NCBI RefSeq assembly: GCF_001613805.1
Contig: NZ_LPVY01000005.1
Coordinates: 1-64,000, forward strand
Source: Thalassospira lucentensis
Lineage (GTDB): Bacteria > Pseudomonadota > Alphaproteobacteria > Rhodospirillales > Thalassospiraceae
DNA length: 64,000 bases
Reading direction: 5' to 3'
Of this stretch, positions 1-64,000 are shown in pieces. Within the stretch, counting starts at the first letter, position 1. The number at the start of each line of letters is the position of its first letter. The notes beneath the pieces are model-generated. The model was not told the origin of the DNA. It saw only the letters and a program-made list of their open reading frames with translations, and made no database searches. A program made the position numbers and the translations under genes.

Positions 1-33
1 GATAAAGTCAACAGGACAAATGGGTCCGGAGAC

Positions 34-70
34 AAAACCCGCAAAGCGTGATTCGCTTTTGCGGGTTTTT
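34..70 (+). terminator. Rho-independent terminator of a gene left of the window
   Basis: The arms AACCCGCAAAGCG and CGCTTTTGCGGG pair around a short loop and are followed by a run of T on the + strand. It probably ends a + strand gene that lies left of the window, since no gene is visible in the first 33 bases. Confidence 0.75.
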
Positions 71-683
71 GCGTTTCGGGCGGCAAAACAGGAATGGGAT
101 GATGACAGGGCAGCGATCTGACGGGATGAAATGGCGGGGGCGGCGTCGCCAGTGGAGCATCACTGGCGCATGGAAAAGCCATTACGGCGGTGGTGCGTCC
201 GGGCCGTGAGGCCGTCGGATATTTGCGAAAAACGGGTGTTTATCATGACGGGAGAAATATGTCCTTGGGGCAAGGGCGTTTGTTTGGCGCAGCGAGAGCC
301 GGGGCGAAGTTGACCCGGTCCGTTCAGTCCGGTCGGTGAAGCGCGACAATGCCGAGAATCAGCGGGCCCGAATTGCGCCCGGATTGGGTCGGCACGGGGT
401 CGGCTGGCCGGGTTGCCTGGGTGGCTGGCGGGGAGCGGCTGGCAGGATCGGTTGTCAGCGGGCCGATGGTGCGTCGGACATGCCGAAAGGCCAGTCATCG
501 ATGGCGGGATTTGTGTGCCTGCCATTCGGCAACGCTGTGGCCCTTGGGGTGAGGTGCGTTTTGGGGCAACCGAGAGCGAGCGTCGTTCGGGGCAGCGGGG
601 GCCGTCCGGTCGGTGGCGTTTGGCGATGCCGGAGGCAGAGGGGTTGGTTGGCTGGCGGGATTGGTTTGGCGATTGACCAAAAC

Positions 684-789
684 CGTCATTCCGGGCGAAG
701 CGCAGCGCAGACCCGGAATCCATGCCCTGTTGCAGGAGACGGAATTGCTGCCCCGCTTTCACGGGGGCAGGCTTTGCGGGAATGACGAT
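684..789. repeat. Dispersed-repeat-like element with terminal inverted repeats
   Basis: The element starts with CGTCATTCC and ends with GGAATGACG, a perfect 9-bp inverted repeat about 106 bp across. Inside are GACCCGGAATCC and a second stem around GCCCCGCTTTCACGGGGGC. This resembles the short CGTCATTCC-type intergenic repeats often scattered in alphaproteobacterial genomes, whose translation gives the familiar false peptide containing ARNDGF. Copy number cannot be judged from one window. Confidence 0.55.
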
Positions 790-818
790 CAGATCGGCTA
801 TGCTTTGTCAGCAGTCCG

Positions 819-845
819 AGGCAGCATTCAATGCTGCCTTTGTTG
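819..845 (+). terminator. Hairpin with T-rich tail, possible + strand terminator
   Basis: AGGCAGCAT and ATGCTGCCT form a perfect 9-bp stem with a 3-nt loop, followed by TTTGTTGTTT. The T-rich side is on the + strand, pointing into the 3' end of aroQ, so it would stop transcription arriving from the gene-free region rather than end aroQ itself. Confidence 0.45.
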
Positions 846-868
846 TTTCGGACCCGGGCACCATCAGC

Positions 869-1318
869 CTATTTGGTCTGCGCAATCTTTTCCGCGGCAA
901 GACGTGTTGCCAGCTCATAGCCATAGGCACCGGCACCTGCCATCACGGCATTGGCAACCGGGCTGATCCAGCTGTGATGGCGGAATTCTTCACGAGCGTG
1001 CGGATTGGAGATATGCAGCTCGATGATATAGCCATCGAATGTTTTAAGCGCGTCATGAATGGCGGCCGATGTATGGGTATAGGCCCCGGCATTGATGATG
1101 ATCGCAGCCGATTTTTGCCGTGCATCATGGATGAAATCGACAATGCTGCCTTCGTGGTTAGACTGTTCAAACCGGACAGAAACCCCCAGCGTTTCTGCAA
1201 GCGATGCGCATTTATCCGCGATACTTGCCAAAGTGTCATAGCCGTAGATTTCCGGCTGACGCTGCCCCAGAAGGTTAAGGTTCGGGCCGTTAATGACAAG
1301 AATTTCCGAAACGCTCAT
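869..1318 (-). CDS. aroQ: Type II 3-dehydroquinate dehydratase
   Basis: Dehydrates 3-dehydroquinate to 3-dehydroshikimate in the cytoplasm. The 149 residues match the usual type II length. Visible motifs are NGPNLNLLG near the N-terminus, the lid Arg and Tyr in GQRQPEIYG (many homologues have REP; here RQP), NHEG, INAGAYTH and the catalytic His in ELHISN. The start has AAGGAA just upstream. It is the last gene of a quinate/shikimate operon, so a catabolic role is likely; type II enzymes can also serve aromatic amino acid synthesis, and whether the genome has another copy is unknown. Confidence 0.95.
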   Translation of the reverse strand: MSVSEILVINGPNLNLLGQRQPEIYGYDTLASIADKCASLAETLGVSVRFEQSNHEGSIVDFIHDARQKSAAIIINAGAYTHTSAAIHDALKTFDGYIIELHISNPHAREEFRHHSWISPVANAVMAGAGAYGYELATRLAAEKIAQTK

Positions 1319-1345
1319 GATTTCCTTATCCCCTGAAATGTTTGC

Positions 1346-3229
1346 TTATTTCGACGTCTGACTGCGCCGGTTCATACGGGTTTGCGATGCCAGCCTGATC
1401 GGCGCATTGGCCGCGCCAAACCCGCGATAATCGCGACGTTCGACCAGCTCAAAGAAGAACCGGTTGGCGAAGGTCTTGGTATAGACCTGAAAATACTCGC
1501 CGTCATCATCACGATCGTAAAGGATGTTAGCGGCCTTCAGTCGATCCAGAAGATCAGGATCAAGCCCGAAGCGCGCTTCGATGTCGTCATAGTAATTTTC
1601 CGGTATTGGTAAAACTTCAACACCATTTTTCCGGCAAAAATCAACACTGGCAAAAATATCGCCACTTGAAAGTGCGATATGCTGGACGCCGCTTCCAAAG
1701 AACTCGCTTAGGAATTGTGAATGCTGGGTATGGGGGCTTTGCGATCCGTTCAGGATCAGCCGCACCCCGCCATCATCACCCTGAACCACCTGACTTTGTA
1801 CCAGACCACCGGGATCGGGCACATCGACCGTTGGCATTTTGCCAAGGTCAAAGATCGAGGTGAAATACAGCACCCAGGTCAGCATTTCCTCGTACTGCAT
1901 CGAATAGGAAACGTGATCGACCGATTTCAGGTTGGCGTCATTTGCCGGTTTGCCTGCCGGTTCCGATGCTTCGAACTCGACATCCCAGATGCGCGCCAGT
2001 TCGCTTTGATCATCAAGGAAATAAACCAGACTGCCACCAACGCCGCGAATGGCGGGCATTTCGATCTCGCCCGCACCCACCGGCTGGGTAAAGGGCGACG
2101 CCAGCAACGATTGCGCACGCTTAAGCGATGCACCGGCATCATCGACCTTGAGCCCCACCGCACAAACCGACGGGCCATGCACAATGTTATAGGAATGCGC
2201 AAAACCGTCCTTGTCGCAATTGATGACAAGATTGATATTGCCCTGCTTCCACCATGTCACAGCCTTGGATTTGTGGCTGCCGCGTTTTTCAAAACCAAGC
2301 CCGGCAAACAGGGCGGCAAGCTTTTCGGCGTTTTCTTCTTCGACCGCGAATTCAACAAACTCGACATTGCGGGCATGTGCCTTTGGCGGCAGGGCAACCG
2401 CCTTTTCCCCGACTTTTACACCATCAATGCCATCCCCCAGATAAATCAGGGAACGCAAGCCATCCTTGGCAACGTTTTTGGTCGAGCTTGACCGGAATTG
2501 ATCATTGAAGATTTCAAGTGATAGCGGCCCGTCATACCCGGTTTGCGCCAGATTGCGCATGAATTCATCGAGCGGAAAATCGCCCTGTCCGGGGAAGCAC
2601 CTGAAATGGCGGCTCCAGGATAACGGGTCCATTTCGAGGATCGGTGCATCTGCGACCTGCACAAGAAAAATCCTGTCGCCGGGAATTGATGCAATCGCAT
2701 CAAGCGGTACCTTGCGTGCCATGATATGGAAGGTATCAAGCACCAGACCGACATTGGGGTGATTGGCGCGCCGCACCACTTCCCAGCTGTCACGATAGTC
2801 GCTGATATGCTTGCCCCATGACAGGGCTTCGAATGCGATGCGAAGCCCGCGCTTGGCCGCGCGGTCGCCAAGTTCGGCCAGATCCTTTGCCGCACGGTCA
2901 AGCCCGCCAAGTGAATGCGGTGAAACATTCGAACAGACCATCAAAAGATCGGTACCCAGTTCTTCCATCAGGTCGAACTTGCGCTCGGCACGTTCAAAAG
3001 CGCGGGTACGCTGGGGTTCGGGCATGCCTTCAAAATCACGGAACGGCTGAAAGGTTACCAGCTTCAGGCCAAGGTCACGAATGGTCTTGCCAACGTCCTC
3101 GGGGGAACCATCAAAGGTCAGAAGATCATTTTCAAAAATCTCGACCCCGTCGAAGCCAGCGGCGGCAATGGCATCGAGTTTTTCCTGAAGATCGCCCGAT
3201 AGCGATACGGTCGCGATGGAAGTCAGCAT
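1346..3229 (-). CDS. quiC: 3-dehydroshikimate dehydratase fused to an HPPD-like (VOC) domain
   Basis: Converts 3-dehydroshikimate to protocatechuate, the entry to the beta-ketoadipate pathway. Residues 1-270 form an AP-endonuclease-2/xylose-isomerase-like TIM barrel with likely metal ligands in IAFEALSWGK, LVLDTFHIM, LVQVADA and LSLEIFND. Residues about 290-610 form two vicinal-oxygen-chelate repeats like 4-hydroxyphenylpyruvate dioxygenase; the HPPD-type metal triad appears kept (His in VDHVSY, His in QHIALS, Glu in FFELVER). The 627-residue two-domain form is known from Pseudomonas-type QuiC1. GGAGGG precedes the ATG. The function of the C-terminal half in this family is uncertain. Confidence 0.9.
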   Translation of the reverse strand: MLTSIATVSLSGDLQEKLDAIAAAGFDGVEIFENDLLTFDGSPEDVGKTIRDLGLKLVTFQPFRDFEGMPEPQRTRAFERAERKFDLMEELGTDLLMVCSNVSPHSLGGLDRAAKDLAELGDRAAKRGLRIAFEALSWGKHISDYRDSWEVVRRANHPNVGLVLDTFHIMARKVPLDAIASIPGDRIFLVQVADAPILEMDPLSWSRHFRCFPGQGDFPLDEFMRNLAQTGYDGPLSLEIFNDQFRSSSTKNVAKDGLRSLIYLGDGIDGVKVGEKAVALPPKAHARNVEFVEFAVEEENAEKLAALFAGLGFEKRGSHKSKAVTWWKQGNINLVINCDKDGFAHSYNIVHGPSVCAVGLKVDDAGASLKRAQSLLASPFTQPVGAGEIEMPAIRGVGGSLVYFLDDQSELARIWDVEFEASEPAGKPANDANLKSVDHVSYSMQYEEMLTWVLYFTSIFDLGKMPTVDVPDPGGLVQSQVVQGDDGGVRLILNGSQSPHTQHSQFLSEFFGSGVQHIALSSGDIFASVDFCRKNGVEVLPIPENYYDDIEARFGLDPDLLDRLKAANILYDRDDDGEYFQVYTKTFANRFFFELVERRDYRGFGAANAPIRLASQTRMNRRSQTSK

Positions 3230-3317
3230 TTTATCCCTCCGGGATGGTCGTGGGCATCACGGCGCACAGGTTCGGAAGGACGCCGGGCGGAACAATCCCC
3301 CCGGCAAGATCATGCGA

Positions 3318-3968
3318 TCAGTCCTGCGAACGGCGCCGATAGGTTTCAATGTGGTCGGTCAGTTTTGCCAGTGCGGCATTCTTGTCGCGCGCCAGCGCCA
3401 GATCACAGATGCTGCGATGTTCATCAATGATGTCTTCGGCACGGAACCCATGCGTTTTCAGTTCGATCACCACATAGCGGCGGAACTGGTCAAAGATTTC
3501 ACGATGCATGCGCATATGCAGATCTGATCCGCAGGCCGAAATCAGTGCCTGATGAAATTCGCGGTCATACTGGCTCCAGCGGACGGTCAGTTCGCGGCTA
3601 TCCTCGGTCAGCATTCGTTTTTCGATCGCCGAAAGTTTGTGATGGGCGGCAGCAACGCGGCCCTCCCACTCGACATCCCCGGCATCGATAGATTTCCCAA
3701 GCCCATCTGTTTCAAGCAGCAACCGCATCGCGGTCAGTTCCTTGAAATTCGAGGGCGATGTTTCGACAACCCGAAAACCTTTCTGGCCTTCGACAAAAAC
3801 AAATCCCGACGCGACAAGACGGTTCAGCACTTCGCGGAGCGTATTGACACCGGCATTATAACGATCCCGCAGCGCATCAAGCTTCAGCTTCACACCCGGC
3901 TGGAGTTCGCCATACAGAATGTCATCGCGAATTTCGTTATAAACTGTCTCGGCAACTGTGCTGCTCAT
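3318..3968 (-). CDS. GntR family regulator, FadR/FCD type
   Basis: DNA-binding regulator of 216 residues. A winged helix (residues about 1-70, with YNEIRDDILYGELQPG and a helix around NTLREVLNRLVASGFV) is followed by an FCD ligand domain with the expected Arg/Glu/His-rich helices. It sits inside the quinate/shikimate operon, between the dehydrogenase and the dehydratase genes, so it most likely controls this operon in response to a pathway metabolite; that link is inference from position. A palindrome next to the operon promoter near 7857 is a candidate operator. Confidence 0.9.
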   Translation of the reverse strand: MSSTVAETVYNEIRDDILYGELQPGVKLKLDALRDRYNAGVNTLREVLNRLVASGFVFVEGQKGFRVVETSPSNFKELTAMRLLLETDGLGKSIDAGDVEWEGRVAAAHHKLSAIEKRMLTEDSRELTVRWSQYDREFHQALISACGSDLHMRMHREIFDQFRRYVVIELKTHGFRAEDIIDEHRSICDLALARDKNAALAKLTDHIETYRRRSQD

Positions 3969-3979
3969 GGACTTTCCCC

Positions 3980-4828
3980 TTACCCCGTCAATGCCTCGGG
4001 ATAGGCATTGAAATATTCGATCCGCGCGGCATCACCGTCGATCTGCGCACCGCTGAAAACCTCGAATGCTTCAATACCCTGAAAAAAGAACAGTTCAAAG
4101 CCGGTCATGACAGAAAGCCCCGCCTTTTGCGCGGAATGAAGGAACGCGGTTTCAACCGGTGTATAAACCGCGTCAAACGCCCATTTCTGTCCGCCCAGTA
4201 AAGCAGCATCAATCGGACTGCCCGGATACTGGTTCATGCCGACCGGGGTGCAATTGATCAAGCCGTCCGCATTGCGGATCGCATCGGAAAGATCGGCCTC
4301 CGCGATAAAGGCAACGTTGGCCCCGCCTGCCTTCAGGGTCGCAACCAGCTCATGACCGCGGTCGGCATCCTTGTCATGAATAAGGATGCGGTCCGCGCCA
4401 AGCCCGTGCAATCCGAAGGCAGCCGCAAGGCCAACGCCACCAGCCCCCATCTGTAATACCGTCCCCGGTGCCTGATCGCCAAACTGCCCGCGATATCCGC
4501 GCATGAAACCGACATAGTCGGTATTGTCCCCGCGCCAGCCATCTTCGCGAAACACCACCGTATTCACCGCACCAAGGGCTTCGGGCAGACGTTTACGGCG
4601 CTGGATCAGCTTGCGGGCTTCGGTTTTGTAGGGATGGGTGACATTCACCCCGGCATAACCGTCTTTGGCACAGACTGTTAGCTGCCCGATCAGATCAAAA
4701 TCGGCGATCTTTTCACTGTCGAGATAATCATAGGTCACTTCAATTCCGCACATCCGGCCAAGCAAGACATGCAGTCTCGCTGACTGGCTACGCGATATGC
4801 CTTTACCGATAAGACCGAGTTTCAACAT
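3980..4828 (-). CDS. aroE: Shikimate/quinate dehydrogenase family protein
   Basis: NAD(P)-dependent oxidation of shikimate or quinate. The 282-residue protein starts at the ATG giving MLKLGLIGKG; a longer open frame to 4993 only overlaps dctM and is not used. The substrate-binding Ser motif is GISRSQSARLH rather than the biosynthetic SxSPxxHN, which fits a catabolic paralogue. The catalytic Lys is in NVTHPYKTEA, the Asp in GDNTDYVGF, and the Rossmann loop is MGAGGVGLA. It follows dctM by 11 bases. Whether quinate or shikimate is preferred cannot be read from the sequence. Confidence 0.9.
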   Translation of the reverse strand: MLKLGLIGKGISRSQSARLHVLLGRMCGIEVTYDYLDSEKIADFDLIGQLTVCAKDGYAGVNVTHPYKTEARKLIQRRKRLPEALGAVNTVVFREDGWRGDNTDYVGFMRGYRGQFGDQAPGTVLQMGAGGVGLAAAFGLHGLGADRILIHDKDADRGHELVATLKAGGANVAFIAEADLSDAIRNADGLINCTPVGMNQYPGSPIDAALLGGQKWAFDAVYTPVETAFLHSAQKAGLSVMTGFELFFFQGIEAFEVFSGAQIDGDAARIEYFNAYPEALTG

Positions 4829-4839
4829 GGGGCGAAATC

Positions 4840-6108
4840 CTAAAATCCGAACAGGTTGGGCATAAAGGTGACGAGCTGCGGCACGAAGGTGATCAGGATC
4901 AAAACCGCCAGTTCCACGAGGAACAGCGGCATGATCGATTTGATCATCCGGGCCATTCCAACATTGGCGACCCCGTCGGCAACGAACAGGCACAAACCCA
5001 TCGGTGGTGTGATCAGGCCGATCATCAGGTTAAAGATCACAACGATGCCGAAATGAGTGGGATCAATACCAAGGCTGATCGCTATCGGATGGAGGATCGG
5101 CACCAGAACCAGCATCGCGGCAATGCCTTCAAGCACGAGCCCGACACCCAACAACATGACATTGATCAGGATCAGGAACATCGCCGGACTATCGACATAG
5201 CCCAGAACGAATGAACTGACGGCCTGCGGAATACCGGCAAAGGTCATGAACCAGTTTGCCGCCGCAACCGAACCCATAATGATCAGGATGCTTGATGAAT
5301 CACGCATCGAATTTGCAAAAATGCCCGGCAGTTCCGATGGTTTGAGTTCACGGAAAACGAACAGCCCGACAACCAGCGCATAAAACACGGCAAAGCTTGC
5401 GGCTTCGGTCGGAGTAACAATGCCTGCCAGAATCGAGCCAATCACAAAGACCGGCATGAAAATCGGAATGAGACCATTCCAAAGTGCGCGAAGCTTTTCA
5501 CGAAAATTCATTCGGTCGCGTGGTATGGCATAACCACTGGCAAAGATACGCACATAAATCGAAAGTGCCACCGCCAGCAAAACGCCGGGAATAATCCCCG
5601 CAAGAAACAGGGCCGGAACCGAAACATTGGTCGTGATCAACGCATAAATAATCACGGGAATACTGGGCGGAATGATTGGACCGATTACCGAGGATGCCGC
5701 TGTCAGCGATGCCGCAAAATCACGCGGATAACCTTCCTTTTCCATTGAGGGAATAAAAATACGCCCCAACGCGGATGTATCGGCCACCGCCGACCCCGAG
5801 AGGCCTGCAAAAATCACGGACGACCATATATTGACCTGTGCCAGACCGGCTTTCGCATGCCCCACCAACGCGTTGGCAAGATTGATAACCCGGTTGGTGA
5901 TCCCGCTGGCGTTCATCAGTTCACCGGCAAGAACAAACAGCGGAATTGCCAAAATAGTAAAGCTGTCAAGCCCGGCAAAAATACGCTGGGGCAGCAAATC
6001 GATGCCAAATGTTGCACCACTGATGTAAATCGCAATCGCCAGCGCGATGGCAAAGGCCACCGGTGCACCAATCGCAAGCAGTGCCAAAAGGCCAAAACCT
6101 GTGATCAT
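4840..6108 (-). CDS. dctM: TRAP transporter large permease, DctM type
   Basis: The 422-residue, strongly hydrophobic protein is the 12-helix transport subunit of a TRAP transporter. Family features include IPLFVLAGELMNASGIT near the N-terminus, SGSAVADTSALG, and PPSIPVIIYA in the central region. It overlaps the small permease gene by 4 bases (ATGA), a sign of translational coupling. Its position between the binding protein and the shikimate dehydrogenase gene suggests that the substrate is quinate, shikimate or a related acid. Confidence 0.93.
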   Translation of the reverse strand: MITGFGLLALLAIGAPVAFAIALAIAIYISGATFGIDLLPQRIFAGLDSFTILAIPLFVLAGELMNASGITNRVINLANALVGHAKAGLAQVNIWSSVIFAGLSGSAVADTSALGRIFIPSMEKEGYPRDFAASLTAASSVIGPIIPPSIPVIIYALITTNVSVPALFLAGIIPGVLLAVALSIYVRIFASGYAIPRDRMNFREKLRALWNGLIPIFMPVFVIGSILAGIVTPTEAASFAVFYALVVGLFVFRELKPSELPGIFANSMRDSSSILIIMGSVAAANWFMTFAGIPQAVSSFVLGYVDSPAMFLILINVMLLGVGLVLEGIAAMLVLVPILHPIAISLGIDPTHFGIVVIFNLMIGLITPPMGLCLFVADGVANVGMARMIKSIMPLFLVELAVLILITFVPQLVTFMPNLFGF

Positions 6109-6587
6109 GCTTCATACTCCGGGCGATTCTTATTCATAAGACGGGCCAGTCGAAAGAGGGCTGCCAGAACCAGGCAAGCGCCCCCAACTGTCATGGCGAT
6201 CTGCGCCCAATACATCGGGATGCCAAGACCGGACGCCATAATGCCACCGCGCTTTCCCGCAAAAATCAGCCCGGCATAGGCAAGTATTCCCCCAAGAACA
6301 AGAGTGGACACGTCAACGATAACGGTCAGCCGCGCGCGCATTTGCTTGGATAAAAGATCGGTCACAAGCGTAAAGTTGATTTGCCTGTCCTGCAGATAGG
6401 CATAGGCGATGCCAAACATGCAGCCATAAATCATGGCATATTTGGCAACTTCCTCGCTCCATTGCAGCGGAGCAGAAAAGGCATACCGGCTGACACTACC
6501 GGCAAAAACAACGCCGAAAACGACGAGGATACTGATCCCCGAAAGTCCGGCAAGCAGATGGCGAAATGCTGTCTCTGCTCGATGCAT
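6105..6587 (-). CDS. dctQ: TRAP transporter small permease, DctQ type
   Basis: Four-helix small membrane subunit of the TRAP transporter, 160 residues. The typical motif region WSEEVAKYAMIYGCMFGIAY is present after the second helix. I chose the ATG at 6587 (MHRAETAF), which has GGGGGT 5 bases upstream, over a GTG at 6608. It lies between the binding protein gene and dctM and pairs with dctM to form the membrane part. Confidence 0.9.
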   Translation of the reverse strand: MHRAETAFRHLLAGLSGISILVVFGVVFAGSVSRYAFSAPLQWSEEVAKYAMIYGCMFGIAYAYLQDRQINFTLVTDLLSKQMRARLTVIVDVSTLVLGGILAYAGLIFAGKRGGIMASGLGIPMYWAQIAMTVGGACLVLAALFRLARLMNKNRPEYEA

Positions 6588-6718
6588 GGTTACCCCCAGG
6601 GTGATCACGGGAAAATCGGCTGCCCGGTGGGCAAGACGTTATTCAGAGAAAAAGGACAGGCCGGGGGCAAAGGAGGGAAAACCACGAGACGGTGTCCCAC
6701 CCGGCCTGCCAAAGCCAG

Positions 6719-7744
6719 TTACATCGAGGTTTCAGCGTCGCTGACGGCTGTTTTCAGCTTGTCGATCCACTGCGCATCGATTTCGCCCGAAAGCCATTCA
6801 ATTACAGCGGGTTGAGCAGCATCACGGAAAGCTGCAAGCTGTTCGGCGGTCGGTGTGGTCACTTCCATTCCCGCCTCAGCCAGTTTGGCAACACCTTCGG
6901 CAGAATTGAACTGCTGAATGGCACGACCAACGTTGGCGGCAATTCCAGCAGCTCGACGCAGCAACGCCTGATCACCATCAGACAGACCGCTATAGATATC
7001 TTCGTTGATCAGAATGAAATCCGTGCCATAGACGTGACGGTCCAGTGTCAGATATTTCTGCATCTCGTAGAATTTGTTGGCATAGATCACGCTGATCGGA
7101 TTTTCCTGCCCGTCAACTGTGCCAGTGGTCAGGGCGGTCGGGACTTCCGGCCAAGGAATCGGGGTCGGATCACCGCCCAGTGCCTTGACCATTTCCACAT
7201 AAAGCGGAACGGTCATCACACGGATTTTAAGCCCATCCATATCTTTCGGCTCGGCAACGGCACGTTTGGAGTTGGTAAAGTTGCGGAAGCCTGTCTCGCC
7301 ATAAGCCAGCGTACGGAGCCCGGTTTTTTCAAGGCAGTGTGCGGCCAGTTCCTTGCCAAAGTCCCCATCCAGAACTTTCCACGCCACATTGGCATTCGGG
7401 AACATGTAGGGCACATCAAGGACGGCAGCCTCAGGGCAAACCTGGGAAAAGGGACCAGATACCATCGACATTGCCAATGTACCGTCCTGGGTATTCTGGA
7501 TCAGATCGGTTTCACCGCCGAGCGAACCGGCAGGAAACAGTTCGACCGCGATGCGGCCTGCGGATTCAGCTTCAACAATATTTTTGAAGACCTGCGTGGC
7601 TGCCCCTTTTTTCGAGGTCGTCCATTCCGCCGGATCAACATGGGCAAAATTCAAAGTGATGTCCGCAGCCTGTGCCGGTGCGGCGAAAGAAGCAGCTGCG
7701 AGCGATACAGCACCCAGCAGTGCACTTTTGGAGACGAATTTCAT
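6719..7744 (-). CDS. dctP: TRAP transporter substrate-binding protein, DctP type
   Basis: Periplasmic binding protein of 341 residues with a clear signal peptide ending AAPAQA (about residue 26). The conserved ligand-binding Arg is in GLKIRVM, followed by the family region PWPEVPTALTTGTVDGQENP. It is the first gene of the operon, with a strong Shine-Dalgarno (GGGAGGA) 6 bases before ATG. The ligand is probably quinate or shikimate because all downstream genes belong to that pathway; the sequence alone does not prove it. Confidence 0.93.
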   Translation of the reverse strand: MKFVSKSALLGAVSLAAASFAAPAQAADITLNFAHVDPAEWTTSKKGAATQVFKNIVEAESAGRIAVELFPAGSLGGETDLIQNTQDGTLAMSMVSGPFSQVCPEAAVLDVPYMFPNANVAWKVLDGDFGKELAAHCLEKTGLRTLAYGETGFRNFTNSKRAVAEPKDMDGLKIRVMTVPLYVEMVKALGGDPTPIPWPEVPTALTTGTVDGQENPISVIYANKFYEMQKYLTLDRHVYGTDFILINEDIYSGLSDGDQALLRRAAGIAANVGRAIQQFNSAEGVAKLAEAGMEVTTPTAEQLAAFRDAAQPAVIEWLSGEIDAQWIDKLKTAVSDAETSM

Positions 7745-8110
7745 TTTTTCCTCCCGAATGAAAACAATCCCGACAGCCCGATATTATTCATGATCTTCTG
7801 CATCGGACCTTTACGGAATAGGGAGACTTTAAAAAATATAGGAGATTTTGTCAAACATTCTAGAATCAGTATAAAGTAGAGTATGTTGACGCCAGAACTC
7901 CCGAAACCGGAACCGCACCAAGACCTGGACGCCTGAACGCTTTTGTACATTTCGATATCGGGACCAACAATCCGATCTTCCATGGCAAAAGCATGATCAA
8001 TTCACCCTAATTCACAGCCATCCCCCTGCCTTCGCAATGGAATTTGCTGTAAAACACTTGCGATGCAGCCGGTATTTCATGCTACTTTGGCCTAGCAACG
8101 CATCGATTCG
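7745..8110. other. Divergent promoter region, dctP operon and crp-like gene
   Basis: A 366-base gene-free stretch between two divergent transcription units. It holds the predicted promoter for the dctPQM-quinate operon (reported separately) and must also hold the promoter for the + strand Crp-like gene, for which I see no clear -35/-10 pair. No RNA gene or repeat is evident. Confidence 0.5.
7826..7866 (-). promoter_or_regulatory. Predicted sigma-70 promoter and adjacent palindrome for the quinate operon
   Basis: On the - strand a perfect TTGACA (at 7849-7854) is followed after 17 bases by TAAAGT (at 7826-7831), a good sigma-70 promoter about 85 bases upstream of dctP. Just upstream of the -35 lies the 10-bp perfect palindrome ATTCTAGAAT (7857-7866), a possible operator for the GntR-type regulator of the operon. 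Confidence 0.55.
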
Positions 8111-8881
8111 ATGATCGAAACGACGCCCTTTTCAAAAGTGAATTCAGTGAACAGCGTTACCGGTACCGCAACACCCCAACTGGCCAAAATTGCCTCACGC
8201 ATTCTTGCAGGCAGTTTCCTGTTCGAGGACCTTGATCCCGAACTGCTCGCCCAACTTTCAAACCAGGCAAGCGTTCGGCGGATGGATGATGGGGAGTTGC
8301 TGTTTGAAAAGGGTTCTCCGGCAGACGGACTGTATGCTGTCGAAGCCGGCAAGATCCGCATTTCAACCGTTTCAGATACCGGCAAGGAAATTGTTCTGAA
8401 CGTACTGGCACCCGGCGCTGTATTTGGCGAAATCGCCCTTCTGGATGGCGAACCCCGCACCGCAACCGCGCGTGCCGTTGGTCCGACACGGCTTCTGTTC
8501 ATTTCACGCGACGATTTTTTTGAAATCTTTGATCGCGAAGCACCGTTGCGCCGCCATATTACGGCACTTCTGTGTCGGCGGTTGCGCTGGGTCAGCGACC
8601 TTCTGGAAGATGCCAATTTCCTTGATCTGACCGGGCGACTGGTCAAACGTCTTTTATGGCTGGCCGAACGTCACGGCGGTCCCGACCCGGAAGGAATCCG
8701 CATCGCGCTTCCGCTTTCGCAACAGGAACTTGGCCTTATGCTGGGCGTAACACGCGAAGCGGTAAACAAAAAGCTGCGTGACCTTGAAAAACGCGATCTG
8801 ATCACGCGCCGGGATGGCCGTCTGGTTATCCGTGACAGGGACGGCCTGAAAAACCTTCTCGCCGATGCAATCAAAAGCTGA
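8111..8881 (+). CDS. Crp/Fnr family transcription regulator
   Basis: 256 residues: an N-terminal extension of about 30, a cyclic-nucleotide-binding-like beta roll (about 40-155, with LFEKGSPADGLYAVEAGKIRIS and GAVFGEIALLDGEPRTATARA), then a C-terminal winged helix with LSQQELGLMLGVTREAVNKKL. The GEIALLDGEPRTATA segment keeps the Glu and the Arg-Thr pattern of cAMP-binding phosphate cassettes, so nucleotide binding is plausible. There are no Fnr-type Cys clusters. The gene overlaps the following nucleotide cyclase gene by 17 bases, which suggests that the two act together. Confidence 0.92.
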   Translation: MIETTPFSKVNSVNSVTGTATPQLAKIASRILAGSFLFEDLDPELLAQLSNQASVRRMDDGELLFEKGSPADGLYAVEAGKIRISTVSDTGKEIVLNVLAPGAVFGEIALLDGEPRTATARAVGPTRLLFISRDDFFEIFDREAPLRRHITALLCRRLRWVSDLLEDANFLDLTGRLVKRLLWLAERHGGPDPEGIRIALPLSQQELGLMLGVTREAVNKKLRDLEKRDLITRRDGRLVIRDRDGLKNLLADAIKS

Positions 8882-10241
8882 TCCTTCCCCCAGTTCCCTG
8901 TTTGACCGGCTGGTCGCCCGCGAAGAGCAGCGTGGCCTGATACTTGTTGCGTTTCTGCGCATCTGCATGCTCGCCTTTATCCTGCTGCTGTTTTCCAAAC
9001 CGGATTCCCCGACTGGCGAGCTCTATTCTCTTCTGGAAGTTCTGGGCTGGTTCATCCCCGGGGTTCTGATCCAGCTTTTTGTGGCTTTTAGGGGCAGAAG
9101 CTGGCGCTGGCTTCTTTATGTTCTGGCCATCGTTGATGCAGTCCTGATCGTTTATGTATCGGTGGTTCCCGATCCTCTGAGCCCGCTAACCGATCATCCG
9201 GCATGGATGTACAGCTTTGTCGTTCGTGATCGCGGCGTGGTGTTTTCCATGATCATGATGGCCTTGGTGATCATGACCTTTTCGCCGCGCCTGATCATCT
9301 GGTTCGGCTTCTGGCTGTTCATTGCCTGGAGCACGAGCATCGTCTGGTTGATGACACGCCCGGGCGTCATCATCTCGCAGCATTTCGGGGATGACTGGGC
9401 GCCAACCCAGGATGAAATCATTACCACCTATAATCTGCCTGAATTCATCGATATTTCTGCTTTGGCAGAGCAGGTTGTGATTGTTGTTGTCTTTACACTG
9501 GCATGTGCGGTGATGGTTTCGCGGTTACGCGTCCTGATCAATCAGTTTGCGGCCGCCGAACGTGCACATGGCAATCTGGCCCGCTATTTCCCTGCTGCCC
9601 TTGCTGATCAACTGGCAGATCGTGACGAGCCGATCCGGATCGGCGCAAGGCGCGAATGCGTTATCCTGTTTGCCGACATTATCGGTTTTTCCGGTTATGC
9701 GGAAAAACGCGATCCGCAGGATGTCATGCGATTGCTAAACCAGTTTCACCAGATCATGACGACGCAAATCGGGGCTTATGGCGGTATTGTTGAAAAATAT
9801 ATCGGCGATGCGGTCATGGCGAGTTTTGGCGCGTTTGACGATATGGATTGCCCGGCTGCAAATGCATTATCCGCGGCCCAATCAATGGTTTGCCATGTCC
9901 GCGACTGGCAAAACAGTGATCTGACGGACAGCACCACACCACTTCAGATCGGTATCGGCCTTAACTTCGGCCCGGCCGTTGTGGGCGATATAGGCGAAGG
10001 CGAAGCCGTCACACCGGCAGTCATCGGTGCCAGTGTCAATCTGGCCGCCCGTCTCGAACGTGCGACCAGAACGCTTGATACCGACATCATCATCAGCGAC
10101 AGTTTTGCGCGAAAACTCCGGTCAGAAACATCTTCTGCAGGATCCGCCCTGCTGCGAAGCTTCGGAAAACAGGATGCCATCCGGGTAAAAGGTTTCAGTC
10201 AACCGGTCACGGTTCATTTTCAGTCCCGATCAGCCACTTGA
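8865..10241 (+). CDS. Membrane-bound class III adenylate/guanylate cyclase
   Basis: 458 residues: an N-terminal membrane domain of about five or six helices (residues 25-220) and a C-terminal class III cyclase domain (about 260-450). The metal Asp residues are in ILFADIIGFSG and KYIGDAVMASFG; the Asn and Arg of the transition-state site are in SVNLAARLE. The residue after VIG, often Asp in adenylate cyclases, is Ala here (VIGAS), so base specificity is unclear. It starts inside the crp-like gene, so the product may feed that regulator; this is inference from position. Confidence 0.92.
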   Translation: MQSKADPSPSSLFDRLVAREEQRGLILVAFLRICMLAFILLLFSKPDSPTGELYSLLEVLGWFIPGVLIQLFVAFRGRSWRWLLYVLAIVDAVLIVYVSVVPDPLSPLTDHPAWMYSFVVRDRGVVFSMIMMALVIMTFSPRLIIWFGFWLFIAWSTSIVWLMTRPGVIISQHFGDDWAPTQDEIITTYNLPEFIDISALAEQVVIVVVFTLACAVMVSRLRVLINQFAAAERAHGNLARYFPAALADQLADRDEPIRIGARRECVILFADIIGFSGYAEKRDPQDVMRLLNQFHQIMTTQIGAYGGIVEKYIGDAVMASFGAFDDMDCPAANALSAAQSMVCHVRDWQNSDLTDSTTPLQIGIGLNFGPAVVGDIGEGEAVTPAVIGASVNLAARLERATRTLDTDIIISDSFARKLRSETSSAGSALLRSFGKQDAIRVKGFSQPVTVHFQSRSAT

Positions 10242-10339
10242 AGAATTCGACCGTCGGGATATGCCAACCCCTTGAATTCTGGTGAAACCGGTCCAAAATG
10301 CCATTTACTCGTAAAAGCATCAGAATAAGGGAGGACGGT

Positions 10340-10828
10340 ATGGCGGATTCCGCAACACCGCAGTCACCAGAAGCGGGCAGCGTACCGACTTCTGTTACAA
10401 TCCGCACATTGTTCGGAGACAAGGAATTCTTGTGGGATAAGGCCATTTATTTCCCGACAGGAATCAAGGGTTTTCCTGATCACAACGTCTTTGCCCTCGC
10501 CAATTTTCCGGGCGAAAGCAACAATACCTTTATCCTGATGCAAAGCCTGACAGAGCCGGAACTGGCCTTTATCGTTGCCCCCTACAATATGGAAAGCAAC
10601 AGCATCAAGCCCGAACACCTAGCTCAGGCCTTTACCATCCATGGCATCAAAAAAGACGAAGGTGCGGTTTTGCTGATTGTGACCCTTCACAAACCCGATG
10701 ACGGTGGCGAGACCAGCATGTCGGTCAATCTGCGTGCACCAATCATCATCGATACATCCCGTCAGGCCGCCTACCAGCATCTGCTACCCGATACGAGTTA
10801 TTCCTACCATCAGACACTGGGCGGATAA
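10340..10828 (+). CDS. fliW: Flagellar assembly factor FliW
   Basis: 162 residues. In other bacteria FliW binds flagellin and the CsrA translational repressor, coupling flagellin level to its own translation. Family hallmarks are FPTGIKGFPDHNVFAL, ILMQSLTEPELAFIV and, near the C-terminus, SVNLRAPIIIDT. I chose the ATG at 10340 because AGGGAGG lies 6 bases upstream; an upstream start at 10298 lacks this. No csrA or flagellin gene is in the window, so the partner must be elsewhere. The preceding gene is the nucleotide cyclase. Confidence 0.85.
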   Translation: MADSATPQSPEAGSVPTSVTIRTLFGDKEFLWDKAIYFPTGIKGFPDHNVFALANFPGESNNTFILMQSLTEPELAFIVAPYNMESNSIKPEHLAQAFTIHGIKKDEGAVLLIVTLHKPDDGGETSMSVNLRAPIIIDTSRQAAYQHLLPDTSYSYHQTLGG

Positions 10829-10965
10829 CTTTTCGCCAGCCGACCAGGGAAGGACCTTTTGCGGTAATGGTCCTTCCGAAACCTTCATACGTCCTTGATC
10901 CTGCCACTTTTTCGCGTAAAGCTCGCTCAAGAACAATACGCAACAAGCGACACAAGGGATTCGAG

Positions 10966-12441
10966 ATGTCATCAGAAATGCGCAACCGTTTTGCCATGGC
11001 CACGCTTCTTAGCGCGGCCCTTTTTGTTGGCCCGGTCATAGAACCGGCATCTGCACAGTCCGGTGACGAAAAAACCGAAGAAACCATCACGCTTTCTGGT
11101 GAAAACCGCAGCAAGATGCAGCTGACCGTTTACCCCGGCAACCTTGGCATGATTGCCGAGCAACGAAACGGGACGATCCCCAAGGGGGTCAAAACACTTC
11201 GGATCGAAGACCTGCCGCAAACCATCATGGACGACACGTTCCTGATGGGCGCGCAGAAAGACGCAAACCTTGTCTGGCATTCGCTGCGCAATACCGCGAA
11301 CGGTCCGGCAACCATGTATCGTCTGCTGCAGGATCAGGTCGGCAAAACCATTATCATCCGGCGCAAGGATGACGAACTGGTCGAAGGTACGTTGCTATCG
11401 ATTGACGGTGGCGCACTGGTTCGCACCCTTGATGGTATCGAACAGATTCCTGTTGAACAGATCATTATTTCCGACCTGCCCGGTAACTTCGCCACCAGTC
11501 CGGCAATAGAGGCCACCATCGGCTCGGATGCCGCACTTGATCACATCTCGCTTGCCTACCTTCTGGGTGGCGTTTCCTGGCAAACAGCCTATGTCGGACA
11601 ATATGACAGTGCCCAGAATGTCCTTAACCTGTCGGCAATGGCACGTGTCACCAACCAGACCGGCACCGCGATCAACGATGCCCAACTGCGTCTGGTTGCC
11701 GGGGATCCCAACCGGGTAACGCACACACCAATGGCGAAGGCGGCCCGCGGTGAAATGATGATGTCTGCCATGGCCGATAGCGCGCCGGGCGGGAATGCAC
11801 CGGATCGTGAAACCATGGAAAACCTGCATGTTTACGGCCCGTTTGATGGGCTTTCAATGCGCAATGGCGATGTCGTCATGATGCCGCTGATCGCATCCCA
11901 GGCCCTGCCCGCGACCCGCAAGGTGATTTTTAACGGCAGCGCCAATCTTTACTATGCTGGTCAAAGCGACGTGTCTGAATTTAGCCGCCCGGACCTTGAA
12001 ATCGAGATCGAGAATGATGGCGGGCCGGACGAAGAAAGCCCGTGGCCCGCTGGCACGGTACGTGTATTTGGCCAATCTGAAAGTGGCGTGACCGGCTTCC
12101 TTGGCGAAGACAATCTGTCTTTGACCCCGGTCGGTCGCAAGGCGACCATTCGCCTTGGTCAGGCCAGCAACATTTCAGGGACCCGTAAAGTCACGGCATT
12201 TGACCGCAAGGCACGACCGAACATGCCCGATGAAATTACGGCAAATATGGAATGGTCGATCACCAATGGTGGCGAACGTACCGAAACCGTCACGATCCGT
12301 GAAAATGTCCCGGCCGACTGGGTTGTGACCGGCGAAGATCACAAACATACCAAACCGCAGCCAGACCTGATCGTCTGGACGATAGAGGTTCCTGCCGGTA
12401 AGGAAGTCAATCTGAGCTGGTCAGTGAAAAGCACCCGCTAA
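10966..12441 (+). CDS. Secreted DUF4139-like protein
   Basis: 491 residues starting at MSSEMRNRFAM with a signal peptide ending about PASAQS (residue 32). The body has a beta-rich central part (LAYLLGGVSWQTAYVGQYD and AMARVTNQTGTAINDAQLRLV) and a C-terminal immunoglobulin-like end (WTIEVPAGKEVNLSWSVKSTR) like DUF4139/MuiA-type proteins. The function of this family is not established. The open frame extends 33 codons upstream, but the signal peptide fixes the start at 10966. It probably acts in the periplasm. Confidence 0.75.
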   Translation: MSSEMRNRFAMATLLSAALFVGPVIEPASAQSGDEKTEETITLSGENRSKMQLTVYPGNLGMIAEQRNGTIPKGVKTLRIEDLPQTIMDDTFLMGAQKDANLVWHSLRNTANGPATMYRLLQDQVGKTIIIRRKDDELVEGTLLSIDGGALVRTLDGIEQIPVEQIIISDLPGNFATSPAIEATIGSDAALDHISLAYLLGGVSWQTAYVGQYDSAQNVLNLSAMARVTNQTGTAINDAQLRLVAGDPNRVTHTPMAKAARGEMMMSAMADSAPGGNAPDRETMENLHVYGPFDGLSMRNGDVVMMPLIASQALPATRKVIFNGSANLYYAGQSDVSEFSRPDLEIEIENDGGPDEESPWPAGTVRVFGQSESGVTGFLGEDNLSLTPVGRKATIRLGQASNISGTRKVTAFDRKARPNMPDEITANMEWSITNGGERTETVTIRENVPADWVVTGEDHKHTKPQPDLIVWTIEVPAGKEVNLSWSVKSTR

Positions 12442-12458
12442 GTGTCAGGTCGGAAGCA

Positions 12459-13070
12459 TTATCCGGTCTGATTGCTGTCGTAAAAGGCTTTCGCCAGCGG
12501 CAGCAACAGAACCGGATCGGGATTTTCGTCGGTTCTGCTGCAAAGCTCGGTATAAAGACAGATCAGTTTCGCCAGCAGGATAAATGCCTGCTGGTTTTTC
12601 TTTCCGGCGAATATCGCAAGATTGCCAAGCGCCTCGGCGCAGGTTTCCCGTGCGATCCCGAACCGCCCGGCACCCCGCAATGCCAGAACAAGTGCGCCCT
12701 GCGAATAACCAAGATCAAGGCGGGCGGCTTCGCTTTGGCCCGATGGCATATTCGCCAACCGGTCACGACGCAGTTCCACAGCCTGTCGCGCGGCATCAAC
12801 CGCGTCCGCCCATTGCTGTCCATCAATTTCAAGCGCCGCCCGATTGTTCAGGCTATGGGCCAGCCCGGCACGCGCGGCATCCGGTGCCGTTTGCAGATGA
12901 GCGGCAAACAGATGATCTGCCTCGTCAAATAGGGAAAGGGCCATCATCCGTTCGGATTTGTCGAGTGCGGTTGCCATTTCAAGATAAAGACGCGCCAACG
13001 TTAACGAGCCGGGTTCCGTCGTCTGCAGGAATGACAGACGCGGCAAATATCCGGCAAGTTTGTCCGACAT
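12459..13070 (-). CDS. Uncharacterised helical (TPR-like) protein
   Basis: 203 residues, from MSDKLAGYLPRL. I do not recognise a named family. The sequence is predicted to be almost all helical with TPR-like repeats: LTLARLYLEMATALDKSERMM, LFDEADHLFAAHLQTAPDAARAG, and WADAVDAARQAVELRRDRLA. No signal peptide or membrane segment. The open frame continues 79 codons upstream into the divergent promoter region, but that part has a random composition, so I use the internal ATG with AGGAAA upstream. It is convergent with the DUF4139 gene. Confidence 0.65.
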   Translation of the reverse strand: MSDKLAGYLPRLSFLQTTEPGSLTLARLYLEMATALDKSERMMALSLFDEADHLFAAHLQTAPDAARAGLAHSLNNRAALEIDGQQWADAVDAARQAVELRRDRLANMPSGQSEAARLDLGYSQGALVLALRGAGRFGIARETCAEALGNLAIFAGKKNQQAFILLAKLICLYTELCSRTDENPDPVLLLPLAKAFYDSNQTG

Positions 13071-13252
13071 GTCTGTTTCCTGCTTTTGCCTGAATTCCGG
13101 GATCAAAGTGCGCCGGTTAACAGACGGACACGTACCCGTCTTGTGAAGCAGGGTCAAACGGGGATAAGCTGCAAACCGGCCAAGTGGCCATGCCCCGGCT
13201 CCGAGCTTTCGCCCCCTTATCTGGTCCATTTTGTTTGAAACGACTGCCACCC

Positions 13253-13828
13253 ATGACCATGTCGACTGAAACCCTACGCGCTCTTTACGGAACCTGGCGC
13301 ATTGCACGTGGCGATGCCAAAGGCCTTGCCTTCTTTGACTATTCCATCGAGGCGTTCTGGCGCTCTTTCCTTGCCGCCTTTATCGTTTTTCCGGCCTTTG
13401 CACTTTTGCGCTGGCATGATCTCGACACGGTTCCTGATGAATTCCCGGTCGGGCGTTACATGCTGGTGGAAACCATTGCCTATGTCATGAAATGGTTCGC
13501 CTTTCCGCTGCTGATGCTGCATGTCGCACCGATGATCGACCGGTCGAACCGTTACATCGCATTCATCACCGTTTATAACTGGTCAAGCGTGTTGCAAATG
13601 GGGGTCTATTTGCTGGCGCTGTTTCTGGGCGCAATCTTTCCTATGCTCGGTGCGGGCGGCTTTGTGCTTGTCGCGGTTATCGCAATGCTGATTTACGGGG
13701 TTTATATCGCAAAGCTGACCCTTGTGGTTCCAACGATGACGGCAAGCGCGATTGTGGCGGCAGACTTCCTGCTGTCATTGACCATCACGACAATCGGCAT
13801 TCGGCTCGCCCTTGGCCAGCTATTCTGA
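13253..13828 (+). CDS. Uncharacterised inner membrane protein
   Basis: 191 residues (192 codons with stop) with about five hydrophobic segments (around SFLAAFIVFPAFALL, MKWFAFPLLMLHV, MGVYLLALFLGAIF, FVLVAVIAMLIYGVYIA and IVAADFLLSLTITTIGIRLAL). No known motif. Start taken at MTMSTETLRAL, because the 23 residues upstream are not membrane-like and overlap the divergent promoter region. It lies 44 bases before the hydroxyacid dehydrogenase gene and may be cotranscribed with it. I cannot assign a function. Confidence 0.65.
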   Translation: MTMSTETLRALYGTWRIARGDAKGLAFFDYSIEAFWRSFLAAFIVFPAFALLRWHDLDTVPDEFPVGRYMLVETIAYVMKWFAFPLLMLHVAPMIDRSNRYIAFITVYNWSSVLQMGVYLLALFLGAIFPMLGAGGFVLVAVIAMLIYGVYIAKLTLVVPTMTASAIVAADFLLSLTITTIGIRLALGQLF

Positions 13829-13872
13829 CACAATCGGCAAATAAGCCAGAAAATTCAGGGAGAAAGATCAGA

Positions 13873-14829
13873 ATGAAACCGGTACTTGCCATCACCAGAC
13901 GTCTGCCGGATGCCGTCGAAAAACGTGCACGCGAAAGTTATGATCTGCGCATGCAGGACGGCGATGATCCGCTGTCACGCGATCAGATACTTGATCTGTG
14001 CAAGGACGCGAACGCCGCCCTGGTTTCGGTCGGTGACCCGATTGATGCCGCCTTCTTTGCGGCCCTGCCCCAGAAGGTCGGCATTGTCGCCACCTTTTCG
14101 GTGGGCACCGACCATATTGATCTGGCTGCGGCCAAGGCCAACGGCTTCGTGATCGGCAATACACCCGGGGTTCTGACCGATGCAACGGCAGATATTGCAT
14201 GGCTTCTGATTCTGGGTGCCGCGCGCCGTGCAAGCGAGGGCGAGGCCGAGGTCCGCAATGCCACGTGGTCAAGCTGGCGCCCGACGCATATGATGGGCAC
14301 ACAGGTTACCGGCAAGAAACTGGGCATTATCGGCATGGGCCGGATCGGACAGGCTGTCGCCAAACGTGCGCGTGGTTTTGATATGGAAGTCCATTATTTC
14401 AACCGTCGCCGCCTGCCCGAAGATCAGGAGTTTGGCGCGACCTATCACCCATCCATTGATGACCTGCTCCCCCATTGCGATTTCCTGTCGCTGCATTGCC
14501 CGTCAACACCGGAAACACGCGGCATGGTCAATCGCGATTTCATCGCCAAGCTGCCAGATGGGGCGATCATTGTGAATACGGCACGCGGCGATGTCGTCAA
14601 TGACAAGGATCTGATCGCGGCACTCAAATCGGGCAAACTGACCGCCGCCGGGCTTGATGTTTTTGCCGGGGAACCGAATATCGAACCGGCCTATCGCGAT
14701 CTGCCCAATACGTTCCTGTTGCCCCATCTGGGGTCGGCAACTGTGGAAACACGCAACGCCATGGGGTTCAGAGCCCTTGATAACATCGATGCTTTCATTG
14801 CCGGCAAGGAAGTGCCGTTCAGGGTTTGA
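13873..14829 (+). CDS. D-isomer 2-hydroxyacid dehydrogenase (glyoxylate/hydroxypyruvate reductase type)
   Basis: 318 residues, typical of the GyaR/GhrB group, which reduces glyoxylate or hydroxypyruvate with NAD(P)H. The nucleotide loop is GIIGMGRIGQAVAKRA (about 155). The catalytic triad is visible as Arg in VNTARGDVV, Glu in FAGEPNIEP and His in LPHLGSAT. AGGGAGAAAG lies before the ATG. The exact substrate is not clear from sequence. A strong terminator follows directly. Confidence 0.92.
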   Translation: MKPVLAITRRLPDAVEKRARESYDLRMQDGDDPLSRDQILDLCKDANAALVSVGDPIDAAFFAALPQKVGIVATFSVGTDHIDLAAAKANGFVIGNTPGVLTDATADIAWLLILGAARRASEGEAEVRNATWSSWRPTHMMGTQVTGKKLGIIGMGRIGQAVAKRARGFDMEVHYFNRRRLPEDQEFGATYHPSIDDLLPHCDFLSLHCPSTPETRGMVNRDFIAKLPDGAIIVNTARGDVVNDKDLIAALKSGKLTAAGLDVFAGEPNIEPAYRDLPNTFLLPHLGSATVETRNAMGFRALDNIDAFIAGKEVPFRV

Positions 14830-14854
14830 TGACTGTTGGTATATCCAGAATGCG

Positions 14855-14881
14855 AAAGGCGCCCGGTGGGGCGCCTTTTTT
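14855..14881 (+). terminator. Terminator after the hydroxyacid dehydrogenase gene
   Basis: AAAGGCGCC, a short loop and GGCGCCTTTTTT form a 6-bp GC stem extended by A-T pairs with a T tail on the + strand. It lies exactly between two convergent genes and touches the stop codon of the gene on the other strand. Confidence 0.85.
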
Positions 14882-17469
14882 CATTCCAGATCGCTTTCCT
14901 CACCCGCGGGCAGGATGCAGGAAATCTCATGACCATCCCGGCTGACCTTGACCCGGCCACCATGGATTTCAACCACCGCACGAACCATCGCCATGCCGAG
15001 CGCCCGGCGTGCAGATGGCGATTCGCCCTCGCGCAATCCTTCAAACAGCATCGGTTGCGGTGCCTCGTCCGACAGTGAAATGCTGATATCGATATCCTCG
15101 CCCCGACGACGGGCAACCACGGAAACCTCACTGCCCTCGGGAGCGGTACGCAGGACATTGGTCACCAGAATGAACAATGCCTGTTTAAGGCGGCGTTCAT
15201 CGGCAATCATCCAGCCGATATTGCGCGAACAGTAAAGCCGTAGCGAAACGTTAAGTTCCGCCAGACGCGCCCGCGTCAACGCCTCGAGCGAGCGCAACAA
15301 CCGCCTGGGGTCGACCGTATCAAGTTCAAGTGCGACCTGCCCGGATCCCAGCGTTGCAAGGTCCCGCATGTCGTCCACCAGTGCCAGCATGCTTTGGGCT
15401 TCGGCGCGGATGGTCTCAACCGACTGCGCAACATTACCCTGCAGATGGGGAATAAGGCGATCTGCCTCGCCATTGATATGGTCAAGCGGCCGGGTCAGTT
15501 CGCGCGATACAGTCGAAATGAAGTCCGACTTCATCTGATCGGCGGTCCGCAGGGCTTCGTTGCGTTCACGCAGCGCCCGTTCGACCCGGATCGTGTCGGT
15601 CACATCGATATAGGACATCATCACCGCCCCGTCAGGCAGCGGCACGATGGCAAAATCGATGATGCTGTTATCGGCACGTTCGATACGACCGCTCATGGGT
15701 TCATGATTGGTGATACGCGCAACCATCCGGCTTTTGAATTTGTCCCAGTCTTCGCGATCATGCCAGTATTCGCGCGCTTCCTCGACCACTTCGCTGATAT
15801 GAGGCGCACCCGAAAGGAAGCTGTCTTCAAGCCCCCAGACATCAGCAAAGCCATGGTTATAAAGCCGCAGCCTTCCATCGCCGCTGATCACGCCAACCGC
15901 TTCATGCAGGTTTTCAAGCGTTTCGCGCTGTACTGCGATCAGGGTGTTGTAACTGCTTTCGAGGACCAGCTTGTCGGTCACATCTTCGTAGGCGAACATC
16001 AGCCCGCCAAACGGGTGGGGCGAAATAAAGCGCCGCAACGTCATGCCGTTTGGCAGATGCATCAGGTCTTCTTCGGGTTTGAGAAGATCGGTAAAGCGCT
16101 GGTTTTCGATATTGCGGAACTGCGTAAAGTCGGTGACTTCCGGCAATTTTCGTTCATCGCGCATCCGACGTAGAACATCGTCAAGCGACGGTTCTGCCCA
16201 TAGCCAGTCCTCGTCCATATCCCAAAGCTTGGTGAAAGCGGTGTTAAAGAAAATAAGCCGCTTGTCGCCGCCGTAAATCGCAATAGCGGTTCCAAGGTTT
16301 TCCAGAACTTCGGCATGGGCACGAATATGACGCGACAGGTCTGATTGCAATTCCTCGATCGCAGTGCAATCAATCGCAAAGCCAATCAGACCGTCAAGGT
16401 CTTCGGGCGTTTGTGACGGACATTCGGTGATTCGCAGAAGCTTGCGGTCGCCCTTGATCACGATGTGATAATCGCGTGTCATGGTTTCGCTGTTGCGCAA
16501 TGCCGATGCTGCAAGCGATTTGCCGTGATCGGGGATCACGCCCGTGCCAAGCTCCGCCTGTTTGGCAAGTGCATCACTGACTGTCGGAAGCTCCACCGCC
16601 GCCGCATAGGCCGCATTGCAATCGATCAGGCGCAAATCGCCATCGCGCCGCCACACCGGGAAAGGCAGACTGTCGATCAAAAGCCTTAGTCCGCTAACCT
16701 CGTGCTTAAGGGCTGTAAAATCACCAAACTGGCTTTCACGTTCGCGGGTATGGCGGGTTTCATCGCGGAACCACAACGCATGTGCCAGAACCGGTGAATT
16801 GCGGTCCTTGCGGGCCATTGCCCCGGTAACGTGGAACTTGCGTTCATCAACTGCGGTCACCCAAAGTTCAAACCGTTCGTGGGTGGATTTCAGGTTTCGG
16901 ACACGCTCCTTGAGTGCTCTTGCGTCATCATCGCGCAACTGGTCAAGCACATCGGGAAAACGCCCATCCTTGCCAAGCTGAAACGCACGTTTAAGCGACG
17001 GGCTGGCACCCTCGGCAAAGCCGGCCTGGCTCCAGTAATAAACCGGGTCAGGCCCGGCAAAGAACAGATGGGTAAATTGTTCGGTTGAATCCGCAAGTTC
17101 GGATTCGTGGTCTTCCGCCTCTTCAAGATGGCGGCGCATGCGCAACGATAAACGCCATCCGATTCCCCCCGCGATCGCCGCCCCGCCAATCGCCGCCAGG
17201 CCAACGACAAGCCAGTCCCGGTCACTCAGATCCGCGAGACCGCCAAATATCGATGTGCCAGCAGGTTGCGTCGCCGCATCGGGTACGGCATCAGCAGCAT
17301 TGCCAACACGAAACTTTTCCTGCGCATGCAGGTCGGCTGCGATGAAAAGCGACGTCAGGCCATAGCATCCCCACTGCCACAGTCTGGACAAACCAAACCT
17401 GTTTGATTCCCCTTTGCGGGAACCAATTGGTTCTTTCCCCCGTCGATGATCGGATGCAGGCCGTGTCAC
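14881..17469 (-). CDS. divL: DivL-like multi-PAS histidine kinase homologue lacking the phospho-acceptor His
   Basis: 862 residues: an N-terminal hydrophobic segment (about 30-48), a second one (about 84-108, DWLVVGLAAIGGAAIAGGI), several PAS domains including IAIYGGDKRLIFFNTAFTKL and VGVISGDGRLRLYNHGF, then a kinase-like C-terminus. The H-box reads STVSRELTRPLDHI where active kinases have SHELRTPL, so the His is Arg (codon CGC). The N box (VTNVLRTAPEG) and G boxes (LSDEAPQPM, ALGMAMV) are also degenerate. The PAS pattern and size resemble alphaproteobacterial DivL; Caulobacter DivL has Tyr at this site. I infer a pseudokinase acting by binding partners. Orthology to DivL is likely but unproven. 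Confidence 0.75.
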   Translation of the reverse strand: MTRPASDHRRGKEPIGSRKGESNRFGLSRLWQWGCYGLTSLFIAADLHAQEKFRVGNAADAVPDAATQPAGTSIFGGLADLSDRDWLVVGLAAIGGAAIAGGIGWRLSLRMRRHLEEAEDHESELADSTEQFTHLFFAGPDPVYYWSQAGFAEGASPSLKRAFQLGKDGRFPDVLDQLRDDDARALKERVRNLKSTHERFELWVTAVDERKFHVTGAMARKDRNSPVLAHALWFRDETRHTRERESQFGDFTALKHEVSGLRLLIDSLPFPVWRRDGDLRLIDCNAAYAAAVELPTVSDALAKQAELGTGVIPDHGKSLAASALRNSETMTRDYHIVIKGDRKLLRITECPSQTPEDLDGLIGFAIDCTAIEELQSDLSRHIRAHAEVLENLGTAIAIYGGDKRLIFFNTAFTKLWDMDEDWLWAEPSLDDVLRRMRDERKLPEVTDFTQFRNIENQRFTDLLKPEEDLMHLPNGMTLRRFISPHPFGGLMFAYEDVTDKLVLESSYNTLIAVQRETLENLHEAVGVISGDGRLRLYNHGFADVWGLEDSFLSGAPHISEVVEEAREYWHDREDWDKFKSRMVARITNHEPMSGRIERADNSIIDFAIVPLPDGAVMMSYIDVTDTIRVERALRERNEALRTADQMKSDFISTVSRELTRPLDHINGEADRLIPHLQGNVAQSVETIRAEAQSMLALVDDMRDLATLGSGQVALELDTVDPRRLLRSLEALTRARLAELNVSLRLYCSRNIGWMIADERRLKQALFILVTNVLRTAPEGSEVSVVARRRGEDIDISISLSDEAPQPMLFEGLREGESPSARRALGMAMVRAVVEIHGGRVKVSRDGHEISCILPAGEESDLE

Positions 17470-17666
17470 GTGTTGTTAACCGTTTGTGTTTATGAGCTAT
17501 TATTATGGTGAAAACGTCTGGCTTTTACCACTGTTTCACGACGTTTTCCCAATACCCGGTCGAACGCCCGTGATCGCAGGAAAAACCGCGATGACATATA
17601 CCCCAAATCGGGCTATGTCTGCGCTATTGTCGAAACAACAGCTATAACGATCTCGTCATTTCAAAA

Positions 17667-18914
17667 ATGAGTCCCAAACCGCAGCTAGACCTTTTTGCGC
17701 CGCGCGTGGCAGCCAGACCGGCCGCGCCCCAAAAGGAGTCTGTCGCAGCCAAACCGACGGGACCGGAAATCCGCGATCTGTTCGACACCAACTTCAGTGC
17801 CGATGACATCGCCGAATGGGAACTGCTGTTTCGCGACGCCCCGCAATATAACTATCATTTCAAACGTTCGCAGATCGCATCGGCCTTTGACCGCCCATTG
17901 CATAAAAAGCTGATCGCGTCACACGCGTTTGAACGGCTGCGCGAAATTTCGTTCCTTGGTGCCATTGATTACCTGTTTCATCCCAACGGACGCCCGGCCA
18001 ATATCCGCCATTCCCGATACGACCACACCATTGGTGTTGCCCTGCTGTCGCAGCAATATTGCCGCCTGATGGGCCTTTCGGAAGCTGACCGCGACCTTCT
18101 GGGGGCAGCGGCCCTTTTGCATGATATCGGCCATGGCCCGTTTTCCCATACGCTGGAACCGGAATTTGCCCGCCGGTTCAACCTGAACCATCACCAGTTG
18201 ACCGAAAAGATCATCACCGGCGAAGTTCAGCTTGATCTTTCGGTCAATCATTTACTGGTGAAACATGGTGTTGATCCGGACGAGGTCATTGCCCTTCTGT
18301 CGAAAAAATCGACCCACCCCCATGCCAGCCTGCTGTCGGGCCCGGTCAATATCGACACACTTGAAGGCATCAGCCGCACCAAGACCTATGTGCATCCGAA
18401 CTATGTCCATTGCCATCCGCGTCTGTTGCTTGAGGCGGCGGTAAAGCTTGATGAAGACGCCCTGAAACGACTTGATAAGTTCTGGCAGCTTAAAGAAGAC
18501 ATCTATCGCAATTTCATTTTCGGCCCGATGTGCTTTGCCACCGATCATCTGTGCCGCGAATTTGTTGTGAAAAATGCGCCGGATTTTGCCGCAAACGATT
18601 TTCTTCTGACCGAAAAAGCCTTCCTGCAACGCCACCCGGCTTTCAAGAAGTTCCTGTTCAGCCTGAAAAACCGGATCGAACTTGACGGTGTTGCCGAGGT
18701 CGTCGACCCTGAAATCAGCGCTGCTGCTGCAATTCTGGACCACAATGCGACCCAGGTCCCCAAACGCGAGTTTCACATCAACACAGATGCCGAAGTCAAA
18801 AGCTTTGCCGATCTCGGCAAACGCTATTACGAGGAAAAGAACTCGTTCCTGCGACGTGTCGGCAATCTGACAGACCCGGCACAACAGGCTGCTGCAGCAA
18901 GCCTGTTTGACTGA
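17667..18914 (+). CDS. HD-domain hydrolase (SAMHD1/dGTPase-like)
   Basis: 415 residues. The HD metal site is seen as His in RHSRYDHTIGVA, His-Asp in AALLHDIGHGPFSH, and a later Asp in PVNIDTLEGISR. This layout is that of SAMHD1/YwfO-type dNTP or nucleotide phosphohydrolases, so it probably hydrolyses a nucleotide phosphate in the cytoplasm; the substrate is unknown. No ppGpp-synthetase or PDE-specific motifs are visible. It is divergent from the DivL-like gene (197-bp gap) and precedes ktrA by about 80 bases. Confidence 0.85.
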   Translation: MSPKPQLDLFAPRVAARPAAPQKESVAAKPTGPEIRDLFDTNFSADDIAEWELLFRDAPQYNYHFKRSQIASAFDRPLHKKLIASHAFERLREISFLGAIDYLFHPNGRPANIRHSRYDHTIGVALLSQQYCRLMGLSEADRDLLGAAALLHDIGHGPFSHTLEPEFARRFNLNHHQLTEKIITGEVQLDLSVNHLLVKHGVDPDEVIALLSKKSTHPHASLLSGPVNIDTLEGISRTKTYVHPNYVHCHPRLLLEAAVKLDEDALKRLDKFWQLKEDIYRNFIFGPMCFATDHLCREFVVKNAPDFAANDFLLTEKAFLQRHPAFKKFLFSLKNRIELDGVAEVVDPEISAAAAILDHNATQVPKREFHINTDAEVKSFADLGKRYYEEKNSFLRRVGNLTDPAQQAAAASLFD

Positions 18915-18993
18915 TTTGCATGCCATCCGGTCCGGAAATTGACCGGGCGAAAATTGCTGCATCGGGCAATCCATTTACAAGGGAGCCAGCGAT

Positions 18994-19659
18994 ATGGCCC
19001 GTAAGCATCACAGGACGTTCGTCATCATCGGGCTTGGAACCGTCGGCAGCACGGTCGCCACCGATCTTGCGCGCAATGGCAATCACGTCATGGGTATCGA
19101 TATCGACGAAAAATCCGTATCCGCCCTATCCGGTATTCTTTCTGAAGCCGTCATTGCCGATGGCCGTGATGAAGAAGCACTCCGCGAAGCCGGGGTCGAC
19201 AAGTATGACGTTGCCCTGATCGCAATTGGCGAAGACCTTGAGGCCAATATCCTTTGCACCATGAATGTCAAAATGCTTGGCGTGAAAACGGTTTGGGTCA
19301 AAGCCATCAACAAAACCCATCATCGGATCCTGACCAAACTGGAACCTGACCGGGTCATTCTGCCGGAACAGGAAATCGGCCAGCATATCGCCCAAAAACT
19401 GCATAACCCCGCCGTGCGTGATTATCTAAGCCTTGGCAACGGCATGCATGTCATCAATCTGCAGGTACCCGAATCCCTTATCGGTCAAACCGTTGAATCC
19501 CTTGATCTGGAGGCATCGCATGAATTGCGCTGCCTTGGCATCTTGCGCGGGTCGGAATTTATCGGTTGCGAAACCGGATCGGTCACGATTGAAGAAAACG
19601 ACAAGGTCCTGATCCTTGGCCGTCGCCAGAACCTGCGCGATTTCAGCGACGGCATCTGA
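18994..19659 (+). CDS. ktrA: Potassium uptake regulatory subunit, KtrA/TrkA family
   Basis: 221 residues: an RCK_N Rossmann domain (IIGLGTVGSTVATDLA, DIDEKSVSAL) and an RCK_C domain (about 140-221). A single RCK pair is the KtrA form, rather than the double TrkA form. It forms a cytoplasmic ring that gates the KtrB channel in response to nucleotides. ktrB follows after 3 bases, so the two are one operon. AAGGGAG precedes the ATG. Confidence 0.93.
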   Translation: MARKHHRTFVIIGLGTVGSTVATDLARNGNHVMGIDIDEKSVSALSGILSEAVIADGRDEEALREAGVDKYDVALIAIGEDLEANILCTMNVKMLGVKTVWVKAINKTHHRILTKLEPDRVILPEQEIGQHIAQKLHNPAVRDYLSLGNGMHVINLQVPESLIGQTVESLDLEASHELRCLGILRGSEFIGCETGSVTIEENDKVLILGRRQNLRDFSDGI

Positions 19660-19662
19660 GGC

Positions 19663-21006
19663 ATGCAGTTCTATTTTCCGAACCGCCCCGGAAAACCGAT
19701 CAGGATCGCGCCACCGCTTTTGCTGGCGATCCTGTATCTTGTGCTGATCCTGATCGGGGCCGTGGTTCTTTGCCTGCCCGTGTCGCTAACCAAAGCCATC
19801 ACTTTTTCCGATGCGCTATTTACCGCAACATCAGCGGTAACCGTCACGGGGCTTGCCGTGGTCGACACCGGATCAAACTTCACGCTGTTTGGGCAGGCGG
19901 TCATCCTGATCCTGATCCAGCTTGGCGGGCTTGGCCTGATGACCTTTGCCGCCCTTGTTCTGTCCGTTCTTGGTCTGCCGATCGGGTTGCGCCATCACAG
20001 TTTCCTGCGCGAAGATTTGAACCAGACCTCGCTGCATCATTTGGGTGGGCTGATCAAAACCATCCTGATGGTCGTTCTGATCTGTGAACTGATCGGCGCG
20101 ATCCTGTTGCTTTTAGTCTTCGTCCCCGATTTTGGCTGGGCGAAGGGACTCTGGTTTTCAATATTCCATTCGGTTTCGGCATTCAACAATGCGGGCTTTG
20201 CCCTGATGCCGGACAGTCTCAGTCAATGGGCAACCAATCCGGTCCTGAACCTGACAATCCCCGCCCTTCTTGTTATCGGCGGGATCGGATTTAGCGTGAT
20301 ATCTGATATTTTCATCCATCGCGGCTGGCGCCATCTGTCACTCCACAGCAAGCTGATGCTGAGCGGTACCCTTGTTCTGGTGATCTGGTCGGTATTGATG
20401 TTTGCCGTACTGGAATGGAATAACCCGGCAACCCTTGGCGCATTCTCAAACCCGCTGGACAAACTGCAAATCAGCTGGTTTCAGGGACTGACCACCCGGA
20501 CCGCAGGGTTCAATACTGTCGATATCGGATCCATGCACGATACCACCGCGCTCATGTTCATTCTTCTGATGGTGATCGGGGCTGGTAGCACATCGACCGC
20601 AGGCGGCATCAAGGTTACCACCTTTATCGTGCTGGTTCTGGCAACCATCGCCTTCTTCAAACGCCACAGCCAGCTGCATGCCTTCGGACGCAGCATCGGG
20701 CTTGAAGAAGTCATGAAGGTGCTTGCCCTGACCATGATTTCGATCTTCGTCGTCATGACAGGCATCTTTCTGATCACCCTTTCACATGACGGCGATTTTC
20801 TTAATCTGGTGTTTGAAGTCACGTCCGCCTTTGGCACCGTCGGACTGTCGCGCGGCACAACCGGGGAACTTGATACAATGGGTCGGATCGTGATCGAACT
20901 TACGATGTTTATCGGTCGTGTCGGGCCACTCACATTGGGCTTCTTCCTTGCCCGTCGTGTTCCGCCGCGCATTTCGTATCCGTCAAGTCAGGTGTATCTG
21001 GGGTAA
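19663..21006 (+). CDS. ktrB: Potassium uptake channel, KtrB/TrkH family
   Basis: 447-residue integral membrane protein with the four pore loops of the Trk/Ktr superfamily: SAVTVTGLAVVDTG, SAFNNAGFALMPDS, TTRTAGFNTVDIG and SAFGTVGLSRG. The conserved STAGGIKVTT segment is present. The length is that of KtrB (TrkH is nearer 480). Together with KtrA it imports K+ (often Na+-coupled), important in osmotic adjustment. It is convergent with the TetR gene 13 bases away. Confidence 0.94.
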   Translation: MQFYFPNRPGKPIRIAPPLLLAILYLVLILIGAVVLCLPVSLTKAITFSDALFTATSAVTVTGLAVVDTGSNFTLFGQAVILILIQLGGLGLMTFAALVLSVLGLPIGLRHHSFLREDLNQTSLHHLGGLIKTILMVVLICELIGAILLLLVFVPDFGWAKGLWFSIFHSVSAFNNAGFALMPDSLSQWATNPVLNLTIPALLVIGGIGFSVISDIFIHRGWRHLSLHSKLMLSGTLVLVIWSVLMFAVLEWNNPATLGAFSNPLDKLQISWFQGLTTRTAGFNTVDIGSMHDTTALMFILLMVIGAGSTSTAGGIKVTTFIVLVLATIAFFKRHSQLHAFGRSIGLEEVMKVLALTMISIFVVMTGIFLITLSHDGDFLNLVFEVTSAFGTVGLSRGTTGELDTMGRIVIELTMFIGRVGPLTLGFFLARRVPPRISYPSSQVYLG

Positions 21007-21018
21007 TTTCCGAAACCT

Positions 21019-21597
21019 TCAGTCTTTCGGTTTTTCGGCTTTTTCACGGATCAGGCATCGATCAACCATGACGAAAAGTTCTTTCGTGGTTGGCGGTTGC
21101 CGATCAAACAGAATGCGATAGGTCATGGGTGCGATAATACCGTCAACCAGCTGATCGACGCTGGGGGTCCATTGTCCGCGTTTTTGCGCGCGTTCGACAA
21201 TCACCGCCAGTCGGCACCGCGCGATTTCCGCGCAACGCATCGTCGTGCCGTTATCCCCGGATGCAACAACATCACGAAGCATCGTCTTGCCAAGCTCGGA
21301 ACCGGTTTCATCAAGATAGGCTTCTGCGAACTGTTTAAGATCGGTCGCAAGCGCCCCGGTATCCACCGGATCGTCATCCGGGCGCAATCGATCCAGTGCC
21401 GCATCCGCCAATAAGGATGGCAAATCACCCCAGCGACGGTAAATCGTTGACGGTGTTACACCCGACATCTGTGCAATCATCGGCACCGTAAGAGCCTCGC
21501 GATCATGACTCGATAACAGTTCATGAACTGCTTCATGAACTGCCTTCTGGACGCGAGCACTGCGGCCACCAGTGCGTATGCCTTTATGGACTTTCAT
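21019..21597 (-). CDS. TetR family repressor
   Basis: 192 residues with an N-terminal TetR HTH (HELLSSHDREALTVPMIAQ, then GVTPSTIYRRWGDLPSLLADA) and a variable C-terminal ligand domain. It is divergent from an MFS transporter gene, with a 90-bp intergenic region carrying two related inverted repeats. That arrangement suggests that it represses both itself and the exporter and is released by a transported compound. The ligand is unknown. Confidence 0.92.
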   Translation of the reverse strand: MKVHKGIRTGGRSARVQKAVHEAVHELLSSHDREALTVPMIAQMSGVTPSTIYRRWGDLPSLLADAALDRLRPDDDPVDTGALATDLKQFAEAYLDETGSELGKTMLRDVVASGDNGTTMRCAEIARCRLAVIVERAQKRGQWTPSVDQLVDGIIAPMTYRILFDRQPPTTKELFVMVDRCLIREKAEKPKD

Positions 21598-21606
21598 GAA
21601 ACCGAC

Positions 21607-21631
21607 CTTAACACAAATAATTTGCGTTAAG
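21607..21631. promoter_or_regulatory. Candidate TetR operator 1
   Basis: A 25-bp near-perfect inverted repeat: left arm CTTAACACAAAT, central A, right arm ATTTGCGTTAAG; only one position per arm breaks the symmetry apart from the centre. It begins 10 bases upstream of the tetR start codon, so binding would block tetR transcription or initiation. Confidence 0.65.
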
Positions 21632-21653
21632 GGAGAATTTCACGCAAACTGCA

Positions 21654-21677
21654 TTAAACGCAAATATTTCGCTTTAA
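21654..21677. promoter_or_regulatory. Candidate TetR operator 2
   Basis: TTAAACGCAAAT and ATTTCGCTTTAA form a second dyad 47 bp downstream of the first and ending 10 bases before the MFS start codon. It shares the half-site core TTAA-x-(C)GCAAAT with operator 1 (GCGTTAA on the other arm), which supports one protein binding both. Confidence 0.5.
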
Positions 21678-21687
21678 GGACGTTCCC

Positions 21688-22890
21688 ATGCACGCCCCGT
21701 CGTCACCACCGACAAATGCACCGGCCAGATGGTTTCTGGCTTTTGTCATTATCATCTTTACCGCTGCGTCATCGGTCCCCACGCCGATGTATCAGCTTTA
21801 TCAACAGAACTGGCATTTCTCGCCAACCATGCTGACACTGGTCTTTGCGATCTATGTTCTGACGTTACTGATTTCACTTCTGGTCTTCGGATCATCTTCC
21901 GACTTTGTCGGACGCAAGCCGGTTATTTTCGCCGCCCTGATAATTGAAATCGCGGCGATGACCCTTTTTATCACGGCGGAAAATCTTACGATGCTGCTAA
22001 TCGCACGCGCGGTACAGGGCTTTGCCACCGGTCTTGCCACTGCCGCCCTTGGCGCGGCACTTTTTGACAATGACCACCACAAAGGGCCAATCACCAACAG
22101 CATCGCCCCCCTGCTTGGCCTTGCCAGCGGTGCTGTCATTGCCGGCGTTCTGGTTGAATATGCCCCTATGCCCCTGCATCTAAGCTATATCGGTTTGATG
22201 CTGCTGATGATTGTGCTGGCCCTGTTTCTTTGGGGCTTACCCGAAACCGCTGCACGCCGACCTGGCGTTCTAAGGTCCCTGACACCGCGGGTTTTTGTCC
22301 CCCCTGCGGCACGATCAACCATGCTGGAAATTGCCCCGGCAAATGGCAGTGCATGGGCACTGGGTGGATTTTATCTGTCGCTCGCGCCATCCGTCATCGC
22401 CAGCGCAACCAATGCTCCACCATCTCTAAGCGGCGGAATTGCGGTCGCCTGCTTGATGTTGTCAGGTGCTGTGTCCGTTCTGTTTGCGCAAAAAAGACAA
22501 CCAGCTGATGCCCTTCTTGCCGGAACATTCATTCAGACACTGGGCATTGCAGTATCGGTTTCGGGTATCGGATTGGGAATGCTTTGGCTTTTTCTAGCCG
22601 GGTCACTTCTGGCCGGTTTTGGCTTTGGTGCCAGCTTCCTTGGATCGGTCAGAACCCTATTGCCCCGCGCGCAGCCGCACGAACGCGGTGGCCTGATGGC
22701 AGCGTTTTACGTGATGTCCTATCTGTCATTCTGTATTCCGGCACTGCTGGCCGGCAGGATGGTATCCGTCTTCGGCCTTGTCAGAACAGCCGAAGGATAT
22801 GGCATCGTACTTGTATTCGTGACGTTGCTGGCACTGATACTGCAAATACGCAGGCGCCAGCGCCACCTGGCAACTGCGGGCAATATTTGA
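21688..22890 (+). CDS. MFS transporter, probable efflux pump
   Basis: 400 residues with about 12 hydrophobic segments and the MFS motif A region GSSSDFVGRKPVIFAA between helices 2 and 3. AAGGACG precedes the ATG. The divergent tetR gene and the operator pair suggest inducible efflux of a small toxic compound, but the substrate cannot be deduced. Confidence 0.88.
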   Translation: MHAPSSPPTNAPARWFLAFVIIIFTAASSVPTPMYQLYQQNWHFSPTMLTLVFAIYVLTLLISLLVFGSSSDFVGRKPVIFAALIIEIAAMTLFITAENLTMLLIARAVQGFATGLATAALGAALFDNDHHKGPITNSIAPLLGLASGAVIAGVLVEYAPMPLHLSYIGLMLLMIVLALFLWGLPETAARRPGVLRSLTPRVFVPPAARSTMLEIAPANGSAWALGGFYLSLAPSVIASATNAPPSLSGGIAVACLMLSGAVSVLFAQKRQPADALLAGTFIQTLGIAVSVSGIGLGMLWLFLAGSLLAGFGFGASFLGSVRTLLPRAQPHERGGLMAAFYVMSYLSFCIPALLAGRMVSVFGLVRTAEGYGIVLVFVTLLALILQIRRRQRHLATAGNI

Positions 22891-22903
22891 CCTGAAAATA
22901 TCT

Positions 22904-22929
22904 GGCGGCCCTGACAAACCTGGGCCGCC
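22904..22929. terminator. Hairpin between convergent genes
   Basis: GGCGGCCC and GGGCCGCC form a strong 8-bp stem with a 10-base loop between the MFS and the cupin genes. Neither side has a clean T run, so it may be a weak bidirectional terminator. Confidence 0.45.
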
Positions 22930-22941
22930 GGATTATCAATA

Positions 22942-23271
22942 TCAGTCAACGACAAACAATGTTGCACCCGGCTCTGTTGATGAGCGATGGGCCTCGGCGT
23001 TATCAGCCACCTGATAACTCATGCCCGGTGTAAGGGTGAAAACCCGCCCGTCTTCCAGTTCGGTGACCAATTCACCTTCAAGACACAGCAGGATATGCCC
23101 CTTCTTGCACCAGTGATCGGCAAGATAGCCCGGCGTATATGTCACCATGCGCACCCGGATCGGACCGAATTGCTGTGTCCTCCAGTATGCCATACCGGTA
23201 TCGCCGGAATGTTCGGTTGGCGTGATCGACGACCAGTCGGTCGTCCCGAATGGCAGGTTGGCAATGTCCAT
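22942..23271 (-). CDS. Small cupin protein (DHCW-motif cupin type)
   Basis: 109 residues forming one cupin barrel: metal-ligand region DHWCKKGHILLCLEGELVTELEDG followed by the second motif GMSYQVADNAEAHRSST. The DHWC... signature matches the group named DHCW-motif cupins. Probably a metal-binding cytoplasmic protein; its reaction is unknown. It seems to be a single-gene unit. Confidence 0.8.
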   Translation of the reverse strand: MDIANLPFGTTDWSSITPTEHSGDTGMAYWRTQQFGPIRVRMVTYTPGYLADHWCKKGHILLCLEGELVTELEDGRVFTLTPGMSYQVADNAEAHRSSTEPGATLFVVD

Positions 23272-23380
23272 TGGGGCGTCTTTCAGCGGAATTCATAAGG
23301 CAAATATCACCCGGGACCGGATAATATGGCACCGAGGCTATCGCGTTACCTGCCTGAACGTCAACAAATGCCACCAATGA

Positions 23381-23406
23381 AAAGCCCGGCATTCGAGCCG
23401 GGCTTT
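23381..23406 (-). terminator. Terminator of the secreted-protein gene
   Basis: AAAGCCCGGC, a 6-base loop and GCCGGGCTTT form a 10-bp perfect stem; on the - strand it is followed by TTTTC. It lies 23 bases after the stop codon of the gene on the - strand. Confidence 0.8.
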
Positions 23407-23428
23407 CTTCAGGTACGGACAGGCGAAT

Positions 23429-23980
23429 TTACCGGTTTTCCAACCCGTTTTCTTCACGCTGTTTGCGGATTTCATCTGCCTTTTCGGTAATCATCTCGCG
23501 CAACTCACCAAGCCCGGCACGCTCGGCGGTGAGAATCTGCTCGCACTCGGCCTTGCTGACATAACCATTGGGATGTTCCGCATCCCATTCCAGCACGTCC
23601 TCAATCGTAGTGCCAAGTTCATCGACGTCCCCAAACGCATAACCGTTAAGCGGCCTGCCGACTGTTTCGTTCAGCGACGCAAACAGGGCCGGGTCCTGAT
23701 CGGGTGCCAGATCGGGTTTGCAGCCCAGAAGCGTGCGATAGCGCAACTGCCCGGTATAGAACCAGAATACCGCGTCATCGCGTTCGCCCTCGTTAAACAG
23801 TTTGGCCGCCAGGATGTAGTAAGCCGATGGATGGCGGTTTTCTATCCCCTCGCGTAACGCATCCGGGGCCATATCCTTCATCACCTCGGGTGATGTTGTA
23901 TCGGGCGATTGGGCATAGGCAGGCATTGCCATCAGGCCAAGAAGCGGAACGGCAAGCAGAGTGCGATAAAGATTTTTGAT
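23429..23980 (-). CDS. Uncharacterised secreted protein with probable ATC start
   Basis: 183 residues if started at the ATC at 23980. From that codon a textbook signal peptide begins (IKNLYRTLLAVPLLGLMAMP, cleavage after AYA), and GGAGAAG lies 4 bases upstream. An in-frame ATG exists at 24079 but has no ribosome site and would add 33 charged residues before the signal peptide. The mature part is acidic and helical, with one Cys (LLGCKPDL) and another near the end (KAECEQIL), possibly a disulphide. No family recognised. ATC initiation is unusual; a sequencing or true ATG-to-ATC change are both possible. Confidence 0.65.
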   Translation of the reverse strand: MKNLYRTLLAVPLLGLMAMPAYAQSPDTTSPEVMKDMAPDALREGIENRHPSAYYILAAKLFNEGERDDAVFWFYTGQLRYRTLLGCKPDLAPDQDPALFASLNETVGRPLNGYAFGDVDELGTTIEDVLEWDAEHPNGYVSKAECEQILTAERAGLGELREMITEKADEIRKQREENGLENR

Positions 23981-24211
23981 CGGACTTCTCCGTAATCTGA
24001 GGTGATTTCCAATCGGGGAGATATGCGAACAGTATTTTGGCCAACGGCCCCGACGAATGATGTATGGCATCATGGTCATTCACGTTTGAGGCCGTTTTAT
24101 CGGCAAGTGATGGCAATTATGTGCCTGTCCTCACATTTGGCGGGGGTTCCTTACCTTTCGCCATAAACCCGGTTTTAATCTTTCGGCTTTAGGTCGATAC
24201 TGGATTTATCA

Positions 24212-25174
24212 GTGACTTCAATCGGAACCGCTTCAATCTTGTTACCAGATACGATCGCAAGCAATCAGGCCTACACTGCCGCCCGGCTGGACGAGATGCG
24301 CAGCGCGCTGGCCAATCAGCTGCATGGCAGCGCCTTTTGCGTGGTCGTGACCGGCTCGTTCGGGCGGCACGAGGCATCGGAACAATCCGACCTTGATTAC
24401 TTTATCATCGGCCGCGAAGTTGATCGTGATCTGGCTCCGCACCGCGATGTTTCCGAAATCCTCGGTTCCATGGTCACCAAAAAGGCAGCCGTTAACGGCC
24501 CGTTTTCATCCTATGTCCCGGCCGAGGAACTGGTGAACCGTATCGGACTTGATGGCGACACCAATTCGATCACCACACGCCGCCTTTTGTTCCTGCTGGA
24601 ATGTGAATGGCTTTATAACGAAGTCGGCAAACGGGCCTTCTTTGATGAATTGATTGCCAACTACGTTACCGAAACGGTTACACGGGAATCCATCGCACGC
24701 TTTCTGGTCAATGACGTCATCCGCTATTACCGCACCATCAGCGTCGATTTCGAAATCAAAACCCGCGAAGGCGATGCCAGCAAGGCATGGGCACCCAGAC
24801 GACTTAAACTCGTCTTTTCGCGTAAGATGCTTTATTTTGGTGGTATTATCGCGGCGGCAGAAACCGCAGGTCGTGATTATATCGGCAAACGGGCGAAGCT
24901 ATCGGAACTTTTACAGCTTCCGCCGATCACGCGCGTACAGACTGTCTTTGGTAACAAGAGCCTTCCCGCACTTGAACTTTATGATCGGTTTCTGCGCGAA
25001 CTGAGCGATCCCGACGTTCGCAAGCGACTGGAAAAAGTCGGCCCGAATGATCGCAGTGATGCGGAACTACGATCATTGCTGGATGCGGGAAAACAGTTTT
25101 CGCGCGAGCTGATCAAACTGATGAATGATCGTTATGGCCCCGATCATCCGATCCACGAAGCGCTTCTGATGTAA
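24212..25174 (+). CDS. Nucleotidyltransferase-fold protein
   Basis: 320 residues. The signature GSFGRHEASEQSDLDYFIIG (about residue 48) is the GSxxR...SDxD motif of pol-beta-type nucleotidyltransferases, with both metal Asp residues. The remaining helical part has no motif I recognise. The enzyme should transfer a nucleotide to an unknown acceptor in the cytoplasm; aminoglycoside-type and protein-modifying members exist, and neither can be excluded. It stands alone between a divergent secreted-protein gene and a convergent tautomerase gene. Confidence 0.75.
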   Translation: MTSIGTASILLPDTIASNQAYTAARLDEMRSALANQLHGSAFCVVVTGSFGRHEASEQSDLDYFIIGREVDRDLAPHRDVSEILGSMVTKKAAVNGPFSSYVPAEELVNRIGLDGDTNSITTRRLLFLLECEWLYNEVGKRAFFDELIANYVTETVTRESIARFLVNDVIRYYRTISVDFEIKTREGDASKAWAPRRLKLVFSRKMLYFGGIIAAAETAGRDYIGKRAKLSELLQLPPITRVQTVFGNKSLPALELYDRFLRELSDPDVRKRLEKVGPNDRSDAELRSLLDAGKQFSRELIKLMNDRYGPDHPIHEALLM

Positions 25175-25190
25175 TCAGCCAACCTGATAA

Positions 25191-25559
25191 TCAGGCCGAT
25201 GTCACATGCTTGTGGTAGTTGGCCCGATCCAGATCGTGCACTTCCACGGTGAATTGCACATCGAAATCACCAACCAGATTTTCCAGATGCGCGCGCAGGG
25301 TTTCAAGGGCAATAGCCCCGACATCGTATTTGACGTTGTCCGAACGCCCCGACAGAAGACGCACATCAAGGTGCACCATGCCATGCTTTGGTCCGCCATC
25401 GGCAATGACAACATTTTCAAGCGGTGACAACCTGGTCTTGAAACTGGCCGGATCGGCATCGGCGGTCTTGGCAATTTCGCGATGCAGGCTGATTGCCAAA
25501 CTGCGAAGCTGCTCGGTAATCGGCAAGTTGGCGGAATATTCGATTTCAAGCTGGGGCAT
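25191..25559 (-). CDS. 5-carboxymethyl-2-hydroxymuconate isomerase family (tautomerase-like)
   Basis: 122 residues. The start MPQLEIEYSANL gives an N-terminal Pro after Met removal, the catalytic base of the tautomerase superfamily. The family motif region VHLDVRLLSGRS is present. CHMI enzymes act in homoprotocatechuate degradation; no other gene of that pathway is near, so the true substrate may differ. It is transcribed in the same direction as ahcY, after the ahcY terminator. Confidence 0.75.
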   Translation of the reverse strand: MPQLEIEYSANLPITEQLRSLAISLHREIAKTADADPASFKTRLSPLENVVIADGGPKHGMVHLDVRLLSGRSDNVKYDVGAIALETLRAHLENLVGDFDVQFTVEVHDLDRANYHKHVTSA

Positions 25560-25612
25560 GGCTCGTTTCCCTGTTGTGGTCTTTTTTTCTTACCCGAACT
25601 GAACGCCACAAA

Positions 25613-25649
25613 ACACAAAAAAGCCGGCCCGAGTGAACGGACCGGCTTT
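25613..25649 (-). terminator. Terminator of ahcY
   Basis: AAAGCCGG and CCGGCTTT pair around a loop of about 14 bases, with a further GG-CC pairing; on the - strand the stem is followed by TTTTTTG. It lies 20 bases after the ahcY stop codon. Confidence 0.8.
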
Positions 25650-25669
25650 GATGACAAACGCGTTTGCGC

Positions 25670-26965
25670 TTAGTAGCGGTAATGATCCGGCTTGAACGGA
25701 CCAGCCTGCGGAACGCCGATATATTCGGCCTGTTCGCTGGAAAGCTTGGTCAGTTTCACGCCAAGACGGTCGAGATGCAGGGCTGCAACTTTCTCGTCCA
25801 GGTGTTTCGGCAGGACATAAACCTTGTTTTCGTAGTTCGCGTGGTTTTTCCACAGTTCGATCTGGGCCAGCACCTGGTTGGTGAAGGATGCCGACATCAC
25901 GAAGCTCGGATGACCGGTTGCACAACCAAGGTTCACAAGGCGGCCTTCGGCCAGAACGATCAGACGTTTGCCATCCGGGAATTCGACTTCGTCGACCTGC
26001 GGCTTGACGTTGTCCCACTTGTAGTTGCGCAGCGAACCGATCTGGATTTCGGAATCGAAGTGACCAATGTTGCAAACAATTGCACGGTCTTTCATCGCAC
26101 GCATATGATCGAGCGTGATGATGTCGATATTGCCCGTGGTGGTGACAAAGATGTCGCCAACCGGTGCGGCATCTTCCATGGTGGTGACTTCGTAACCTTC
26201 CATCGCGGCCTGAAGCGCACAGATCGGATCGATTTCGGTCACAAGAACACGTGCACCCTGGCTGCGCAGCGATGCAGCCGAACCTTTGCCAACATCACCA
26301 AAACCGGCAACCACACCGATCTTACCGGCAACCATGACGTCGGTTGCGCGTTTGATGCCATCAACAAGTGACTCACGGCAGCCATACAGGTTGTCGAATT
26401 TCGACTTGGTGACCGAGTCATTGACGTTGATCGCCGGAACCTTGAGCGTACCTTTTTTCGCCATTTCATAAAGGCGATGCACACCGGTGGTGGTTTCTTC
26501 GGAAAGACCTTTGATGTCTTCAAGAAGTTCCGGATACTTGTCGTGGATCAGCTGGGTGACGTCGCCGCCATCATCAAGGATCAGGTTTGGTTTCCAGCCG
26601 TTCGGGCCAGTGATGGTCTGCTCGATGCACCACCAGAATTCTTCCTCGGTCTCGCCCTTCCAGGCAAAGACAGGAACGCCGGTTGCCGCAATTGCCGCAG
26701 CAGCCTGATCCTGAGTCGAGAAGATGTTGCACGACGACCAGCGAACTTCAGCACCAAGTGCAGTCAGGGTTTCGATCAGAACCGCGGTCTGAATGGTCAT
26801 GTGCAGGCAACCGACGATGCGTGCGCCAGCAAGCGGCTTGGCCGCACCGTATTCTTCGCGCAACGCCATCAGGCCCGGCATCTCGGTTTCGGCAATCGCG
26901 ATTTCCTTGCGGCCCCAGGCGGCCAGCGAGATGTCTGCGACCTTGCAATCGGTAAAGTTCGACAT
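25670..26965 (-). CDS. ahcY: Adenosylhomocysteinase
   Basis: Splits S-adenosylhomocysteine into adenosine and homocysteine with bound NAD+, clearing the product of methylation. 431 residues from [12 protein letters not shown]; 10 codons further upstream are open but not used. NAD loop: [11 protein letters not shown]; catalytic region: [13 protein letters not shown]; ending in the conserved FKPDHYRY. The bacterial internal insertion loop is present ([12 protein letters not shown] and onward). A promoter/operator dyad lies upstream at 27070. In many alphaproteobacteria ahcY neighbours the PTS cluster, as here. Confidence 0.97.
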
Positions 26966-27069
26966 GTCGTCTCCAATCAAACAAAAACAGCGCAACCGCC
27001 GACCACATGGATCTTGCAGATACGCCCGAAAATTCCTGTGCGACGGTTTGCCCGTTCGCGATGGAAGAC

Positions 27070-27098
27070 ATATAAAGATTTCTTTATATCGATTTCAA
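27070..27098 (-). promoter_or_regulatory. ahcY promoter with overlapping inverted repeat (SahR-like operator)
   Basis: ATATAAAGATTTCTTTATAT (27070-27089) is a perfect 8-bp dyad with a 4-bp centre. On the - strand TTGAAA (27093-27098) and TTATAT (27070-27075) are 17 bases apart, so the dyad covers the spacer and the -10. The form resembles operators described for SahR, an ArsR-type regulator of SAH/methionine genes, as I remember them; the regulator is not in this window. Confidence 0.6.
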
Positions 27099-27211
27099 GT
27101 CTTTTCTTCGATGAATTTTCAATGCCGGAAAAATAAACGCAAATACACAGCGCCCATGCTGCATGGGCCCATTTCATAACCGATTGATTTATTAAGTATT
27201 ATGATCGCCGG

Positions 27212-29008
27212 TCAGGCAAGATCGTTGAAATCATCCAGCATCATGGCGATGCGTGCAGAATCCCATTGTTCCATCACACGCGCGGCCTGATGTTCGGTAT
27301 TACGCGTATCAAGACGGCGCAGGCGCTGCTTGACCGGCAAAAGGCTGACCGGGGACATCGAAAGATTGCGCAGTCCGAAGCCAAGGAAAAGCGGTGTATA
27401 TCGCGGGTCACCGGCCATTTCGCCACAAACACTGATCGGGATGTCGCGATCCCGCGATGATTTGATCACATCACGGATCAAGCGCAAAACCGATGGATGT
27501 AACGGATCATAAAGCCCCGCCACCTGATCGTCGGTACGATCAATCGCCAGTGTATATTGCGTCAGATCGTTGGTGCCGATAGCAAAGAAATCGCTTTCGC
27601 GCGCCAAGGCATCAATCGCCAGTGCGGCTGCTGGTATTTCGATCATCGCGCCCAGTGGCGGTAAAACATCCGGTATGGCATGGCCTTCCTTGCGCAGGCG
27701 CCTTGCAACGGCTTCGTAAATCTGACGCGCCCGGCTCATTTCATGAACGCTGACCACCATCGGGATCAGAACCCGGATTGGCCCGTGCAGGGATGCCCGC
27801 AGGATGGCGGCCATCTGGGCTTCCAGCAATTCGGGCTTACGCAATGACAAACGAATGCCACGCAATCCCAGGGCCGGGTTTGGCCCGGACCCGATTTCTG
27901 CCTGCAATGACACCGCAAGCTTTTCACCCCCGATATCAAGGGTACGGATCGTCACCGGCTTGCCATTCATCCGGGTCACGATATCGGCCAGTTCGGCATA
28001 TTGTTCGTCTTCGTCCGGCAGATAGTCCTTGTTCATGAACATGAACTCGCTGCGCAGAAGTCCGATGCCGGTCGCCCCGTTTTCCAGCGCCGCCGACAGT
28101 TCGATGGGCAATTCGATATTGGCATGCAGGTCAATTTCGACCCCGTCGCGGGTCGCCGATGGCACATCACGCAGGCTGGCCAGTTTGGCACGCGCCGCCC
28201 GCCAGTCTTCCCGGCGCTGGGTATAATGGGAAAGGTCATCCTCGGTCGGACGCAGGATCACTTCACCCCGGCCACCATCGACAATGATCAGATCACCGCC
28301 CGAAACCCCGCGAATGATGTCGGCCGCCCCCAGAATGGCGGGGATACCAAGTGACCGGGCCATAATTGCCGTATGACCCTCCGCCCCGCCAAGAGCGGTG
28401 ACAAAGGCTGCAAGCTGTCCGGGCTGAAGGCGGGCCATATCGGCCGGACTGACTTCTTCGGCAATCAGGATCGCACCCTTTGGCGCGGTTTCAAATGCCC
28501 TGTCGGTTTCACCGATCAGGCAGCGCATCAGCCGCAGGCCGACCTCGCGGATGTCGGATGCGCGCGCGGCGATATACCGGTCATCAATGCCCGAAAACTG
28601 GCTGGCGATGGCGTCAATAACGTCGCTGACCGCGTGCACCGCATTCATGTTGCGGGTCCGGATCAGTTCCTCGGCCCCGCGGACAAGGCGCGACTGGGTC
28701 AGCATATGAACATAGGCATCCAGCAGAAAACCAAGTTCCTCGGACGCGGCCCCGCCAACATTGGCTGATTGCGATTTCAGACGTTTAAGCTGTTCAATGC
28801 TTTCCGAAACGCCTTTATGCAAACGTTCGGTTTCCGTCGGGATGGCCGCCGCATCGATACGCGCGCGACTGACATCGACATATTGCCGGTCCATGACAAA
28901 AGCCCGGCCGATCACAATCCCGCCCGATGCCCCAAGCCCGCTAATTACCCGGCGGCCGGTCGTCGATTGGTCATCAATTGTGGTCTGGTCTTTTGGTGGA
29001 ACTTGCAA
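27212..29008 (-). CDS. ptsP: PTS enzyme I (PEP-protein phosphotransferase)
   Basis: Transfers phosphate from PEP to HPr. 598 residues: N-terminal HPr-binding/phospho-His domain with active His in GGAEGHTAIMARSLG, then the PEP-binding TIM barrel (RSEFMFMN, GIRLSLRKPELL, GTNDLTQYTLAIDRTD, ISVCGEMAGD with the active Cys). No GAF domain is visible, unlike EI-Ntr of the enterobacterial type. The assigned start is TTG; no better codon is seen nearby. Last gene of the ChvI-ChvG-HprK-RapZ-EIIA-HPr-EI cluster; with no sugar permease in sight the role is regulatory. Confidence 0.92.
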   Translation of the reverse strand: MQVPPKDQTTIDDQSTTGRRVISGLGASGGIVIGRAFVMDRQYVDVSRARIDAAAIPTETERLHKGVSESIEQLKRLKSQSANVGGAASEELGFLLDAYVHMLTQSRLVRGAEELIRTRNMNAVHAVSDVIDAIASQFSGIDDRYIAARASDIREVGLRLMRCLIGETDRAFETAPKGAILIAEEVSPADMARLQPGQLAAFVTALGGAEGHTAIMARSLGIPAILGAADIIRGVSGGDLIIVDGGRGEVILRPTEDDLSHYTQRREDWRAARAKLASLRDVPSATRDGVEIDLHANIELPIELSAALENGATGIGLLRSEFMFMNKDYLPDEDEQYAELADIVTRMNGKPVTIRTLDIGGEKLAVSLQAEIGSGPNPALGLRGIRLSLRKPELLEAQMAAILRASLHGPIRVLIPMVVSVHEMSRARQIYEAVARRLRKEGHAIPDVLPPLGAMIEIPAAALAIDALARESDFFAIGTNDLTQYTLAIDRTDDQVAGLYDPLHPSVLRLIRDVIKSSRDRDIPISVCGEMAGDPRYTPLFLGFGLRNLSMSPVSLLPVKQRLRRLDTRNTEHQAARVMEQWDSARIAMMLDDFNDLA

Positions 29009-29090
29009 GCCTGGTTTGCTGCCAACTCGTTCTTGTTGTTTCCAGAAATCCCGCTTTCCGTCCGTGCGGAAATCCTACTTATTCTTTGTA

Positions 29091-29366
29091 TTATTCTTCG
29101 TGGAACTTGGCATCGACAAGTTCGTTAAGGGCATCTATCGCCTTTTTTGCATCGGGGCCGGCTGCCTCTATCTCGATTTCCGTGCCGGTCGATGCCGCAA
29201 GCATCATCAGCCCCATGATCGATACGCCCGAAACCTCGGTGCCACGATTGCGCACCATGATCCGGGATTCGAATTCACCGGCAAGTTTAACAAATTTTGC
29301 GGCCGCCCGCGCGTGCAATCCACGTTGATTGCTTATTGTTACGATCCGCTTTTCCGTCTGCGCCAT
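29091..29366 (-). CDS. ptsH: Phosphocarrier protein HPr
   Basis: 91 residues. The phosphorylated His is in NQRGLHARAAAKF and the regulatory Ser (HPr kinase target) in SGVSIMGLMML. It shuttles phosphate between EI and EIIA and is a probable substrate of the HprK homologue encoded in the same cluster. Confidence 0.96.
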   Translation of the reverse strand: MAQTEKRIVTISNQRGLHARAAAKFVKLAGEFESRIMVRNRGTEVSGVSIMGLMMLAASTGTEIEIEAAGPDAKKAIDALNELVDAKFHEE

Positions 29367-29461
29367 ATTTGTCCCGCCTTAGTCCCGACCTTAAATCCCC
29401 GTCGGCAAACTTTCAAAAGATCCGGGCCATCCCCGATCGCCCGACCTTCTGTTCTTGTTGT

Positions 29462-29866
29462 TTATTCCTCGCCGCTTAGCAGGCGCGACGCCACATTGAT
29501 ATATTTCCGGCCCGCTTCCTGCGCGGCATTGACCGTCTGGGCCAGCGTGCCATCGATGCGCACCGAAGCCAGTTTGATCAACAAAGGTAAATTAACCCCT
29601 GCGATTACTTCGACATTGGCCTGTTCCATAATGGAAATCGCCAGGTTCGACGGGGTCCCGCCAAACATGTCGGTCAACAGCACAACGCCCTTGCCATCAT
29701 CGACAGCCTCGACACTTGCAAGGATGTCGGCACGGCGTTGTTCCATATCGTCGTCCGGCCCGATGCACACGGCGGCGATATTTTCCTGTTCACCGACAAC
29801 ATGCTGCAAGGCCGACACGAATTCCTTCGCGAGATCGCCATGGGTGACGAGCACCATCCCGATCAT
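29462..29866 (-). CDS. PTS EIIA protein of the mannose (EIIA-Man) family
   Basis: 134 residues. The N-terminus MIGMVLVTHGDLAKEF contains the active His, and VLLTDMFGGTPSN is the family's second signature. It accepts phosphate from HPr. No EIIB, EIIC or EIID gene is present, so, as in other alphaproteobacteria, it should serve signalling rather than sugar import. Confidence 0.93.
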   Translation of the reverse strand: MIGMVLVTHGDLAKEFVSALQHVVGEQENIAAVCIGPDDDMEQRRADILASVEAVDDGKGVVLLTDMFGGTPSNLAISIMEQANVEVIAGVNLPLLIKLASVRIDGTLAQTVNAAQEAGRKYINVASRLLSGEE

Positions 29867-29884
29867 GCAGTTTTCTCCATCAAT

Positions 29885-30817
29885 TCACTCCCCCGGTTTT
29901 GGTTCATCTGGCTTGTCGCGATGGCTGAGATGAACATCATATCCCAGACCGGCAATCCAGTCGTCTAGCATGCGTGCGATATAAACGGAACGATGCTGGC
30001 CGCCCGTACAGCCGATCGCGATAGTCAGATAGCTTTTCCCTTCCTGCGCATAACGCGGCAGAACCGGGCCGATCAGGCCTTTTAACCGATCCATGAAACC
30101 GGTGAAATCCTGATCCTTCTCGATATAGGCGCCAACCCGGTCATCAAGCCCGGTCAGCAAACGAAGTTCGGGATCATAATGCGGGTTGCGCAGAAAACGA
30201 ACGTCAAAAACAAGGTCGGCTTCACCGGGCACGCCCTGACGGAACGAAAAGCTTTTGACAAAGACCGCCATCGCATCCTTTTCGCCAATGGCAAACTGGT
30301 CCTGAAGGATCTTGCGAAGCTCGGCCGATTTAAGCCGTGAGGTATCGATAATCATGTCCGCCGTCGCCGCAATCGGCGCCATCAGGCGTTTTTCATGTTC
30401 AATCGCATCGACAAGTGGCCGGTCATGGGTCAAGGGATGAGGACGCCTGCTTTCAGTAAAGCGGCGCTGCAAAATGCCGGTTTCCGCGTCAACGAAAACC
30501 ACCATCGGATTGACACCTGGCTGCTTGCGCAAATCGCTGACAATGTTGACAAACTGATCGACACCAAAATCGCGTGTCCGGATATCAAGGCCAATCGCCA
30601 ACGGCTGATCAAGGTCCGTCCCCCCGCTCAATAATGCGGGCAACAACCGCAGCGGCAGGTTATCCACCGCGTCAAAGCCGAAATCCTCAAAGATTTTCAA
30701 CGACGTCGTCCGACCGGCACCGGAAACTCCGGTCACCAGCACAAGTCGCGTATCCCCGGCAGTGTCGCCGGTGCCATTACCCTCTTGTTTCGGGCCTATT
30801 GCATCTGCATCGGTCAT
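29885..30817 (-). CDS. rapZ: RNase adapter / nucleotide-binding protein RapZ
   Basis: 310 residues with an N-terminal P-loop GVSGAGRTTSLKIFED (Arg in place of the usual Lys-Ser order, GxxGAGRTT) and the C-terminal RapZ domain with GCTGGQHRSVYIARML. In enterobacteria RapZ binds the sRNA GlmZ and RNase E; in alphaproteobacteria its role is less clear. The gene overlaps hprK by 4 bases and is followed by EIIA after 18 bases. Confidence 0.94.
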   Translation of the reverse strand: MTDADAIGPKQEGNGTGDTAGDTRLVLVTGVSGAGRTTSLKIFEDFGFDAVDNLPLRLLPALLSGGTDLDQPLAIGLDIRTRDFGVDQFVNIVSDLRKQPGVNPMVVFVDAETGILQRRFTESRRPHPLTHDRPLVDAIEHEKRLMAPIAATADMIIDTSRLKSAELRKILQDQFAIGEKDAMAVFVKSFSFRQGVPGEADLVFDVRFLRNPHYDPELRLLTGLDDRVGAYIEKDQDFTGFMDRLKGLIGPVLPRYAQEGKSYLTIAIGCTGGQHRSVYIARMLDDWIAGLGYDVHLSHRDKPDEPKPGE

Positions 30818-31308
30818 GTTTCGAGCTGCATCTCACCTGTTGCCAAAGCCAAGGCTACTTCAATCTTGGCCTCGACGGCCATATCGAATGGCCAGATTTT
30901 CCAGGACGGAATCGAAATACCACAAAACGTTTCTGATCGGGGTTCAGGCATCCGTTCGACCCCGGCCGGGTCGGCCACCAGATCAAACAAAACCCGCACA
31001 TCGCCTGCCGCCTGATGGGCAAGCCCGCGGACGATACCAATCCCGCGCACTTCGCACAATCGTGCAATCTGTATCGGCGCGCTGGCAATCAGTTTGCCCT
31101 CATGCGCCACAAGATCGGTTCTGTCATCGGAAACAAGCCGCCCGCCAGCCCGGACAAGCCGCAGAGCAAGGTTGGATTTGCCGCTGCCAGATGGCCCGCG
31201 CAAAAGGATCGCATGAGGGCCAAGCGCGACACAATTTGCATGGATTTGTGTCATATCGGGCAAAACGATGCGCGGGTCATCCAGCCTTGTCAAATCGGAA
31301 ACATGCAT
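30814..31308 (-). CDS. hprK: HPr kinase/phosphorylase C-terminal domain protein
   Basis: 164 residues from the ATG at 31308, which has GAGG 6 bases upstream (a GTG at 31320 is possible). Only the catalytic C-terminal domain is present, as usual in alphaproteobacteria. P-loop GPSGSGKSNLALRL (Gly-rich, Lys-Ser), then LVSDDRTDLV, and the HPrK signature RGIGIVRGL. It phosphorylates the regulatory Ser of HPr. It lies between chvG and rapZ. Confidence 0.93.
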   Translation of the reverse strand: MHVSDLTRLDDPRIVLPDMTQIHANCVALGPHAILLRGPSGSGKSNLALRLVRAGGRLVSDDRTDLVAHEGKLIASAPIQIARLCEVRGIGIVRGLAHQAAGDVRVLFDLVADPAGVERMPEPRSETFCGISIPSWKIWPFDMAVEAKIEVALALATGEMQLET

Positions 31309-31348
31309 ATCTATCCTCACGGATAGAAATTACTGCCAATCGGGGAAC

Positions 31349-33007
31349 TCATGCACCTTCTTCAAGCGGCAGGCGCAGGGTAAAGATCGCCCCTTTGACC
31401 TCGCCGTTGAGGATTCGGTTTGTCGCCGTCAGGTCGCCGTTATGCGCTGCGGCAATCCGTTTGGAAATCGAAAGTCCCAGACCGGAATGCTGGCCGAATT
31501 TCTCGCCCGAGGGACGCTCGGTATAAAAACGATTGAAAATCGCTTCTTCCTTGCCTGGTGGAATACCCGGTCCGTCATCCTCGACCGTCACCACAGCCTG
31601 ATCTTTGTCACGCCATGCGCGCACCCGCACCGACCCACCTTCGGGGGTAAAGGTGATCGCATTTGAAATCAGATTTCGGAACACCTGCACCAATCGACTT
31701 TCAAGGGCCGGCACAATCAGGTTTTCGGGAACGGATGCCTTAACCGGCGGACCGTCTGCGTCAGCGTTATAAAGCTCACACAGGGTTTGCAACAGCACGC
31801 GCAGATCAACCTCCTCGGTCTCGGCGCGCGACAATTCGGCATCCATACGCGAATAATCGGAAATATCACTGATCAGTCGATCAAGGCGCTGCACGTCTTC
31901 GGCAATGATTTCCATCAGACGGCGCTGGCGTTCCGGGTCTTTCAGGCGGGTCGCGGTTTCAACCGCACTGCGAAGCGACGTCAGCGGGTTCTTGATTTCA
32001 TGGGCAACATCGGCGGCAAAACGTTCAATTGCATCCATGCGATCCCAAAGCGTTTCGGTCATATCGCGAAGCGTCGTCGAAAGATCGCCGATTTCATCGC
32101 GACGATCCGAAAGATCGGGAATGGTAAACTGACGGTTCTTGCTGCGCCGGACGCGTTCGGCCGCACGTGCCAGCCGATTCAACGGCCGGGTAATCACCCC
32201 GGCCAGATAGATCGACAACAGAACCGTGATACCAAATGCAAAGACAAAGATTTTTAGGATATCAAGCCGCACCGCATGCAGGGCATTTTCAATCGCATCG
32301 CCATTCTTCGTCAGCATGATCGATGCCAGAACCTGCTTGAAGCGCTGCACGGGTACGGAAACCGAAAGTACACGACGGCCCTGGCTATCGACCCGGACCA
32401 CCCCGCGCGAATAACCGGCAAGGGCAGCGCGCACTTCGGGATAATCACTGGCACTGGCAACCGGTGGATCAACGTAAAGCGGAAGCGGCTGTTCGCCTTC
32501 GAAAATCGAAAGCACGCCTTCGGTCAGCTTGCGCATGATTTCCGCAAGCTTGTCATCTTCACCCGGCGCTGGAAGTTCTTCTGCCTGAACCGCGCCGGTA
32601 CCAAATGTCCGGACATTCCGGCTATCCGCAATCAGCTGGCCATTCGCCCCGAACAGTCGCGCCCTGGCACCGGTAATCCCGACCAGCCGGCGCACCATTT
32701 CACGCGCGACTTCAAGCTTCACCCGGTTGGTGGCGTCATCCCCCTGTCCGACAGCCGATGTCGACAATGCAGCCGCATACATTTCCGCCTGTACGGCCAT
32801 GGCTTCAAGTTCGGAATGGATCAGTTCCTGCTTGTAACGCCCTAGATAAAGAATACCCGCAACAAGCACAAAAAGAGCCAGCGCATTCACGGCCAGAATG
32901 CGCCAAGTTAACGGGGAAAAAAGACCGTGACGTTCCTCTATCCGTGCGACACGGATTTCGTGTTGCGGCACGGATTGCTGTTCAGCCGAGGCAGGTAAAT
33001 CGCTCAT
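31349..33007 (-). CDS. chvG: Sensor histidine kinase ChvG
   Basis: 552 residues: a membrane helix at about 33-52, a periplasmic sensor region, a second helix (about 255-275, KIFVFAFGITVLLSIYLAGV), HAMP, then HisKA with FAADVAHEIKNPLTSL (His present) and an HATPase domain (NLISNAITFTP, DDGPGIP, GLGLSISKRIAAAH). Partner of ChvI, an acid/envelope response system essential in many rhizobia and related bacteria. It is followed by hprK after 28 bases in the standard alphaproteobacterial order. Confidence 0.95.
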   Translation of the reverse strand: MSDLPASAEQQSVPQHEIRVARIEERHGLFSPLTWRILAVNALALFVLVAGILYLGRYKQELIHSELEAMAVQAEMYAAALSTSAVGQGDDATNRVKLEVAREMVRRLVGITGARARLFGANGQLIADSRNVRTFGTGAVQAEELPAPGEDDKLAEIMRKLTEGVLSIFEGEQPLPLYVDPPVASASDYPEVRAALAGYSRGVVRVDSQGRRVLSVSVPVQRFKQVLASIMLTKNGDAIENALHAVRLDILKIFVFAFGITVLLSIYLAGVITRPLNRLARAAERVRRSKNRQFTIPDLSDRRDEIGDLSTTLRDMTETLWDRMDAIERFAADVAHEIKNPLTSLRSAVETATRLKDPERQRRLMEIIAEDVQRLDRLISDISDYSRMDAELSRAETEEVDLRVLLQTLCELYNADADGPPVKASVPENLIVPALESRLVQVFRNLISNAITFTPEGGSVRVRAWRDKDQAVVTVEDDGPGIPPGKEEAIFNRFYTERPSGEKFGQHSGLGLSISKRIAAAHNGDLTATNRILNGEVKGAIFTLRLPLEEGA

Positions 33008-33067
33008 TCAGACCCGCAATTCTGGCCGGGCCAACCGGCCCGGCACTGCGACAAGAGTGTTATGCTA

Positions 33068-33784
33068 TCAACCCGCAACCGTTGCCGTATCGCGGTAACG
33101 GTAACCGACACCATAGAGGGTTTCGATTTCCTTGAATTCCTTGTCTGTCTCGCGGAATTTCTTGCGCAGACGCTTGATGTGGCTGTCGATGGTGCGATCA
33201 TCAACATAAATATGTTCGCCATATGCCGCATCAATCAGCTGATCACGGTTTTTCACGTGGCCCGGATGTTTTGCCAGCGCCTGAATCAGAAGGAATTCCG
33301 TGACCGTAAGGTTCACATGCTGGCCTTTCCAGCTGCACATATGGCGCGACGGATCAAGAACCAGTTCACCACGCTGAATGACATCTTCCGAACCGCTCGG
33401 ACGAACACCGCCTGCGCGCATGATTTCGGCACGGCGCAGCAAGGTACGGATACGTTCGATCAGCAAACGCTGCGAGAACGGCTTTTTAATATAGTCATCC
33501 GCCCCAAGACGCAGACCGGTCAGCTCGTCGACCTCGTCATCCTTGGATGTCAGGAAGATGACCGGCATCTGGGTCTTTTTGCGAAGATGGGTCAGAAGTT
33601 CCAAGCCATCCATGCGCGGCATCTTGATATCGAGCACGGCAAGATCGGGTTCTTCCTTGGTCAACGCATGCAGCGCCTCGGACCCGTCGGAATATGTCTG
33701 GACCTCATAGCCTTCTTCTTCAAGCGCCATCGAAACCGATGTCAGGATATTACGGTCGTCATCAACAAGTGCGATCTTACTCAC
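33068..33784 (-). CDS. chvI: Response regulator ChvI (OmpR type)
   Basis: 238 residues from the GTG at 33784 (start [10 protein letters not shown]), with GAGG 8 bases upstream; an upstream extension is rejected because ChvI proteins begin at this point. Receiver domain with phospho-Asp in [13 protein letters not shown] and Lys in [10 protein letters not shown] context (YIKKPFS), then a winged-helix DNA-binding domain with [13 protein letters not shown] and [16 protein letters not shown]. It heads the chvI-chvG-hprK-PTS gene series. Confidence 0.95.
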
Positions 33785-34106
33785 CTGAACCTCGTCAGTT
33801 GGACAGATTAAAATTTGAAACAAGCGTAACAAAATACATCCCATTGTGGCGAAAAAATAACCACTTGAGGCATATTTGAGGCTTTGTTCATGTACAATAC
33901 AAAGACCCTACCTGATTTCTGCCGTTCCACCCTATGGGAAAGCGACATTCAATACCGGTATTGCCATGCGTCTTTATTGACTCCCCGTCCCGATGCCACA
34001 TAACTATCGTGCACCCGAACAGGAAGCCGGAGTCCCGTCACCCGACAGGGCAATCAAAACGTCTGGCCGGGTCAACGAACCACACTCTAACGCGCGGGAG
34101 GCAGGA

Positions 34107-35894
34107 TTGTTCTACTGGTTAAGCACCTATAGCCGCGCGTCGCTGAGTTTTGCGGGGATTGTCATTGCCGGCCTGGTCGTCTGGCTTGCCGTCAATTCGA
34201 CCGGAAACCTTGCCATCAGCCAGTTGCAGCAAACAGCCCAGGCCCGCCTTGCACTTTATGAAAGCACACTTCGCGCCGCTGTCGACCGGTATCGCTATCT
34301 GCCTTATGTCGTGGCCCGCAATCACGAAATCGTCGATGTCGTTACTGGCAATGGCACTGTGGATATAGCCAACCAGTATCTGCAAAAGGTCAATCAGCGC
34401 TCGGGCGCTGCTGCGCTTTATGTCATCGACAGGTCCGGCAACACGGTTGCGGCAAGCAACTGGAACACCCCGGACAGTTTCGTCGGTCAGAATTACAGTT
34501 TCCGCCCCTATTTCACCGAAGCCTTCGCAGGGCAGGAAGGCTTTTTCTATGGGATCGGCGTTACCACCGGGCGATCCGGCCTGTTTATTTCCCACCCGAT
34601 TGCAAAATCCGGTGAAATTGTCGGCGTGGTCGCAGTCAAACTTGAACTCGATGAACTAGAGCGGAACTGGCAGGACGGGGGTGAAACCGTTTTCGTCTCG
34701 GACGCTGACGGCGTCATCATGCTGACCAGTCGCGGGGACTGGAAATATCGGACCATTCGCCCGCTAACCGATCAGGAGCGCGAGCGGATTCTGCGCAATC
34801 GCCAATATTCCGGACAGGAACTTTTACCCCTGAATATGGATGAAAATCCATCTGGCGAGGATGGTTTGCTTGAAATCGGCAATGAACGCTTTCTGTTCGA
34901 CGTCAAACCGATCAGTGGCAGCGAATGGAACCTGTTTTACCTGACCCCGATGGATTATGTGTCCGAACGGCGCACCAGTGTCATGCTGATCACCCTGATC
35001 GGGTCGGGCCTGATCATCCTGATTGTCCTATTCTTGCGCGAACGTGAATTGAAACTGGCGTCACAGCGCAAATCCATGGAATTTGCCCGCATTCAGGCAC
35101 TTAACACCCGCCTGGAACAGGAAATAACCGAACGCCGCAAGACAGAGGCCGAGTTGCGCGGCACACAGGACGAGCTGGTTCAGGCCGGAAAACTGGCGGC
35201 ATTGGGTCAGATGTCGGCCGCAATTGCCCATGAAATCAATCAGCCAATTGCCGCGATCAGAACCTTCTGCGCCAGCGCCAAACTGATGCTTGAACGCGGA
35301 AAATCCGAAAATCTCGGCCCCAATATCGAACAGATTTCCGCCCTGACCGAGCGCATGGGATCAATCACTGGACAACTTAAAACCTTCTCGCGCAAATCGA
35401 CCGGCGTGCTTGAACCCGTCAATATCCGGGCCGCCCTTGATAATGTGATACAGCTGCTGTCATCGCAGTTGCATAACGAGGGCTGCGTGCTTGAACAGTC
35501 CGATTTTGCTGGCGATCTGATCGTCCATGCCGACCTGGTGCGGATCGAACAGGTTTTTGTCAATATCATCCGCAACGCGCTTGATGCGATGGCCAGCATC
35601 GATGACAAGGATCCAAAGGCAAAAAAACGGATCATCATCGACCTGTCAGGAACACGCGATCAGGCCACCATTCGCATTTCCGATACCGGTCCGGGCATTG
35701 GCGAGGAAACCCTTGGTTTGCTGTTCGACCCGTTCTTCACCACCAAGGATCCGGGGCAAGGGGTAGGGCTCGGGCTTTCGGTGACTTACGGGATTGTTCG
35801 TGACTTTGGCGGCAGCATCCGTGCCTATAACCGTGCGGGCGGCGGAGCCTGCTTTGAAATACAATTGCCACTGATGCGGGGGACGCAGAAGTAA
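34107..35894 (+). CDS. dctB: DctB-like sensor histidine kinase
   Basis: 595 residues if the TTG at 34107 is the start: GGGAGG lies 5 bases upstream and the first membrane helix (about 14-32, LSFAGIVIAGLVVWLAV) follows directly. An in-frame ATG at 33993 has no ribosome site. Then a periplasmic dCache-like sensor (34-310), a second helix (about 305-325, LITLIGSGLIILIVLFL), a coiled coil, HisKA AAIAHEINQPIAAI and HATPase (NIIRNALDAM, DTGPGIG, GVGLGLSVTYGIV). DctB senses C4-dicarboxylates in rhizobia; here the ligand may be whatever the downstream TAXI system imports. Confidence 0.9.
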   Translation: MFYWLSTYSRASLSFAGIVIAGLVVWLAVNSTGNLAISQLQQTAQARLALYESTLRAAVDRYRYLPYVVARNHEIVDVVTGNGTVDIANQYLQKVNQRSGAAALYVIDRSGNTVAASNWNTPDSFVGQNYSFRPYFTEAFAGQEGFFYGIGVTTGRSGLFISHPIAKSGEIVGVVAVKLELDELERNWQDGGETVFVSDADGVIMLTSRGDWKYRTIRPLTDQERERILRNRQYSGQELLPLNMDENPSGEDGLLEIGNERFLFDVKPISGSEWNLFYLTPMDYVSERRTSVMLITLIGSGLIILIVLFLRERELKLASQRKSMEFARIQALNTRLEQEITERRKTEAELRGTQDELVQAGKLAALGQMSAAIAHEINQPIAAIRTFCASAKLMLERGKSENLGPNIEQISALTERMGSITGQLKTFSRKSTGVLEPVNIRAALDNVIQLLSSQLHNEGCVLEQSDFAGDLIVHADLVRIEQVFVNIIRNALDAMASIDDKDPKAKKRIIIDLSGTRDQATIRISDTGPGIGEETLGLLFDPFFTTKDPGQGVGLGLSVTYGIVRDFGGSIRAYNRAGGGACFEIQLPLMRGTQK

Positions 35895-37303
35895 TGCCGC
35901 AATCGACAATCGATACCGCCACTGCAAATCCGCAAACGGCACAGGTAATCATCGTTGATGACGAAGAAGCCCTGCGCCTTTCCCTGTCCCAATGGCTTGA
36001 TCTGTCCGGATACACCATCAGTGTCCATGCCGATGCGATTTCGGCACTTGAACATATCACACCCGATTTCGCCGGCGTGATCCTGACCGATGTTAAAATG
36101 CCAAAGCTTGATGGCATTGCCTTTACCAAATCGGTTCTTGAGATCGACCGCGACATTCCGGTGATCCTGATGACCGGTCATGGCGATGTCCCGATGGCCG
36201 TCGAGGCGATGAAAAGCGGGGCATATGATTTCGTCGAAAAGCCGTTTGAACCAACCGACATTCTCGAAAGCCTCGATCGCGCGATTGAAAAACGCAAACT
36301 TGTCATCGAAAATCGCACGCTCCGTTCACAAATCGCCCAGCAGGGCACGCTTGACAGCCGCCTGATCGGCAACAGTCCGTCGATGCGTGCCCTGAAGGCC
36401 GAAATCGCCAATATCGCCCCGACCGAAGTCCCGGTTCTGGTCTCCGGAGAAACCGGCACCGGCAAGGAACTGGTCGCGCGTGCCATTCATGACCTCAGCA
36501 CCCGGAATGATCGGCGATTTGTTGCCGTTAACTGCGCGGCAATTCCCGAAAGTACCGCAGAAAGCGAGCTTTTCGGTCATGAAAAGGGAGCCTTCACCGG
36601 TGCTGCCAGCCGCCGGACCGGCTGGATCGAACATGCCGATAACGGCACCCTGTTTCTTGATGAAATTTCAAGCATGCCGCTGGCGTTACAGGCCAAGCTT
36701 CTGCGTGTCATCGAACAGCGCGAAGTCGTGCGCCTTGGGTCAAACACCCCGGTAAAGGTCAATTTCCGGCTGATCTGTGCCACCAACGAAGATTTACCCA
36801 CCGCCGTTATCGACAAGCGTTTTCGCGAAGACCTTCTGTTTCGGATCAACACATTCGAACTGGAAATCGTACCGCTCCGCCAGCGTAAGGATGACCTGCC
36901 GTTACTTTTCGATATTTTTGCCGAACGCGCGGCGGAAAATTTTGATCGCCCTTATGAAAAACCGCATGCAAGTCTGTGGGGCAGTCTTTTGGGGCATGAA
37001 TGGTCCGGCAATGTGCGCGAACTTAAAAATCTGGCGGAACGCTATGTGCTTTTGACCGGCATGCCCGAAGAACGCTGGGCACGGTTGTTTGGCAATAATG
37101 CTGCGATGGATGCATCTGCTGCATCCGATAAAACCGGATCGCTGGCCGATCAGCTTCGCCATTTCGAGCAGCACATAATTCGTGATGCCCTGATCCGCCA
37201 TAACGGCAATGTCAAAACGGTCATGGATGAACTCGACATCCCGCGCCGGACTTTGAATGAAAAAATGAAGAAGCTGAATATCCGTCGCGACGATATCGAA
37301 TAG
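35894..37303 (+). CDS. dctD: DctD-like sigma-54-dependent response regulator
   Basis: 469 residues: receiver (Asp in VILTDVKMPKLDG), AAA+ sigma-54 activation domain with Walker A GETGTGKELVARAI, the sigma-54 contact loop EKGAFTGA, Walker B NGTLFLDEIS, and a C-terminal Fis-type HTH (HNGNVKTVMDELDIPRRTLNEKM). The start overlaps the last base of dctB's stop. Downstream lie two dyads and a -24/-12 promoter, so it very probably activates the TAXI operon with sigma-54. Confidence 0.93.
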   Translation: MPQSTIDTATANPQTAQVIIVDDEEALRLSLSQWLDLSGYTISVHADAISALEHITPDFAGVILTDVKMPKLDGIAFTKSVLEIDRDIPVILMTGHGDVPMAVEAMKSGAYDFVEKPFEPTDILESLDRAIEKRKLVIENRTLRSQIAQQGTLDSRLIGNSPSMRALKAEIANIAPTEVPVLVSGETGTGKELVARAIHDLSTRNDRRFVAVNCAAIPESTAESELFGHEKGAFTGAASRRTGWIEHADNGTLFLDEISSMPLALQAKLLRVIEQREVVRLGSNTPVKVNFRLICATNEDLPTAVIDKRFREDLLFRINTFELEIVPLRQRKDDLPLLFDIFAERAAENFDRPYEKPHASLWGSLLGHEWSGNVRELKNLAERYVLLTGMPEERWARLFGNNAAMDASAASDKTGSLADQLRHFEQHIIRDALIRHNGNVKTVMDELDIPRRTLNEKMKKLNIRRDDIE

Positions 37304-37356
37304 CAGTAATTTATCATGCGGCCATAAAATGTTACGATGGCTGCAAATCGGATCAA

Positions 37357-37374
37357 TCGGCAAGATTTCGCCGA
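37357..37374. promoter_or_regulatory. Upstream activator site 1 (probable DctD dyad)
   Basis: TCGGCAAGATTTCGCCGA is an inverted repeat (TCGGC/GCCGA). A near copy follows 33 bp downstream, about three helical turns, which places both on the same face of the DNA, upstream of the -24/-12 promoter. This is the usual layout for a sigma-54 activator; assignment to the adjacent DctD is inference. Confidence 0.6.
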
Positions 37375-37389
37375 CATGAAAACCATCCA

Positions 37390-37407
37390 TCGGCAACAAT
37401 CCGCCGA
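37390..37407. promoter_or_regulatory. Upstream activator site 2 (probable DctD dyad)
   Basis: TCGGCAACAATCCGCCGA has the same arms as site 1 (TCGGCAA...CGCCGA conserved in both) with a different centre. It ends about 60 bases upstream of the -24 element. Confidence 0.6.
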
Positions 37408-37466
37408 AACTATCGGGCATATATTTGTATCTGCCTGATATATAAAGATAAAAAATCATCTTTGGG

Positions 37467-37482
37467 TTGGCACAACAATTGC
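37467..37482 (+). promoter_or_regulatory. Sigma-54 (-24/-12) promoter of the TAXI operon
   Basis: TTGGCACAACAATTGC matches the RpoN consensus TGGCAC-N5-TTGC with the invariant GG and GC ten bases apart. A start site near 37494 is expected. It lies downstream of the sigma-54 activator gene dctD and upstream of the TAXI transporter genes. Confidence 0.85.
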
Positions 37483-37531
37483 CAGTCAGAAGGGCAAAAC
37501 AATAAAAATATTTCGCTAGGGAGAATAACCA

Positions 37532-37627
37532 ATGTCCGGGAAGGCATGCTTTCATTGCATGACATTTGATCGGCCCATATCCGGGTCAATCGCATCATAC
37601 CAGCATCGTGCGCTGTCAGGGTTCTGA
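37532..37627 (+). CDS. Possible 31-residue leader peptide
   Basis: A short ORF begins with ATG at 37532 with AGGGAG 8 bases upstream and lies about 38 bases after the predicted sigma-54 start site. The peptide starts MSGKACFHCMTFDRP and has a Cys-x-x-Cys pair. No similar known protein comes to mind. It could be a regulatory leader, a small protein, or a chance ORF; only the position and ribosome site support it. Confidence 0.35.
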   Translation: MSGKACFHCMTFDRPISGSIASYQHRALSGF

Positions 37628-37839
37628 CATCTGCCTTGTGAAGCTGTTTCACGAGGTGTTTGCGCGTGCCGTATTTTGCAACCTGATCGGACAGGATTTT
37701 CATCCCCGACACGATATTCGTTAGAGAAGTAAGACGACCAACAACTGAGGAGATACCAAAAGATAACTGCCAATATTCGATTATTGACCGTTTCTGTTGT
37801 TATCAATGCAGTGAACATTGATCCTAGGGAGGACTAAGT

Positions 37840-38805
37840 ATGAAATTGCGGAATCTGCTTTCTGCAGCGGCAGCACTGATGATGTTCGGTGCCCCGGCAT
37901 TCGCCCAGACCCAGCTTTCCATCGCGACCGGCGGTACCGGTGGCGTTTACTACCCGTATGGTGGTGGTCTTGCCGAACTGATCGGTAAATATATTGATGG
38001 CTATGACGCCGTTGCCGAAGTTACTGGCGCGTCGGTCGAAAACATGGGCCTGATCGCACGTGGCGACAGCGACCTTGCCATCGGTCTGGCTGACACCGTT
38101 TATGCCGCTTATCACGGCACCGGCAAATTCGAAGACCGCAAACTCGACAATATCCGCGCAATTGCGTCGATCTATCCGAACGCAGTCCAGCTCGTGACTC
38201 TTGCTGACAGTGGTATCACCAGCCTTGCCGATCTGAAAGGCAAACGCGTTTCTGTTGGTGCACCGGGTTCGGGAACCGAAGTTTCGGCAAAAGTTCTGCT
38301 CGAAGCCAACGGCATCACCTATGACGACATCGAAGAACAGCGTCTGAACTTCAACGAAACCGCCGATGCAATCCGCGACGGCGATATCGATGCAGGCTTC
38401 TGGAGTGTCGGCCCGCCCACCAGCTCGATCCTCAACCTTGCAACCACGCGTGACATCAAACTGGTCGCTCTGACCGAAGAAGAGGTTGCTGCTGCCATCG
38501 ACGCGGAGCCGACCTTTGCACCTTACTCGCTGCGTAAAGGCATCTACGAAGGTGTCGAGGCACCGGTTCTGACGATCTCCACCCCGAACGTTCTGGTCGT
38601 CAATGCCGACATGGACGAGGAACTGGCTTATCAGATCACCAAGACCCTGTTTGACAAGGTTGACGAACTGATCGCCATTCACCCGGCTGCAAATGACACC
38701 ACGGTTGATTTCTCGGTCGGCTCGACCCCGATCGTGATGCATCCGGGAGCAATTCGTTATTACGAAGAAGCTGGTGCACCGTTCCTGGATCACCTGCGTC
38801 CATGA
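37840..38805 (+). CDS. TAXI family TRAP transporter binding protein
   Basis: 321 residues with a signal peptide (MKLRNLLSAAAALMMFGAPA, cleaved about AFA). TAXI hallmark: LSIATGGTGGVYYPYGGGLA near the N-terminus, then ITSLADLKGKRVSVGAPGSG. TAXI proteins bind small acids in the periplasm; the ligand here is unknown. TAGGGAGGACTAAGT precedes the ATG. It heads an operon with DUF1850 and fused-permease genes, driven by the sigma-54 promoter upstream. Confidence 0.94.
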   Translation: MKLRNLLSAAAALMMFGAPAFAQTQLSIATGGTGGVYYPYGGGLAELIGKYIDGYDAVAEVTGASVENMGLIARGDSDLAIGLADTVYAAYHGTGKFEDRKLDNIRAIASIYPNAVQLVTLADSGITSLADLKGKRVSVGAPGSGTEVSAKVLLEANGITYDDIEEQRLNFNETADAIRDGDIDAGFWSVGPPTSSILNLATTRDIKLVALTEEEVAAAIDAEPTFAPYSLRKGIYEGVEAPVLTISTPNVLVVNADMDEELAYQITKTLFDKVDELIAIHPAANDTTVDFSVGSTPIVMHPGAIRYYEEAGAPFLDHLRP

Positions 38806-39308
38806 CCTCTGCCATGTGGGGGCGGCCGTTTCTGGCCGCCCTTTTCCTCCTTGCTTTGGCACCCTCCGGTCATGCCGGTGACGCCGCCAAAGAAGAAACC
38901 GACAAAACCGATCGCCTTGAAATTATCGGGGCGGATGGTCGCATTCTGGCTGAAACCGGCATCCCGCGTCAGGGGGAGTGGTGTCTTTACTGGAACCATT
39001 CAGTCACCGGCGATGGTGTGATCGATTGCTATGTCGACGATCACGGCAAGATGGTCCTGCACCGCGCCTATCAGCCCGATTTTGCTGCAGGACTGGGCCA
39101 TTATCCGGGACGCGGCAAACTGACCAGCGCGGAAAATGGTGGTTATTGGATTGAAGACATTGATGAAGCCGTGCCGGGAAATGCCTATGTCCTTCGGGTC
39201 GGCAGCCTCGCGGTAAATCATCGCATCGTCACCGAAAATGACGAGATCAATCTATCGAAAATGGCCGAACATACCCGTGTCACCATACGGCTTGATACCG
39301 GGGATTAA
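38802..39308 (+). CDS. DUF1850 protein, TAXI transporter accessory
   Basis: 168 residues with a signal peptide (cleavage about GHA). The core EWCLYWNHSVTGDGVIDCYVDDHGKMVLHRAYQPDFAAG is the DUF1850 signature (W-x-HSV). DUF1850 genes are regularly found next to TAXI TRAP transporters, and this one overlaps the TAXI gene by 4 bases. A role as an accessory periplasmic subunit is likely but not demonstrated. Confidence 0.85.
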   Translation: MTSAMWGRPFLAALFLLALAPSGHAGDAAKEETDKTDRLEIIGADGRILAETGIPRQGEWCLYWNHSVTGDGVIDCYVDDHGKMVLHRAYQPDFAAGLGHYPGRGKLTSAENGGYWIEDIDEAVPGNAYVLRVGSLAVNHRIVTENDEINLSKMAEHTRVTIRLDTGD

Positions 39309-39320
39309 GGATTTTAATTG

Positions 39321-41336
39321 ATGACTGAACCGGCACCTCTTCCGTCCATGCAGGACACAGTTGCCCAGCCCAAAATTGTTCTGGGGCTGATCACCGTGGT
39401 CGCAGTTGCGCTTTCACTGTTCCAGATGTATGGCGCGGGTATCGAACCGCTTGGCCTGTTTTATCAGCGCTCGATCCATCTGGCCTTTGTGATGTTTCTG
39501 GCTTTTCTGATGTTTCCGGCATTCGGATCGAACCGTAAACGGGGCGTCCTTGGTTGGGTCATCGATCTGGCATTTCTGGCCGGTGCGTTCGTTACCGGTT
39601 TCTATCTGTCCTTCTATCTGGACGAGATTTTCAACCGTGCCGGTTTCTGGACCAGTACCGATCTGATCGTCGGCATCATCGCAACCGTTACCGTCCTCGA
39701 AGCCAGCCGCCGTGCTGTTGGCCTTGGCATGACCGTAATTGGCATCGTCGCCATCATTTATGCGCTCTCGGGTCCACGCGGTTCGCTGCCATGGCTTGGC
39801 GAATGGCTGCCCGGTATTCTTAGCCACCGGGGCGCTGATATAGACCGCCTTGTCGGTCAGCTTTACCTTGGACAGGAGGGTATTTACGGCCTGCCGATGG
39901 GGGTTGCAGCAACCTATATCTTCATGTTCGTGCTGTTTGGTGCGTTCCTTGAAGTGACCGGTGCTGGTAAATTCTTTATCGACATGGCCTATGCCGCGAC
40001 CGGCAGAAAGGCTGGTGGTCCGGCAAAGGCCGCTGTTCTGGCCTCGGCCGGAATGGGTTCGATCAGCGGTTCGGCCATTGCCAACGTTGTTACGACAGGC
40101 GCCTTTACCATTCCGCTGATGAAGCGCCTTGGCTATCGCCCCGCCCAGGCCGGTGGGATCGAAGCAGCCGCATCGACCGGCGGGCAAATCACCCCGCCAC
40201 TCATGGGGGCGGGCGCCTTCCTGATTTCCGAATATACCCAGGTGCCGTATCTCGAAATCGTCATGATTTCGATCTTCCCGGCGATCCTGTATCTCGGCAC
40301 GGTTTATCTGTTTGTGCATATTGTCGCGCTGAAGAACGGTATGCGTGGCATGCCGGTCTCAGAATTGCCGGACTGGAAGCAGGTACTTAAAGAAGGCTGG
40401 CAATTCATCCTGCCGCTTGGCGTTCTGATTTACCTTCTGGTGCTGAACATTTCTCCGATGCGCGTCGGTTTCTGGGCGATTATTTCGGTCCTTGCGGTTG
40501 CCGCCCTACGCTACGCGATCTGGTTCTTCTATGTCGCGCCGCAGAACGGTGAAAAGGCCAGCCATGACCGCCTCAAGGCTGCACTTGCCAATGGCGTCAG
40601 GATTACAATCGCTGCCCTTGAACTCGGCGCAAAGAACGCGGTTGCCGTCAGTATGGCCTGTGCCGTTGCCGGGATTATCGTTGGCGTTGTTGGCTTGACC
40701 GGTCTTGGCCTGAAATTCTCGTCGATGATGATCGCGTTTTCGGGTGGCAATATCGTCCTCGCACTGGTTCTGGTGCTGCTCGCCAGTCTGATCCTTGGTA
40801 TGGGCCTGCCGGTGACGGCATCCTATATCGTTCTGATCGTTCTGGTCGGCCCGGCCCTGTCCAACGAGTTCGGCATTCCGTTGCTGATCGCGCATCTGGT
40901 GGTGTTCTGGTATTCCCAGGACAGTAACGTGACCCCACCCATTGCCCTTGCCGGCTTTGCCGGGGCCGCGATAGCCGGGGCCAGTCCATTGGAAACCAGT
41001 ATGCAGGCCTGGAAATTTGCCAAGGGCCTGTATCTGATCCCGGCCTTCATGGTGTTCAATCCGGAAATCATCACTGGTGGCCCGCTGCCGCTCGTGCTGT
41101 GGACCGGCTTTACCGCGATCCTGTCGCTAGCTGCCTTTGCCGCAGCACTCGAAGGGTTCATGTTTGCCAAGATCGATCTGGTATCACGCATTCTGATTGT
41201 TCCGGCGACCATTGGCATCTTCTATCCGGACCTTCGGGCAGAGATCGCAGGGACAGTCGTCATTCTGGCGATACTGGGCCTGAACTGGTGGAAAAGCCGT
41301 CATTCGGATGGTCCGGCGGCCAAAATAGCTGCCTAA
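39321..41336 (+). CDS. Fused TRAP permease (4TM + 12TM), TAXI type
   Basis: 671 residues from the ATG at 39321 (a TTG one codon earlier is possible). The first about 180 residues are DctQ-like and the rest DctM-like, a fusion typical of TAXI systems. Motifs include GSISGSAIANVVTTGAFTIP and STGGQITPPLMGAGAFL (the SGSA.. and PP loops), repeated later as YSQDSNVTPPIALAGFAGA. It forms the inner-membrane transport unit with the TAXI protein. Confidence 0.94.
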   Translation: MTEPAPLPSMQDTVAQPKIVLGLITVVAVALSLFQMYGAGIEPLGLFYQRSIHLAFVMFLAFLMFPAFGSNRKRGVLGWVIDLAFLAGAFVTGFYLSFYLDEIFNRAGFWTSTDLIVGIIATVTVLEASRRAVGLGMTVIGIVAIIYALSGPRGSLPWLGEWLPGILSHRGADIDRLVGQLYLGQEGIYGLPMGVAATYIFMFVLFGAFLEVTGAGKFFIDMAYAATGRKAGGPAKAAVLASAGMGSISGSAIANVVTTGAFTIPLMKRLGYRPAQAGGIEAAASTGGQITPPLMGAGAFLISEYTQVPYLEIVMISIFPAILYLGTVYLFVHIVALKNGMRGMPVSELPDWKQVLKEGWQFILPLGVLIYLLVLNISPMRVGFWAIISVLAVAALRYAIWFFYVAPQNGEKASHDRLKAALANGVRITIAALELGAKNAVAVSMACAVAGIIVGVVGLTGLGLKFSSMMIAFSGGNIVLALVLVLLASLILGMGLPVTASYIVLIVLVGPALSNEFGIPLLIAHLVVFWYSQDSNVTPPIALAGFAGAAIAGASPLETSMQAWKFAKGLYLIPAFMVFNPEIITGGPLPLVLWTGFTAILSLAAFAAALEGFMFAKIDLVSRILIVPATIGIFYPDLRAEIAGTVVILAILGLNWWKSRHSDGPAAKIAA

Positions 41337-41370
41337 TTTCCCCGCTGAAACGACTTAGTTTTGATCCGAA

Positions 41371-41405
41371 AGCCCCCGCAAGGCATGTTCTTGCGGGGGT
41401 TTTTT
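41371..41405 (+). terminator. Terminator of the TAXI operon
   Basis: CCCCCGCAAG and CTTGCGGGGG form a perfect 10-bp stem with a 7-base loop, followed by six T. It is 36 bases after the stop codon of the fused permease gene. Confidence 0.9.
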
Positions 41406-41509
41406 CGTATTATTTGCTTAGATAATACCTATGCATTCGGGCAGTAGACGCTTTTCACCGCCCTAGATAATATCGCCGGAAGAATTCCTCATACTATTGA
41501 TTGAACCTC

Positions 41510-42784
41510 ATGCAATTCCTCAGTCTTTTGCGTCAGGCACCCCGCCCGTTGGCATTCGGGGCGCTTCATAGTTTTGGCTCGTCATTCGGCCAGACCTTTC
41601 TGGTCGCCCTTTTCGTTCCGTTCATTGGCGCCAGCCTTTCGATCAATGAAACCGAGTTTGCCAATATTTATGCCGGGATCACCATCGCAAGTGCGTTGTG
41701 CCTGCCTTTCATCGGGCGATTGATCGACCGCATTGATATGCTGCGCTATAGCCTGGCGACCATGGTGTTGCTGACCATGGGCTGCCTTGTGATTGCCTTG
41801 GCTCAATCGGTCTGGATGCTGATCGTGGCCTTGTTCATTCTGCGTCTGGCCGGGCAGGGATTAATGAGCCATGTCAGCATGACTGGCATTGCGCGCTATT
41901 TTGATCGCAGCCGCGGACGTGCCCTCGCCATTGCAAGCTTCGGCTTTCCGTTGGCAGAGGCAATCATGCCCGTAACGCTGCTGGCACTTATCGCCGGATT
42001 TGGCTGGCGGGCGACCTATGCAGGGGCCGGTATTTTTATCGTGGTGATCCTGATGCCGATTGCGATCCTGCTGATCCGTGATAATGCAAAATTCCGCGAG
42101 GCACCGGGCAAAACAGAAAAAGATGGCAAAGCCGCCAGTACTGATCACAGCGCCGATCAGGACGCATCCCCCGCAAGCAGTCATCCACGCCTGTTCCGGT
42201 CACGCTATATCTGGTTCTGCATGCCGATGCTGGCCGCCCCGCCGCTGGTGATGACCGCCCTGTTTTTCCATCAGGGATCGATTTCAGCCAGCAAAGATAT
42301 CGACCTTGCCTGGTTTGCCGCCGGTTTTACGGTTTTTGCCATTACATCCGTGATCGGGGCGTTTGGTAGCGGTCCGCTGATTGACAGCCATACTGCACGA
42401 AAGCTGTTCCCCTATCACCTGATCCCGGCCATCGGGGCGGTGTCGCTACTGGCGATCACTGAAACACCGGTCATGATCCCGGTTTATATGGGGATGCTGG
42501 GCGTCACCACCGGCTTTGCCACAACATTGCGCACCGCGATTATCCCGGAACTGGTGCCACTTAGTGAAATCGGCGCAGTCCGCAGCACATTGACCGCGGT
42601 CATGGTTCTGGCATCTGCGATTGGACCTGCGATCTATGGCTGGATGTTTGCCGCCAATATCGATATCGCGACGACGCTTTGGATCACCATCGTCGCAATG
42701 GCGGTTGTGTCAATGCTGTCCTGGATGTCGGAACGGCCCGGATTTTATATCCCGCCAGGCGTCGCACGCCAAACCGGCGAATGA
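41510..42784 (+). CDS. MFS transporter
   Basis: 424 residues with about 12 hydrophobic segments split by a charged central loop (about 195-225, PGKTEKDGKAASTDHSADQD). The motif-A-like region is FIGRLIDRIDMLRYSLATMV. It resembles oxalate/formate-antiporter-like MFS proteins only in general form; I cannot name a substrate. The start is the ATG at 41510; a TTG at 41501 is also open, and neither has a strong ribosome site. Its own terminator is not obvious. Confidence 0.85.
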   Translation: MQFLSLLRQAPRPLAFGALHSFGSSFGQTFLVALFVPFIGASLSINETEFANIYAGITIASALCLPFIGRLIDRIDMLRYSLATMVLLTMGCLVIALAQSVWMLIVALFILRLAGQGLMSHVSMTGIARYFDRSRGRALAIASFGFPLAEAIMPVTLLALIAGFGWRATYAGAGIFIVVILMPIAILLIRDNAKFREAPGKTEKDGKAASTDHSADQDASPASSHPRLFRSRYIWFCMPMLAAPPLVMTALFFHQGSISASKDIDLAWFAAGFTVFAITSVIGAFGSGPLIDSHTARKLFPYHLIPAIGAVSLLAITETPVMIPVYMGMLGVTTGFATTLRTAIIPELVPLSEIGAVRSTLTAVMVLASAIGPAIYGWMFAANIDIATTLWITIVAMAVVSMLSWMSERPGFYIPPGVARQTGE

Positions 42785-42821
42785 GACAGCGGGATTGCAA
42801 AGCCGAATATCCGCGATAGGA

Positions 42822-42858
42822 CAAAAAAATGGCCCGGAGCTCAAAAGAGCCCGGGCCA
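42822..42858 (-). terminator. Terminator of the 60-aa gene / sRNA candidate
   Basis: On the - strand TGGCCCGGGCTC pairs with its complement around AAAA/TTTT (one bulged base), and the stem is followed by seven T (42823-42829 on the + strand is AAAAAAA). It ends the transcript that carries the 60-aa ORF and the two hairpins. Confidence 0.85.
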
Positions 42859-42960
42859 GTCGGGAAAACAGCGTCGTCTAGGGAGGAAGACGCTAGAAAA
42901 AACGCGGTAGTCCATCGCGGGAGCGTCGTTTGGGGAGGAAGATCAAACGTCGCTCGACCA
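42823..42960 (-). ncRNA. Candidate 3'-UTR sRNA with two CCUCC-loop hairpins (CcsR/Cuckoo-like)
   Basis: Downstream of the 60-aa ORF, the transcript contains hairpin A (42921-42955), a 12-bp stem with one mismatch whose loop reads AUCUUCCUCCC in RNA sense, and hairpin B (42870-42894), a perfect 6-bp stem AGCGUC/GACGCU whose loop contains UUCCUCCC. Both share UCUUCCUCCC. A strong terminator follows. Exposed CCUCC in loops is the hallmark of the alphaproteobacterial CcsR/Cuckoo sRNAs, which in Rhodobacter are cut from the 3' part of an mRNA with a small upstream ORF. The layout here is the same; processing and function are inferred. Confidence 0.65.
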
Positions 42961-42972
42961 CGAGGTCATCAA

Positions 42973-43155
42973 TTAGGCAGCACCGCCAACGGTGCCAGCC
43001 GGATGCTTGATGTCGGCGGACTTGTCAGAGCCTTTGAACAGGCTGCGGAACAGGCTGCCGATATATTCAGCGCGAAGCTGTTGGCCTTTGCGCACGCCAG
43101 CTTCAATCTCGCTGGTTTTGATGTTCAGCTTGGTGATGTCAGCATAAGTGGTCAT
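42973..43155 (-). CDS. Small 60-residue protein, unknown function
   Basis: Starts MTTYADITKLNIKTSEIE with an excellent Shine-Dalgarno AAAGGAGG 6 bases upstream. The middle segment GQQLRAEYIGSLFRSLFKG is an amphipathic, basic helix; the tail is Gly/Ala-rich. No Cys, no signal peptide. I cannot place it in a family with certainty; it lacks the Arg-rich signature of DUF1127 proteins that precede CcsR sRNAs in Rhodobacter. The strong ribosome site and the long structured 3' UTR suggest a highly expressed, probably stress-related, dual-function transcript. Confidence 0.75.
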   Translation of the reverse strand: MTTYADITKLNIKTSEIEAGVRKGQQLRAEYIGSLFRSLFKGSDKSADIKHPAGTVGGAA

Positions 43156-43185
43156 GGCAGACCTCCTTTGAGAATTTGGTTCATT

Positions 43186-43200
43186 GCGACAACGTGTCGC
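43186..43200. promoter_or_regulatory. Inverted repeat upstream of the 60-aa gene
   Basis: GCGACAACGTGTCGC is a perfect 6-bp dyad with a 3-bp centre, 31 bases upstream of the start codon of the 60-aa gene. It could be an operator or a 5'-UTR hairpin. I could not define the promoter itself. Confidence 0.4.
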
Positions 43201-43291
43201 GTTTGATGAACCCAATCTAATTTCCTTTACGGCAGAAGAGAATTACCTCAATATGCACATTACTTGTGAATATGCGTCATAAATAGGAAAC

Positions 43292-44287
43292 ATGCCGATG
43301 GATCGCGCCGCAGAAATGGAAATCTTTGTCCATGCCGTTGAAGAAGGCAGCTTTTCAGCTGCTGCACGGACCATGCGTCTGTCACCTTCGGCGGTTTCAA
43401 AATACATTTCGCGCCTTGAAGACAGGCTTGGCGCGCGTCTTTTGATGCGCACCACCCGCCAGCTTAGCCTGACCGAGGAAGGCCGTGCCTTTTACGAGCG
43501 CGCACGCACGATCCTAAACGAGATCGAAGAAGCCGAAGAAGTCGTAACCCAGCTTTACGCGGCCCCGCGCGGAACGTTGCGTATCAACGCATCGGTGGCC
43601 TTCACCAAGTATCAGGTCGTGCCGCTGATTCCGGAATTTCTGGCGCGTTATCCCGATGTAAGGATTGAATTGACGCTGGATGATAAATTCACCGATCTGG
43701 TCAACGATGGTTACGATCTGGCGATTCGCCTGTCCGCGCTTGAAGATTCATCCCTGATCGCACGCAAATATGCGGTCAACCGCCGCATGATCGTCGCATC
43801 GCCGGAATATCTGGAAAAGAACGGTATCCCCCGCAAGCCGCAGGAACTTGAAAACCACGACTGTCTGCATCTGTCATCGCGCGAAAGCTTTAACGACTGG
43901 CATTTCGACACACCCGAAGGCCATGTTTCATTCCGCGCACAGGGCAGCTTTTCCGCCAATGACGGCGACGCATTGCACGAAGCGGTGGTCGCGGGCCTTG
44001 GCATGGCGAGACTGGCAGAGTACCTCGTGCATGAAGATATCCGGGCAGGTCGCCTGACGCCGGTTCTGACGGAATATGTACACGATCTGGCATGGATTTC
44101 GGCGGTGTATCCACACAAACGCCACCTGTCACCAAAGGTCCGTGCCTTTGTGGACTTCCTGGCCGAAAAATTCACCCCCATCCCGCCATGGGAGCTCGGC
44201 CTGCGCGATGCGCGTTCGGTCCGCAAACCCGAAGCCGTTGCCGAAACCAAGGCCATTGCAGCCCCGGTAACCGAGCAGCAAGGCTAG
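43292..44287 (+). CDS. LysR family regulator
   Basis: 331 residues: N-terminal HTH (MEIFVHAVEEGSFSAAARTM, then LSPSAVSKYISRLEDRLG) and a LysR substrate-binding domain (about 95-300, RGTLRINASVAFTKYQVVPL). A C-terminal tail of about 30 residues (KPEAVAETKAIAAPVTEQQG) is extra. It resembles the CrgA/DmlR-type group that has no fixed partner operon. It is divergent from the 60-aa gene, with 136 bases between, and could control it. Confidence 0.92.
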   Translation: MPMDRAAEMEIFVHAVEEGSFSAAARTMRLSPSAVSKYISRLEDRLGARLLMRTTRQLSLTEEGRAFYERARTILNEIEEAEEVVTQLYAAPRGTLRINASVAFTKYQVVPLIPEFLARYPDVRIELTLDDKFTDLVNDGYDLAIRLSALEDSSLIARKYAVNRRMIVASPEYLEKNGIPRKPQELENHDCLHLSSRESFNDWHFDTPEGHVSFRAQGSFSANDGDALHEAVVAGLGMARLAEYLVHEDIRAGRLTPVLTEYVHDLAWISAVYPHKRHLSPKVRAFVDFLAEKFTPIPPWELGLRDARSVRKPEAVAETKAIAAPVTEQQG

Positions 44288-44299
44288 ACGCAGGATAGG

Positions 44300-44815
44300 T
44301 TAGCCAATTCGAAACCGGATATCGCCCGGACGGGCTTTGAAGCAATATTCAGACGAAGCGCTAAGATCATCAAGAGTGCGGGTTTCGCCGGTTCGGGCGA
44401 ACCCGCATTTTTCATAAAAGCGATGCCCGGCTTCGAACCGTGTGTCGGTCCAAAGGACAAGATCGGTGCAATCGGGATGGGTTTGCTCCAGCCAATCAAG
44501 GGCGGTTTTCAACATGCGCTGGGCAATGCCCTTCCCACGGGTGGCACGATCCAGATAGACCTTGTGCAATTCGGCCTGTTTTTGTGCCGGATCGAATTTG
44601 ATGCCAAGACATCCCAGGACACGTCCATGCCCTTCGACCACCCAGATGCAGCCGTGATCAGCGCTAAAATCATCAGCGATGGCATCAAGTTCGGGAAACT
44701 CGCCCGCACGATCAAAGATGCAACCGGGATAATCAGCAAAGACCTCGGCAATCAGGGTTGCGATTTGATCACCATCCCGATTGGTGGCTTTGCGAATGTC
44801 GAATACCATTTCCAT
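44300..44815 (-). CDS. GNAT family N-acetyltransferase
   Basis: 171 residues from the ATG at 44815 (MEMVFDIRKATNRDG). The acetyl-CoA loop is YLDRATRGKGIAQRMLKTAL (R-x-x-G-x-G/A) and KCGFARTGETRTL is the final strand. A longer open frame running back into fmt is not real. It is 4 bases after the fmt stop codon, so probably cotranscribed. Substrate unknown. Confidence 0.85.
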   Translation of the reverse strand: MEMVFDIRKATNRDGDQIATLIAEVFADYPGCIFDRAGEFPELDAIADDFSADHGCIWVVEGHGRVLGCLGIKFDPAQKQAELHKVYLDRATRGKGIAQRMLKTALDWLEQTHPDCTDLVLWTDTRFEAGHRFYEKCGFARTGETRTLDDLSASSEYCFKARPGDIRFRIG

Positions 44816-44819
44816 AGAC

Positions 44820-45749
44820 CTAACCCTGTAAGACAACGCCCTTGGCAAGCTTGTCATAACCCCGCAGAACGGCATCGGTATCCATAACCGCCTTACCCGG
44901 CCGTTGAATGCGGGTCGGGCGCAGGGCGCCGGTACCGCATGCAATCGTAAGATGATCGTCAAGGATGGTGCCTGCCGGACCGGATTGATCGGTAACGACG
45001 GCAGCCTGCACCTTGATACGTTCTTTGCCGAATTCGAAATAGGCACCCGGCCATGGTGTGAAAGCACGAATTTTGCGTTCAAGTGCGGCGGCATCATCGG
45101 TGAAATCAAGCTTGGCCTCGGCCTTTTCAAGCTTGGCAGCATAGGTCACGCCGTCTTCGGGCTGCTTGGTTGCCCGTAATCCGCCGAGCGGAAGCTTTTC
45201 AAGCGCCTCGACAATCAGTTTGCCGCCGAGATCGGCAAGATCGTCATGCAGGGCATTGGCATAGGTTTCGGACGAGATCGGGATATCACCAACCAACAAC
45301 ATATCGCCTGTATCAAGTCCGACATCCATCTGCATGATGGTCACACCGGTTTTGTCATCACCGGCCAGAATGGCCCGCTGGATCGGGGCCGCACCGCGCC
45401 AGCGCGGCAAAAGAGATGCGTGAATGTTCAGACAACCATATTTCGGCGCATCGAGAATAGCCTTTGGCAGGATCAGGCCATAGGCCGCAACCACCGCAAC
45501 ATCAAGATCAAGGTCGGCAAAGGCCTTTTTCTCGTCATCGGATTTCAGGGAAACAGGTGTGCGGACCTCGATACCCTGTTCTTGCGCCCATGCATGAACC
45601 GGGGTCGGCGTTTCCTTTTGCCCGCGACCGGCAGGACGGGGCGGCTGGGAATAGACGCAGACAACATCATGACCGGCTGCGACCAGTTGCTTTAACGCCA
45701 CAAGGGCGAAATCCGGGGTTCCCATAAAGGCAATGCGCAGCTTGGTCAT
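44820..45749 (-). CDS. fmt: Methionyl-tRNA formyltransferase
   Basis: Formylates the amino group of Met on initiator tRNA, using 10-formyltetrahydrofolate. 309 residues; motif [21 protein letters not shown] (SLLP, folate site) and [15 protein letters not shown], with a C-terminal tRNA-binding domain ([10 protein letters not shown]). It follows def on the same strand, though a terminator hairpin lies between them. The GNAT gene follows immediately. Confidence 0.97.
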
Positions 45750-45860
45750 TGGTCACGTCCTATCGTCATCAATCAGGTGATTGGCGGCAATTTGGCGTTA
45801 TCTTGGCGAAATGACAAGCCAAGCCTTAAATGGCAGGCGCCCGCTTTGTCAGATTTCCAA

Positions 45861-45886
45861 AACAAAAGGGCCGGAAAATCCGGCCC
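45861..45886 (-). terminator. Terminator after def
   Basis: GGGCCGGA and TCCGGCCC pair around a 3-base loop and, on the - strand, are followed by TTTTGTTTT. It separates def from fmt, so fmt is likely to have its own promoter or to depend on readthrough. Confidence 0.8.
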
Positions 45887-45910
45887 CTGAATTCTGTGAT
45901 GCGTTTTTGA

Positions 45911-46429
45911 TCAGGCAGATTTTTTCGTCTTTTGCAGCTTCTGCACTTTTTTCAGGATCATGTTGCGCTTAAGCGCACTCAGATAATCGGTGAACAGGAT
46001 GCCATCAAGGTGATCAAGTTCATGCTGGATGCAGGTTGCGAGAAGGCCGTCGGCCTCGATTTCGTGTTCCTTACCGTTTTCATCCAGATAGCGCAGGCCG
46101 ACTTCGGCCGGGCGTTCGACATCGGCATATTGTTCCGGGATCGACAGGCAGCCTTCCTGATAAACCGATGTATCTTCGGACTCCCAGATGATTTCCGGAT
46201 TCACGAGTTTCAGCGGCTGGGGCTTTTCCTTGTCATCGGAAACGTCCATGACAACCACGCGTTTCATCACGCCGATCTGGGGCGCGGCAAGTCCGATACC
46301 CGGTGCCGCATACATGGTTTCAAGCATGTCATCGAGCAATTCACGGATTTCGTCATTCACCTCGGCCACCTCTTCGCATTCCTGCTTGAGGCGGGGATCG
46401 GGAACAATGAGAATGTCGCGCAGGGCCAT
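45911..46429 (-). CDS. def: Peptide deformylase
   Basis: Removes the formyl group from new proteins. 172 residues with the three metalloenzyme motifs: GIGLAAPQIGV, EGCLSIPEQYADVERP (Cys ligand) and QHELDHLDGILF (two His ligands, catalytic Glu). The Lys-rich tail KKVQKLQKTKKSA is common in alphaproteobacterial type I enzymes. Confidence 0.97.
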   Translation of the reverse strand: MALRDILIVPDPRLKQECEEVAEVNDEIRELLDDMLETMYAAPGIGLAAPQIGVMKRVVVMDVSDDKEKPQPLKLVNPEIIWESEDTSVYQEGCLSIPEQYADVERPAEVGLRYLDENGKEHEIEADGLLATCIQHELDHLDGILFTDYLSALKRNMILKKVQKLQKTKKSA

Positions 46430-46547
46430 GTGTCTTTTGTCCGGATTTGGAAATCTATGCGTTCATCGCATTATAGCGAAATCAGCGCTTCGAGATAAGG
46501 TTTCGTCGCACGTTAGTCAAGCAAACAGCCCTGTATTAACGCGCAAC

Positions 46548-48008
46548 TCACCCATGATCGGTACCGGTATGGGCCGTTTCGTCGTCATCATCACGGGTTT
46601 GGCCCGTCAATAAATCGGAAGGCGCCCCAAGCAATTCGGTCTTGGTAATTTCACGGACATGGGTTTCGGCATGAAGCGGTTCTTCGATGGCGCGATCATC
46701 GGCAACGATATGCTTTTCCTTAAGCTTCCGAGCCGAAACCAGTACCGTGCCTTCAAGCGTGCCAAGAGTCTTGTTGTAGTTTTTGACCGTGCTTTCAAGC
46801 GACTTGCCCATAGAGGCAAAGTTCTTGGCAAGGGTCCCCAGACGATCAAAAAGCTGCTGACCGATTTCGCTGATATCGCGGGCATTTTCGGCAAGAGCTT
46901 CCTGACGCCAGCCATAAGCCACGGCCTTCAGAAGCCCAAGCAGGGTCGTCGGCGTTGCCAGAATGACGCCATCGCGGAAGCTGTCTTCGATCAGACGGGG
47001 ATCGCGTTCGAGTGCTGCCGAGAAGAAGCTTTCACCGGGCAGGAACAGAACAACAAATTCCGGAGAATCGACTGATTTCCAATAGGATTTCTTCGAAAGG
47101 TCCGAAATCACCTTGCGCACATTGGTGACATAAGTGCCCATCAGGGCCTCGCGGCGGATATCGTCGTGCTTTTCCTCGATCGCCTCAAGATAGGCCGATG
47201 TCGGGGCCTTGGCATCGACGACGATGTTTTTGCCGCCCGGCAGATGAATGACCATGTCGGGCTTCTGCGCGCCTTCGTCGGTATTGAAATGCACCTGCTC
47301 TTCGAAATCGCAATGTTTGAGCATCCCGGCCAGTTCAACGATCCGGCGCAACTGCAATTCACCCCATTTACCTGATACCGACGAACTAGACCGCAGGGCG
47401 GAGCTAAGCGTCTGGGTTTCCTTGGACAGGCGGGTTTGCGATTCAACCAGCTGGCCGACCTGATTGCGCAATTCGCCGTAAGCTTCCTTGCGCGAGTTTT
47501 CCAGTTCGTTGACCTTGGTATCGAAAGCCTGCAATCGTTCCTGGATCGGTTTGACAAGCCCGTCAATTGCCTGCTGGCGTTTTTCCAGATCGCCTTTGGC
47601 CCCTTCCTGCATCCGCGAGAAATTCTCACGCGCCAGCTTCATGAACTCGTCATTGTTGACTTTAAGCGCGTCAGACGACAGCGCCTTGAAGCTATCAAGC
47701 AGTTTGGTGCGCGCATCATCAAGCATCGCGAGCTTTTCAGTGGTGGCTTCGCGTTCTTTTTCCAGTCTGGTTTCGGCGATGGCGCGTTTTTCGGCTTCTT
47801 CAGAAAGCCGGTTACGCGTCATTGCCAGTTCAGATACCAGTTCGCGACGGGCTTCATCAGCCTGATCAAGTTGCGCCGCCAGCAGGGCGGTTCGCGACTC
47901 TGCCTCGGCCATCGCGGCTTCTTTGGTGCGTTTGACCATCAGCACACTGAAAACCAGTGCAACGACAAATGCCGCAATTGCGCCCGCTGCAAGAGAGATC
48001 GGATCCAT
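46548..48008 (-). CDS. rmuC: DNA recombination protein RmuC
   Basis: 486 residues: an N-terminal membrane helix (about 3-24), a long coiled coil (about 30-200, rich in EAEKRAIAETRLEKEREA) and the RmuC nuclease-like domain (GKWGELQLRRIVELAGM, KNIVVDAKAPTSAYLEA, VVLFLPGESFFSAAL). The family limits DNA rearrangement at inverted repeats. The acidic His-rich tail (DDDDETAHTGTDHG) is an extension beyond the domain. Confidence 0.93.
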   Translation of the reverse strand: MDPISLAAGAIAAFVVALVFSVLMVKRTKEAAMAEAESRTALLAAQLDQADEARRELVSELAMTRNRLSEEAEKRAIAETRLEKEREATTEKLAMLDDARTKLLDSFKALSSDALKVNNDEFMKLARENFSRMQEGAKGDLEKRQQAIDGLVKPIQERLQAFDTKVNELENSRKEAYGELRNQVGQLVESQTRLSKETQTLSSALRSSSSVSGKWGELQLRRIVELAGMLKHCDFEEQVHFNTDEGAQKPDMVIHLPGGKNIVVDAKAPTSAYLEAIEEKHDDIRREALMGTYVTNVRKVISDLSKKSYWKSVDSPEFVVLFLPGESFFSAALERDPRLIEDSFRDGVILATPTTLLGLLKAVAYGWRQEALAENARDISEIGQQLFDRLGTLAKNFASMGKSLESTVKNYNKTLGTLEGTVLVSARKLKEKHIVADDRAIEEPLHAETHVREITKTELLGAPSDLLTGQTRDDDDETAHTGTDHG

Positions 48009-48554
48009 ATTCCCACCGTTTGGTTATAACCTGATTTCTTTGTATCTGTTTTGTTCCATTAAATCCAGAACGCAACCGCATTGATGTATCGGTGTGAAAC
48101 GTGGCAAATCGCCAGATCGTGACTGGCGGAATCACAATAATATCACTATGTTTCAATCACCTATTTCAGGGTGTGCACTTTTGTCGGCATCCAGACAGGA
48201 CGACCGGAACGGTTTGGCTGTGATCCCATAATCAAACCGCTCGCAAGACAGGGAAATCAGGATTGTATCGCGGTAATTGCGGTGCATTTTGCCCCCCGTC
48301 TTAAGTTGTATTCCCTGAAATCCATCAGCGCACTAGCATAGGGCGCAAGCGACAGGAACCGATTTACGCCATGCCGTCCGGCTGATCTTGCATCGCCCGT
48401 TCGGTTATCCTGCACCGGTTGTAATAACTGTTATTGCAACTGCAAAAATCGGCATCTGGCACGCACAAGAATATCGTACCGGCCCAAAGACCTTTCAGCG
48501 GGCAGGTGACCGGTACGAGCGTACAGACAACAGGAAACGAACAAGAGGCCACAT
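48009..48554 (+). other. Long regulatory region upstream of acs
   Basis: A 546-base divergent stretch without an ORF or tRNA. Near the gene, TTGCAACTGCAAAA (48434-48447) resembles the paired TTGCAA/TGCAAA boxes bound by short-chain-fatty-acid regulators of the RamB/PccR type; this is a weak resemblance. An 8-bp inverted repeat CGTACCGG/CCGGTACG (48475-48482 and 48510-48517) may fold in the 5' UTR. No clear -35/-10 pair is seen. Confidence 0.4.
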
Positions 48555-50501
<1,947 letters not shown>

Positions 50502-50540
50502 TCTGATCTGCCTAAATCGCAGAGATCAGAACTTCAGGAC

Positions 50541-50569
50541 AAAACCCGCCGCTATTCCGGCGGGTTTTT
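50541..50569 (+). terminator. Terminator of acs
   Basis: AAAACCCGCCG, a 6-base loop and CGGCGGGTTTTT form a 7-bp GC stem extended by A-T pairs with a T tail, 39 bases after the acs stop codon. Confidence 0.9.
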
Positions 50570-50757
50570 CCATTCCAGACTGGGTTTTGCACAAAATGCC
50601 CGGCAAAGATCACGCCCCCTGCGGTTGTGCCATATTTTAAATTGGTATAGGTACAGCCTTCTGCATTGCAATACTGACCGTTAGGGACGGCTTTCATGCC
50701 GCCAGATGACACTCCAGCCCCGGGGACAGACTGGGCTGTTTGATACGGAGAAGTTCT

Positions 50758-52248
50758 GTGAATACCGATTTCCTTCCGCGTTTGCGGGCCGAATGGCTTG
50801 GCAATATCCGTGGTGATGTGCTTTCGGGCCTTGTGGTGGCACTTGCACTGATCCCCGAAGCCATTGCGTTTTCCATCATCGCCGGGGTCGATCCCAAGGT
50901 CGGGCTTTATGCATCCTTCTCGATTGCAGTGATTACCGCGATCTTTGGTGGACGGCCGGGCATGATTTCGGCTGCCACCGCGGCAACCGCCGTGCTGATG
51001 GGATCGCTTGTGCGCGATCACGGACTTGATTACCTGCTGGCGGCAACCGTGCTTGCCGGGGTGATCCAGATGCTGGCCGGGGCGCTTCGGCTTGGAAACC
51101 TGATGCGGTTTGTCTCGAAATCGGTGATGACGGGCTTTGTCAACGCGCTCGCCATTCTGATTTTCATGGCGCAATTGCCGGAACTGACCGGTGTCAGTTA
51201 CATGACATATGTGATGGTCGCGGGCGGCCTTGCGATTATTTACCTGTTCCCGCGGATCACGAAAATTGTCCCCTCGCCATTGATCTGCATTATCGTTCTG
51301 ACGATCCTGTCCCTGTTTATCGATGGTGATCTGCGCACGGTCGGCGATATGGGCGCGCTGCCCGATGCCTTCCCGGCGATTTACCTGCCTGATGTGCCGC
51401 TGAACCTTGATACCTTCCTGATCATCCTGCCCTATTCGGCGGCGGTGGCGGCAGTCGGGCTTCTGGAAAGCCTGATGACGGCACAGATCGTCGACGAGCT
51501 GACTGATACCCCGTCCAACCGCATTCGCGAATGCTATGGTCAGGGGATTGCCAACTTCTTTACCGGTTTCATCGGTGGCATGGCCGGTTGTGCGATGATC
51601 GGCCAGTCGGTAATCAATGTGAAATCGGGCGGGCGGTGCCGCCTTTCGACCTTCCTTGCCGGTATTTTCCTTCTGATCCTGATTGTGGTTCTGGGCGATC
51701 TGGTGGCGATCATTCCGATGGCCGCCCTTGTCGCGATCATGATCATGGTATCAATCGGGACATTCAGCTGGTCCTCGATCAAGAACCTGCGCGAACATCC
51801 GCGCAGTTCATCCATCGTGATGCTGGCAACCGTCGTAACCGTGGTCGGCACGCACAACCTTGCAATTGGCGTTCTGATCGGTGTTTTGCTTTCCGGGATA
51901 TTCTTTGCATGGAAAATCGCGCAGATCTTCCGGGTTACCAGCACGCTCTCAGCCGATGGCACGCAGCGGACCTATGAAGTGCGCGGGCAGATTTTCTTTG
52001 CCTCGGTCGAGGATTTCACCAAGGCATTCGATTTCCGCGAGGCACTTGATAAAGTCACGATTGATGTCAGCCATGCCCATATCTGGGACATCTCAAGCGT
52101 TTCAGCTCTTGACATGGTCGTGCTGAAATTCCGCCGTGAAGGGGCCGAGGTCGAGTTGATCGGTCTCAATGAAGCCAGCGAGACAATTGTTGATAAGCTG
52201 GCGATCCATGACAAGCCCGGCGCACTTGAACGCCTGATGGGCCACTAA
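50758..52248 (+). CDS. SulP family anion transporter with STAS domain
   Basis: 496 residues from a GTG start with GGAG 7 bases upstream (TTG at 50740 is also open). About 10-12 membrane helices ([20 protein letters not shown] is the sulfate-transporter N-terminal motif) and a C-terminal STAS domain (about 400-496). SulP proteins move sulfate, bicarbonate or other anions; the substrate is not evident. A universal stress protein gene follows after 12 bases, a pairing seen in other bacteria. Confidence 0.92.
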
Positions 52249-52260
52249 GGGGAACGTTCA

Positions 52261-53115
52261 ATGACACATCTGATCGCACTGATCGATGGATCGGGCTATT
52301 CGCAAAGTGTACGCGACCTGACCTGCTGGGTGGCGGAACGGACGGCAGCATCGGTTGAACTGATGCATGTCCTGGGCCGTCGGGGGGTAGGTTCTGAACC
52401 CGCCGACCTTAGTGGTAACCTCAAACTTGGCGCACGTAGCGCCCTTTTGCAGGAACTGGCCGACCTTGATGAACAGAAGGCCAAGCTGGAGCTAAAACGC
52501 GGTCGTTTGCTACTTGAAGAAGCCAAATCGGGCCTTGAAGAAGCCGGACTTTCATCGGTTTCGACCAAGCTTCGCCATGGCGATCTGATTGATGCGATTG
52601 GCGAATTTGAAGGCGATGCCGACCTGATCATCATTGGCAAGCGCGGCGAGGCCGCCGATTTTGCCAAACTGCATCTGGGATCAAATCTTGAACGGGTTGT
52701 CCGGTCTGCGACCAAACCGGTTCTGGTCGCATCGCGCACGTTCAAACCGATCAACAAGTTCCTGATTGCGTTTGACGGCGGCGAAAGTGCGATGAAGGCC
52801 GTACGCCACATTGCGAACGGCAAGCTTTTTACAGGGCTTCCATGCGTTTTGCTATGCGTTGGCAAACCAACTGACAGCCTTCAGGAAAAGCTTGATAATG
52901 CGGCGGCCCTTCTGCGCAAGGCGGGTTACGAGGTCGAGGCCGGTTTCGAAGCCGGTGACCCCGAAGACGTGATTAAAAACCGCATTGAAAGCGACAATAT
53001 CGATCTTCTGGTCATGGGCGCCTATGGCCATTCGCGCATCCGCAACCTGATCATTGGCAGCACGACGACCGAAATGGTCCGATCCTGTCAGGTGCCAGTA
53101 ATGATGTTCCGCTAA
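52261..53115 (+). CDS. Tandem universal stress protein
   Basis: 284 residues with two USP domains: about 1-155 and 160-284. The second keeps the ATP-type signature GAYGHSRIRNLIIGSTTTEMV (G2xG9GS/T); the first has GKRGEAADFAKLHLGSNLE. The first domain carries a charged coiled-coil insertion (QELADLDEQKAKLELKRGRL). Coupling with the SulP gene suggests a stress- or nucleotide-dependent input to transport, which is inference. Confidence 0.9.
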   Translation: MTHLIALIDGSGYSQSVRDLTCWVAERTAASVELMHVLGRRGVGSEPADLSGNLKLGARSALLQELADLDEQKAKLELKRGRLLLEEAKSGLEEAGLSSVSTKLRHGDLIDAIGEFEGDADLIIIGKRGEAADFAKLHLGSNLERVVRSATKPVLVASRTFKPINKFLIAFDGGESAMKAVRHIANGKLFTGLPCVLLCVGKPTDSLQEKLDNAAALLRKAGYEVEAGFEAGDPEDVIKNRIESDNIDLLVMGAYGHSRIRNLIIGSTTTEMVRSCQVPVMMFR

Positions 53116-53120
53116 AGACC

Positions 53121-53151
53121 AAAAGCCCGGCAGTTTCCCTGCCGGGCTTTT
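53121..53151. terminator. Bidirectional terminator
   Basis: AAAAGCCCGGCAG and CTGCCGGGCTTTT form a 13-bp perfect stem with a short loop, T-flanked on both strands, between the convergent USP and lipoprotein genes. Confidence 0.9.
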
Positions 53152-53176
53152 GGTATAGCAATATGGATACCGGAAC

Positions 53177-53773
53177 TTAGCGCAACAGGAAACGCCCGAA
53201 ATTGGCATTGATCTGACGTTCGAGTTCACGATCAAGGTCCATCAGGAGCGTTGCGGTTTCATCATAAACCGCCTTTTCACGTTCGGCGACGGACATCGAT
53301 TCCGCAAGGGTCCGGGTGCGAACCGCGGTTGCAGCAACTTCGCCCTTCTGGGTGCCATTCGGATCAAGAACCTCAAGCTTGGCCGAAACTTTCATTTCGA
53401 CCTTTTCGGACTGATCATCGGTAAAGACGCCCGAAAAACCCTTGGTGGTTTTAAGCGCGTTTGAGGTGATGGATGCCTCGGTCACGCTATAACGCAGAAT
53501 ATCACTGGTGCCTGCCGTCTGGATACGGTCATCGGGCCAGTTCATCGCCATCTTGCCAAGGCTGAACGGCAGATAGGCTTCAAGGTTGTTGTCACCCCCG
53601 GCCGGATAGGCCGCCACTTTTTCAATCGGCCCGGCTGCAAATACAATCGGGTCGAGATGGCGCCAGGTCACATCGGGATAGGTCTGCACCGGTGCGCTAG
53701 TACAGGCCGCCAGAAGGGCAACAACTGCACCCGCCAGGGCCACGCGCATTCCATTGATGGACAATGCCTTCAT
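53177..53773 (-). CDS. Lipoprotein of unknown function
   Basis: 198 residues from MKALSINGMRVAL with AGGAGA upstream. A lipobox LLAAC follows the hydrophobic stretch (about residues 10-24), so the protein is probably anchored to the outer or inner membrane. The mature part has beta-type character and a C-terminal helix (SVAEREKAVYDETATLLMDL, then LERQINANFGRFLLR). No family motif I recognise. It is a single-gene unit. Confidence 0.8.
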   Translation of the reverse strand: MKALSINGMRVALAGAVVALLAACTSAPVQTYPDVTWRHLDPIVFAAGPIEKVAAYPAGGDNNLEAYLPFSLGKMAMNWPDDRIQTAGTSDILRYSVTEASITSNALKTTKGFSGVFTDDQSEKVEMKVSAKLEVLDPNGTQKGEVAATAVRTRTLAESMSVAEREKAVYDETATLLMDLDRELERQINANFGRFLLR

Positions 53774-53794
53774 CAAGTCTTTCTCCTGCCTCAA

Positions 53795-53833
53795 ATAAAA
53801 ACGCCACCATACCTTTGTGTGGGCATGGTGACG
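53795..53833 (-). terminator. Terminator of hslO
   Basis: CGTCACCATGCC pairs with GGTATGGTGGCG on the - strand, followed by TTTTTATTT. It lies 57 bases after the hslO stop codon and just before the lipoprotein gene's ribosome site. Confidence 0.8.
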
Positions 53834-53889
53834 TTGCTTGATGATTAAGGCAAGGCTGTGACAATCAAAAACCGCGCCGATGCAGCAAG

Positions 53890-54843
53890 TTATGCGTCAT
53901 CGCCGGATTTAAGCGCACGCAGGTCGGCCTCGTTGAAGCCATATCGCGTGTTGCAGAACTGGCAGGAAACCGCGACTTCGCCGCTATCGGGTTCGCGCAT
54001 GTCCAGAAGTTCTTCAAGCGGATAGGACACAAGCGCACCTTCGATTTTCTGACGCGAACAACGGCATTTGAACTGTAACGCCGTCTGATCAAACACGCGC
54101 GGTTCTTCGTCGTGGAACAGACGCCAGATCAGGTCATGCGCCGAAAGCGAAATATCGACCAGTTCGTTTTCGGTCGCACTTGCCATCAGGATCTTGGAGC
54201 GGTTCCAGTCCTCTGTAATTTTTTCGGCTTCTTCCGGAGTTGCCGCATCGCCCGAAGCACTGGCCGGAAGACGCTGCAGGAACAGACCACCAACCCACCA
54301 GTCATTGGCCTGTTCGCCCTGATGGACTTCAAGCTTGAAGGAAGCTTCGATCTGCTCGGACTGACGGAAATAGGACTCGGCGCATTCCGCAAGCGTATTG
54401 CCTTCGAGCGACACAATACCCTGATAGCGTTCGTGATCGCCGCCCTGATCGACGGTGAAGGCGATGTGGCCATGCCCCATCAGCTTGTGCACCTGTCCGC
54501 GCAGGGCGTCTTCACCACCGTCTTCGGCCGCAATCATGGTGCTGAGGCGGTCTTCGTCAACACGCGCACAGGCGCGAATGTTGCCGTCGCTATCGACGTC
54601 GACAACCATCATGCCAATCGGACCGTCAGACGAGGTCTGAAGGGTAAACAGGCCTTCATATTTCAGCGCCGAGGACAGCAGAACAGCAAGCCCGATAATC
54701 TCGCCCAGCAGATGATTTGCAAGCGCAGGATAGCTGTGCTGACCAATGATGGTCTGCACGGTCGGGCCAAGCCGTGCGAAACGGCCACGAATATTGGAAT
54801 GATCCAGCGTGAAGGGCTGACAAAAATCGACAGCGATCTGCAT
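53890..54843 (-). CDS. hslO: Hsp33 redox-regulated chaperone
   Basis: 317 residues from MQIAVDFCQPFTL; an upstream start at 54915 would overlap the argF terminator region and adds non-family sequence, so I prefer 54843. Core: RGRFARLGPTV, GHGHIAFTVDQGGDHERYQGIV. The zinc/redox switch is visible as Cys-x-Cys (FKCRCSRQKIEGAL) and Cys-x-x-Cys (SCQFCNTRYGF). It protects proteins under oxidative stress; the switch releases zinc on oxidation. Its own promoter should lie after the argF terminator. Confidence 0.95.
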   Translation of the reverse strand: MQIAVDFCQPFTLDHSNIRGRFARLGPTVQTIIGQHSYPALANHLLGEIIGLAVLLSSALKYEGLFTLQTSSDGPIGMMVVDVDSDGNIRACARVDEDRLSTMIAAEDGGEDALRGQVHKLMGHGHIAFTVDQGGDHERYQGIVSLEGNTLAECAESYFRQSEQIEASFKLEVHQGEQANDWWVGGLFLQRLPASASGDAATPEEAEKITEDWNRSKILMASATENELVDISLSAHDLIWRLFHDEEPRVFDQTALQFKCRCSRQKIEGALVSYPLEELLDMREPDSGEVAVSCQFCNTRYGFNEADLRALKSGDDA

Positions 54844-54918
54844 TTTCGGGTTCCGCGTTTTTACGTGTTCCGGGGCGTATAACAACAGCAGAACCGCATT
54901 GTCCAGCCATGTCACGCC

Positions 54919-54950
54919 AAAACAAAGGGGCGAACATCACTGTCCGCCCC
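54919..54950 (-). terminator. Terminator of argF
   Basis: GGGGCGGACA and TGTTCGCCCC pair (one G-A/U mismatch) on the - strand with a 4-base loop, followed by TTTGTTTT, 31 bases after the argF stop codon. Confidence 0.8.
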
Positions 54951-54980
54951 GAAATTCTGATGCTTATTTAGTCTGCACCA

Positions 54981-55898
54981 TCAGGAAGGCAAGCCATTAA
55001 AGCAGTATAGCAGAACCCCTTTCTGCGCATGCAGACGGTTTTCAGCCTCGTCAAACACCACCGATTGCGGCCCGTCGATCACATCGTCGGTGACCTCTTC
55101 GTTACGATGGGCAGGCAGGCAATGCATGAAGATCGCATCCTTGTTTGCCTTTGCCATCGCGGCGGAATTGACCTGATAGGGGGCCAATGCTTCCATGCGG
55201 GCGTCGGCGTCCTCGTCCCCCATCGAAACCCAGCAATCGGTAACGATAACGTCGGCCCCGTCCAGTGCGCTGTCCATATCGGTCATGCGGACCTTGCCAC
55301 CCTCGGCATTGGCCGTTTCGATCAGACCCTGATTGGGGCGATAACCCGCCGGGCAGGCCATATCAAGCGAGAACCCGAATTTCGGCGATGCATGTATAAA
55401 GGATGCCGAAACGTTGTTCCCATCGCCGACCCAGGCGAATTTCAACCCATCAAGGCGTCCCTTGTGTTCCTTAACGGTCATAAGGTCGGCCATGATCTGG
55501 CAGGGATGGCTTTGATCGGTCAGGCCATTGATGACCGGAACGGTGGCATATTTCGCCAATTCCAGTAGTTTCGATTCGTCCGTCGTACGGATCATGATCG
55601 CATCGACAAAGCGCGACAGAACGCGTGCGGTATCGGCAATGGTTTCCCCACGGCCCAGCTGCGAACTTGCGGCATCAAGGATGACAACATCACCGCCTAG
55701 CTGGCGCATACCAACTTCGAATGACACGCGTGTACGGGTCGATGGTTTTTCAAAAATCAGGGCAAGTGTCTTGCCCGCAAGCGGCTTGTCACCAAACGGT
55801 GCCTTGCCTGCCTTTTCCACAGATCCAAGTTCAAGAATATCGTTCAGCGTTCCCGCCGACATTTTGTCGAGATCGAGAAAGTGCCTGATATCAGTCAT
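54981..55898 (-). CDS. argF: Ornithine carbamoyltransferase
   Basis: Makes citrulline from ornithine and carbamoyl phosphate in arginine synthesis. 305 residues; carbamoyl-phosphate motif [29 protein letters not shown], and ornithine-side [11 protein letters not shown]. It follows argD by 11 bases, giving an argD-argF operon. Confidence 0.97.
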
Positions 55899-55909
55899 TT
55901 CAGTCTTCC

Positions 55910-57082
55910 TTATTGCGCCAAGGCTGCCGCGGCGGCATCGATTGCTGCCAGCGCCTCGTCAACATGGGTTTTGGTGATGTTAAGCGGCGGCAAAAGACGC
56001 ACCACGTTATCGCCCGCCGGAACGGTCAAAAGACCCAGTTCACGCAGTTTTGCGACAACATCAACATTGGTCGGCACAGTTTTCATACCCAGAAGCAGGC
56101 CCATGCCACGGACTTCCGCAATAAAGCCCGGATGTTTTCGGGCAATGGCCGCAAGGCCGTCACGGATCAACTGGCTCATGGCAAGAACATTGTCCATGAA
56201 ACCGGGTTTAAGGATGACGTCAAGAACCGCATTGGCCGCTGCCATGGCAAGCGGATTGCCACCAAAGGTCGTGCCATGCATCCCCGCAGGCAATGCCTGT
56301 GCCGCGCGTTCGGTCGCCAGCAACGCGCCAACCGGGAAACCACCGCCAAGCCCCTTGGCCGATGAAATCAGATCGGGCTTCATGTCCGACCATTCATAGG
56401 CATAAAGCTTGCCCGTACGGCCAACGCCGGTCTGGACTTCGTCAAACATCACAAGCAGGCCGAATTCGTCAGCCGCTTTTCGCAGACCCTCAAGGTAACC
56501 TTCGGGGGCCTTGCAGATACCGCCTTCGCCCTGGATCGGTTCGACCAGAATACCTGCGGTCTCAGGCGTGATCGCATCGCGCAATTCGTTCAGATTGCCA
56601 AATGCCACACGATCAAAACCATCAGGCATCGGGCCAAAGCCCTCGCGGTATTTATCGCTATAACCGGCGGTCAGGGTACCAAGCGTCCGACCGTGGAAAG
56701 CATTGGTTGCCACCAGAATCCGGTTCTTTTCGGCGTGACCGCTGACATACTGGAAGCGGCGCAGCATCTTGATGCCGGCCTCGTTGGCCTCCGCCCCGGA
56801 GTTACAGAAGAACACCGTGTCGGCGAAGGTATTTTCAACCAGACGTGCCGCCAGTTTTTCCTGCCCCGGAATCCGGTACAGGTTCGACGTATGCCAAACC
56901 TTTTTCGCCTGTTCGGTCAGGGCTTCGACCAGATGCGGATGCGCGTGGCCAAGGGTATTCACCGCAATACCCGACCCGAAATCGAGGAATCGTCGGCCAT
57001 CCTGCGCATAGAGATAAGGTCCTTCACCTTTCTCAAAGGCCAGATCGGCCCGCGCGTAGGTCGGCATGACGGGAGTAATCAC
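55910..57082 (-). CDS. argD: Acetylornithine aminotransferase
   Basis: PLP enzyme that transaminates N-acetylglutamate semialdehyde to acetylornithine (and often succinyldiaminopimelate). 390 residues from the GTG at 57082 ([16 protein letters not shown]), which has GAGGA upstream; a TTG at 57097 is less likely. The PLP region includes [32 protein letters not shown] and the Schiff-base Lys in [14 protein letters not shown]. First gene of the argD-argF pair. Confidence 0.96.
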
Positions 57083-57225
57083 TTCTTCATTCCTCAATCA
57101 GGGGTAAAAAATCATTCCTGACCAGAAGGTCAGTTCCGGCAGAATACCGGGAAGCCGCGGAGTATCAAGAGATTCCTGACCTCTGTCAACGACGCAAAAC
57201 CCCGTATACGAACAGGGCTGATATG

Positions 57226-57256
57226 AAAAAGAGCAGCATCCGATGCGGAATGCTGC
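57226..57256 (-). terminator. Terminator of the ABC-2 permease gene
   Basis: GCAGCAT and ATGCTGC pair around a 10-base loop with further CG pairs; on the - strand the stem is followed by TCTTTTT, 44 bases after the permease stop codon. Confidence 0.75.
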
Positions 57257-57299
57257 CCTTAAACGGAATTTAATGCTGAAAGGCGCACTGTTTTGGCGA

Positions 57300-58094
57300 T
57301 CAGGCCTTAAGCTTGTAGCCGCTTTTGATCATGCGATAGCACAGAATCCAAAGCAGGACATTGACCACGGCCAAGACCACAACTCCGGTCATTACCGTGC
57401 CGTCCGAAACCCCGGTAAAGCCATAGCGGAACCCGTCAATCATGTAGAAGAACGGGTTGTAATGGACCAGTACCTTACCAGCTTCGGGCAGGTTTTCGGC
57501 GCTATAGAATGTGCCCGACAGGAAAGAAAGCGGGGTAATGACAAAGTTGGTGACAACCGCGATATGGTCGAATTTCTCGGACCATACACCACCGGCAATA
57601 CCCAGAAGCGACAACATCAGCGACGCCGAAATCCCGAAATACAGGATCGCCCAGATATTGTGGATGCCGACATCAACAAAGAACGCCATGACAATGGTGG
57701 TAGCAACGCCAACCATAATCCCGCGTGTCACCGCACCGAATGCAAAACCGGCAACCATTTCACCGGCCGAAAGCGGCGGCATCAGAACATCAACAATGTT
57801 GCCCTGTACCTTCGAGATGATGATCGAGCTTGAGGTATTGGCAAAGGCATTCTGGGCCATGGTCATCATGACCAGACCGGGGGCAAGGAAGGTGGCGAAA
57901 GGAACGCCGTTTACCGTCTCGACCGCGCGCCCGAGTGCCAGAAGGAAGACCGCCATGAATAACAGGCTGGTAACCACCGGTGCTCCGATGGTTTGCAGAT
58001 GGACGTTCAGAAAACGTCGAACTTCCTTGGCATAAAGCGTCCACAGACCGAGCCAGTTGATCGCGCCCATTTGACGCGGTGCTAGCTCTTGCAT
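57300..58094 (-). CDS. ABC-2 type transporter permease
   Basis: 264 residues from MQELAPRQMGAINW (GAAGGA upstream). About six membrane helices and the ABC-2 motif region NPFFYMIDGFRYGFTG near the C-terminus, as in NodJ/DrrB-like permeases. An ATPase partner would be needed and none is adjacent: upstream is divergent recX, downstream argD. Substrate unknown. The part of the open frame before 58094 overlaps the recX promoter region and is not used. Confidence 0.88.
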   Translation of the reverse strand: MQELAPRQMGAINWLGLWTLYAKEVRRFLNVHLQTIGAPVVTSLLFMAVFLLALGRAVETVNGVPFATFLAPGLVMMTMAQNAFANTSSSIIISKVQGNIVDVLMPPLSAGEMVAGFAFGAVTRGIMVGVATTIVMAFFVDVGIHNIWAILYFGISASLMLSLLGIAGGVWSEKFDHIAVVTNFVITPLSFLSGTFYSAENLPEAGKVLVHYNPFFYMIDGFRYGFTGVSDGTVMTGVVVLAVVNVLLWILCYRMIKSGYKLKA

Positions 58095-58188
58095 GAAAAA
58101 TCCTTCGGAAAAATGCAGACAATTGCCGGTAAAATAGGGAGAGTTGGGCATCAAGTGCAAGGGTGCGTATTGATCAGCATTGGATGAA

Positions 58189-58899
58189 ATGAAAGAATCA
58201 CACGAAAACCGCAGTGATTTAGCGCCTGACAGCAAGGCGGAAAAATTTGGCGGTAACGCCAGTTTTTCTCGCAAAAGTGCTGCCAAAGGCAAAGATCGCG
58301 ACCCGCGCGAACCCAAAAAGCCGCGCCGGGTAACGCGCGACTATCTGATGAATTATGCCACCTGGTATCTGGAACGCTTTGCCGCGTCACGCGCCCGGCT
58401 TGAAAAACTGATGCGCGGTAAGATCAGGCTTTCGATCGCGGAATACGGCACCGATCCGCAGGAAGCCGAAGAATGGATGAAAAGCGTTCTGAACACTTGC
58501 GAGAATGCCGGATTTATCAATGACACCGCCTATGCCAAGGGACGTGCCAGATCGCTTTTGCGCAAGGGCAAGGCCATGCGGGTTATCGCCGCAGATCTGA
58601 ACGCACGCGGCGTTGCATCGCACATGATTGATGACACCATCACCGACCTCAGACAGGAAGCCGATCAGGCGGCCTATGAAGATATCCGGGGTACCGATCC
58701 CAACCTTGCCGCCGCCGCGGCTTATGCCCGACGCCGTCGGCTTGGACCATTTCGTCGGCCTGACCAGCGCGATGAAAAACGCGACAAGGATCTGGCCGCA
58801 CTTGCCCGGCAGGGATTTGGCTATGACACCGCCACCCGGATCATTGATGGCGATCTGGATCACCTGAACGATCTGTTATCCATGATTGACGGCATCTGA
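58189..58899 (+). CDS. recX: RecX-like regulatory protein
   Basis: 236 residues from the ATG at 58189, with GGATGAA 2-8 bases upstream (TTG at 58180 also open). A charged N-terminal extension of about 40 residues precedes the RecX helical repeats (LMNYATWYLERFAASRARLEKL, GFINDTAYAKGRARSLLRKG, KAMRVIAADLNARGV). RecX inhibits RecA filaments. recA is not adjacent, as is common in this group. It is divergent from the ABC-2 permease gene. Confidence 0.88.
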   Translation: MKESHENRSDLAPDSKAEKFGGNASFSRKSAAKGKDRDPREPKKPRRVTRDYLMNYATWYLERFAASRARLEKLMRGKIRLSIAEYGTDPQEAEEWMKSVLNTCENAGFINDTAYAKGRARSLLRKGKAMRVIAADLNARGVASHMIDDTITDLRQEADQAAYEDIRGTDPNLAAAAAYARRRRLGPFRRPDQRDEKRDKDLAALARQGFGYDTATRIIDGDLDHLNDLLSMIDGI

Positions 58900-59021
58900 T
58901 TGCTGGGCGGGCGTTTTTTCGGGCACCGAAAGACTGCGTTTCCGCATTGCGTGGAACAAATGTCACCCCGACAAGTTCCATAAAAGCGTAGACCCAAGGG
59001 CAAGACGAGAGAGATCAAGTC

Positions 59022-59762
59022 ATGACCGCACATACACGCAAGGCAACGCTTTACCGGATGGTGATGGACGACCATATCTGTCCGTTCGGCCTGAAATCGC
59101 GCGACCTTCTAAAAAGGGAAGGATACGCCGTCGATGATCACTGGCTGACCACCCGGAAAGAAACTGACGACTTTCAGGCAGAATACAATGTCGAAACCAC
59201 CCCTCAGACATTCATTGATGGAGATCGGATCGGCGGCCATGACGAATTGCGGGAATATTTCGGCAAGCCGGTAAATGATGGCAATTCGGTTACCTATCAG
59301 CCGGTCATTGCCGTTTTCGGCATGGCGGCACTTATGGCGCTGGGCCTTAGTTGGGCCGCATTTGGCGATTTCCTGACGGTTCGGGCGGTTGAGTGGTTCA
59401 TAGCGACGTCGATGTGCATTCTTGCCATCCTGAAGCTTCGGGATCTGGAAAGCTTTTCGAACATGTTTCTGGGTTATGACCTGCTCGCGCAACGGTGGGT
59501 ACGATATGCCTATATTTACCCGTTTGGTGAGGCACTGGCAGGTGTGCTTATGATTTTTGGCGCCCTTATGTGGCTTGCCGTTCCTGTTGCCCTTTTCATC
59601 GGGACAATCGGGGCTGTATCGGTGTTCAAGGCGGTTTATATCGATAAGCGCAACCTCAAATGCGCCTGCGTCGGTGGGGACAGCAATGTTCCGCTTGGTT
59701 TCATTTCACTGACGGAAAACATCATGATGGTCGCCATGGCGATCTGGATGATGGTGAAATAG
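59022..59762 (+). CDS. Glutaredoxin-MauE fusion membrane protein
   Basis: 246 residues: an N-terminal glutaredoxin domain (about 1-85) with a monothiol-type site HICPFGLKSRDLL and the cis-Pro in VETTPQTFIDGDRIGGHDEL, then four or five membrane helices like MauE/DoxX redox proteins (about 90-246, including AYIYPFGEALAGVLMIFGA). Two Cys close together in LKCACVGGDS could relay electrons. It probably moves reducing power across the inner membrane; substrate unknown. ArsC-like gene follows 78 bases later. Confidence 0.85.
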   Translation: MTAHTRKATLYRMVMDDHICPFGLKSRDLLKREGYAVDDHWLTTRKETDDFQAEYNVETTPQTFIDGDRIGGHDELREYFGKPVNDGNSVTYQPVIAVFGMAALMALGLSWAAFGDFLTVRAVEWFIATSMCILAILKLRDLESFSNMFLGYDLLAQRWVRYAYIYPFGEALAGVLMIFGALMWLAVPVALFIGTIGAVSVFKAVYIDKRNLKCACVGGDSNVPLGFISLTENIMMVAMAIWMMVK

Positions 59763-59840
59763 ACAACAACGAGCTGGTGCAATCGGGATCGAGCCCCTAA
59801 AAAGAACCGATACAGACTGCCTTTTGCGTGAAGGAGAACC

Positions 59841-60182
59841 ATGAATATGATGGTCCGCATCTATCACAATCCGCGTTGTTCCAAGTCGCGCCAGACCCTT
59901 GCATTGATCGAGGAACAGGGAATTACCCCCGATGTGATCCAGTATCTGGATACACCACCCACTCCACAGGAATTAAAAGAAATTCTTGGCATGCTGGGCA
60001 TGGCCCCGGAAGATATCCTGCGCAAGAAAGAAGCCAAAGAAGAAGGCATTGCTGATCTTCGTGGTGACACATTGATCGAGGCCCTTTGTGCCCATCCGCG
60101 CGCGATTGAACGCCCGATTGTGGTCAACGGCCACAAGGCCGCCCTTGGGCGACCGCCGGAAAGTGTTCTGGAAATTCTTTAG
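59841..60182 (+). CDS. arsC: ArsC/Spx-like glutaredoxin-type reductase
   Basis: 113 residues. The active Cys is in YHNPRCSKSRQTL; the Arg of the arsenate site is in the KKEAKEEG region and the C-terminal HPRAIERPIVVNGHKAALGRPP is the ArsC motif. It may reduce arsenate with glutaredoxin, but no arsB or arsR is adjacent, and such proteins sometimes have other roles. It follows the Grx-MauE gene, so a shared redox function is possible. Confidence 0.88.
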   Translation: MNMMVRIYHNPRCSKSRQTLALIEEQGITPDVIQYLDTPPTPQELKEILGMLGMAPEDILRKKEAKEEGIADLRGDTLIEALCAHPRAIERPIVVNGHKAALGRPPESVLEIL

Positions 60183-60208
60183 CGTCACCTGAAATATCGA
60201 ATGACTTC

Positions 60209-60241
60209 AAACGCCTGTGCCATTTCCGCACGGGCGTTTTT
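60209..60241 (+). terminator. Terminator after the arsC-like gene
   Basis: AAACGCCTGTGC and GCACGGGCGTTTTT pair (one G-T), followed by T residues, 27 bases after the stop codon. Confidence 0.8.
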
Positions 60242-60315
60242 CGTTATTAATAAAAGTCGAACGGGCGCAAAGTCATTATGTCTAATCCAAAGACATAAAT
60301 GTCAGGAGGTTGCTC

Positions 60316-60684
60316 ATGATTGCTGCGTTTGCCCTGATCCTTGTCTGCCAGCTGTTTGGCGAGGTGATATCGGAACTGTTTGACCTGCCTGTACCCGGCC
60401 CTGTGATCGGGCTTGGGCTTTTGTTTATCGGACTGATCGTCAAACGCCACCCGCCCAAGGTTCTGACCGATGCCGCCGATAACCTTCTGATCCATTTTTC
60501 GCTGCTGTTCGTTCCGGCCGGTGTCGGTGTGGTGACACAGCTCGACCGGCTGCGTGGGGACTGGTTGCCGATTACGGCCGCCCTGATCTTTTCCACCTTG
60601 CTTGCGATGGTTCTGACCGCCCTTCTGATGTCGAAACTTCTTCCAAAACCGAAGGCATCCATCGGCGACGGGGACGCAAAATAA
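60316..60684 (+). CDS. lrgA: CidA/LrgA family membrane protein
   Basis: 122 residues, four hydrophobic segments; PGPVIGLGLLFIGLIVK is the holin-like family motif. I chose the ATG at 60316 because AGGAGG lies 6 bases upstream. It forms a pair with lrgB, whose start overlaps the stop by one base. CidA/LrgA proteins modulate murein hydrolase activity or export of small metabolites such as pyruvate; which applies here is unknown. Confidence 0.88.
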   Translation: MIAAFALILVCQLFGEVISELFDLPVPGPVIGLGLLFIGLIVKRHPPKVLTDAADNLLIHFSLLFVPAGVGVVTQLDRLRGDWLPITAALIFSTLLAMVLTALLMSKLLPKPKASIGDGDAK

Positions 60685-61409
60685 TGGGCGAGACAGATAT
60701 CACGCAGCTTTGGGTTTATCTTTCGACCAAGCCATTAACCGGCCTTACCATTACGCTTGTCGCCTATTCCATCGGGTTCTGGCTGTATCAGAAAACCGAC
60801 CGCAATCCGGTTTGCAATCCGGTGGTCATCGCCATTGCATTGATTGCGTTGCTGCTGGAAAGCACCGGCACCCCCTATGCGACCTATTTCGAAGGGGCAC
60901 AGTTCGTGCACTTCCTTTTGGGCCCGGCGACGGTGGCACTTGCCGTACCGCTGTTTCGCCAAATGGAAACACTGAAACGGGCATTGCCGGTGATTATTTT
61001 CGGTGTGCTGTTCGGATCGCTGGTTGCGAGTGTCAGCACAGTTGTTCTGGCCTGGATCCTTGGCGCGAGCCCGGAAACACTGGCTTCCCTGGCACCAAAA
61101 TCGGTCACGACACCGGTTGCTATGGGTATTGCCGATGAAATTGGTGGTGTCCCGGCCCTGACTGCGGTTTGCGTGATCGCAACCGGCATTGTCGGGGCAA
61201 CACTGGGCCCGATGGTGATGAATTTGGCCCGATTGAAAGACTGGCGGGCGCGCGGATTTGCCATGGGGGTTGCCGCACACGGAATCGGAACGGCACGGGC
61301 GTTTCAGGTCAATGAAACAGCCGGGGCGTTTTCAGGATTGGCGATGGGGTTAAATACGCTGGCCACCGCCCTGACCCTGCCATTCCTGTGGCATTGGTTC
61401 TTCGGGTGA
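60684..61409 (+). CDS. lrgB: LrgB family membrane protein
   Basis: 241 residues with about seven to eight hydrophobic segments and the family signature LAPKSVTTPVAMGIADEIGG plus GVAAHGIGTARAFQ. Cotranscribed with lrgA. It is convergent with the chemoreceptor gene. Confidence 0.93.
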   Translation: MGETDITQLWVYLSTKPLTGLTITLVAYSIGFWLYQKTDRNPVCNPVVIAIALIALLLESTGTPYATYFEGAQFVHFLLGPATVALAVPLFRQMETLKRALPVIIFGVLFGSLVASVSTVVLAWILGASPETLASLAPKSVTTPVAMGIADEIGGVPALTAVCVIATGIVGATLGPMVMNLARLKDWRARGFAMGVAAHGIGTARAFQVNETAGAFSGLAMGLNTLATALTLPFLWHWFFG

Positions 61410-61438
61410 GCCGAAACTCACCCGAAGCCACAAAACCC

Positions 61439-63142
61439 TTAACCGGCACGTAGCTGTTTGAGGAAGTCGGAGACCGTTCTGTGAAGGGTTTCGATCTGAC
61501 CTGACAGGGCACCGACATTTGTATCAAGCTCGCTTGCGGCAGCACCGCTGCTGCTTGCGGCCTGATGGATTTCCTCGATATTGCTGACAACCTCGCTTGA
61601 ACCGCTCGACGCGGTCGCGGCACTGTTGGCGATCTCACTGACGGCAGCATTCTGTTCGGAAACAGATGCTGAAATACCGTTGGTGATATCGTTGATGGTC
61701 GCGATGGTCTGAGTCACTTTTTCGATGGCCTCGACCGTCAGTTTGGTTTCGCTTTGAATCGCCCCGATCTGCTGGGCGATTTCATCTGTCGCCTTGGCCG
61801 TCTGATTGGCAAGGTTTTTAACTTCCTGCGCAACGACGGCAAAGCCTTTGCCTGCCTCGCCGGCACGGGCGGCCTCAATCGTGGCGTTTAGTGCCAGCAG
61901 GTTGGTCTGGGCGGCAATGTCGTTAATCAGACTAACGACTTCGCCGATCCGTTCTGCCGCATCGGCAAGACCGCTAACCATTTCATTGGCCCGCGATGCT
62001 TCACCCACCGCGGTATCAGCGATTGATGTCGATTCGTCGACCTGGTTTCCGATGCCGGTAATCGATGCGGAAAGTTCTTCGGTTGCGGCGGCAACAGTCT
62101 GAACGCTTCGGGCTGACTCGTTGGCCGCTTCGCTGACATGGCTGCTTTGGCGAACCGAATGATCGGCAGAATCCCGCATCTGACGGGTCGAGCGCATCAT
62201 GCCCTCGGTTGCCTGACGGACCGAGGAAACGATCTGCCCGACAGATTCCTCAAGCTCCTTCGCAAGGCGGTTACGCTGCTGAACGCGTTCATCCTCGTTG
62301 CGTTTTTCGGCCGAAATTCTGGCTTCCTCGGCTTCCTTGATCTGGCCTGCTGTTTCTTTCCAGCGAACAAGACCATCAGCAATCACACCGATTTCATCCT
62401 TGCGCGCCGTGTAGGCAACATCGCCGGAAAAATCACGATCCACAAACCGGGCAATGGTATTGCCCAAAACATGAAGCGGACCGAGCTGCCAGCGCAGCAG
62501 AACAACCAACAGGACACCGGCAATCAGGGCAACGATAATACCGGCAATCGCAATGCGAAGCTCAATAGCCGATGCGACCTCGGCAACTTCGGCCTTTTTG
62601 ATCCCGACATACAGAATGCCGATCACATCGCCAGCCGGATTGAAGATCGGCGTATATTGCGTGACATAGGCGGTACCAAGAATGACAGCCTCACCGCGGA
62701 AGGTTTTCCCCGATGTTGTCGGCGCATAGGCCGCACTGCCATTGCCAAGCATCGTCCCGACCGCGCGCTGGCCATCCGGTTTGATGATGTTGGTGGAAAC
62801 GCGGATAAAGTCCTTTTCCGCAGGCACCCAGGAAAACACGGTTGCCGTCTGACCGGTTGCCGTTCCGATACGATCAATCAGACTGTGCGATGACAGATCG
62901 GGAATTTCGGGCATGACCAGCTTGGTGGTTTCGCCGTCGGCACCGATCGTTACCTTCAAATCCGGATACGCATCCTGCAGCAACAGGGCCGCAACACGCA
63001 GGTTGAGCTTTTGCGATTCCAGGCTGGTATCACTTACCTGCTGATCAATACGCTGCATGATAACCACGCCAAGCAGGAAGATACCGCTGACGAGGATGAT
63101 CAAGGCTGCCAGCGCAACCTTGAAAACAATACTTCTGGACAT
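61439..63142 (-). CDS. Methyl-accepting chemotaxis protein with Cache sensor
   Basis: 567 residues from [15 protein letters not shown]: helix 1 (8-28), periplasmic single-Cache domain (about 30-185, [38 protein letters not shown]), helix 2 (about 190-212, [20 protein letters not shown]), HAMP, and a signalling domain with the hairpin tip [20 protein letters not shown]. No C-terminal CheR-binding pentapeptide (it ends FLKQLRAG). The ligand is unknown. Confidence 0.94.
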
Positions 63143-63398
63143 AATTATTCGTCCCCTGACCCCAATGCATCGAGCCCAATGGGACCAATGCAAATAACTG
63201 CCCACAACCCAAAAACCTGACCGATAGTCAGGCTGGATCAGACTTCAACACTACAGCGATTTAATAATCGCACTTATGTCTTTGGAATCTGGTGATCTTT
63301 ATTTGGCAGTTCAAGAATGTAAAATCAAAACAGCTGAACATTTGTGCAAAAAATGATCAAAACTGCCAGAAATCCGGGACTCACTCAAAACAGAATGC

Positions 63399-64000
63399 TC
63401 AGTAATCGACTTTGACGAAATAAAGCCCATCGGCTGGTGCCGTTGGCCCGCCTGCCTTACGATCGCAAGCTTCCAGTGCTGTTTTGACGTCAATCGGCTT
63501 CCAGTTGCCCTTGCCCACCAGAACAAGAGTACCGACCATATTGCGGACCTGATGATGCAGGAAGGACCGGCTTTCGGTGTAAACACGAATATCCAGCGGA
63601 TCGTGATCACCCCGGGTCACGACAAGCTTTTCCAGAGTCTTCACCGGACTCTTGGCCTGACACTCACTGGCGCGAAACGTGGTGAAATCATGCGTGCCGA
63701 TAAGGTGGGCGGCGGCTTCGTTCATCGCATCAATATCAAGCGGTTTGAAAATGCCCCATGCAAGGCCGGCATCAACGGTCAGCGGCGCACGACGATTGAT
63801 GATGCGATACATGTAGTACCGTTTCTTGGATGAAAACCGGGCATGGAAGTTTTCATCGGCCTCAACACAGTCAATCACAGCCACCGGATCGGGTTTGAGG
63901 TGATGATTGATCGCATTCATCACGGCATCCGCTGGATAGGTGCGCGGCAGATCAAAATGCACCACCTGCCCAAAGGCATGTACCCCGGCATCGGTACGGC
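63399..64000 (-). CDS. truA: tRNA pseudouridine synthase A, 5' end outside the window
   Basis: Modifies U38-U40 in the tRNA anticodon arm. The frame is open to the window edge; the last visible codons encode RTDAGVHAFGQVVHFDL, which contains the catalytic Asp, so the N-terminal part (about 50-60 residues) lies beyond 64000. Further motifs: FSSKKRYYMYRI, SFLHHQVRNMVGTLV and the C-terminal PADGLYFVKVDY. Confidence 0.95.
   Translation of the reverse strand, partial: RTDAGVHAFGQVVHFDLPRTYPADAVMNAINHHLKPDPVAVIDCVEADENFHARFSSKKRYYMYRIINRRAPLTVDAGLAWGIFKPLDIDAMNEAAAHLIGTHDFTTFRASECQAKSPVKTLEKLVVTRGDHDPLDIRVYTESRSFLHHQVRNMVGTLVLVGKGNWKPIDVKTALEACDRKAGGPTAPADGLYFVKVDY

Follow-up and report, generated by a model that had tools for sequence, protein, structure and literature searches.

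Downstream of a 60-aa open reading frame (ORF) of Thalassospira lucentensis, which belongs to a marine genus, the minus strand of the window (the whole stretch of 64,000 nucleotides that was analysed) carries two hairpins with the motif UUCCUCCC, followed by an intrinsic terminator (Table 1). Many genes for nutrient uptake have ribosome sites that these loops match; the tail is therefore probably a small RNA by which such uptake is reduced. With moderate confidence, we interpret the locus as the source of a dual transcript, in which the mRNA of a 60-aa protein would bear in its 3′ UTR a trans-acting anti-Shine-Dalgarno sRNA lowering nutrient uptake. The original prediction, which gave no strand, consisted of the ORF with a strong ribosome site, two hairpins sharing a loop motif and a terminator. 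All these elements were found at the locus; the divergent gene of a LysR-type regulator, unmentioned there, is a further part of it.

Table 1. Coordinates of the locus features within the window and the observations behind each assignment
Feature	Position	Strand	Basis or conservation
60-aa ORF (P0001), RSP_7527-like small protein	42973..43155 (including the stop codon)	-	kept in 28/28 Thalassospira genomes
Ribosome site AAAGGAGGT of the 60-aa ORF	43161..43169	-	AGGAGGTC unchanged across 27 different upstream sequences
Hairpin 1, loop AUCUUCCUCCC	42915..42963	-	fold and congener comparison
U-rich spacer separating hairpins 1 and 2 (candidate site for RNase E)	42896..42903	-	suggested by how UdsC and CcsR are matured
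Hairpin 2, stem UAGCGUC/GACGCUG, loop UUCCUCCCUAGAC	42869..42895	-	fold and congener comparison
Linker TTTTCCCGAC, hairpin 2 to terminator	42859..42868	-	no letter varies among 18 different sequences; one has an additional C
Intrinsic terminator	42823..42858	-	single-bulge stem 42858-42830 and T-run 42829-42823; compensatory changes
Predicted minimal mature sRNA, ~80 nt (hairpin 2 and terminator)	42823..42902	-	putative; region kept in 28/28 genomes read
Conserved intergenic block, presumed LysR/ORF control region	43211..43270	-	TTCA.AAGTAATGTGCATATTGAG invariant in 27 distinct sequences
Divergent LysR-type regulator gene	43292..44287	+	adjacent in 28/28 congeners read, 92-100% identity

The two copies of TCTTCCTCCC are located at 42942-42933 in hairpin 1 and at 42890-42881 in hairpin 2. 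The conserved hairpin 2 fold pairs the first UC of this sequence; the minimum-energy fold of the window itself closes the hairpin differently and leaves four of the five letters of CCUCC unpaired. A transporter-like gene (MFS by eye) converges on the feature and ends at 42784. A consensus scan of the intergenic region found no sigma-70-type promoter, and a simple terminator scan picked hairpin 2 and missed the terminator (one found, 0.8 expected). Reading the structure on the plus strand was rejected: the stem has no T-run there, and the GGGAGGAAG loops are followed by no start codon at ribosome-site spacing.

The tail is more than would be expected from its composition. Its 153 nt fold at -62.8 kcal/mol, compared with -38.5 kcal/mol in shuffled sequences (z -7.0; 0/200 shuffles as good). 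Two copies of TTCCTCCC occurred in none of 2000 dinucleotide shuffles of the tail, and at least one copy in 39. Six copies of TCTTCCTCCC are present in the genome, only the two of the locus sitting in such hairpins, and among the 87 genomic TTCCTCCC sites these two come third and seventh when fold energies are ranked under the constraint that the motif stays unpaired.

The locus was compared in 28 of 29 Thalassospira genomes (all except G480), which gave 27 distinct tails and 20 distinct proteins. Conservation of the two loops in relatives, on which the original prediction had been made to depend, holds in the genus: hairpin 2 with UUCCUCCC was kept in all 28 genomes and hairpin 1 with CCTCCCCAA, the CCUCC version, in 22, the remaining six having a hairpin at this place without CCUCC. 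Minimum-energy folding left the CCUCC of loop 1 fully open in 22/22 cases. That of hairpin 2 was fully open in 17 of the 28, had four of five letters open in five genomes (the clade of the window) and three of five in the six genomes that also have no CCUCC in loop 1.

From the alignments only, RNAalifold returned hairpin 1 (minus part of the outer stem of a fuller model), hairpin 2 and the terminator. An alignment of 19 sequences yielded 14 pairs in hairpin 1, and one of 18 sequences yielded 19 pairs across hairpin 2 and the terminator. Covariation supports the terminator, in which four pairs have double changes, and, less clearly, hairpin 1. Pairing is found in 88.1% of the cells of the fuller hairpin-1 model and drops to 41-51% when the model is slid; 17 cells, counted among mutually related sequences, changed on both sides compared with 8.7 in shuffles (0/500 as high). 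No excess over shuffles was found in the number of hairpin-1 pairs with changes on both sides (5 versus 4.2; 187/500) or in "further types" (441/500), and the model slid by +3 gave 19 double-change cells and six pairs, against 17 cells and five pairs in the structure. Hairpin 2 showed no compensatory change, five of its seven pairs never varying and two varying on one side, all of them paired; the test is silent on this hairpin because its stem barely varies.

The complement of the loops is GGGAGGAA. At 51 of the 87 TTCCTCCC sites the opposite strand has a start codon 3-14 nt after GGGAGGAA and an ORF of at least 40 aa, some of these probably by chance. When an ATG 3-9 nt further on was required, the genome contained 44 GGGAGGAA sites and 13 AGGAGGAA sites. 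The target set comprised the 39 of these 44 sites with an ORF of at least 60 aa. The controls numbered 35: 11 came from the 13 AGGAGGAA sites, and 24 were the distinct ORFs left at the first 30 among 66 AAGGAGA sites once five short ORFs and one duplicate had been dropped. Uptake binding proteins, assigned by Pfam, accounted for 20 of the 39 GGGAGGAA genes (18 of the 20 checked individually) and for two of the 35 controls (L305 and L328), which were classified from the 25 of 52 Pfam families listed and otherwise by eye from the sequence starts (Fisher p 2.3e-5). Against the AGGAGGAA controls alone (1/11), p was 0.016. The 20 proteins belonged to DctP (eight), SBP_bac_1 (five), Peripla_BP_4 (three), Peripla_BP_6 (two), NMT1_3 (one) and ABC_sub_bind (one); among the predicted targets, the substrate-binding proteins of ABC and TRAP transporters predominate.

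The possibility that GGGAGGAA is a weaker ribosome site than AGGAGGAA was rejected, the two pairing with the 16S tail at -10.9 and -10.2 kcal/mol, respectively. Pairing beyond the 8-mer was not favoured, a GA continuation being present at 2/44 GGGAGGAA sites. The median density of GGGAGGAA-ATG sites was 7.7 per Mb in the 28 Thalassospira genomes and 4.9 in 72 other genomes of the order (p 1.2e-6, a value that ignores relatedness and composition), and in single genomes of these 72 the number of sites reached 63.

The arrangement suggests the following course of events. One transcript would start between the ORF and the divergent LysR gene, in a region common to both. The 60-aa RSP_7527-like protein would be encoded in the 5′ part of this transcript, and the 3′ UTR would form the trans-acting anti-Shine-Dalgarno sRNA. 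The latter may act within the mRNA or, more likely, as a separate RNA of ~80 nt (hairpin 2 and terminator) or ~140 nt (both hairpins) released by cleavage in the U-rich spacer. The UUCCUCCC of each loop would then pair with GGGAGGAA in the ribosome site of a target and block translation. The RNA would lower nutrient uptake because its predicted targets are mainly ABC and TRAP substrate-binding proteins, and the LysR regulator, when it raises the transcript, would turn uptake down.

Stable hairpins before a terminator protect mRNAs, and the two hairpins could act only in cis, as 3′-end protection or on the ribosome site of their own transcript, with the protein as the sole product that matters. 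The ORF is intact in 28/28 genomes, and the six congeners whose hairpin 1 is devoid of CCUCC, as if only the fold counted there, also have the hairpin 2 CCUCC partly paired; both points agree with a cis role. However, a stabiliser requires no fixed loop, whereas UUCCUCCC of hairpin 2 was kept in all 28 genomes. The predicted pairing of the loops with their own ribosome site (-8.7 and -10.4 kcal/mol) is also weaker than with GGGAGGAA in one made-up context (-15.1 and -16.8 kcal/mol). We consider an exclusively cis-acting role unlikely, albeit the best of the alternatives, and retain the trans-acting sRNA as the preferred reading.

The original prediction held that the upstream protein does not look like a DUF1127 protein, and we agree. 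A Pfam search of the ORF yielded nothing credible, DUF6061 being the only match (E 0.089), and no DUF1127. Among NCBIfam models the best was the RSP_7527 family (NF046098), with 22.8 bits, below the curated cut-off of 26; three congener versions of the protein scored 16.1-20.7 bits against the same model. The protein thus appears to be a weak, sub-threshold relative of RSP_7527. AlphaFold2 predicted helices at residues 4-8 and 14-41, mainly the latter, with low confidence (mean pLDDT 62.5), and a search of solved structures gave a best E of 0.72. Close relatives were found at 22 named loci, 21 in Thalassospira and one in a Rhodospirillales MAG. In a search of 100 related genomes, matches occurred only in the 28 of the genus and in none of the 72 other genomes of the order, and among 385 genomes of the class only weak matches (E 0.003-0.05) were obtained beyond the genus.

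In the same 385 Alphaproteobacteria the RSP_7527 family model gave 100 matches in 77 genomes (E up to 0.01). At least 22 of the 100 lie beside a LysR homologue, defined as a match to the gene of the window with E up to 1e-75, no more than five candidates being scored per genome. Of these, 21 are divergent, including the present locus, and one is convergent; the spacing is 134-259 bp in 19 of the 21 divergent pairs. The pairing of LysR and RSP_7527-type genes is old, since many matches across the class sit beside a LysR homologue, and the position of the ORF fits the RSP_7527 family although its score falls short. By eye, palindromes of the TTGC...GCAA kind were seen near small ORFs, mostly upstream (L065, L068, L069, L070, L075, L080 and L081); they recall the VtlR box CAATGCAGCCATGCA given for Brucella (PMC12595884).

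Conservation of the loops, in turn, is almost confined to the genus Thalassospira. Outside it, 18 of the 20 divergent LysR/RSP_7527 pairs were compared (all except G403 and the second match of G185). A clear CCUCC hairpin loop was present in one (L265) and a partial case in another (L266), the tails of L251, L253 and L258 have CCTCC in a stem, unclear or not folded, and 13/18 pairs contain no CCTCC within 230 nt. The tail of L265 (G406:C30, minus strand) reads CGUCU-(CGUUUCCUCCCUCCUCCCACCC)-AGACG, with two CCUCC in the loop. An RNA model of the tail, R1, recovered the window itself (E 8.5e-24); in the 32 sources searched no other match was better than E 0.14, and seven sources with other loop candidates gave no match.

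The tail had also been likened to CcsR1-4, which form one family with cuckoo and ar14. The 3′-UTR anti-Shine-Dalgarno anatomy behind this likeness stood, whereas membership of the family did not. As at the CcsR1-4/cuckoo loci with CIN1, several hairpins with anti-Shine-Dalgarno loops (here the two with UUCCUCCC) and a terminator lie in the 3′ part of a small-ORF transcript (PMC10253847, PMC3927594). Here, however, the partner is not DUF1127, the loops carry UUCCUCCC and not CCUCCUCCC, and a LysR gene is the neighbour. No Rfam model matched the locus at its gathering threshold; the best match below it was ar14 (RF02344, NfeR1 family), with 24.3 bits against 58.8 (E 0.0053, 181 bases searched), and its alignment spans the full model, positions 1-123, with both loops on the CCUCCUCCC loops. 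This alignment, and the fact that CcsR-type loci likewise join a small ORF to loop hairpins (PMC10253847), would suit a true but diverged member of the ar14/cuckoo family (CcsR, NfeR1) whose DUF1127 partner was replaced. We regard such descent as improbable: the score is far under the cut-off, loop and ORF differ as described, a larger and less sensitive search of four whole congener loci gave no ar14 up to E 3, and a hairpin with CCUCC may be easily reinvented. Seven DUF1127/CIN1 matches in the genome were set aside as a counterpart; CCTCC follows three of them (L087, L088 and L090), and no CcsR-like pair of loop hairpins was seen by eye.

In its host gene the locus resembles UdsC of Rhodobacter sphaeroides, which is matured from the RSP_7527 3′ UTR and requires RNase E (PMC9779115, PMC8625941); the promoter is RpoHII-dependent (PMC9779115). 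Both have an RSP_7527-type small ORF, a 3′ UTR ending in a terminator and a short RNA (67 nt for UdsC, ~80 nt predicted here). Unlike its UdsC counterpart, the protein scores below the family cut-off, and CCUCC is absent from the main text of the paper on UdsC (PMC9779115).

No ar15 was present among the Rfam matches up to E 2, in a model library that may contain no ar15 entry. NfeR1 and AbcR are sRNA genes not known to include an ORF, unlike the locus described here. NfeR1 (ar14) and AbcR1/2 (ar15) of Sinorhizobium share with it more than one copy of an anti-Shine-Dalgarno seed in loops or single strands, mostly transport-protein targets (predicted in the present case) and a link to a LysR regulator (LsrB in Sinorhizobium), and these RNAs have been described to repress uptake-type genes through similar seeds (PMC10746234, PMC8844928). 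Their LysR partner is LsrB/VtlR. Judged by its sequence, the locus is like NfeR1, AbcR and CcsR in seed and like UdsC in host gene, and could not be assigned to any of these groups. A limited literature search, covering few subscription journals, found no such sRNA for Thalassospira.

Another RNA of the genome shares the seed. An alphaR8 (suhB/mmgR) sRNA was found at G000:C12:44060-44134 (L173 277-351, plus strand), with 50.8 bits against an Rfam cut-off of 41, and it carries UUUCCUCCCU; a second, sub-threshold match (25.5 bits versus 41) lies at L180 326-246 (minus strand). The locus itself reached 17.4 bits with RF00519 (alphaR8), below the gathering threshold of 41. As in the tail, the seed UUUCCUCCCU of alphaR8 RNAs (MmgR, SisA-D) is followed by a terminator, and Caulobacter SisA is described to repress transporter genes, those of TonB-dependent receptors, through it; unlike here, that seed is single-stranded and there is no ORF (PMC12559287). 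Since the alphaR8 RNA of the genome has this seed too, the target set may be shared or may not be this RNA's own. What the target bias points to is a role for UUCCUCCC-type seeds in this genome, not their exclusive use by this RNA. The GGGAGGAA regulon could even be that of the Rfam-grade alphaR8, with the 3′ UTR as a minor sibling or as bait for a G/A-rich sponge RNA of the kind of CrfA, which sponges alphaR8 in Caulobacter (PMC12559287), but the two loops, the congener conservation and a region separately linked to LysR speak for an independent function of this 3′ UTR, and we judge the sibling or bait reading very unlikely.

Three further sites were observed. At L191 (G000:C20:79338, plus strand), a hairpin loop UUUUCCUCCCCUCC and a terminator come just after an open frame ending MISSERH, which looks like a further 3′-UTR RNA of this type. 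L190 (G000:C20:57802, minus strand), the strongest hairpin among the 87 TTCCTCCC sites, lies between the genes of an ABC binding protein and a MalF-like permease (both by eye). An RSP_7527 paralogue at C20:52021 scored 48 bits, over the family cut-off, and its terminator loop (L063/L124, G000:C20:52176-51930, minus strand) is UUCCUCCC in the clade of the window and some other congeners. In the paralogue tails of 21 of 29 congener loci, TTCCTCCC was present in nine and TCCTCCC in one more, the rest having neither. Since only 9/21 tails have it, TTCCTCCC after the paralogue is no general rule. A third, weak RSP_7527 match is located at C20:273730.

CcaF1 reportedly binds CcsR. By analogy, one inherited unit controlling nutrient uptake might combine an anti-Shine-Dalgarno RNA with a LysR regulator and a microprotein of RSP_7527/DUF1127 type, a unit in which the protein would bind its own 3′-UTR RNA and assist in its maturation or delivery and of which Thalassospira would have the compact form, at one site; we offer this as a doubtful extension. 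A parallel to such joint action of regulator, small protein and sRNA comes from Brucella, in which VtlR, of the LysR type, increases AbcR2 as well as three DUF1127 proteins (PMC12595884). The small protein may also have its own job; DUF1127 proteins are reported to act through protein contacts (PMC12501420).

If the preferred reading of a dual transcript is correct, a coding partner and a regulator would be added to the small set of 3′-UTR anti-Shine-Dalgarno RNAs, and the widespread LysR/microprotein pair would gain a testable link to post-transcriptional control of transporters. It would also suggest that one cell contains unrelated RNAs with a common seed, UUCCUCCC, and a common class of targets, and how such sibling RNAs divide the work would become directly testable.
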